In this document: in pieces, positions 1-32,374 of the stretch | How the letters are laid out: each line of letters begins with the position of its first letter | How positions within the stretch are numbered: the stretch's first letter is position 1 | Source: Candidatus Poribacteria bacterium | GTDB lineage: Bacteria; Poribacteria; WGA-4E; PCPOR2b | Length of the DNA stretch: 32,374 bases | Reading direction: 5' to 3' | NCBI GenBank assembly: GCA_021295755.1 | Contig: JAGWBT010000008.1 | Location: 1-32,374 of the forward strand | Translations under genes and position numbers: made by a program | The notes under the pieces: model-generated | The model's database searches: none | What the model was told of the DNA's origin: nothing | Seen by the model: the letters and a program-made list of their open reading frames with translations, nothing else

Positions 1-43
1 CTCAAATTTCAGACCATACTCACAACCCAAATAAGGAGTAGAC

Positions 44-1180
44 ATGAACAACTCAAAAATAGATCGTATTGAATGCGTGCCGCTTGTTGGCACACGTCCA
101 CGGCAAGCGGGGTGTAATTCACGCCTACAGGTACATGGACTGCATGTGCGACCTCCCATTGCACGCATCACCACTGATGACGGTGCGACCGGTTTCGGTC
201 TGTCGCGTATGTCTGAGGAGGACGCCGCAGGGCTCGTCGGTGCTCCCTTGAGTGAGGCGTTTGACGCCGAAAACGGCGTCAGTGAACGCTTCCGTGCGCT
301 CGAATACCCGCTCTGGGATCTCGCTGGAAAACTGGCTGGAAAGCCGGTGTATGAGATGCTTGGTGGCGAACCCGATGCGGATGGTGTTTTCCGCGCACGC
401 TGTTACGATACGTCGCTGTATATCGACGACCTGCATCTAGCAGATGATAACGAAGCGGCTGCGTTGATTGCTTCCGAATCGTTAGAAGGCAAAGCACGGG
501 GACACAAAGCATACAAGATTAAGGTGGGGCGCGGTGCGATGCACATGCCGCTTGAACAGGGGACCCATCGCGATATTTTGGTGATCCGTGCTGTCAGGAA
601 CGCTGTCGGACCCGATGCTACCATCCTGATTGATGCCAACAACGGCTACAACCTGAACCTGACCAAGCAGGTGTTGAGCGAGACCGCTGAGGCAAAGGTG
701 TATTGGATGGAGGAGGCTTTCCACGAGGATGGCAGCTTCTACGCGAATCTGAAAGAGTGGCTCAATGCGGAAGGTATAGGGACGAAGATCGCTGATGGAG
801 AGGGTGGTGCTTCGCTCAATCTGCTCCAGTGGGCGGAGGAGGGGTTGGTCGATATTGTCCAGTACGACATCTTCCACCCCGGTTTCTCCCGTTGGCTAGA
901 GCTTGGACCCCAACTTGACGCGTGGAACGTCGGCTCTGCACCGCATCACTACGGCGGGCATTACGGCAACTATGTGTCGTGTCACCTATCTGCGGCGATC
1001 CAAGGGTTTGAGTTCACCGAATGGGACGAAGCGGACACCCCCGGCTTGGACGGCTCCGGATATTCAATCTCTGATGGTCTTGTCAGTGTCCCCAACTCGC
1101 CCGGTTTCGGTCTGAATCTGGACGCGGAGATCTATGCCCGCGCCGTCAAAGAGAGTGGATTTGATGTTCGGGCGGCGTGA
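44..1180 (+). CDS. Mandelate racemase/muconate lactonizing enzyme family protein (enolase superfamily)
   Basis: This 378-residue protein has the enolase-superfamily barrel layout. A KIK motif lies at residues 158-160. The three expected Mg2+ ligands are D197 (in IDANNGY), E223/E224 (in WMEEAF) and E253 (in DGEGG), and a histidine pair at 301-302 is a candidate general acid/base. Family members abstract a proton next to a carboxylate, usually to dehydrate or epimerise sugar acids; the substrate here cannot be read from sequence. The start is set by AAGGAG at 33-38, five bases before the ATG. The gene stands alone on this strand, with 261 bases to the next gene. It differs clearly from the ManD-type paralogue at 28527-29759, and its N-terminal capping part is short. 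Family is confident, reaction is not. Confidence 0.88.
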   Translation: MNNSKIDRIECVPLVGTRPRQAGCNSRLQVHGLHVRPPIARITTDDGATGFGLSRMSEEDAAGLVGAPLSEAFDAENGVSERFRALEYPLWDLAGKLAGKPVYEMLGGEPDADGVFRARCYDTSLYIDDLHLADDNEAAALIASESLEGKARGHKAYKIKVGRGAMHMPLEQGTHRDILVIRAVRNAVGPDATILIDANNGYNLNLTKQVLSETAEAKVYWMEEAFHEDGSFYANLKEWLNAEGIGTKIADGEGGASLNLLQWAEEGLVDIVQYDIFHPGFSRWLELGPQLDAWNVGSAPHHYGGHYGNYVSCHLSAAIQGFEFTEWDEADTPGLDGSGYSISDGLVSVPNSPGFGLNLDAEIYARAVKESGFDVRAA

Positions 1181-1266
1181 TCTGTAAACCAAAAAACGCG
1201 GTGACGCGGCATTAAGGAACAATAGATTCAAAATGCTAATCAGCCTCCTTACCGACCCCATTTGTA

Positions 1267-1288
1267 GGGGCGACCCTGCGGTCGCCCC
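1267..1288. repeat. Perfect 9-bp inverted repeat (GGGGCGACC / GGTCGCCCC), possible dispersed element or terminator stem
   Basis: Arms at 1267-1275 and 1280-1288 pair perfectly around a 4-base CTGC loop, giving a very GC-rich hairpin in the gap between the enolase-superfamily gene and the next gene. There is no T-run directly after it, so it is not a classical intrinsic terminator. From memory, near-identical TAGGGGCGACC hairpins occur as dispersed intergenic repeats in several bacterial genomes; only this copy is in the window. The rest of the gap 1181-1441 shows nothing I recognise. Confidence 0.6.
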
Positions 1289-1441
1289 GTCTTCATAGCT
1301 TCCACTCGCATCCCACCCACAGCTGCAACATCCCTCCAAAAAAACTTGCAACGAAAAATCGGATCAGGTATAATCAGACACTAAGAACACAGTCAGCAAG
1401 AGATCCGTAAATAGGCGTACAGCCGCAGAGGAGACGTCGGC

Positions 1442-1885
1442 ATGTATACATACCAAAATAACAAGGTGGGATTGCGAATCGGGATCTGCTGTATCATAAT
1501 TGTGATGATAGCGGTTTCTTCCACGCAAGCTGCCGATCGGTCGCGTATATTGACGATTGGGCTGTTTACCTCCGGGGTTGCCCTAAAATTTGGAAGTGTC
1601 TTCGTCGCTAATTCAGCACAGGACACCTACGACCAATACCTATCCACCGGGATCCAGAGCGACCTAGCAAAGCATCGGGACGATTACGAGACCCAACGCA
1701 GCCTGAGCATTGGGATGTCCCGAACCGGCATCGGATTTGTTGGACTTGCGGTACTCATCTCGATTTTTGACCAGCTGGATGTCATTTCCGAATCACCCCC
1801 ATCCCGTTCAGGCCAGTTAAGCTTCAATCCGAGTTACAATCCACGAACAGGTGAGGCTGCTCTCACCCTTCAACGGAAATTCTGA
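1442..1885 (+). CDS. Hypothetical secreted or membrane protein, 147 aa
   Basis: An N-terminal hydrophobic stretch (about residues 12-30, ending in an STQAA-type cleavage site) looks like a signal peptide. A second hydrophobic segment lies near residues 95-110. Between them is a polar, probably helical part with a D-x-Y-D-x-Y pattern, faintly reminiscent of DUF5683-like envelope proteins; that resemblance is weak. GAGGAG at 1428-1433 sits eight bases before the ATG. The stop is four bases before the lipoprotein start at 1890, so the two are probably co-transcribed. No function can be assigned; an envelope location is inferred. Confidence 0.7.
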   Translation: MYTYQNNKVGLRIGICCIIIVMIAVSSTQAADRSRILTIGLFTSGVALKFGSVFVANSAQDTYDQYLSTGIQSDLAKHRDDYETQRSLSIGMSRTGIGFVGLAVLISIFDQLDVISESPPSRSGQLSFNPSYNPRTGEAALTLQRKF

Positions 1886-1889
1886 AACC

Positions 1890-3017
1890 ATGATATCATC
1901 TCCGTTTCGATTACTAGCTCTTTTTATGCTCCTTATTGCAGCGGGATTCTCCGCCGGTTGTACGGGTAATGAGGATTTCGCCAATCCACTTGACCCTCAA
2001 AACCTGCGTACGGCCGGATCGCCTATCGGTTTAGAACTCCTGCCCGGCGATGAACAGGTAACGGTGTCGTGGGCAGACAACGGCCACGAAGGGATTATCG
2101 GGTATCGAATTTATCGGCAATTCACGGGCGATGCGGATTCGACCTTTGAGTTTGTTGGTGAGGTACTTGGGGAAAACGGCGAGCGTCCAGCGACAGAGTT
2201 TGTTGATACACAAGATCTAAAAAATGACCAATTTAATGATGTCAGTGGGGAGCGTCACCGTTATATCTATCGGATTTCATATATTGATGCAAACGGGGTC
2301 GAAGTCCCCGATCCCAATGCACCTCCGACCGATAGCGAAGATCCACGCCGAATGTGGCAAACAGCGAGTGCAACACCGAGCATAGCCCCACCTATTCCTA
2401 ACGTCATTGTTGGCGATGATCTAGACGATTTGACCGTTAAGCTGTTCTGGCAGGACTATGAGGCACCCAACGATTTTGAGCAATTCCGTGTGGCTGTGTC
2501 TCAACAGAGTTTAGCTGGGGAATTCCTGCCATTTCGCCTCCGTGCCGAACTCCCGAAAGACCAGCCGTACTTTTTTGATATGGACTTCAAACGGGACAAT
2601 GCCACCAGAATTTACCGTGTCATTGCTGTTGACCGGTTTGGCGTTGAAGGGGTAAAAGTGATTCAAGCTACTTCTCCCAACCTGCCACCCTTGCCACCCC
2701 AAAATGTTCGACTGGCATTTGGTCCTCGAGGCGCTCGGTATGACGCCTACGTCTCTTGGTCAAGGAACAGGGAACCCGACGTCGCAGGTTATGTAGTCTA
2801 CGCAACGAAAGAATCTGGAGGGAATCTTGTTGTTGGACAAGATTTGATCGCCCGACGGAGAGTGGATGCGAAAGAAGCAAGTATAGTTTTGACCGGCGAA
2901 GAGTTTATTCTGGACGGGCAGGACCTCGCTCCCCGGCGATACTTCGTCGCAGCGTTTGACGACACGCCTCAGGACAACGGCATTCGCGACGAAAGCGAGA
3001 GAGTTGAAGCACGCTAA
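1890..3017 (+). CDS. Lipoprotein with fibronectin type III-like domains
   Basis: Read from the ATG at 1890, the protein has 375 residues and begins with a lipoprotein signal: a hydrophobic core at residues 7-20 and FSAGC with the lipidated cysteine at C24. A start further upstream at 1851 would overlap the preceding gene and bury the signal, so 1890 is preferred. After the cysteine come about three FN3-like beta-sandwich modules. The first opens with VTVSWADN and IIGYRIYRQ, the second with VKLFWQDY, and the third with AYVSWSRN and VAGYVVYAT. FN3 modules bind proteins or sugars or act as spacers. The protein is probably anchored in the envelope, lying between a hypothetical secreted protein and a probable outer-membrane protein. 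Confidence 0.8.
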   Translation: MISSPFRLLALFMLLIAAGFSAGCTGNEDFANPLDPQNLRTAGSPIGLELLPGDEQVTVSWADNGHEGIIGYRIYRQFTGDADSTFEFVGEVLGENGERPATEFVDTQDLKNDQFNDVSGERHRYIYRISYIDANGVEVPDPNAPPTDSEDPRRMWQTASATPSIAPPIPNVIVGDDLDDLTVKLFWQDYEAPNDFEQFRVAVSQQSLAGEFLPFRLRAELPKDQPYFFDMDFKRDNATRIYRVIAVDRFGVEGVKVIQATSPNLPPLPPQNVRLAFGPRGARYDAYVSWSRNREPDVAGYVVYATKESGGNLVVGQDLIARRRVDAKEASIVLTGEEFILDGQDLAPRRYFVAAFDDTPQDNGIRDESERVEAR

Positions 3018-3062
3018 TAACATTGGTACTATCCAAAATACAGATAACTTCTAAGGATCGAT

Positions 3063-4058
3063 ATGCACCTTCCTCACATAACTCAACAGCGCATTTTGTT
3101 TATTCTCTTCACTTTTTTTTCACTTGCGGGAACATCTCTCCTCGCACAAGGTCCACCAGTGACACAACTTGGTGTAATGCAAACCGCCGATACCTTGGGT
3201 AAAGGTGGCTACACAACGTCTGTGGGGATGTTTCAAGTTGATAGAAAAAACATTGATGTGACACCCAAGCAGCCGCAGCGCGTGGTCATCGGCAATTTTG
3301 AGGGATTACATAATGTCGAATTCGAGGTGAATACCTTCTTGATTCCGGCTCAATTGACCTATGGCATTGGTGAGCGATTAGATCTCCTCCTAGGCGCAAC
3401 CTTCTCGACTGGCGGCGCACGTAAGATTGTACCCGACTTTTATCGGATTGGCGACACCTATGACGCAGACGAATCGATTGACCGAACGCAAGATCGACGG
3501 GTTTATGAACAATCTATCTTTGATCTCGTTGTCGGATTGAAGCATAATATTAAACCCGACCTACAGGACGGTTTACCCGGTATATCAATTGGAGGCGATG
3601 TGCAGCTCGGATTTACCGCGGATGATCAGCTCAATTCGGACAAGGAGTTCGCCGATGCCTCACCCGCTGACAGCTTTCCATTTATGGGCATTAACACCTA
3701 TCTGGTAGGAACACAGCGGTTTGGTCAGTTCATGAGGGTGCATGCGGGTGTCGGTAGCTATCTCTCCTCCAAATCGCTCAAATCAACCGATTCATTTCAG
3801 CTGCTCTGGCAGCTTGGGACTGAATTTGCGTTCTCGGATAACTTTTGGCTCGTGGCTGATTTTTCGCGAAGACGTGCCCTCAGTGGTATCACTATCAACG
3901 ACCTAATCGGAATCGGATTCCGATACAAACTTTCCGATACGGCGGCCTTTAATATCGGTTTTGTCACCGAACCGGGCTTTCAGTTCTATCTCACCGTTGG
4001 AGGTGACAAGGGAGGCGCTGCTCCGCCGGAAACCGGCGAAGCGGATCTACTGTTTTAG
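3063..4058 (+). CDS. Probable outer-membrane beta-barrel protein
   Basis: This 331-residue protein has a clear signal peptide (hydrophobic core 11-27, cleavage after about A28). The mature part alternates short polar turns with amphipathic strands such as LTYGIGERLDLLLGATF and FWLVADFSRRRALSG, typical of an outer-membrane barrel. It lacks cytoplasmic domain motifs. The last strand-like segment (FQFYLTVGG) is followed by a glycine/acid-rich tail. AAGGAT about five bases upstream of the ATG is a modest ribosome site. It follows the FN3 lipoprotein by 45 bases, so the three genes may form one envelope unit. The function (porin, transport or assembly) is unknown; the barrel assignment is from pattern only. 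Confidence 0.62.
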   Translation: MHLPHITQQRILFILFTFFSLAGTSLLAQGPPVTQLGVMQTADTLGKGGYTTSVGMFQVDRKNIDVTPKQPQRVVIGNFEGLHNVEFEVNTFLIPAQLTYGIGERLDLLLGATFSTGGARKIVPDFYRIGDTYDADESIDRTQDRRVYEQSIFDLVVGLKHNIKPDLQDGLPGISIGGDVQLGFTADDQLNSDKEFADASPADSFPFMGINTYLVGTQRFGQFMRVHAGVGSYLSSKSLKSTDSFQLLWQLGTEFAFSDNFWLVADFSRRRALSGITINDLIGIGFRYKLSDTAAFNIGFVTEPGFQFYLTVGGDKGGAAPPETGEADLLF

Positions 4059-4086
4059 CTCGGTTGAGCAGGATGTCCAACCGAGC
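4058..4086 (+). terminator. Hairpin directly after the beta-barrel gene, candidate terminator
   Basis: GCTCGGTTG at 4058-4066 and CAACCGAGC at 4078-4086 pair perfectly over nine bases around an 11-base loop, beginning on the last base of the stop codon of the preceding gene. Only a short CCTTC follows instead of a T-run, so it may stabilise the mRNA 3' end rather than terminate by itself. Confidence 0.45.
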
Positions 4087-4203
4087 CCTTCAATGAAGAG
4101 ATATGCTGCCACAACGCACCATTTCTCTTGCTCTGAGGGCGTCTGCAGAACAGACGGAGAGCGGACTGAATAGACTCGATTTAACGGTTCAAAGGAGCGG
4201 ACA

Positions 4204-5304
4204 ATGCAAATGTTATTCAAATTTTGGTTTCGCCGGTTGCGCCGCGCGAGCCGTAACCGTCACATTCAGCGTATTACAGTGGCGGGACTCATTGTGCTGG
4301 TTTCTATCATTCTCAATTCCGCATGTTTCTACTTCTTTGAAAAATCAGTGAAAACAGATCTGACCCTTTGGGATGCCTTCTGGTGTAGTTTTACGACCAT
4401 AACGACCGTCGGCTATGGGGATTACTCCGCAGCAACGCTTGGTGGACGGATTGCGACGATGGTTTTGTTGTACGGGATTGGATTGGCTTCGTTTCCCTAT
4501 GTGATTACTCAGATTGTGGATACAAGCGTGGAGAGGCACAATGAACGACGGCACGGACTGATTGATTGCCGTGATCTTGTGGAAGATCATATCATCATCG
4601 TCAATTACCCATCTGAATTGAAGGTCAACGCAATTATAGAGCAGCTTTCATCGGATAAAGTGACAGCACACAGATCCCTCGTCATCTTAGCGGATAATGT
4701 CGATGAATTGCACTTCAACCGTTCCGATGTCTACTTTGTACGGGGCGCATCGTTAGAAGAAGAGACGTGGAAAAGGGCAAACATTGAGATGGCATACGCC
4801 GCGCTCATCCTCGCGCCAAGGATTGAGGAACACGCGGCAGATGCGATTACCGCCTCGACGGTTTCGCTGATTGAGACGTTGCATCCGGGGATTCGGACCA
4901 TAGCCGAATGTACTAGTATCCAACACTTGGCGGTTTTCCGATCTTTCCAATGTGATGCAGTGATTCCCACCAATAATATCGCCGCAAAGGTGTTAGCGCA
5001 AGAGGTACGTGACCGCGGACTTGCCCATGCCGTCCGAGAATTATTGACTGAGGCGCAAGGGAGTGAGTTGTATAGCGAAACCGTTGATATTGATGGGATA
5101 AACTTCGGTGAGCTGCAATCCTTACTGCTCGAATTGAAAGTGGAGGTTATTCCGATTGGCATCCTCAGAGACAACCAGCACATGATTAACCCGCCGCTAG
5201 ACCTCCAGATTCAAGGGACGGATCGGCTTATCCTTATCGGCAATCGTCGTAGCGATTGGGAGCAGATCCACGACCAATTGTTAAGAGTCAGAGGAGGGAT
5301 ATAA
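4204..5304 (+). CDS. Two-TM potassium channel with C-terminal RCK/TrkA-like domains
   Basis: Two membrane helices (about residues 24-44 and 82-104) flank a pore loop with the potassium selectivity filter TVGYGD at 68-73. The cytoplasmic part has an RCK/TrkA-N-like Rossmann fold beginning at HIIIVNYP (129-136), and a TrkA-C-like domain at about 288-350 (ending in DRLILIGNR). Total length of 366 residues is normal for an MthK-type single channel subunit, expected to assemble as a tetramer. The usual GxGxxG nucleotide loop is replaced by NYPSEL, so classic NAD(H) binding is doubtful. Other ligands, as in Ca2+-gated RCK channels, are possible. AAAGGAG at 4191-4197 places the start. Confidence 0.92.
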   Translation: MQMLFKFWFRRLRRASRNRHIQRITVAGLIVLVSIILNSACFYFFEKSVKTDLTLWDAFWCSFTTITTVGYGDYSAATLGGRIATMVLLYGIGLASFPYVITQIVDTSVERHNERRHGLIDCRDLVEDHIIIVNYPSELKVNAIIEQLSSDKVTAHRSLVILADNVDELHFNRSDVYFVRGASLEEETWKRANIEMAYAALILAPRIEEHAADAITASTVSLIETLHPGIRTIAECTSIQHLAVFRSFQCDAVIPTNNIAAKVLAQEVRDRGLAHAVRELLTEAQGSELYSETVDIDGINFGELQSLLLELKVEVIPIGILRDNQHMINPPLDLQIQGTDRLILIGNRRSDWEQIHDQLLRVRGGI

Positions 5305-5359
5305 ATAGATAGCTATCCCGGTGTGCATGCGTTTTGTGTTCTCTTCACAATAAAAAACT

Positions 5360-5836
5360 CTACGATCCTGGTCGAAAAAGCGTCACCAGACAACCGCCAA
5401 TCGCCGCTAACAGGATGCCGAGAACAAACTGCCACCGTAAAGCGCCCCAACCCCCCGCGGGCGGATGTAGCGCTGTCGCCACCACTGCGTTGACAATCGG
5501 TGCGCCGGCGAAAACGATGGACATCACCACAGGCGGGGTGCCTTTTGCTCCAAACGCCAAGAGGACGCCAAACGCACCCACCGCGCCTACAAGTCCTGCA
5601 AGTGTTGACCAGACCAATCCCTTCGCCGGAAAAGTCCATTGAGCACCGTTGATCGCCAACATAATTGCCGAGCCGATGACCGCCGTCAACAAGTAAGCAA
5701 TTCCGACAAAAAGAAACGCTTTGTACCGTCCATGCACCGGATCGCTCATCGATATCTGTCCTGTATGCAGAAGGACACCGTAGAGTCCCCACGATGCAAC
5801 AGTCATAAGTGCAAATATTAACCAAGTCATACGCAT
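5360..5836 (-). CDS. 5-TM DMT/EamA-like membrane protein (half-size)
   Basis: From the ATG at 5836, which has AGGAGG at 5843-5848 six bases away, the product is 158 residues with five predicted membrane helices: MTWLIFALMTVASWGLYGV, then around IAYLLTAVIGSAIML, WSTLAGLVGAVGAFGVLL, VVMSIVFAGAPIVNAVVA and LGILLAAIGGCLVTL. This matches one half of a ten-helix EamA/DMT transporter. The next gene upstream on this strand (5889-6352) is a close paralogue, so the two are a tandem duplication. Five-helix units of this superfamily often work as dimers. Substrate is unknown. The gene is convergent with the potassium channel, with only 55 bases between them. Confidence 0.72.
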   Translation of the reverse strand: MRMTWLIFALMTVASWGLYGVLLHTGQISMSDPVHGRYKAFLFVGIAYLLTAVIGSAIMLAINGAQWTFPAKGLVWSTLAGLVGAVGAFGVLLAFGAKGTPPVVMSIVFAGAPIVNAVVATALHPPAGGWGALRWQFVLGILLAAIGGCLVTLFRPGS

Positions 5837-5888
5837 CAAAATCCTCCTATATTCCCACCTCAACGAGTAGTTAAGTTGAGAAAGTTTG

Positions 5889-6352
5889 TTACATCCCCGG
5901 CCTATAAATTGTCACCATGCAACCGCCGAATATCGCTAATTGCAGACCAACAATAAACTGCCACCGTAAGCCTCCCGCTTGCGGTGTATCTACCGCCAAA
6001 GAAACAGCTGCATTGACAAGCGGCACACCGGCAAAAACGATGGTCATGACCACAGCCGGCGTGCCCTGTGCTGCAAATGCCAAGAGGTTGCAGAAAATCA
6101 CCCCAACAGTGGCAACTCCTGCTAGGATTGCTAAGCCCACCCCGTTCATTGGGAAACTCCATTGTGCGCCATGTATGGTCAACATCACTCCCGATCCAAC
6201 CATTGAACCAATGAATAGCCCACCCCTGCGAAAAGAAGTGCCTTGTATTGACCATTCGCCGAATCCGCCATTGCTTTCTGCCCTGCATGGGTAAGAACGC
6301 CGAAAATTCCTGATGCTGTCGTCGCTATAAGTGTAAATACCAACCAAGTCAT
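5889..6352 (-). pseudogene. Frameshifted paralogue of the 5-TM DMT/EamA-like protein
   Basis: The N-terminal third is readable from the ATG at 6352 (MTWLVFTLIATTASGIFGV, then GQYKALLFAGVGYSLV). The remainder is in another frame (GSGVML, HGAQWSFPMNG, and VVMTIVFAGVPLVNA to the end). Aligned with the intact neighbour at 5360-5836, the two halves join without a gap if one base is restored near 6206-6208: GVGYSL-V-SMVGS against GIAYLL-T-AVIGS. The sequence therefore shows a one-base deletion. This may be a real mutation or an assembly/sequencing error; the rest of the frame is well conserved, which favours an error or a very recent loss. A ribosome site lies at 6366-6371, overlapping the stop of the glycosyltransferase gene. 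Confidence 0.75.
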
Positions 6353-6372
6353 GTATATCCAAAATCCTCCTA

Positions 6373-7662
6373 TCAACCGATATATTTTTGATAAACTGCT
6401 AGAGTTGCCTCTGCCATTACATCGTCGCTAAACCCGCTATGTACGGCTTCCTTGCCCCGCTGCCCTAACTGTTCCCTGTAATCCCGATCGCTCATGAGTT
6501 GAGATATTCCTTCCGCAATGGCGTCAGGCGATTCGGTGTCCACCAATATGCCGCCACCGGTCGCTGCTATAAATTCAGGAAAACTGCCATGTCTAGGTTG
6601 AACAACTGGAACACCGTTGGCAAGTGCTTCTAAAATGAAAAGCCCCTTTGATTCCTTGTATGTGGTCGGCACGGATAAGACGTGGAGACCGTTAAGGAAG
6701 GTGATCTTTTGGTGCCGATCGACTTCGCCCCAATAGTCAAAGGTTTCTGACAAGCCCCACGCATCAATCTGGTTTACCAATTGTTCAAGATACGGTTCAT
6801 CGTTTTTTCCAAGGTAGCCGGCGACCTTGAGTCGAAGGTTATCTGACCCGAACCGACTTGTCAAACGATGGAACGCGTCTGCTAGCAGATGAAGCCCTTT
6901 CTCAGGACAGATCCGCGCCAAATAGCCGATGACAAAAGGGTTTTCGTCGAGGTGCTTCTGAGCTACTCCATGCTCGCTCAAATTCAGACCGAGACGCACG
7001 ACATCGATTTTGTTCTCCGGAACATCTAGATACTCAGCCATGAAGTCCGCATAATATTGACAGGGAGCGAGGTATCCATCCACCTCCGAAGCCCTTGCTC
7101 GCAGTAGATTTAAGGCTTGCGATTTATACGGCTCTATGAGGTCTTCCAGAAAGATGTCCTCACCCTGAAGGGCGCATAGAATCGGAACGCCTAACACCTT
7201 CTTCATTTCCCTTGCGAATCCCACGAACATGGAGTTGGTGAGTTGAACCAAATCGGGTTGATAGGAATCTTTCAGCCATTTAACCAACTTTTCCAACTCT
7301 TTTTTCTGTTGTCCTTCCTCTCCCTGAAGCACTGAAACGGTAAGCGCACCCAGATCTTGCGCACTGGTGGACGCACTCAAACGCGTTAATCCATTGAGCA
7401 GCGAGGGACTATCGAATAATCGATCAACCATCCAAGGGGTATGGCGGAAGAGTGCCGACTTCTGCTGAAGGTATACATTGATTCCACCGTAAAAAACGCG
7501 ATCGATGCTAACATCGGCTTCATCGGTCCGAATGGGCGTGTAGGTTGGGATCAAGGCAACGTCATGCCCCTTGCGTTGCAACGCTGCGGCAAGCGTGTTA
7601 TCATGGATACAGGTGCCACAGTACATGCCCGCAGCACCTGCAGCAATATAGGCGATTTTCAT
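6373..7662 (-). CDS. GT4-type (GT-B) glycosyltransferase
   Basis: This 429-residue protein has the two-Rossmann-domain layout of GT-B enzymes. The acceptor domain starts MKIAYIAAGAAGMYCGTC, with a Gly-rich loop. The C-terminal donor domain has ARICPEKGLHLL (249-260), and the EX7E motif at E337 and E345 (ESKGLFILE) followed by ANGVPVVQPRHGSFPE. Such enzymes move a sugar from a nucleotide-sugar donor to a glycan, lipid or small acceptor on the cytoplasmic side. The CGTCIHDN motif near the N terminus recurs, as I recall, in a subgroup found in environmental bacteria. The acceptor is unknown. No good Shine-Dalgarno site precedes the start. Its stop overlaps the ribosome site of the following 5-TM gene. 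Confidence 0.88.
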   Translation of the reverse strand: MKIAYIAAGAAGMYCGTCIHDNTLAAALQRKGHDVALIPTYTPIRTDEADVSIDRVFYGGINVYLQQKSALFRHTPWMVDRLFDSPSLLNGLTRLSASTSAQDLGALTVSVLQGEEGQQKKELEKLVKWLKDSYQPDLVQLTNSMFVGFAREMKKVLGVPILCALQGEDIFLEDLIEPYKSQALNLLRARASEVDGYLAPCQYYADFMAEYLDVPENKIDVVRLGLNLSEHGVAQKHLDENPFVIGYLARICPEKGLHLLADAFHRLTSRFGSDNLRLKVAGYLGKNDEPYLEQLVNQIDAWGLSETFDYWGEVDRHQKITFLNGLHVLSVPTTYKESKGLFILEALANGVPVVQPRHGSFPEFIAATGGGILVDTESPDAIAEGISQLMSDRDYREQLGQRGKEAVHSGFSDDVMAEATLAVYQKYIG

Positions 7663-7705
7663 GATGCATCAAACATGGAGGATAAAACGTGAAACGTAAA
7701 TGAAC

Positions 7706-9181
7706 TTAGGAATCCACTGGGAAGAATTTCTGGATTACAGTTGAATCTAGCGGTTTACTCACTAGGGAACCGATGATCATCGTTACGGAAGAAACAGCGA
7801 TAATGACTGCTACCGGCATGACACCACTGCTACCTACTGTGTAACCGGGGACCTGCCAACCCTGAATAAAGAAATAGACCCATAACACCACAACGCTGAT
7901 AACAGAGGCGAAAGCGCCGTATTTGGTACTGCGCTTCCAAAAGAGCGCGGCGAGAACAACTGGGAAAAGCGAGGCGAATCCTGTAAAAGACCAGACAGCG
8001 AGTTTGAAGATACTCCGGTTAAGAACAAGCGAAAGCAGGTAGGTCAAGAAAAGTATCCCGAAAACGAAAAGTCGCCCAACCAAGACCTGCCCCTTTTCGC
8101 TCAATCCCTCCTTCGCCGGATCAGAATATACTCTGTAATGACGAATAATATCGTGCGTAAACATACTTCCAATGGATAGTGACTGGGAGTCGAGAGAAGA
8201 CATAATCGCCGCAAAGACCCCTGCACCCAGAAGTCCTGCGAGCACCCCGGGCGCATGGCGCTCAATCATCTGCACCAAAACTGAATTGGCTTCAGGTCCC
8301 TTGAGTCCCGGCACGTCTACGCTTCCCAAAATTCCGAGTAACACACTTGGAATCCATACGATTGCAACACAGATCGGATACCATATCACGGGATAACGCA
8401 ATGTGCCCGCGCTTTTTGCTGTCAGCCAGTGCATGAAGATGTGAGGAAACATCCCCACTGATAGTGGGATGCAGGTGTAGGTTAGCAGCTCCAATGGTTT
8501 GATGTGATTCCCACGCATCAACAGATCCGGTGCCACCTGTGTCAAGCTAGCGGAGAGTCCTCCCATCTTATGCACGATGATAAAAAACGTCGCCCCACCG
8601 AGCGTCATGAAAACGACGGTTTGAAAGGTGTTTGCCCAAGCGGTCCCGCGCACACCACCATAGCAAACATAAATGAAAACTACGGCACAAACCAGCAGCC
8701 CACCCAGCCACTGCGGAATCTGACCCTTCGTAATCTGATGTAGGGTGATGCCGCCGCCCATTACGCCAATTAACAGATACGGTACGATAAGTGCAACAAT
8801 GACGATAAACAGCAGCAGCCCAAACCCATCACTGTCCCACCGTTCTCTGAAGTACTGTACCTGCGTAAAATAGCCGTACCGTTTCCCGATCGCCCATAGT
8901 CGGGTGCCAACAAAAAAGAAGACGCATGGAGCGACCAAAGCCGTCGAAGAAGCCATCAGTGCGAAAACACCGATACCTCTGTGGTAAGCTTCGCCGGAGG
9001 CACCGAGAATGGAGAAGGCGGTCATGTTGGTGCCAAACAGAGACATCAATAGGACAAAAGGTCCAATAGTTCGGCTAGCGACGAAATAATCTTCGCCGGT
9101 ACCACGAAAGAATTTATGGCTGACAGTCCCAACAATCAGCACAAGCCCCAGATATGCAAAGATAACGACGATAACTATCAT
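7706..9181 (-). CDS. Sodium:solute symporter (SSS family)
   Basis: This 491-residue protein is almost entirely membrane helices, about 13, as expected for the SSS/LeuT-fold family. Recognisable parts are an N-terminal helix followed by EDYFVASRTIGP, the conserved LFGTNMTAFSILGASGEAYHRG segment in TM2, YGGVRGTAWANTFQTVV in the middle, and AAIMSSLDSQSLSIGSMF, the usual SSS region near the second Na+ site. It would use the Na+ gradient to import a small organic solute; pantothenate, monocarboxylates, sugars and amino acids are all family substrates, and none can be chosen here. The gene lies nine bases after the small membrane protein at 9191-9412, which is probably a partner. Confidence 0.9.
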   Translation of the reverse strand: MIVIVVIFAYLGLVLIVGTVSHKFFRGTGEDYFVASRTIGPFVLLMSLFGTNMTAFSILGASGEAYHRGIGVFALMASSTALVAPCVFFFVGTRLWAIGKRYGYFTQVQYFRERWDSDGFGLLLFIVIVALIVPYLLIGVMGGGITLHQITKGQIPQWLGGLLVCAVVFIYVCYGGVRGTAWANTFQTVVFMTLGGATFFIIVHKMGGLSASLTQVAPDLLMRGNHIKPLELLTYTCIPLSVGMFPHIFMHWLTAKSAGTLRYPVIWYPICVAIVWIPSVLLGILGSVDVPGLKGPEANSVLVQMIERHAPGVLAGLLGAGVFAAIMSSLDSQSLSIGSMFTHDIIRHYRVYSDPAKEGLSEKGQVLVGRLFVFGILFLTYLLSLVLNRSIFKLAVWSFTGFASLFPVVLAALFWKRSTKYGAFASVISVVVLWVYFFIQGWQVPGYTVGSSGVMPVAVIIAVSSVTMIIGSLVSKPLDSTVIQKFFPVDS

Positions 9182-9190
9182 TATAGATTT

Positions 9191-9412
9191 CTACTCATCA
9201 GTATCGTCACCTTGTAGATGACGAGGCCAAGCATAGTTGATTGTCAGCACCATCAGTATGGCTGCTGCGAAACAGAATCCAATATGATAGAGCAATCCAA
9301 TAGGCAATCCTGCCACGACCTTTGGGTTGTTCCAGAACCAGAAATCATTGTGAAGTAAAAACAATGCAACAATCCCAACATAAAGCGTCCATCGGACAAA
9401 AGTTTTCTTCAT
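9191..9412 (-). CDS. Small DUF3311-like membrane protein, partner of the SSS symporter
   Basis: This 73-residue protein has two membrane helices: VGIVALFLLHNDFWFW, then GLLYHIGFCFAAAILMVLTI. A WNNPKVVAGLPIGLLYH linker between them fits the DUF3311/YhdT-like group of small proteins encoded immediately upstream of SSS symporters. GGAGG nine bases before the ATG supports the start, and the symporter begins nine bases after its stop. Its role is inferred to be a small accessory subunit. The family call is from pattern memory. Confidence 0.72.
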   Translation of the reverse strand: MKKTFVRWTLYVGIVALFLLHNDFWFWNNPKVVAGLPIGLLYHIGFCFAAAILMVLTINYAWPRHLQGDDTDE

Positions 9413-9431
9413 TTATATATGCCTCCATGCT

Positions 9432-10244
9432 TCATGGAAAAGCGGCGTTGATAATCTCTAAGAGTTCAGCTTTCTCATCATTACCGATTCCTTCAGATAG
9501 CCGAGCAGCAGCCACAGGGAGTTCCCAGCGAGCAATCGCTTTACGCGAAATTGATTGTATATGCCTGTAGTGTTCTAGATAAGCCTCGCAGAACAGATGA
9601 CGAAGTTCGGCAGCTTTTTGACGACGCGGTTCATCCATGCTAGAGGGTAGTTCGCTGATTTGAAGAAGTAGGGTTGTGCGAGCGACATCGACCACCGGTG
9701 ATCCTTGGGTGGCGTCTACCCAATCAATAATAACAGGTTCCTCAGCCGTTAGCAAGATATTCCCTGGATGAAAGTCACCGTGACAGATCTCGTTGTCGTC
9801 CTGAAGTCGATCTAAGCCGGTTAAGATGGCTACTTTAGTCTCTTTGGCTAATCGAGATACACTTTGAATTTGACGCTGCAATCGTTTACGCTGTAAAGGC
9901 AGCTTGGATGTAGTACGGGTGGACACATCAGCTTGTAACTCTGCTAGAAGATGTGCGTATGGGACAAGTTTTTGAGGATTGGCGATGATGGCCTCCACCA
10001 TAGTTACACCCTGCACTCTTTCAAAAATGATACCTTGACGGTTTTCAATATTGATGGTATCAATAACTGCGGGTGTATTCAGACCTGCGTCATGCGCGAT
10101 AGAAGCGCAGGCAGCTTCTTGTTCAGCTTCCCCCGGTGAAGCGCCCTCATGATACAGTTTAAGAATTTTATCCGCATCCCATGCAAAAACTTCGGCTGTC
10201 GCTCCTTCAGCAATCGGCGGGTACTTAATCGTAGATAAGACCAT
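9432..10244 (-). CDS. APH-like phosphotransferase (aminoglycoside/choline kinase fold)
   Basis: The 270-residue protein has the kinase-like fold of the APH family. An ATP-lysine candidate is K29 in ILKLYHEG. The Brenner motif HGDFHPGN is at 155-162, with D157 as catalytic base, and the Mg-binding IDWVD is at 173-177. Such enzymes phosphorylate small hydroxylated molecules (aminoglycosides, homoserine, choline, thiamine, sugars). The substrate here is not identifiable, and an environmental metabolic kinase is more likely than drug resistance. No strong ribosome site is seen before the ATG at 10244. It sits between the fused TRAP permease, 93 bases upstream, and the DUF3311/SSS pair downstream, all on the minus strand. 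Confidence 0.82.
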   Translation of the reverse strand: MVLSTIKYPPIAEGATAEVFAWDADKILKLYHEGASPGEAEQEAACASIAHDAGLNTPAVIDTINIENRQGIIFERVQGVTMVEAIIANPQKLVPYAHLLAELQADVSTRTTSKLPLQRKRLQRQIQSVSRLAKETKVAILTGLDRLQDDNEICHGDFHPGNILLTAEEPVIIDWVDATQGSPVVDVARTTLLLQISELPSSMDEPRRQKAAELRHLFCEAYLEHYRHIQSISRKAIARWELPVAAARLSEGIGNDEKAELLEIINAAFP

Positions 10245-10337
10245 CTCTTTGTCGCAATCTATGCAATGATTTCCAGAAACTCGTATCGACCGTATAGGAT
10301 ATATCCCAACTTCTTTGCTAGTTTTCCAAATGAAGGG

Positions 10338-12389
10338 CTACTGGTGTTCCAATAAAGAAATTCTTGAACGCCAGTTAAAAAAACCGATAATTGCAATGGC
10401 AATAAATGCGGCTAATTGCACCCAGCCGACATGGGTGAGGAAGAAAACTGCAGCGACAGCGAGTAACCCCGCCCGTTTCCAAAAATCAAGTGGTGCAAAC
10501 CAATGACCAGAAACGCTTGCAGCCAGTGATATAATTCCAAAAAGAGCAATCAGGATACTTGCTGCGATGGCAAAAAAACTGGCGGTCCCACCATCTGGAG
10601 ATAGGAGCAATAGCTCCGGTTTCAAAGTGAAGGCATAGGGCAGCGCGAACCCTACCAACGCAAATCGGAACGCAGCAACGCCCGTCTGCATAATGCCCGT
10701 TCCTGCAATGGCTGCCGCGGTATACGCCGCCAAAGCGACAGGCGGTGTCACCATCGCCATCATGCCAAAATAGAAGATAAAGAGATGAGCAGCAAGCGGA
10801 ACCAATCCCAATTCGGTCAATACCGGTCCGACCAATGTCGCCATGAGCAGATAGCACACCGACGACGGCAATCCCATCCCAAGGATGATTGTCGAGATCA
10901 TCAAGAGAATAAGCGCGAGGAGACGACTGTTTTCGGCAAGCGGCAAAAGGGCTCCCGGTAATTTTGTGCCGATCCCTGTTAAAGTGACTACACCGAGAAT
11001 TAACCCCACGCATGCAGCCGCTGCAATCAGCGAAACACCGCCGTGAGCCGCTCTCTCCATCGTTTCGACCATTCGACGAGTCCCAATCCAAATCTGTCTA
11101 GTGGAAATCCGGAATGGCTGGCTAATTGATGTTCGCGTTGACGAAGAATCACTTTGGGTAACTTGATTCAGTATCTCCCATACACCGCGAATACCGATCA
11201 GTATAAGGATGAACAGCAAGCTGAGACTGACCGCTCGGAACGGCGTGTAACCGAGAAGGAGAAAGAGGATAAGTGTAATAAACGCTACCAAAAAGACTAA
11301 CCCCTGTATTCCTGTCTTCGGCTGACATATTTCGGTTACGTCTTCTTGGGGTACTTCGGCTGATGCGCCTACACGTTTGGCGTAAAAGTGGACAATCAAC
11401 AGGAGCGCAGTATAGTAAAGGATCGCAGGAATCAGTGCAGCTTTGATGATTTGTAGATAGGTTACGGCTGGCTCGACAATTTCGAGCATCATGTAGGCAC
11501 CTGCACCCATAATTGGTGGTACCAATGCGCCACCTGAACTTGCCGCGGCTTCTATGCCTCCAGCAACCGTTGGTCTGAACCCGGAACTGCGCATCATCGG
11601 GATCGTGAACGTGCCAGTGGTGGCAGTATTGGCGACGGCACTGCCAGACAACGAACCCATCGCTCCGCTGCTAACCACAGCAACCTTGGCAGGACCTCCG
11701 ACGCTTGAACGAAACAGACGCCTCGCGAAATTGATGATGTAACCGGTGGCTCCCGTTTTCTCCAGCAATGCGCCAAACAGGACAAAAAGGAACACGTAGG
11801 TGAACATCACCTTTAGGGCAATGCCAAACACCCCTTGGCTATGTAGAAAGGTCTGGCTGACAATGCGTTCCCAAGAATAGCCCCTATGCGGAAATAGCCA
11901 ATCGGGCATCCATTGGCCGAAAGCTGCATACGCCAAGAAGGCCAGAGAGAGGATACAAAGGGTCAAACCGATAGCGCGACGGGTTCCCTCCAGGACAAGA
12001 AGCAACCCCAATAGCCCGATCACGTAGTCCCTAGTGGTCCCCATCCCCGCTCGATCCCCAAGCTGTTGACCGTCAATCCAAAATCGTCTGAACAGAGGTT
12101 CCGTTTGAACTAGGATATAACCAAAGCAGATTACCACCACGAGGACGAAAACAAAGTTTAGACTTTGGAAAACGATATATCCTTCAAACCGAGGATGGAT
12201 AGGGTATTTGAGGAAAACGAGGATTAAGCCCAACATGGCAAAAATCGCCAATTGAGCTTGAGGCGAGAGCTGGGGATAGTTGACCTCTGCCAAAACAAAC
12301 ACAGTCAAAAGAGCGGCACATGTGCGAAAAAGGATTCGCTGAATACGTTGGAGCATAATGGTGAAACTCGAAGGGGTATTGTGATCCAC
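10338..12389 (-). CDS. TRAP transporter fused permease (DctQM, TAXI type)
   Basis: At 683 residues with about 17 membrane helices, this is the fused small-plus-large TRAP permease. The N-terminal part carries the DctQ-like helices. The DctM part has SGSAVANTATTGTFTIP, GGIEAAASSGGALVPPIMGAGAYMM and the MGLPSSVCYLLMATLVGP / MMAMVTPPVALAAYTAAAIAG pair typical of the family. It uses an ion gradient and a periplasmic receptor to import organic acids or similar solutes. The start is GTG at 12389, overlapping the TAG stop of the DUF1080 gene by one base with no Shine-Dalgarno site, so translation is probably coupled; the internal ATG at 12356 is an alternative start. No TAXI-type receptor gene lies in this window. 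Confidence 0.9.
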   Translation of the reverse strand: MDHNTPSSFTIMLQRIQRILFRTCAALLTVFVLAEVNYPQLSPQAQLAIFAMLGLILVFLKYPIHPRFEGYIVFQSLNFVFVLVVVICFGYILVQTEPLFRRFWIDGQQLGDRAGMGTTRDYVIGLLGLLLVLEGTRRAIGLTLCILSLAFLAYAAFGQWMPDWLFPHRGYSWERIVSQTFLHSQGVFGIALKVMFTYVFLFVLFGALLEKTGATGYIINFARRLFRSSVGGPAKVAVVSSGAMGSLSGSAVANTATTGTFTIPMMRSSGFRPTVAGGIEAAASSGGALVPPIMGAGAYMMLEIVEPAVTYLQIIKAALIPAILYYTALLLIVHFYAKRVGASAEVPQEDVTEICQPKTGIQGLVFLVAFITLILFLLLGYTPFRAVSLSLLFILILIGIRGVWEILNQVTQSDSSSTRTSISQPFRISTRQIWIGTRRMVETMERAAHGGVSLIAAAACVGLILGVVTLTGIGTKLPGALLPLAENSRLLALILLMISTIILGMGLPSSVCYLLMATLVGPVLTELGLVPLAAHLFIFYFGMMAMVTPPVALAAYTAAAIAGTGIMQTGVAAFRFALVGFALPYAFTLKPELLLLSPDGGTASFFAIAASILIALFGIISLAASVSGHWFAPLDFWKRAGLLAVAAVFFLTHVGWVQLAAFIAIAIIGFFNWRSRISLLEHQ

Positions 12390-13135
12390 TAGAGGATACG
12401 AATCCAGATGTTACGGTATCGAACGGGATCACCATGATCTTGGAGCATTATCGGTCCCTGAGCGGGATGCGGCTCGTCATAAGAGGGAGCACGCCTGTGG
12501 CCTGTTGGTCCCATGGCTGCTCGGTGGTTTTGCACGAGTACGCCGTTGTGGACGACAGTGATGTATGCTGGACTGATCAGTTTCTGTCCGCCAAATCGCG
12601 GTGCCGTAAAGAAAATATCGTATGTCTGCCATTCGCCGGGCTTGTGGCAGGCGTTGACTAGCGGCGGGTACTGGCCATAAATCGCAGCGGTGATCCCATC
12701 CGCGTAGGTCGGATTGTCGTAGCCGTCAAGCACTTGAATCTCGTAATTGCCCATCAGAAATACACCACTATTGCCGCGTCCCTGACTGTCTCCTTTTACC
12801 TCTACCGGTGCAGCCCATTCGAGGTGTAGTTGGCAGTCACCGAAGTGCGCTTGGGTCTCGATGTTGCCTGTGCGGGTGACTTCCACGTAACCATTCTCAA
12901 CTCTCCACTTGGCTGCTCCGTCACGCCCCATCCACTTTGAAAGATCGCTTCCATCAAACAGGATGATCGCATCTGATGGGGGTTGACCCGGTGCTGCTTG
13001 TGAACTTTCAGTCCCAGGGGCAATTACTTGTGGTTGAGGACGGGTTCCATCATGGACCCGCCACTCTGAACCCGGAATCATCGGTGTGTCGTCATAACCG
13101 ATAGGCGCTTTGTTCGCCGGTGACTGCTGTACCAT
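12389..13135 (-). CDS. DUF1080 / 3-keto-disaccharide hydrolase domain protein
   Basis: The 248-residue protein carries the DUF1080 (concanavalin-like) fold. Its markers are IILFDGSDLSKWMGRDG followed by WRVENGYVEV, QAHFGDCQLHLEWAAP, RGNSGVFLMGNYEIQVLDGYDN, and a YRNIWIRIL end. Characterised relatives act on 3-keto-glycosides, and the family is abundant in Planctomycetes and Poribacteria. An N-terminal 50-residue proline-rich region precedes the domain, and I see no signal peptide, unlike many homologues. AAGGAG at 13144-13149 lies eight bases before the ATG. It is the first gene of the minus-strand run and overlaps the TRAP permease start by one base, suggesting the transporter imports a sugar-derived substrate; that link is inference. 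Confidence 0.9.
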   Translation of the reverse strand: MVQQSPANKAPIGYDDTPMIPGSEWRVHDGTRPQPQVIAPGTESSQAAPGQPPSDAIILFDGSDLSKWMGRDGAAKWRVENGYVEVTRTGNIETQAHFGDCQLHLEWAAPVEVKGDSQGRGNSGVFLMGNYEIQVLDGYDNPTYADGITAAIYGQYPPLVNACHKPGEWQTYDIFFTAPRFGGQKLISPAYITVVHNGVLVQNHRAAMGPTGHRRAPSYDEPHPAQGPIMLQDHGDPVRYRNIWIRIL

Positions 13136-13414
13136 AGTTAAATCTCCTTAAATGTTATGTATGAGCTTCAAAACTATCATCCAATATCATTCTTATCACT
13201 CTGTGCTTTACATCTTTGCTGTACGTATAACTCATTATATCGCAGATAGATAGATTGCGCAAGACCTCTAGTGTCTAATAAGACCTCTTCAATTGGCAAA
13301 AATTCCCACTAAGAATCCTAATTCTACTAACTTTTATCTTGTTATTATGGTTAGCGTATGATAAGATGAGAAAACTTCACCTAGCAAAAGATCCAGCCAA
13401 TTGAGGGTTCAATC

Positions 13415-14089
13415 ATGGCAAAACGAAATGGGTTCTCGGAACTAGCAAAACTACTCGTTCGTTATCCTACCCAAGGACAAAGAGAAAAACTGAAACAGCT
13501 TCTATTACAAAATTATACGCAAGAAAGCCTCCTTGATTACTTGACGGATGAAGTTGCTCCAACACGACAGGCAGCGGCTTATGCGCTCGGTATAATTGGC
13601 GACCAGGAAGCAGTTGCCCCGTTAGTAAAAGCACTCCAACAGAGCGATCCCGATATGCGCTCCAGTGCTGAGCAGGCATTGTGGACAATCTGGTTTCGCT
13701 CCGGTGATAAAGCTGTCGATGATATGCTTCAAAAAAGTTCGGCATATATCAAGAAAGAGCAGTATGTAGAAGCTGTTGACCTTTTGACAGAAGTAACTCA
13801 AACCGCACCCGAATTCGCTGAAGGATATAACCAAAGGGCAATCGCATATTTTATGCTAGAAGAGTGGGAACAATCTATCGATGATTGCAAAAAGGTGATT
13901 AACCTCAATCCTGTCCATTTTGGTGCGTTTGCCGGACTGGGACAATGCTATCTTCGGCTCGGAAATCTCCGCGAAGCACTAGAGGCATTTCAGCAGGCAC
14001 TAGAGCTTCATCCAGGCCTCTATGGCGTCGCACATACAGTATTGCAGATTCAGGACGCGTTGCAAGAGCAATCTAGCCAGAGGCGTTAA
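13415..14089 (+). CDS. HEAT-repeat plus TPR protein
   Basis: Residues 47-95 form one or two HEAT/PBS-lyase-type repeats (PTRQAAAYALGIIGDQEAVAPLV, then DPDMRSSAEQALWTI). Residues 101-200 form about three TPR units (EQYVEAVDLLTEV, AEGYNQRAIAYFMLEEWEQSI, GAFAGLGQCYLRLGNLREALEAFQQALELHPG). Both repeat types are protein-binding scaffolds and there is no catalytic motif. No signal peptide is seen, so a cytoplasmic adaptor is likely. It is the first gene of the plus-strand group leading to glmM-glmR-glmS and lies eight bases before the membrane protein at 14098. The partner is unknown. Confidence 0.83.
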   Translation: MAKRNGFSELAKLLVRYPTQGQREKLKQLLLQNYTQESLLDYLTDEVAPTRQAAAYALGIIGDQEAVAPLVKALQQSDPDMRSSAEQALWTIWFRSGDKAVDDMLQKSSAYIKKEQYVEAVDLLTEVTQTAPEFAEGYNQRAIAYFMLEEWEQSIDDCKKVINLNPVHFGAFAGLGQCYLRLGNLREALEAFQQALELHPGLYGVAHTVLQIQDALQEQSSQRR

Positions 14090-14097
14090 GTAATGAA

Positions 14098-14892
14098 ATG
14101 CGTCATATACCCCGCTTTGAAAATCCAATCTTCAGCCAAGTCATAAGCCATCAGTGGAAAGTCCACAAAATCTGTTTTGCTATCGTTGTGTTCGGCGCTC
14201 TGTTGCTCGTCATCTGCCAGCTTCTGTTTCGGGCAAAACTGGGGCAGTACATAGACCTCATCCTTCTGTCAGAAGCTCTACTTATCCTGATTGTCTCCCC
14301 ATATTTAGCATGTAGTGCCCTGAATAAGCATTTCGCACATTCCCTGTCGACGATTTTTTTACAACTGAGCCGAATGCGTCTTCGATGGGTCTGGCTGAGC
14401 GTTATATTAGGAAGCCAGTTTTACCTCTTCTGCTTCGTTGCACTCACATCTATCGTCTTTACAATGCTCCTACCATCAATCAGCAACATCACCCATCGGC
14501 AAGTGATTCAACTGCACTTGATTTTTACAATTTATACTATTTTGGGTGCTGTAGTTGGCGGATTTTGGTGGCGCGTGTTGCGCCATGAAATCTTTGCAAC
14601 ACAGGCTACATACCTAGGGTGGAGCCTTCTAATAGGTGGTGTGTTTCTGCTGTCACCCTTAGACCGTTATCTACAAAATCTCGAACCTATCATTCCGCCA
14701 TTTCTGCATATCAACCCGCTGATGGCTGTGTGCCACCTACTTGAGATCGATGTGTTTAGAACACCACACTTATACGAACTAACGCCCGTTCCATCATACA
14801 GGGTTGTCTATCCTCCGTGGCACATTGTTTGCGCCTGGCAGATACTGATCGGAATCTGTTGTGTAGCACTAGCACGTTGGAATCGAGTCTGA
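14098..14892 (+). CDS. Polytopic membrane protein, ABC-2 permease-like
   Basis: This 264-residue protein has about six membrane helices, for instance KICFAIVVFGALLLVIC, ILLSEALLILIVSPYLAC, VWLSVILGSQFYLFCFVAL, LIFTIYTILGAVVGGFWW, LGWSLLIGGVFLLSPL and IVCAWQILIGICCVALA. The amphipathic opening with ENPIFSQVISHQW before the first helix and the general layout resemble ABC-2-type export permeases. No ATPase gene is adjacent, so the assignment is tentative. There is no strong ribosome site, and with eight bases between it and the HEAT/TPR gene, coupling is likely. It is 26 bases ahead of the glmM-like gene, but no link to amino-sugar synthesis can be shown. Confidence 0.6.
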   Translation: MRHIPRFENPIFSQVISHQWKVHKICFAIVVFGALLLVICQLLFRAKLGQYIDLILLSEALLILIVSPYLACSALNKHFAHSLSTIFLQLSRMRLRWVWLSVILGSQFYLFCFVALTSIVFTMLLPSISNITHRQVIQLHLIFTIYTILGAVVGGFWWRVLRHEIFATQATYLGWSLLIGGVFLLSPLDRYLQNLEPIIPPFLHINPLMAVCHLLEIDVFRTPHLYELTPVPSYRVVYPPWHIVCAWQILIGICCVALARWNRV

Positions 14893-14918
14893 ATTATTGA
14901 ACAACAGGAGTCTACAGA

Positions 14919-16310
14919 TTGGACGAAGCGAGATCTCATGAAGATCTGATCATCAGTGTCTCAGGGGTCAGGGGAACAGTCGGTAGCGCATTAGATCCCA
15001 GCCAATTAACCCGCTTTGCAGCCGCATTCGGCACGTTAATCAGGGGACAAACCGTCGTGGTTGGCAGAGATACACGCACGTCGGGCCCGATGGTATATCA
15101 TGCGATCCTCGCTGGCCTCATCGCGACCGGCTGTAAGGTGATTGACGTGGGGGTTTGTCCAACACCCACAGTTTTATTTATTTCAAAAGCGCTGAACGCC
15201 GTCGGAAGTCTGGTGATTACGGCGAGCCACAACCCAATTGATTGGAATGGCATCGAATTTGCATCTGAATCTGGTAGGCTTCTAAGTGAGGCCGAACGCA
15301 CACGCCTAATGCAGATTTACGAGTCGGGAGCGTTTCAGCTGACAACTTGGGATAAACAGGGCGAAGTTACAGTAATTGATACTGCTATTGATCAACATAT
15401 CGCCGGCGTGCTCAGTTGTGATTGGGTCGTGCGTAATCAAACTAAGTCACGTCGGCTAAAGGTCGTAATCGACTGTGCTAACGGGGCGGGAAGTGTGATT
15501 AGTCCTCGCTTGCTGACAGAACTGGGCTGCGAAGTAATTGAACTGAACTGCGTCCCCGATGGCTATTTTCCTCGCCCAGCGGAACCAACGCCTGATGCCT
15601 TAGACCGACTCTGTGAGACTGTCAAATCAGAAGGCGCAGATCTCGGTCTCGCACACGACGGCGATGCGGACCGATTAGTGCTTGCCACGGAGGAAGGCAC
15701 TCCGCTGAGCAGCGAATACACCTTCGCCCTTGCAGCGGATTTTCTGCTCAATAAGCGAAAAGGCGATATCGTTGCAACCGTATCAACCAGTCGTATGTTG
15801 GATGACGTGGCGAGGCGGCACGGCGTAAAACTGCACCGGACGCCGGTCGGCGTCGGATACGTTGTCGAGAAAATGCGTGAAACGGGTGCAGTCATTGGTG
15901 GTGAGGGAACAGGAGGTGTGATTTATCCAGAACTCCAATATACTACTGACGGGATGGCGTCAATAGCTGCGATTGTACAACTTCTCGTGGAATCAAGCAC
16001 ATCAACAATCTCAGATGTTATCGCTGCCATCCCAAGTTATGCTATCTGTAAGGAGAGACTGGAGGTGCCCTCGCAACATATCGCTAATGCAGTGCTTCAA
16101 CTTGCGATTGAAACCTATACTGATGAGACACTTGATCTGGCAGATGGAGTGAAACGGGTTTGGGAAGACCGATGGGTCAATATTCGGAAGTCTGGCACAG
16201 AGCCGGTCATTCGTGTTTTTAGCGAAGCGCTAACCTTTGAAGAGGCACAGGAACTTTGCAATTCGACGCTTGATACACTGAAATCCTTGATGCAGCGTGT
16301 CTCCAACTAG
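14919..16310 (+). CDS. glmM: Phosphoglucosamine mutase-like alpha-D-phosphohexomutase
   Basis: All four signature loops of the phosphohexomutase family are present. These are the phosphoserine loop TASHNP at 101-106 (S103), the metal loop DGDADR at 247-252, the sugar loop GEGTGG at 328-333, and the phosphate loop RKSGTEP at 423-429. Length, 463 residues, is normal. The start is TTG at 14919 with ACAGGAG at 14904-14910, eight bases upstream. The sugar loop differs from the GEKSGH of bacterial GlmM and looks more like that of archaeal or phosphomannomutase-type enzymes, so sequence alone leaves the substrate open. The glmR and glmS neighbours favour interconversion of glucosamine-6-P and glucosamine-1-P. 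Phosphomannomutase or phosphoglucomutase is the alternative. Confidence 0.85.
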   Translation: MDEARSHEDLIISVSGVRGTVGSALDPSQLTRFAAAFGTLIRGQTVVVGRDTRTSGPMVYHAILAGLIATGCKVIDVGVCPTPTVLFISKALNAVGSLVITASHNPIDWNGIEFASESGRLLSEAERTRLMQIYESGAFQLTTWDKQGEVTVIDTAIDQHIAGVLSCDWVVRNQTKSRRLKVVIDCANGAGSVISPRLLTELGCEVIELNCVPDGYFPRPAEPTPDALDRLCETVKSEGADLGLAHDGDADRLVLATEEGTPLSSEYTFALAADFLLNKRKGDIVATVSTSRMLDDVARRHGVKLHRTPVGVGYVVEKMRETGAVIGGEGTGGVIYPELQYTTDGMASIAAIVQLLVESSTSTISDVIAAIPSYAICKERLEVPSQHIANAVLQLAIETYTDETLDLADGVKRVWEDRWVNIRKSGTEPVIRVFSEALTFEEAQELCNSTLDTLKSLMQRVSN

Positions 16311-16432
16311 TGACTAAACTCTTTTAGGTACGCGACGAGTCTTACTTAACGGCAATTTTTCTTGAAACGCAAACGTCCTCTCAGCGTCAATTTTAATAGA
16401 TTACTGTTGTGCTGTATTGATGGAGGTTTATC

Positions 16433-17689
16433 ATGATAGATGCACTCAAACTAGTCTGCATAGGTGGCGGCACCGGCTTATCATCTTTGTTGAGCGGCAT
16501 AAAGCAACACACAAGCAACAGACGTGCGGGGTCAGAGATTATTGATATAGATAATCTGGCGGCGATCGTTTCTGTGTCGGACGACGGTGGCAGTTCTGGA
16601 CGATTGGTTGAAGAGTTCGATGTGATCCCACCGGGTGATATTCGCAAGCTACTAGTCTCTCTCTCTAATGACGATGAGCTGCTAGCTAAACTTTTTGAAT
16701 ATCGCTTTTCGAGCGATGGCGATCTCGGTGGTCATACGGTTGGAAATCTGCTTCTCATTGCCCTCACTGAATTAAACAACGGCAACTTCCCAAAAGCTAT
16801 CCAAGAAGCTTCTAAACTGCTCTCCACGCGAGGGAGAATTATACCGGTCAGCCTAGACGGCACGATACTGTGTGCTGAACTGGCCGGTGGCGATATTGTG
16901 TGCGGCGAGTCCAACATCCCAGAGCGATCCAATCGAGAGCCCATTCAACGCGTCTTTCTGAAACCGCGTGAGAATGGCAAACAGCATCACGATGAACCTT
17001 ATGAGTGTGCTGCACACACGGAGGCTGTGGAGGCGATTGCTAATGCAGACGCCATCATTATTGGGCCGGGAAGTCTATATACGAGTATTATGCCCAACCT
17101 TGTGATTAAGCAAATTGCCGAGACCATTCAATCATCAGACGCGATAAAAATCTATATCTGTAATGTGATGTCGCAGCCCGGCGAAACGGATGGATACTCG
17201 GTTACCGAACATGTCGAAGCAATCTTGGCTCACGCCCCCGGAATGTCGTTAGACTATATTATTGTAAACAACCAACCAGCGCCGGAGAAAATCATCGAAA
17301 GATATAGGCAGAAAGAACTGTCAGGTAAGTTCGCACAGATTAAGATGTACTCGGAGGAAGTGCTCTCCATGCTTGAAACAATACAGGTCGAAGATTTCGC
17401 TGAAGGAAAAACGATGGATTCCGTGCTATATCGAACAGAGCATATTTCTCAACTTACCAGTGAGACGAAGCAGATGGCAGGACCCTCCAACGTACAAATA
17501 TTCTATAGTGCGGAGCGGGATAATCTCGGGCATATGCAGATTGTGGAGGCCGAACTGATTCGGGATACTACCGAAGTTATTGATAGTGGAGGACCGCAAA
17601 CTGTGATCCGTCACCACCCGGAAAAACTTGCGCAAACACTAGTCAAGGTATTGAGCGGCCATCCAAAGTTTCATGAATCCATCTCATAG
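16433..17689 (+). CDS. glmR: YvcK/GlmR-family regulator (CofD-like fold)
   Basis: Residues 8-17 (CIGGGTGLSS) and 49-58 (SDDGGSSGRL), followed by PPGDIRK at 66-72, are the signature of the YvcK/CofD family. GPGSLYTSIMPNL in the middle and NVMSQPGETDGYS confirm it. Length is 418 residues, somewhat longer than the roughly 320 of the Bacillus subtilis protein. In Firmicutes, YvcK (GlmR) binds UDP-GlcNAc and stimulates GlmS, and it is needed for cell-wall synthesis on gluconeogenic carbon sources. GGAGG at 16422-16426 supports the start. Its place between glmM-like and glmS genes fits this role directly. The function in this organism is inferred from family and context. Confidence 0.92.
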   Translation: MIDALKLVCIGGGTGLSSLLSGIKQHTSNRRAGSEIIDIDNLAAIVSVSDDGGSSGRLVEEFDVIPPGDIRKLLVSLSNDDELLAKLFEYRFSSDGDLGGHTVGNLLLIALTELNNGNFPKAIQEASKLLSTRGRIIPVSLDGTILCAELAGGDIVCGESNIPERSNREPIQRVFLKPRENGKQHHDEPYECAAHTEAVEAIANADAIIIGPGSLYTSIMPNLVIKQIAETIQSSDAIKIYICNVMSQPGETDGYSVTEHVEAILAHAPGMSLDYIIVNNQPAPEKIIERYRQKELSGKFAQIKMYSEEVLSMLETIQVEDFAEGKTMDSVLYRTEHISQLTSETKQMAGPSNVQIFYSAERDNLGHMQIVEAELIRDTTEVIDSGGPQTVIRHHPEKLAQTLVKVLSGHPKFHESIS

Positions 17690-17763
17690 CGGAACAATAC
17701 TCTGTTTTCACCCCTTCCCCAACCCAACATACCCTCGATAGAGAAATTGAGAAAGGAATAACC

Positions 17764-19587
17764 ATGTGTGGAATTGTCGGATATATCGGAGATAAATACG
17801 CGGACTCTGTCTTGTGGACGGGTCTGGAACGACTTCAGTATAGAGGATATGATTCAGCGGGTATGGCTGTCATAAGCGATGGGGAGCTCGATCTGCGGAA
17901 ACGTGCAGGCAAGTTACGTGAATTGGACGAATGCCTCCGCCAGAATCCGATGCGGGGTGCAATGGGTATCGGCCATACTCGATGGGCAACACACGGGGAA
18001 CCGAACGAACGAAATGCCCATCCTCACACCGACGAGGACAAAACGTTGGCAGTCGTGCATAACGGAATCATTGAAAACTATCTCCCACTCAAGCGGGAGC
18101 TGCAAGCGCGAGGACACCTCTTTAAGTCGGATACGGATACAGAAGTGTTAGCGCACCTCGTTGAGGAGGCACTGGAAGGCGATTTTGGCGATGCCGTTTG
18201 CAATGCGCTCCAGCAAGTCGAAGGTACATATTCAGCCGCTTTTATTCATCGACGATTCCCGGATTGTATCGTGGCTGCACGACGCGGCAGTCCACTCATC
18301 TTGGGGCTTGGGGACGGAGAGAACTTCGTCGCTTCAGATGTGCCCGCATTGCTACCACACACCCAACGGATGGTCTATCTTGAGGATAATCAGATTGCAA
18401 TCCTTACACCGAATCAGGTGGAGGTTCAAACCATGGAGGGCGAGCAAGTTGAACCCCGTATCCACCAAATCGGCTGGAGTCCCGACACCGCGGACAAAGG
18501 TGATCATCCGCACTTCATGCTCAAGGAGATCCACGAACAGCCCAATGTCCTACGACGGTTATATAATATCTATGTTACCGATGACATGGAAGTTGATTTC
18601 GGGGAATTGGGATTGGACAGCGAATTTCTCGCGCGCGTAAACCGAATCGTCATCCAAGCGTGCGGCACATCTTGGCATGCCGGATTGATTGGTAAGTATC
18701 TCCTAGAGCAGTATGCGTACATCCACACCGAAGTGGACATCTCTTCAGAATTTCGATACCGCAACCCAGTTTTGGAGGGAGATACGCTGGTTATTGCTAT
18801 CTCCCAATCGGGTGAGACCGCTGATACGCTTGAGGGATTACGCAAGGCAAAAAGCAAGTTTATGCGCGTGTTAGCCTTATGCAATGAGATTAACAGCACC
18901 ATTGCGCGCGAGGCAGATGCGGTGATTGAACTTCACGCTGGACTAGAAATTGGTGTTGCTTCCACCAAAGCATACACCGCGCAGATTGCGGTGCTTGGAT
19001 TACTCGCGATGCACCTCGGCAAACTAAAGGAGATCTTAACGCCGCCGGATACACGCGAGTTTCTCCAGACCCTTAAAAAGGCACCTGCCCTCATGGACCG
19101 CACCATTCAGCGCCAGCAGATTCGCGTCTGTGCGGAGAAATATAGCGATGTAGGCGCATTCATGTTTATCGGACGAAGCTATAACTATCCCAACGCCCTA
19201 GAAGGTGCGCTCAAACTCAAGGAAATCTCATATATCCATGCAGCAGGGCATCCAGCAGGCGAATTAAAACACGGTCCCATCGCTTTGATTAACGAAGAAG
19301 TACCGGTCGTGTGTATTGCCACCAATAGTAGCATCTATCCGAAAATTGTGAGCGCAATCCAAGAAATCCGCGCTCGTGACGGAGTTGTTATCGCCATTGC
19401 GACTGAAGGGAACACAGAAATTCATGAGTATGCTCAAGAGGTGCTCTACATCCCGGATATTGCTGAGGAGGTTTCGCCGTTGCTTGTTGCTATCCCGCTC
19501 CAGCTGCTCGCCTACTATACCGCTGTACATCGGGGCTGCGATGTTGACCAGCCCCGAAACCTTGCAAAAAGTGTCACCGTTGAGTAA
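17764..19587 (+). CDS. glmS: Glutamine--fructose-6-phosphate aminotransferase (isomerizing)
   Basis: The 607-residue protein is full length. It starts MCGIVGYIG, where Cys2 becomes the N-terminal nucleophile of the class II glutamine amidotransferase domain (about 1-235). GHTRWATHGEP and HNGIIENY follow. Two SIS domains carry ACGTSWHAG, ISQSGETADTLEGLR, ASTKAYTAQ and LKLKEISYIHAAGHPAGELKHGP. It ends with the family signature NLAKSVTVE. It makes glucosamine-6-phosphate from fructose-6-P and glutamine, the first step to UDP-GlcNAc. AAAGGA lies seven bases upstream of the ATG. The 74-base leader after glmR is too short for a glmS ribozyme. It ends 32 bases before the convergent cupin gene. Confidence 0.98.
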   Translation: MCGIVGYIGDKYADSVLWTGLERLQYRGYDSAGMAVISDGELDLRKRAGKLRELDECLRQNPMRGAMGIGHTRWATHGEPNERNAHPHTDEDKTLAVVHNGIIENYLPLKRELQARGHLFKSDTDTEVLAHLVEEALEGDFGDAVCNALQQVEGTYSAAFIHRRFPDCIVAARRGSPLILGLGDGENFVASDVPALLPHTQRMVYLEDNQIAILTPNQVEVQTMEGEQVEPRIHQIGWSPDTADKGDHPHFMLKEIHEQPNVLRRLYNIYVTDDMEVDFGELGLDSEFLARVNRIVIQACGTSWHAGLIGKYLLEQYAYIHTEVDISSEFRYRNPVLEGDTLVIAISQSGETADTLEGLRKAKSKFMRVLALCNEINSTIAREADAVIELHAGLEIGVASTKAYTAQIAVLGLLAMHLGKLKEILTPPDTREFLQTLKKAPALMDRTIQRQQIRVCAEKYSDVGAFMFIGRSYNYPNALEGALKLKEISYIHAAGHPAGELKHGPIALINEEVPVVCIATNSSIYPKIVSAIQEIRARDGVVIAIATEGNTEIHEYAQEVLYIPDIAEEVSPLLVAIPLQLLAYYTAVHRGCDVDQPRNLAKSVTVE

Positions 19588-19619
19588 ACGGAGCACAGAT
19601 ACTATAAATTGGGGCAATT

Positions 19620-20018
19620 TTAGCGAAGGGAATTCCACGGCGCTTCGTCGGCGACATCGACTAGCTGATACCCCTCATCACTGACACATGGGCCCAAGAT
19701 TGCGAGCAGCTTGGCAGGGGTAGGGGAGGTATTGAACGAAGCGTGGACTGCATCAGCAGGAATGAACACTGAATCACCTGAACTCAGCATCCGTTTTTCG
19801 TCGCGCAGCCACTGTTCTACAGTTCCTTCGATAACGTAAATCACCTCTTCCTGTTCCGGATGCTTGTGAAAGTTGTGTCCACCACCAGATGACAGGTTCA
19901 CCTCAATGACCACCAAATCCTTCGCGCCCGTTGTTTGGGGACGACTCAACCATGCCAAGGCTCCCCAATCCAGTTGTTCACGTTCTGCTTCCGCTGCCGG
20001 GATAAATTTTCCACTCAT
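19620..20018 (-). CDS. Single-domain cupin protein
   Basis: This 132-residue protein carries both cupin motifs exactly. Motif 1 is G46 then H51, H53, E58 and G65. Motif 2 is G81-x5-P87-x4-H92-x3-N96. H51, H53, E58 and H92 would bind a divalent metal. A small cupin like this may be a sugar isomerase, dioxygenase or a sensor of small ligands; nothing here decides. GGAGA before the ATG at 20018 supports the start. The gene is divergent from the PhyH-like gene, with 116 bases between starts, so the pair may share a control region. It converges with glmS. Confidence 0.87.
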   Translation of the reverse strand: MSGKFIPAAEAEREQLDWGALAWLSRPQTTGAKDLVVIEVNLSSGGGHNFHKHPEQEEVIYVIEGTVEQWLRDEKRMLSSGDSVFIPADAVHASFNTSPTPAKLLAILGPCVSDEGYQLVDVADEAPWNSLR

Positions 20019-20043
20019 GATAATTTCTCCTTCAAAATTATGT

Positions 20044-20067
20044 TTACGTATTAAGCATTACGTATTA
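20044..20067. repeat. Direct repeat in the divergent cupin/PhyH promoter region
   Basis: TTACGTATTA occurs at 20044-20053 and again at 20058-20067, four bases apart; TACGTA in the middle of each is palindromic. A degenerate copy of the whole 24-base unit (20 of 24 positions equal) lies at 28490-28513, in the gap between the Gfo/Idh/MocA and ManD-like genes. It could be an operator half-site pair or a small dispersed intergenic repeat. No further copies are visible in the window. Confidence 0.4.
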
Positions 20068-20134
20068 TCCTAATTATAGCGTTTCTACCGTGTCTATGTC
20101 CATAGTTTAATTGCAAAAGGAAAGGGAGGTTCAC

Positions 20135-20929
20135 ATGACCGATAACGAAAAATTCCTGTTCGATCTTTGGGGTTACGTCGTGGTTGAGGAGGTACTTACA
20201 CCGGACGAAGTTGCGCTGGCGAACGAAGCGGTTGACCGCCATACCTATCTCATCGCTAACCGTGATCCGGGCTTATCCCACGGATCTAAACATCTGGAAG
20301 GGGCTACCGGGCGAGGGGAATTTCATCAAAACCCATTGACCTTTGATCGACCATGGTGTGAGCCGTTTCGACGGATGCTGACACACCCTCGGGTTGTTGA
20401 CATCTTCAATGAGGTATTGGGGGCGGGCTTTCGGCTCGATCACGGTCCGGGGCTTATTCAGATGGTCAAGGGCACTGAGGGACATTGGCTACACGGTGGC
20501 ATGACTTTCGACCCAAGCCAATATCACCGATTTGAACATGGCCGGATGCAGTGCGGACTGTGTGTCGCTGCATGGCAGCTGACGGAGGTCCGTGACGGAG
20601 ATGGTGGTTTTGCATGTGTGCCGGGCAGCCACAAATCAAATTATCGTCCACCTCAGCATGTGTTGTCCACAGAGGATGGGATGGGTTGTATTCAACAGGT
20701 TGTTGCGGGACCGGGTTCTGTCGTTATCTTCAATGAAGCGCTGGTGCACGGCACGCTTCCATGGCAGCCCACGGACCGGGAGCGCCGCTCGATCTTGTTT
20801 AAGTGTTCACCCGGCTTCTTGTCTTGGGGTTCGCCACATGCGGAATGTCCAATCCCTGACCCAACGCCAGAAGAATTAGCGATCTACGAACCGCCACACC
20901 GTACCGGACGCACAACGTTGGGAGAGTAG
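20135..20929 (+). CDS. Phytanoyl-CoA dioxygenase (PhyH) family protein
   Basis: The 264-residue product, read from ATG 20135 with GGGAGG at 20124-20129, resembles Fe(II)/2-oxoglutarate oxygenases of the PhyH family. It has LFDLWGYVVVEEVLTPDEV at the N terminus, GHWLHGG (116-122) as first metal-histidine region, DGDGGFACVPGSHKSNY in the middle and GSVVIFNEALVHGTLPW (194-210), where H205 is the distal histidine. The usual H-x-D/E pair is not obvious after H120, so metal binding may be altered. Family members hydroxylate lipids, alkaloids or other small molecules. Poribacteria are known to carry many copies. The substrate is not predictable. It is divergent from the cupin gene and followed by the binding-protein gene. 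Confidence 0.85.
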   Translation: MTDNEKFLFDLWGYVVVEEVLTPDEVALANEAVDRHTYLIANRDPGLSHGSKHLEGATGRGEFHQNPLTFDRPWCEPFRRMLTHPRVVDIFNEVLGAGFRLDHGPGLIQMVKGTEGHWLHGGMTFDPSQYHRFEHGRMQCGLCVAAWQLTEVRDGDGGFACVPGSHKSNYRPPQHVLSTEDGMGCIQQVVAGPGSVVIFNEALVHGTLPWQPTDRERRSILFKCSPGFLSWGSPHAECPIPDPTPEELAIYEPPHRTGRTTLGE

Positions 20930-20954
20930 GACGGAATTCCGATTCCCGACGCTT

Positions 20955-20959
20955 AGGAG
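20955..20959 (+). promoter_or_regulatory. Ribosome binding site AGGAG deciding an ATA start
   Basis: AGGAG at 20955-20959 is followed by five bases and then by ATA at 20965. Reading from this ATA gives a full, well-shaped signal peptide. No ATG, GTG or TTG lies between the site and the signal, and the first usable standard start, TTG at 21016, would remove the signal's charged and hydrophobic part. Confidence 0.6.
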
Positions 20960-20964
20960 ATAAG

Positions 20965-22692
20965 ATAAAAAAAATAATTTTTGTAGCAATAGCAATTAGT
21001 TTATCGCTATCGCTTTTGACGGGAAACAGTGCCCACGCCACTAATGCTCAAAACGCAGATGTCAATGGCGATGGTATTGTGAATATCCTCGATTTAGTGC
21101 TTGTCGGCTCACACTTTGGCGAGCGCGTTGATGCAGCGCAGGTGTCGAATATAGATGTCAATAGCGATGGCATTGTGGATGTCCGAGACTTATTACTTGT
21201 CGCTAACGTTATGCGTCAAGGAGATATAGCCCCCATAGGCGGCACCCTGATTTTTGGGCGCGGCGGTGATTCGCTCACCCTTGATCCTGCGCTAATCCTT
21301 GATGGTGAATCGGCGAAAGTTTGTGACATGCTTTACGATACACTCGTCCAATATCGAAGGGACACAACTGACATTGAACCTGCCTTGGCAGAGGCGTGGG
21401 AGAGCTCCACCGATGGCTTGGTGTGGACATTTCATCTGCGACAAGGGGTTCAATTCCACGATGGCACTCCCTTGAACGCAGACGCCGTTGTATTTTCGCT
21501 CACCCGTCCACAGGCGGTGTATCGCGATTTTCAGGCAGAATTTATCAACCAAATTATTGCCCTAGATCCGTTTACGGTGCAAATTCAACTCAAAACGCCA
21601 TTCGCGCCCTTTATCAGCACGGTCGCAGGGACTACATTTTCTATCGTGAGTCCGACCGCTGTTCAACACTTTGGCGACAATTTTGGCAGTAACCCTATCG
21701 GCACAGGTCCCTTCAAGTTTGTGCGGTGGGATCGGGACGACAAAATTGCGCTTGAAGCAAACGATACGCATTGGGCGGGAAGACCTTCACTAGATCGAAT
21801 CATCTTTCGCTCTATTCCCGATAACTCGGTGCGGCTGATGGAAATGCAGCAGGGCAGGCTCCATGCGATGGAATTTCCAAATCCGGACGAAATCCCCCTT
21901 ATCCGGGGCGATGCACAACTTGAACTTCTCATGCGGTCAAGTCTAAATGTCGGGTATTTAGCGATGAACATGGAAAAACCACCCTTTGACAACCTCAAGG
22001 TGCGGCTCGCGATTAACCACGCAATTAACAAAGCTGAGATTATTGAGCACCTCTATCAAGGCACAGGCATTCCAGCGAAGGGACCGATCCCGCCGACCCT
22101 ATGGAGTTATGACGATATGGTTGAGGATTATGAATACAATCCAACACTGGCGAAACAGCTTCTCGCTGAAGCAGGCTATCCCGATGGATTTGAAACCACA
22201 ATCTGGGCACTGCCGGTGGCACGTCCCTACATTCCGGACGGGCGCGTACTCGCTGAGGTCCTACAATCCGAACTCCGAAACATCGGTGTTGAAGCAACAA
22301 TCGTCACCTATGATTGGGGCACCTATATTGCGAAAACCACAAACGGTGAGCACGATATGGCAATGTTAGGGTGGATTGCTGAGGAGGGGGACCCGGATAA
22401 CTTCTTCTACTATCTTTTGAGCAAAACCTACGCGGAGAAGCCTGCGTTTAACATCGCCTTTTATCGGGACGATGAGATGCAGGATGTCCTTGAACGTGCC
22501 AGAACGAGCACCGATCAAAATGAACGGATCGAGCTGTATCGGCACGCACAGGCAATCTTCCACAGGGATGCACCGTGGGTGCCGCTAGCGCATGGGCAAC
22601 GGCTTTTGGTTGTAGACAGAAGGGTGAGAAATCTCAGGCTTGCGCCGATAGGGTGGAAGTACCTCCGCAGCGCATCGTTGGCACCGGAGTAG
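20965..22692 (+). CDS. Secreted SBP_bac_5 (oligopeptide-type) substrate-binding protein with N-terminal dockerin
   Basis: From the ATA at 20965 the product has 575 residues. Residues 1-25 form a signal peptide (IKKIIFVAIAISLSLS..., cleavage near AHA). Two dockerin-type calcium loops follow: D32-x-N34-x-D36 with D43, and D64-x-N66-x-D68 with D75, each followed by a hydrophobic DLVLVGSHFG/DLLLVANVM helix. The rest, from about residue 92, is an SBP_bac_5 domain with LAEAWESSTDGLVWTFHLR, GVQFHDGTPLNADAVVFSL and GTGPFKFVRW. Such proteins deliver peptides, nickel or sugars to an ABC importer. Neither permease nor ATPase genes follow, so the partner is elsewhere. A shorter start, TTG at 21016, is possible but loses the signal. 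Confidence 0.85.
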   Translation: MKKIIFVAIAISLSLSLLTGNSAHATNAQNADVNGDGIVNILDLVLVGSHFGERVDAAQVSNIDVNSDGIVDVRDLLLVANVMRQGDIAPIGGTLIFGRGGDSLTLDPALILDGESAKVCDMLYDTLVQYRRDTTDIEPALAEAWESSTDGLVWTFHLRQGVQFHDGTPLNADAVVFSLTRPQAVYRDFQAEFINQIIALDPFTVQIQLKTPFAPFISTVAGTTFSIVSPTAVQHFGDNFGSNPIGTGPFKFVRWDRDDKIALEANDTHWAGRPSLDRIIFRSIPDNSVRLMEMQQGRLHAMEFPNPDEIPLIRGDAQLELLMRSSLNVGYLAMNMEKPPFDNLKVRLAINHAINKAEIIEHLYQGTGIPAKGPIPPTLWSYDDMVEDYEYNPTLAKQLLAEAGYPDGFETTIWALPVARPYIPDGRVLAEVLQSELRNIGVEATIVTYDWGTYIAKTTNGEHDMAMLGWIAEEGDPDNFFYYLLSKTYAEKPAFNIAFYRDDEMQDVLERARTSTDQNERIELYRHAQAIFHRDAPWVPLAHGQRLLVVDRRVRNLRLAPIGWKYLRSASLAPE

Positions 22693-22730
22693 GGGTTGGT
22701 ATCCCTTAATCAAAACACGCCACACTCGTA

Positions 22731-22808
22731 GGTCGGGCCTCCCCGGTCACGTCCCGATTCAATCGGGATTCTCGTGAAACGGAAGGTTCCTCTCGGACTT
22801 GCCCGACC
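22731..22808. repeat. Nested inverted-repeat element between the binding-protein gene and the DUF6978/DUF1828 module
   Basis: An outer 8-bp pair, GGTCGGGC at 22731-22738 with GCCCGACC at 22801-22808, encloses an inner pair TCCCGATT/AATCGGGA at 22752-22759 and 22761-22768 around a single base. TCACG/CGTGA at 22747-22751 and 22773-22777 extends the inner stem with a bulge. CGTAGGTCG at its left edge (22727-22735) is repeated at 22829-22837, where the next hairpin starts. This looks like a small intergenic repeat cassette. It opens a 454-base gene-free stretch (22693-23146). Confidence 0.5.
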
Positions 22809-22833
22809 CAGTCCTCCCCTCCAATATCCGTAG

Positions 22834-22853
22834 GTCGAGATTCATATCTCGAC
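22834..22853. repeat. 8-bp perfect hairpin (GTCGAGAT / ATCTCGAC)
   Basis: Arms at 22834-22841 and 22846-22853 pair perfectly around a TCAT loop. The element begins with the same CGTAGGTCG sequence as the neighbouring nested repeat, so the two may be related units. A short T-run follows (CACTTTTG), so terminator activity for a plus-strand transcript such as that of the binding-protein gene cannot be excluded. Confidence 0.45.
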
Positions 22854-22904
22854 ACTTTTGCAGGCACGGTTTCCCCGCTCGACGTCCTCTTGCTTAATTT
22901 GTAA

Positions 22905-22934
22905 TTGCATCACCCTCCCCAATAATTGTATAAT
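22905..22934 (+). promoter_or_regulatory. Candidate sigma-70 promoter
   Basis: A perfect TATAAT -10 box is at 22929-22934. A weak -35 candidate, TTGCAT at 22905-22910, is 18 bases upstream. The expected start of transcription, near 22941, coincides with the first arm of a 15-base inverted repeat. It points to the DUF6978/DUF1828 module, whose first start codon is about 200 bases further on. The call rests on the -10 match alone. Confidence 0.35.
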
Positions 22935-22940
22935 AAGAGC

Positions 22941-23029
22941 GACATAATCAACCAATATCGACTTGTCAACCATGTAAGTGCTCCTTTTGTTGGAATAACG
23001 ATAGAAACCTCTTTTTGGCTGATTATGTC
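22941..23029. repeat. 15-base inverted repeat with 59-base spacer (leader RNA structure or small element)
   Basis: The arm at 22941-22955 (GACATAATCAACCAA) and the arm at 23015-23029 (TTGGCTGATTATGTC) are complementary at 14 of 15 positions. Directly inside the left arm, TATCG at 22956-22960 can pair with CGATA at 22999-23003. In RNA this would be a long stem-loop beginning near the predicted transcription start. No target-site duplication is seen at the flanks, so an insertion element is not supported. It could be a structured leader, a small RNA or an operator. The remainder of the gap up to 23146 holds nothing else I recognise. Confidence 0.5.
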
Positions 23030-23146
23030 AACTATATTTATGCACTCTCTTCATTTATACTCCTCCAGTGGTGGAATGCAGCTCATCGTTAGGTAATGCA
23101 GCAGCCCCTCACTAGTCGTGTGAACCTGCTTAAACTGGAATAATTT

Positions 23147-23597
23147 ATGGCAATCGCATATTCAGATCAGGAAATCAAGGAGTTCATGCAAGAACGCAAG
23201 GTTTTACCAAATGATTGGCGTAATCAGCTTTACAAAAACGAAGAATTATTTGTTAAGGGTAAAAACGGAAACACATTCGGCCTTAGGATTAGACAACACA
23301 ACATCTACTCGTTAAATTTTTCAGCTATTTTGACAGTTTGGGAACCTCTGTCAAATGGAGAGTTTCGACTCCGCCGGTACAACGGATCGAATCACACACA
23401 CTAACCGAATCGAAAGAGAAGAAATTAGTGGATGTCACATTCACTCTGCGACAGAGCGGTATCAGTTGAGAGGGCAACGTGAAGATAGTTACGCACAATC
23501 AACCAACCGATACCATGACCTCAGCGGTGCACTTAAGTGTCTAATCAATGATGCGAATTTTGAGGAACCACCACAACACCAGCAAGAACTATTTTAG
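23147..23597 (+). pseudogene. DUF6978-like gene, frameshifted at a CA tract
   Basis: The first part, read from ATG 23147, gives 85 residues ending in GEFRLRRYNGSNHTH and stop. A second frame continues the same protein: HTNRIEREEISGCHIHSATERYQLRGQREDSYAQSTNRYHDLSGALKCLINDANFEEP, ending at 23597. The break is within CACACACAC at 23393-23401. Restoring one CA unit gives RYNGSNHTHTN, matching the expected RYNG-x-x-H-x-H-T-N pattern I recall for this family (named here from memory), and one protein of about 150 residues. It is followed after 12 bases by the DUF1828/DUF1829 gene. The family has no function known to me. Either a real slippage mutation, a phase-variable tract or a sequencing error is possible. 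Confidence 0.68.
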
Positions 23598-23609
23598 GAG
23601 GTATGAGTA

Positions 23610-24380
23610 ATGTCCATCAATACCATAGACCAAGACTTTATTGATAAGGTCTCGGCAAAGGTTAGGCTTTTACCCGATGGCAAGGAGCGTTTCCGCGTTT
23701 TAACTCCCTTCCAGTTCGATGACGGCGATCAGCTGGTTATCATTTTGAAAAAGGCAGGCGAACAGTGGGTACTCTCTGACGAAGCGCATACCTACATGCA
23801 CCTCACCTACGATATTGATAAAAGGGACCTGCATAGTGGTACACGCGGAGATATTATCTCTAAGGCCCTTTCGATGTTTGACGTTCAAGATCGCAATGGA
23901 GAATTAATCCTTGATATGCCAGAGGAACGTTACGGTGATGCACTTTATGACTTTGCCCAAGCTCTTCTCAAAATAACGGACGTGACATATTTGTCGAGAG
24001 AACGGGTTCAATCCACATTTATGGAAGATTTCCGTACATTACTGCATAATAAAGTGGATGAGACTCGCATGATTTTTGATTGGTACTATTTAGCTCGTGA
24101 TGACCAAAGGAAATACATCGTAGATTGTCGAATTAATGGGATGCCTCAACCCCTTTTCGTGTATGCTCTTCCAAATGACAGTAGGATTCGCGATGCAACG
24201 ATTGCACTGCACCAGTTCAAGGAGTGGAAACTGTCTTTTAATGCTATGGGTATCGTTGAAGAGGAGAAGAACATAAATTACAAGGTATTGGCACGTTTCC
24301 TTGATGTATGCGATCAGTACTTCATAGGCATCAATGAAAGTTATGAACAAATTGGACAATATCTGGAGGCTAAGATTTAA
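23610..24380 (+). CDS. DUF1828/DUF1829 domain protein
   Basis: The 256-residue protein shows a DUF1828-type half (about 34-124) with FQFDDGDQLVIILKKAGEQWVLSDEAHTYMHL, RGDIISKALSMFDV and DALYDFAQALLKITD. A DUF1829-type half (about 155-245) follows, with YIVDCRINGMPQPLFVYALPNDSRIRDATIALHQFKEW. AGGAGG at 23596-23601 overlaps the stop of the DUF6978-like gene and sits eight bases before the ATG, so the two are an operon. The family is found in mobile and accessory gene sets and has no experimentally assigned role that I know of; a toxin-antitoxin-like or defence module is a guess. Its stop is only two bases from the convergent small gene at 24383. Confidence 0.8.
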   Translation: MSINTIDQDFIDKVSAKVRLLPDGKERFRVLTPFQFDDGDQLVIILKKAGEQWVLSDEAHTYMHLTYDIDKRDLHSGTRGDIISKALSMFDVQDRNGELILDMPEERYGDALYDFAQALLKITDVTYLSRERVQSTFMEDFRTLLHNKVDETRMIFDWYYLARDDQRKYIVDCRINGMPQPLFVYALPNDSRIRDATIALHQFKEWKLSFNAMGIVEEEKNINYKVLARFLDVCDQYFIGINESYEQIGQYLEAKI

Positions 24381-24382
24381 CT

Positions 24383-24580
24383 CTATACAAATTCATACAT
24401 CAAACAGCTCTTCCTAACCGCTTTTATCTCATCCGCTTCTACTTCACTAATCAGTTCAAATGGTATCTCCCCGCACGAAACCAAAATAAACGGCGTGAAT
24501 ATAAGCTGAATGCACACCAATCCTGCGCGATCCTTACCGTTCATATATCCGCGTTTAATCCTTGTCTTATTGGGGTACAT
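24383..24580 (-). CDS. Small hypothetical protein, 65 aa
   Basis: The ATG at 24580 has GGAGG eight bases upstream, which fits better than the ATG at 24595 that contains this site. The product has a basic N terminus (MYPNKTRIKRGY), a hydrophobic middle (VCIQLIFTPFILVSCGEIPF) and an acidic then basic end (EVEADEIKAVRKSCLMYEFV). No domain is recognised. The gene is downstream of the M14 peptidase on the same strand after 56 bases and ends two bases from the convergent DUF1828 gene. Evidence is the ribosome site, the clean fit between neighbours and protein-like composition. Confidence 0.5.
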   Translation of the reverse strand: MYPNKTRIKRGYMNGKDRAGLVCIQLIFTPFILVSCGEIPFELISEVEADEIKAVRKSCLMYEFV

Positions 24581-24636
24581 AATGCAATCCTCCATACTTA
24601 CCAGTTTCTTTGCGCTATTTTCCTAACATAGATAAT

Positions 24637-27192
24637 CTAACCAATAAGCGCATTGAAGAACAACTTGAACGTCCCATGCGTCTGTGCCCGGTGCTGCGGT
24701 CTGAATCCGAAAAGGACAACCGAGCCTTCGCCGAATTCCACGGCAATCATGCCAGCCGTACCGGCGATCTGCTCTTCACCGACAAGCCACCCGCTCTGCA
24801 AGATGTCTCTCTCAGGATATTGGACGAGAATCTCGCATCTCTCATTGGAAAAAGAGGGTCGAACGCGGAACGTGGGACCGCTCCAGAAGAAGATGAGCCC
24901 CTCGTCGGGCATACCGTAGGTGAGCCGATGATTTGTGTCGATATTGGCGTGTAGGGTGGAACCGGGGCAGTAGAAGTCTTTGGCTGATTTGCCTGCGACC
25001 ACGTTTTGCACAGGTAAATCCAATTTCTCAATAGCGAAGTTGCAGGCTTGGTTGAGCGTAATCAACGTGCCGCCGGCTTGGACGAATTCCTTTATTGCAT
25101 CAATCCCCTCTTCTCCGATACCGCTTTGATATTCTGACGGGACAGGGTTTTCTCTGAGCCGATCCTCCATTTTGTCGCCAATGGTCATGTCGGCGGAGTC
25201 ATCAGGCAGTATGAGAACATCAATGTGCTTGTTCAAGTTACCGGCTTTAATCTCTGCATCTCTCAGTGTTTGGTACGGGAATCCATACTGCTCCAAGACC
25301 AGACGCGTCCAACCCTCATCCATATTACCGCCCCAGTATCGCTGATACATGCCAATCCGCGCCCGCCGGACTTCACTCTGTTTTGTCTCTAGCTTTCCCT
25401 CAAGCGCGTAGAAGGTAACGCCATAATCTTGGGCGATCTCTGTGAGTAGATTTTCAGCCCCAGCGGCAGCCACAAACGCGCCCGCCGGAAATGTTTCGTC
25501 CCCGACTGACACCGTCTCGTGCAGGCGGGTAACTTCTACCCCCTGATTGAACAACCAATTGAGGACTTTGAAGCTATCGTTGAGCCTGCCATCGAAGATA
25601 TAGCCGACCTGTGAGGTGCCAATTACCTCTCCAGTAAGCGGTTCAGGTGCTGTCATCGCCTCAAATCTTCCTTCAATATTCCCCTGTATCGGCACGGCAT
25701 CAACCCCCATGAACTCTGCCATGGTGTCCGTTGTGGTATCGTAGGGACGCTGTGGTGTGCCATCGGGTTGTCGCGTCCAAGCGTCGTCCGGGTATAGAGT
25801 GCGCCCCAGCAGCGTCTTAATGACCCCCATCTTCGGTTGATTAAGGGGAATGCAGTAGGTCCCCGCCGGGTAGCTTGAACCGTTGGCAGTAAAGGCTTGT
25901 GCCGCTTTCTGGATGTCTATCCCTTGAACCAGCAATTTATTAACCGTCGCTACGACGGTCAGCGGATCGTGTTGGTCTGGACGGATAAGGTATGCGACGG
26001 GTGTGCCGGACGCGCCGATCGCGGTCTGTCGTTTCGCCTTCAGATACGCATTCCGCAGAATTGTATCCTTATTCCGTGCTGCCATGTCAAGCAGTCCCCA
26101 CGCCGAGATCTTTTGCTGCTCAATGATGTCGCGAACCCGCCACCAACCGCCCTCCCACGGGTGGGGGAAGTTGGTCTGAGGCTTATAGTGAGGAAACGCC
26201 CGTAACGTATTACCGCCTTCGTCCAGCAGTTGCTTCCTGTCATCTTCGCCTTTCAGTTGGCTCTTGTGGATGTACATCGGCGTCGCCAACTTGGCGTGTG
26301 CCGATTCTGTCAGCATACTGGCGATGTTGTGATAGTTGCCCATCCAGTGAAAACCGAGGTGGCTCCACGCAGGGAACAAGGACGCATTTAGGACGCCAGT
26401 CTTACCTGCTTCCTCTAACTTATACGCCATGTGCGCTCCATACCAGCTAATCTCCCGCCAAACCAACGGGTCGCCGTGCGGATGCAGCGGCTCCGAATAG
26501 GGACATATCCATAAACGGGCGCCGTAGCAGCCCATCTCATGGTGGTCTTGGTAAGCGTGGGGCTGCCACTCTCTGTACATGATATCTGCCATATATTGGG
26601 ATTCGACCAAATTAAACATGAATGCGTCGCGGTTGTTGTCGTGCCCTGCATACTTATGATACAGCCACGGCGGTGTCGAGCCTTCGTACTCCGTACCGAC
26701 ATATTTGTTATACCAGTCGGTCACCATGATCTGACCGTCTGGGTTAAAGCAAGGCACCATCAGTGAGATCACATTATCTAGAATGCGCGTTGCTTCTTCA
26801 TCGGTCCGCGTGATCTGATCGTACGCTAATTCTGAGACCATCTGCGTGCTGCCAATCTCCGTAGCATGAAGCCCCATCGATTGGAGGATAATCGCCTTCC
26901 CTTCCCCGATGAGTGAATTTATTACCTCCTCAGATACCCCACGGGGATCTTTGATCTGCGCGTTCACCTCTCGAAAATGCGCTAAGTTCGCCAAATTCTC
27001 CGGCGAGGAAATAACCACGAACAAAAACGGGTTCTCCTCTGTGGAAGGTCCCATATCAATCACTTGGACCTTGGCGCTCTGCTCCGCCAATAGGCGGAAG
27101 TAATCTACAATCTTGTCCCACCGTGCCATCTTCCGATCACTTCCAAGCTGAAAGCCAAAAAACGCCTCGGGGGAGGTTATCTCATGATTCAT
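24637..27192 (-). CDS. M14-family zinc carboxypeptidase-like protein with C-terminal GATase-like domain
   Basis: The 851-residue protein starts with the M14 pattern SPEAFFGFQLGSDRKMARWDKIVDYF. The zinc ligands H109 and E112 (GLHATEIG), the NNRD segment at 186-189, a histidine pair at 217-218 (QDHHEMG) and a candidate catalytic E296 (MLTESAH) match the peptidase family. From about residue 640 the sequence (LPDDSADMTIGD, FVQAGGTLITLNQACNFA, GEGSVVLFGFRPQHRAQTHGTF) resembles a GATase1/ThuA-like domain. No signal peptide is seen, whereas many homologues are secreted. AGGAG at 27199-27203, six bases upstream, supports the start. It would remove residues from peptides or related amides; the substrate is unknown. 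It follows the Gfo/Idh/MocA gene by 40 bases. Confidence 0.87.
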   Translation of the reverse strand: MNHEITSPEAFFGFQLGSDRKMARWDKIVDYFRLLAEQSAKVQVIDMGPSTEENPFLFVVISSPENLANLAHFREVNAQIKDPRGVSEEVINSLIGEGKAIILQSMGLHATEIGSTQMVSELAYDQITRTDEEATRILDNVISLMVPCFNPDGQIMVTDWYNKYVGTEYEGSTPPWLYHKYAGHDNNRDAFMFNLVESQYMADIMYREWQPHAYQDHHEMGCYGARLWICPYSEPLHPHGDPLVWREISWYGAHMAYKLEEAGKTGVLNASLFPAWSHLGFHWMGNYHNIASMLTESAHAKLATPMYIHKSQLKGEDDRKQLLDEGGNTLRAFPHYKPQTNFPHPWEGGWWRVRDIIEQQKISAWGLLDMAARNKDTILRNAYLKAKRQTAIGASGTPVAYLIRPDQHDPLTVVATVNKLLVQGIDIQKAAQAFTANGSSYPAGTYCIPLNQPKMGVIKTLLGRTLYPDDAWTRQPDGTPQRPYDTTTDTMAEFMGVDAVPIQGNIEGRFEAMTAPEPLTGEVIGTSQVGYIFDGRLNDSFKVLNWLFNQGVEVTRLHETVSVGDETFPAGAFVAAAGAENLLTEIAQDYGVTFYALEGKLETKQSEVRRARIGMYQRYWGGNMDEGWTRLVLEQYGFPYQTLRDAEIKAGNLNKHIDVLILPDDSADMTIGDKMEDRLRENPVPSEYQSGIGEEGIDAIKEFVQAGGTLITLNQACNFAIEKLDLPVQNVVAGKSAKDFYCPGSTLHANIDTNHRLTYGMPDEGLIFFWSGPTFRVRPSFSNERCEILVQYPERDILQSGWLVGEEQIAGTAGMIAVEFGEGSVVLFGFRPQHRAQTHGTFKLFFNALIG

Positions 27193-27232
27193 AGGTGTCT
27201 CCTGTTCAAGAAGCCGCGACGCCTGTTACGCT

Positions 27233-28402
27233 TTAAGCGATTCCTAGCCTCTCATTAATCTCGCCCTGATACCCTTCCAAAGCACAGTTTTCGATTTCCG
27301 CCAATGTCACCGGGCGACCGTGCCAGCCGGACTCGTAGACCGCCATGCAGAGGGCCTCGGACTTCATGCCCTCAATCCCATCGACCTCCGGTTTGCCTCC
27401 AGTGGTGATAGCGTCCGCGAAATACTTGAGTTCTATGGCAACTGTATCCTCGATACCGCTTGGAAAGTAATATTCGCGCTCATCGTCGCTGATATGCGCC
27501 AGAAATTCTTGGAGCAGAACTTCGTTGCTGATGGTTTCGCCGCCCCGTGGCGTAAGCCCGGCCTCGAAGTCCAAACTGCCTTCGCTGCCGTAAACGGTTC
27601 TGCGACTGATACTGTTCCCCGGTCCCGAGCCGACCCATGTCCATTGAGCAGATATCTCTCTCTCAAATTTAATGGCGGAGATCATCGCATCCTCAACGTC
27701 AACATCGTAGCCACCCTGCCGCCCCGCCGGGTCGTCATAGCGATAAGGTTCGTAAGCCTTATTGATTGCGTAGACCTCTTCCGCCTCCGCGTCAAGAATA
27801 AAACGCATCAGATCTGTGAAATGGACACCGCCATCAAGCACCCAACCGCCGCCAGCATCCATCTTGAAATTACGCCAACTCCATTTCCCCAGACCTTCGC
27901 TGACCTCTATCCAGAAAAACATCCGTGGGGCACCAATCCGTCCTTGACGGACCGCCCATCGTCGCGCCCGCTGGACCCGATCCAGACGATAGTTTTCTGC
28001 GACGGACAGGATGCATCCATTCTGCTCCGCTGCGTCAAGGATGAGTTTACAGGCACGCATCGTGATACCGAGTGGCTTTTCAATGATGACATGTTTTCCC
28101 GCTTCCAGCGCGGTAACAGCAAGGGTGTGATGAGCGCTGTGCAGGGCACAAATGTCCACACAATCGAGATCTGAATGCTTAGAGAGCATTTCTTCAACGT
28201 CCGTATAAATCGCCGGCTTTGTGCCCTCTTGAAATGCACATGCTTGAGTTGCCCGTTCGTCTGCGCGGCTAGCATCAATGTCGCACGCAGCAACGATGTC
28301 AAAAGACCTGATCCCCTTCGACCAAAGCTCTTGATAGCCCCGCATGTGGGCACCGGACATACCTCCACAACCAATTAACCCCATTTTAAGTTGGTCTGCC
28401 AT
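27233..28402 (-). CDS. Gfo/Idh/MocA-family oxidoreductase
   Basis: Read from the ATG at 28402, with AAGGA five to six bases upstream, the product has 389 residues. The Rossmann fold opens with MGLIGCGGMSGAH, a GxG-type dinucleotide loop at 11-17, and EKP at 108-110 (KHVIIEKPLGI) is the family signature. The second domain has GGWVLDGGVHFTDLMRFI, where H and D are usual active-site residues. These enzymes oxidise or reduce sugars and related polyols with NAD(P). The substrate is not predictable, but adjacency to the ManD-type dehydratase fits sugar-acid catabolism. An earlier in-frame start at 28456 would add 18 residues with no ribosome site. Confidence 0.92.
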   Translation of the reverse strand: MADQLKMGLIGCGGMSGAHMRGYQELWSKGIRSFDIVAACDIDASRADERATQACAFQEGTKPAIYTDVEEMLSKHSDLDCVDICALHSAHHTLAVTALEAGKHVIIEKPLGITMRACKLILDAAEQNGCILSVAENYRLDRVQRARRWAVRQGRIGAPRMFFWIEVSEGLGKWSWRNFKMDAGGGWVLDGGVHFTDLMRFILDAEAEEVYAINKAYEPYRYDDPAGRQGGYDVDVEDAMISAIKFEREISAQWTWVGSGPGNSISRRTVYGSEGSLDFEAGLTPRGGETISNEVLLQEFLAHISDDEREYYFPSGIEDTVAIELKYFADAITTGGKPEVDGIEGMKSEALCMAVYESGWHGRPVTLAEIENCALEGYQGEINERLGIA

Positions 28403-28489
28403 AGTGTGTCCTTTTTTATCTCCGAAGAAATCGTTACTGGGTTTGCTACAATACATGATACGCGATGCGCAATAGGAAACGTTGGTTTC

Positions 28490-28513
28490 TTACGTATCAG
28501 GCATTATGGATTA
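28490..28513. repeat. Degenerate copy of the 24-base intergenic unit at 20044-20067
   Basis: The first half TTACGTATCA and last half TTATGGATTA, with GGCA between, match the unit at 20044-20067 at 20 of 24 positions. Both copies are in gene-free gaps. This gap (28403-28526) lies between the Gfo/Idh/MocA start and the ManD-like stop. A meaning as operator or dispersed repeat is not established. Confidence 0.3.
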
Positions 28514-28526
28514 TAGAAACTGTGTG

Positions 28527-29759
28527 TCACGGACGAATTATTGTCCCGTCTGCCAGTCTCACATTACCCCACGACCAGTTAGAGCGTGCGGGTTCTGTGA
28601 TTGGGTACTTTGCCGCCAACTCCTCGTCTATATCTATGCCCAAGCCCGGCTTGCCGTTAGCCCACATATATCCATTACGGACTTCAGGCGTTCCGGGGAA
28701 CACTTCCTTCAGCAGATTGGTCTGATAGGGACCTGCCTCTTGGATGCCGAAGTTCCACACATTCAGGTCTAGCATCAGTTGGGCTGCGTGACCGACAGGA
28801 GAGACATCTGTGGGACCGTGCCAAGCGGTGCGGACGTTGAAGGCTTCGCAGAGCGCAGCTAACTTCCGCGCGGGCGTCAATCCACCGATTTGAGAGACGT
28901 GGACACGCATGAAGTCGAGTAGTCGGTCCTTGACCATCGGAATAATCTCGTGCGGATTGTTGTACAGTTCGCCCATAGCAATCGGTGTGCTAGTCTGTTC
29001 GCGCACTAGTCGGAAGTAGTCGTTGTCCTCCGGTGCGAAAAGATCCTCTAAGAAAAAGAGTCTGAACGGCTCAAGTTCTTTCGCCAAACCGAGTCCCATG
29101 ATCGGCGGGAGGCGCTCATGGACATCATAAATAACATCAACTTCCCAGCCGAAAGTGGACCGGAAATGCTCAAAGGCGCGCACGATGGTGCGAACCGATT
29201 TGGCTGGATCGTAGATGCTGCCGCTCGATTCGGAGACTTTGTTCGTGATGATGGGTTTCTCGCCATGTGGTACATCGTCTGCAAAGAAGCGGTCTGCGCC
29301 TCCAAGTTTGAAGTAACGGAAACCGTCTTCGATGAGCGCCCAGACATTTTCTTCATATTCTTTGAGGTCGTTTCCGCCCGGTACGATGTATACGGCGGCA
29401 GCCTCCCTCGATTTTCCACCGAATAGGTCGTAAACAGGCATTCCCGCAACTTTGCCTTTGATGTCCCATAACGCTTGGTCTACGCCGCTTATGGCGTTGT
29501 TGAGGATAGGTCCGTTCCGCCAGTAAGCAGATACATTGCACGACTGCCATATGTCTTCGATGTCAGCGGGATCCTTACCGATCAAAAACGGACGGAGATA
29601 ATCATTGACAGCGGTTTCGACGACAAGGGCGCGTTGGGTAAAAGTAGCACAGCCCAGACCATATATTTCCGGCTCATTGGTTTCTATTTTTACCACATTG
29701 AGGTTCGCTGTCGGCTGCGTCACAATGATACGAACATCACGAATTTTTAGATTGCTCAT
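28527..29759 (-). CDS. ManD/RspA-type sugar-acid dehydratase (enolase superfamily)
   Basis: The 410-residue protein has the metal ligands D212 (IYDVHE), E238 (FLEDLF) and E264 (GELYNN). H214 and H314 (WHGPTD) are catalytic candidates, in the arrangement of mannonate dehydratase ManD. E341 (IQEAG), the PEVRNGYMWANGKPGLGIDIDE segment and the ending NVRLADGTIIRP are also typical. ManD enzymes turn D-mannonate, and sometimes D-gluconate, into 2-keto-3-deoxygluconate, but many relatives have low activity, so the substrate remains open. AAAGGAG lies six bases before the ATG. It is placed between the Gfo/Idh/MocA gene (124 bases downstream) and pyrB (27 bases upstream). Confidence 0.9.
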   Translation of the reverse strand: MSNLKIRDVRIIVTQPTANLNVVKIETNEPEIYGLGCATFTQRALVVETAVNDYLRPFLIGKDPADIEDIWQSCNVSAYWRNGPILNNAISGVDQALWDIKGKVAGMPVYDLFGGKSREAAAVYIVPGGNDLKEYEENVWALIEDGFRYFKLGGADRFFADDVPHGEKPIITNKVSESSGSIYDPAKSVRTIVRAFEHFRSTFGWEVDVIYDVHERLPPIMGLGLAKELEPFRLFFLEDLFAPEDNDYFRLVREQTSTPIAMGELYNNPHEIIPMVKDRLLDFMRVHVSQIGGLTPARKLAALCEAFNVRTAWHGPTDVSPVGHAAQLMLDLNVWNFGIQEAGPYQTNLLKEVFPGTPEVRNGYMWANGKPGLGIDIDEELAAKYPITEPARSNWSWGNVRLADGTIIRP

Positions 29760-29786
29760 GAATTCTCCTTTAATTTATATTGCCTA

Positions 29787-30866
29787 TCACACTTTAAGGA
29801 CGCCGCAATACGCACAAGCAGAGAACGGCGAGGCCCCGGCGATTATCTCCGTCTCAGGCTCCAAGTAACGTTCGTGGTTGCTAACGCAGTTGGCATTCTC
29901 GCATACCTGTTGATCCGATACCATCTTTCTCGTAGGCGGTTGCGTCAGAACCAATTGCTCAAGCCCCAACAAACTTGCGAGCAACGCCATCCGAATAGGT
30001 ACGGCGTTTGCAGATTGGTCAAAATACGCAGCACGTGCATCCTCATCTAACTCATAAGCTAGTTCATTCACCCGCGGCAGTGGGTGCATGATTATCGCAT
30101 CAGTTTTCGCGTAATCCATTATGGCTACATCCACAAGGTAGCTTCCTCGGGCATCTTCTGGAGAGATCTCCGGTGGTAGACGTTCTTCCTGGAGGCGATT
30201 CACATAGATGACATCAAGCTCACCAATCACGTTATTGAGCTGATTCGTCTCAGCGGGTTCCTGACCATAGAGATGTTTTAAGCGAGTAGAAACCCATTCA
30301 GGCATCTGAAATCCGTCGGGCGAGATATGTAGGAGTTTCCCACCGAATCGTGCGACACCGAGTGCAAGTGAATGCGCTGCACGCCCGTATCGCAGGTCGC
30401 CACAAATGCCAACCGTCAGTCCTTCTATCCGTCCTTTCCGCTGGAGGATTGTGTACAGGTCTGTGAGTGCTTGCGTCGGATGTCTGTGGCTGCCATCGCC
30501 GCCGTTGATCACCGGGACATTGGAATAGCGAGCCATAACGTGGGCCGCGCCCGCCCAGCTGTGGCGCACCACGATTAGGTCTGAGTAGTTGGTCACCATG
30601 CGAGCGGTGTCCGCAATCGTCTCGCCTTTTGCAACAGAAGCAGCGTCGGGATCTGCGAAACCGAGGGCACGCCCATCGAGCCGTCCTATCGCACTTTCAA
30701 AGGAGAGACGTGTCCGTGTACTCGGTTCATAAAAGAGCGTTGCTAGCAGTTTACCTTTACAGAAACCAGACCATGTCGCAAGCTGCGTCCGCATCTGATC
30801 TGCGAGCCGAAAAAGCTGTTCGATTTCAAAATTGGATAAGTCATCAAGCGTGATGAGGTGTCTCAT
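29787..30866 (-). CDS. pyrB: Aspartate carbamoyltransferase fused to a PyrI-like zinc tail
   Basis: From the ATG at 30866, with GAGG at 30874-30877, the product has 359 residues. The first 305 or so are a normal PyrB: STRTR at 49-53 binds carbamoyl phosphate, AKGET (79-83) holds the loop lysine K80, HPTQALTDL begins at 129, and HPLPRV is at 261-266. It condenses carbamoyl phosphate with aspartate in the second step of UMP synthesis. The extra C terminus carries C322, C327, C351 and C354, spaced CX4C-X23-CX2C, exactly as the zinc cysteines 109, 114, 138 and 141 of E. coli PyrI. The nucleotide-binding half of PyrI is absent, so allosteric control by CTP/ATP is not expected from this tail alone. 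Confidence 0.95.
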   Translation of the reverse strand: MRHLITLDDLSNFEIEQLFRLADQMRTQLATWSGFCKGKLLATLFYEPSTRTRLSFESAIGRLDGRALGFADPDAASVAKGETIADTARMVTNYSDLIVVRHSWAGAAHVMARYSNVPVINGGDGSHRHPTQALTDLYTILQRKGRIEGLTVGICGDLRYGRAAHSLALGVARFGGKLLHISPDGFQMPEWVSTRLKHLYGQEPAETNQLNNVIGELDVIYVNRLQEERLPPEISPEDARGSYLVDVAIMDYAKTDAIIMHPLPRVNELAYELDEDARAAYFDQSANAVPIRMALLASLLGLEQLVLTQPPTRKMVSDQQVCENANCVSNHERYLEPETEIIAGASPFSACAYCGVLKV

Positions 30867-30926
30867 TGGCAATCCTCACTGATGATATGGATAAGAGTTC
30901 CTCTATTTGTCCGTTTTTGTTTTCGA

Positions 30927-31853
30927 CTATGGGACTTCAAGACTGCCCACCAATTCTATGATCGAGCGCATCCCATGCTGTTCGAGGTATTCTTGAATGC
31001 CGTCAACTACATCCAACGAGGCGCGTGGATTGATGAAATTTGCCGTCCCAACCGCAACGGCAGCAGCTCCCGCTATACAAAACTCAATAGCGTCATCGCC
31101 AGTCATGATCCCACCCATGCCGATGATTGGAATTTTGACAGCGTTGTAGACCTGCCAAACCATACGCAATGCGATTGGCTTGATTGCGGGTCCGGAAAGC
31201 CCTCCCGTGACGTTGGCGAGTTGGGGACGCCGGGTGTTGATGTCGACAGCCATTCCCAAAGCAGTGTTGATTACGGAAAGTCCATCTGCACCAGCATCCT
31301 CTGCAGCGCACGCGATGACGGTGATATCTGTGACATTCGGGGATAGTTTGACCAGTAATGGTAGGGTAGTTTTTGCCCTAACGCCTTTAACGAGTTCTTC
31401 GGTCAACTTTGGGTCAACGCCAAAGCTCATCCCGCCACTGTGGAGATTTGGGCACGAGATATTGAGTTCAATTGCCGCAACTCCATCGGCAGCGTCTAGC
31501 TTCTCTGTAACCTCCAGATACTCTTCCACCTGTTCACCGCAGATATTCACGATTACGGGCACATCGAAGTCGCTAAGGTAGGGCAATTTCTTATCGATGA
31601 ACCCGTCCACACCAACGTTTTGCAACCCAATGGCGTTGAGCATCCCCGATGGCGTTTCAAATATTCGCGGCATTGCATTTCCCGTCCACGGCACACTGGT
31701 AATACCCTTAACAACGACCGCACCGAGTTTGTTTAGGTCAATGAAATCCACGTACTCGCTGCCGTAGCCAAAAGTACCCGATGCTGTCATAACGGGATTT
31801 TTCATCTGGATACCGGCGATATTAATTTCAAGTGAAGGGTAAACGGTACTCAT
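30927..31853 (-). CDS. pyrD: Dihydroorotate dehydrogenase, class 1B catalytic subunit
   Basis: From ATG 31853, with GAGGG seven bases upstream, the product is 308 residues. Landmarks are NPVMTASGTFGYGSEY, VVVKGITSVPWTGNAMPRI, NAIGLQNVGVD, and NISCPN at 131-136 with C134 as the catalytic base. Cysteine, rather than serine, here marks class 1. KLSPNVTDI, VINTALGMAVD, GGLSGPAIKPIALRMV and GMGGIMTGDDAIEF follow. It oxidises dihydroorotate to orotate with FMN and passes electrons to the iron-sulfur/FAD subunit PyrK, whose gene is the partial CDS at the window end. The gene starts ten bases after the pterin dehydratase stop and is followed by pyrB after 60 bases. Confidence 0.96.
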   Translation of the reverse strand: MSTVYPSLEINIAGIQMKNPVMTASGTFGYGSEYVDFIDLNKLGAVVVKGITSVPWTGNAMPRIFETPSGMLNAIGLQNVGVDGFIDKKLPYLSDFDVPVIVNICGEQVEEYLEVTEKLDAADGVAAIELNISCPNLHSGGMSFGVDPKLTEELVKGVRAKTTLPLLVKLSPNVTDITVIACAAEDAGADGLSVINTALGMAVDINTRRPQLANVTGGLSGPAIKPIALRMVWQVYNAVKIPIIGMGGIMTGDDAIEFCIAGAAAVAVGTANFINPRASLDVVDGIQEYLEQHGMRSIIELVGSLEVP

Positions 31854-31863
31854 CTTTTTACCC

Positions 31864-32205
31864 TCACTCCGCATATAACGCATCCGTTTTTGCCGCCATG
31901 ATGAAGTCGTTCCGATGCAACCCTCGGATTTTGTGCGTCCACCATGTAACAGTCACCCTTCCCCACTCAGTCAAGAGCGCGGGATGATGACCTTCCTCCT
32001 CCGCCAGTTCCCCCACACGGTTTGTGAACGCCAAAGCTGGGGCGAAACCATCAAACTGGAAGAGTCGTTCCAACCGCTTAATCTCATCGCGCTCAATCAG
32101 CTGCCAATCTGAAACTTGTGGGTGATATTCCGCAATCTCTGCCGCAGTAACCTTCGGTGCGTCCCGCCGACAGGCAATACATTTCATTCCTGTCAAGGTT
32201 TCCAT
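31864..32205 (-). CDS. Pterin-4a-carbinolamine dehydratase-like protein
   Basis: The 113-residue product starts at ATG 32205, with AAAGGAG at 32214-32220 eight bases upstream. [25 protein letters not shown] holds the family active-site histidines H73, H74 and H91, and [35 protein letters not shown] is the preceding helix-strand unit. The enzyme dehydrates 4a-hydroxytetrahydropterin in pterin recycling; in bacteria lacking aromatic hydroxylases, members may act in folate or molybdopterin metabolism. An N-terminal CIACRRDAP segment with two cysteines is seen in several bacterial members. It lies inside the pyrimidine operon between pyrK and pyrD, which is an unexpected neighbour; no role in pyrimidine synthesis is known. 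Confidence 0.9.
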
Positions 32206-32237
32206 GATTAAATCTCCTTTCAAATTCTCTTTACGCG

Positions 32238-32374
32238 CTACCAGATAACGTCTTCAGCGTTAAACACAGGTCCCTCTGTACAAACTCGTTGATATTCAAA
32301 TCCACCATCCGGCATCTGTACTTTGCACACGCAACCGAGGCAAACTCCCAACGCACACCCCATCCGATTCTCCA
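32238..32374 (-). CDS. pyrK: Dihydroorotate dehydrogenase electron-transfer subunit, partial (C terminus)
   Basis: Only the last 45 codons lie in the window; the gene enters from beyond position 32374. The reverse-strand translation reads [17 protein letters not shown], then [17 protein letters not shown] and ends NAEDVIW before the TAG at 32238-32240. The cysteines in CALGVCLGC and RVC are the [2Fe-2S] ligands of PyrK. PyrK passes electrons from PyrD through FMN, the cluster and FAD to NAD+. Its stop is 32 bases before the pterin dehydratase start, and together with pyrD it fits a class 1B enzyme. Confidence 0.93.

Follow-up and report, generated by a model that had tools for sequence, protein, structure and literature searches.

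The aspartate carbamoyltransferase (ATCase) of a Candidatus Poribacteria bacterium ends in a tail homologous to the zinc domain of the ATCase regulatory chain PyrI. This architecture, PyrB-zinc, is not peculiar to the source organism but is shared by members of Dehalococcoidia, Planctomycetota and Clostridia and by a few Bacteroidales. We consider it probable that the allosteric half of PyrI has been lost repeatedly and that the zinc domain persists on the catalytic chain as a structural clamp, in an enzyme without nucleotide control.

The pyrB gene and its surroundings

The window, by which we mean the whole stretch of DNA analysed, comprises positions 1-32,374 of contig JAGWBT010000008.1 (C8 in our numbering) from Candidatus Poribacteria bacterium assembly GCA_021295755.1, a genome of 5.03 Mb that is 95.9% complete. 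Its relevant features are:

29787..30866, minus strand: pyrB, aspartate carbamoyltransferase with C-terminal zinc domain, 359 aa (ORF, TIGR00670, ATG start)
29958..30866, minus strand: catalytic region, residues 1-303, two carbamoyltransferase domains (PF02729 and PF00185)
29790..29915, minus strand: zinc domain, residues 318-359, homologue of the PyrI metal-binding domain (PF02748, AlphaFold2, Foldseek, hhalign)
29901..29903, minus strand: C322 codon (PyrI C109)
29886..29888, minus strand: C327 codon (PyrI C114)
29814..29816, minus strand: C351 codon (PyrI C138)
29805..29807, minus strand: C354 codon (PyrI C141)
30927..31883, minus strand: pyrD, dihydroorotate dehydrogenase (ORF; function named from sequence)
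31864-32223, minus strand: pterin-4a-carbinolamine dehydratase gene; lies upstream of pyrD, whose start, as called, it overlaps
28527-29759, minus strand: second enolase-superfamily (MR_MLE) gene, immediately downstream of pyrB and co-oriented with it
44-1180, plus strand: first enolase-superfamily (MR_MLE) gene
23610-24380, plus strand: DUF1828 protein, 256 aa

We place the start of pyrB at the ATG at 30866. An in-frame TTG two codons upstream (30872) is less likely, since in most relatives the alignment begins at residue 3 of the protein as extended to the TTG. The catalytic part is that of a conventional ATCase: TIGR00670 scores 312.7 bits against a cut-off of 236.95, and the STRT, HPTQ and HPLPR motifs are invariant in our PyrB alignment A2. 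The best phmmer match in the PDB is 1ml4 from Pyrococcus abyssi, followed by the PyrB proteins of M. jannaschii and Sulfolobus, so that the nearest solved catalytic chains are class B enzymes, which pair with PyrI, as opposed to class A enzymes, which form complexes with dihydroorotase or pseudo-DHOase. None of the matches listed reaches beyond residue 305. The pyrD gene lies 60 bp upstream on the same strand, and tblastn found a homologue near pyrB in 45 of 58 fetched poribacterial loci; of the fetched loci, just those of six close relatives have the pterin-4a-carbinolamine dehydratase gene near pyrB.

The tail is a PyrI zinc domain

The protein contains six cysteines (36, 155, 322, 327, 351 and 354), the last four of which lie in the tail. 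The first-pass annotation had claimed that these reproduce the cysteine spacing of PyrI, and the match is indeed exact: the tail reads CX4C-X23-CX2C, as do Cys 109, 114, 138 and 141 in the database sequence of E. coli PyrI. The homology could be traced well beyond the cysteines. PF02748 (PyrI_C) matches positions 29802-29903 with 24.2 bits in a whole-genome search, above its cut-off, and scores 20.9 bits on the window protein by hmmscan, just under it; among relatives that share the tail the score reaches 51.3 bits. When a profile of 74 tail sequences was compared with nine genuine PyrI proteins using hhalign, the probability was 98.6% (E 5.4e-16). Only the four cysteines are invariant in the tail alignment, with N28, E36 and Y57 (alignment numbering) nearly so. 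Together these correspond to the seven positions that are invariant in the zinc domains of the nine PyrI (C109, N111, C114, E119, C138, Y140 and C141). A phmmer search of the 56-aa tail against PDB sequences gave nothing useful, and profile and fold searches were needed.

Structure prediction led to the same assignment. AlphaFold2 modelled the full protein with a mean pLDDT of 92.4 and a pTM of 0.92, which would be higher than expected had a sixth of the chain been placed at random. Blocks of the tail reached pLDDT values of 83-94, and the tail modelled alone gave a mean of 81.0. Comparison of the tail model with 350,542 PDB chains using Foldseek returned ATCase regulatory chains (from M. jannaschii, Sulfolobus and E. 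coli) as all of the top 17 matches, with probabilities of 0.69-1.00, against 0.13 for the next match. The predicted fold thus agrees with the PyrI zinc domain in 17 of 17 credible matches. Because the domain is tiny the E-values are merely 0.05-1.5, and it is the ranking that carries the argument.

The allosteric half of PyrI is missing

The nucleotide-binding domain of PyrI (PF01948) is absent from the window protein, as the first-pass annotation had stated when it described the zinc domain alone as being attached, and it is absent from the genome as well. We infer from this absence that the enzyme would lack nucleotide control. The domain was likewise absent from 85 of 85 Poribacteria genomes, including 56 with completeness of 90% or more and contamination of 5% or less; the same search was positive in 7 of 14 control genomes, E. 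coli among them. The further suggestion that the tail might receive a separate PyrI partner is rejected on this evidence, with no stand-alone pyrI in the 85 Poribacteria genomes.

The same pattern extends beyond the phylum. PF01948 was found in none of 46 other tail-bearing genomes, whereas two Clostridium genomes without the tail, searched together with them, do contain it. Among fetched loci, a PyrI allosteric domain lay near pyrB in none of about 150 tail-bearing loci (including a few duplicates) versus 44 of 74 tail-less ones, a comparison in which phylogenetically independent pairs are too few for significance and the direction was never contradicted. The tail-less loci without a nearby allosteric domain mostly hold Chloroflexota PyrB of another group. 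Three clostridial loci (L102, L110 and L147), including that of Lachnospira eligens, have neither a zinc tail nor a nearby PyrI gene and possibly represent a further step of loss.

PyrB-zinc in other bacteria

A scan of GTDB genomes with the C-terminus of PyrB plus its tail returned 80 loci, of which 76 encode PyrB-zinc and four are tail-less. They belong to Dehalococcoidia/Chloroflexota, one planctomycetote, many Clostridia (Ruminococcus, Oscillospiraceae and Lachnospiraceae), five Bacteroidales and two Poribacteria. All extensions of tail length that we saw carry the four cysteines, and their invariance is therefore no product of the search pattern. In a survey with a model built from alignment A2, tails were recorded among class-B-like matches in 8 of 65 cases for Clostridia, 4 of 48 for Chloroflexota, 12 of 37 for Planctomycetota and 2 of 110 for Bacteroidales; these fractions are rough, as the model was built mostly from tailed proteins and class-B-like matches were judged by reading tables. 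Acetoanaerobium noterae DSL2 is a cultured bearer with a complete sequence.

Origin of the fusion

Trees of the catalytic domain indicate more than one event. On a 105-row tree the tail needs seven changes, at least four of them by starred branches, and an AU test rejects the grouping of all tails in one clade (p-AU 0.0003). A more careful 57-row tree requires four to five changes in its bootstrap trees, with 0 of 200 needing just one and two forced by starred branches. Poribacteria, Dehalococcoidia and the tail-bearing Planctomycetota form one group and Oscillospiraceae another, while tails of the Lachnospiraceae type are placed among Clostridia with PyrB and PyrI. Bacteroidales tails nest within Clostridia, which suggests horizontal replacement of the resident gene. 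In seven Bacteroidales loci (L094, L118, L125, L126, L139, L231 and L232) a clostridial-type PyrB-zinc stands in place of the usual PyrB and PyrI.

Of 66 clostridial tails, 60 are nearest to clostridial PyrI, as in the example pair of the L124 tail and L170 PyrI, the latter of which reads:

CKNPRCITTVEQEIEHIFKLTDKENKVYRCVYCETKA

In most tail-less relatives pyrI comes immediately after pyrB, so that a single in-frame deletion starting where pyrB ends and running through the whole allosteric domain would yield the fusion. This deletion route, and repeated gain rather than gain followed by loss, is how we would read the pattern, although gain and loss of the tail are not separated by the trees.

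A probable clamp on the catalytic chain

Under the reading that we favour, an ancestral pyrI beside pyrB would have lost its allosteric half, with the two reading frames joined, more than once in bacteria. The four cysteines would hold one zinc, and the domain would pack against the catalytic chain, on or close to the surface that the zinc domain of PyrI occupies in E. coli, stabilising the chain or the trimer in an active-like state. As the allosteric domain is missing, there would be nothing to dimerise trimers or bind ATP and CTP, and a trimer with hyperbolic, nucleotide-insensitive kinetics is expected.

The zinc domain of E. coli PyrI contacts the catalytic chain at an interface that includes rAsn111, rAsn113, rGlu142 and rLys143, and changes to these residues weaken either feedback regulation or the T state (PMC6981877). 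Of 146 distinct tails, 135 have Asn111, which suggests that contact with the catalytic chain has been retained. PyrI position 142 is acidic in Clostridia (64 of 64 distinct tails), Dehalococcoidia and Bacteroidales, and Gly replaces Glu/Asp in 49 of 56 distinct Poribacteria tails. PyrB proteins that pair with PyrI almost always have an acidic residue at catalytic position 109 (E. coli numbering); all 53 Poribacteria in which this position could be read have Ala. These two substitutions imply that the surroundings of the interface have drifted in Poribacteria, and the contact may differ there.

The interface residues also bear on the proposal that the tail builds a higher assembly, either by linking two catalytic trimers (c6) or by docking a pathway enzyme such as dihydroorotase. 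Regulatory chains bridge two trimers in E. coli, where rGlu142 and rLys143 contact the catalytic chain network (PMC6981877), the acidic residue at position 142 is constant in the clostridial tails, and DHOase is the bridging partner in other ATCases (PMC7053772). However, bridging in E. coli needs dimers of regulatory chains, and these form through the allosteric domain, which PyrB-zinc lacks. Most Poribacteria have Gly at position 142, and besides pyrD no conserved partner gene was noticed beside pyrB, in neighbourhoods that were viewed unsystematically. We regard this proposal as unlikely.

Conservation and selection in Poribacteria

The zinc tail is fixed in the whole phylum. PyrB was matched in 82 of 85 Poribacteria genomes, and each of the 54 poribacterial C-termini that we read carries the four cysteines, whose loss in close homologues would, according to the first-pass annotation, have refuted its proposal. 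The X23 spacer is not strict: it is 23 residues long in 48 of 56 distinct tails and 15-26 in the others. A dN/dS of roughly 0.1-0.2 indicates purifying selection on the tail. This selection is weaker than on the core, with close pairs sharing 59-94% identity in the tail against 92-98% in the core.

Further readings of the tail were weighed as well. A bolder version of our proposal holds that the zinc domain alone, retained in covalent attachment, sets the activity of the trimer or switches it (e.g. through zinc or redox state) as a substitute for nucleotide feedback, and would make PyrB-zinc a separate, repeatedly evolved ATCase class; we think it a long shot. A plain on/off sensor of zinc or thiol redox state replacing nucleotide control appears very unlikely. 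The four cysteine ligands are conserved across five phyla, and mercurials that attack the cysteines of PyrI dissociate E. coli ATCase, which gives the idea some foundation. Nonetheless, the same four cysteines are structural in PyrI, the sequence bears no mark of a switch, and selection on the tail is the weaker of the two parts. That the tail is an evolutionary leftover of little function would fit its faster evolution, but is hardly plausible for a domain with so low a dN/dS, with cysteines invariant across five phyla, and fixed throughout one of them. Finally, chance cysteines and an assembly or frameshift artefact near the tail can be dismissed, the former by the PF02748 match, the hhalign probability of 98.6%, the PyrI-only fold matches and the phylum-wide conservation, and the latter by the purifying selection on the tail and by its presence in each of the 54 poribacterial PyrB C-termini read; genomes assembled as one contig, G001 and G019 for example, have it too.

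Comparison with known ATCases

Three classes of ATCase have been described (PMC7053772), and PyrB-zinc shares features with each of the forms considered here while departing from all of them. With the class B enzyme of E. coli (PyrB6-PyrI6) it has in common the catalytic motifs, the cysteine spacing of the zinc domain and residues N111, E119 and Y140. It differs in carrying its zinc domain on the catalytic chain itself and in lacking both the allosteric domain and a separate pyrI; the PF01948 domain that a class B holoenzyme calls for is found neither in its own genome nor in any of the 85 Poribacteria. Fusions of the Thermotoga maritima type, described by Chen et al. 1998 (as cited in PMC4581275), likewise combine a regulatory part and PyrB in one polypeptide, but those enzymes are allosteric and carry the regulatory chain in full, whereas the window protein has the zinc half alone. 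Consistent with this, NF009916, the model for the full PyrB-PyrI fusion, scores 91.2 bits on the window protein against a cut-off of 800, matching the catalytic part and ending at residue 303.

Like the class C enzyme of Bacillus subtilis and the plant trimers, PyrB-zinc is expected to form a trimer without nucleotide-binding regulatory chains. Class C and plant ATCases, however, have no zinc domain, and the window protein does, which sets it apart from class C. In plant ATCase, Phe F161 of the CP loop binds UMP (PMC7878868). A plant-type UMP site looks absent from the window protein, in which the equivalent of F161 is Ala by motif counting.

The nearest analogue comes from the laboratory. Markby, Zhou and Schachman reportedly combined the catalytic trimer of E. 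coli with an isolated zinc fragment of PyrI. That complex too paired a catalytic trimer with zinc domains alone, but was artificial and non-covalent. In the open-access literature searched we found no description of a zinc-only PyrB fusion or of a Poribacteria ATCase, though subscription journals may hold an earlier one. No NCBIfam model names the architecture.

ATCase is the textbook allosteric enzyme, and PyrB-zinc is probably an unregulated form of it that is widespread but has yet to be characterised. If so, it would be a natural and recurrent form in which the half of PyrI that contacts the catalytic chain persists without the half that senses nucleotides, showing which half bacteria need, and it would be the genetic counterpart of the classic experiment with catalytic trimer and zinc fragment. 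Gut Ruminococcus and Oscillospiraceae, Dehalococcoidia and Poribacteria would then control pyrimidine synthesis elsewhere. In these groups, the plain annotation 'aspartate carbamoyltransferase' would hide a distinct architecture.

Extended forms of the tail

In Dehalococcoidia and many Planctomycetota, tail-bearing PyrB continues for 50-70 further residues beyond the zinc domain (loci L062, L060, L063-L068, L070, L181-L184, L211, L212 and L216-L218). This segment resembles the Ada metal-binding domain without its cysteines, with PF02805 matching residues 409-467 of L062 at E 0.036, below its cut-off. In one planctomycetote (G469:C329:6363-7505), PyrB and its zinc tail lie inside an open frame of 777 aa and may be fused to another part.
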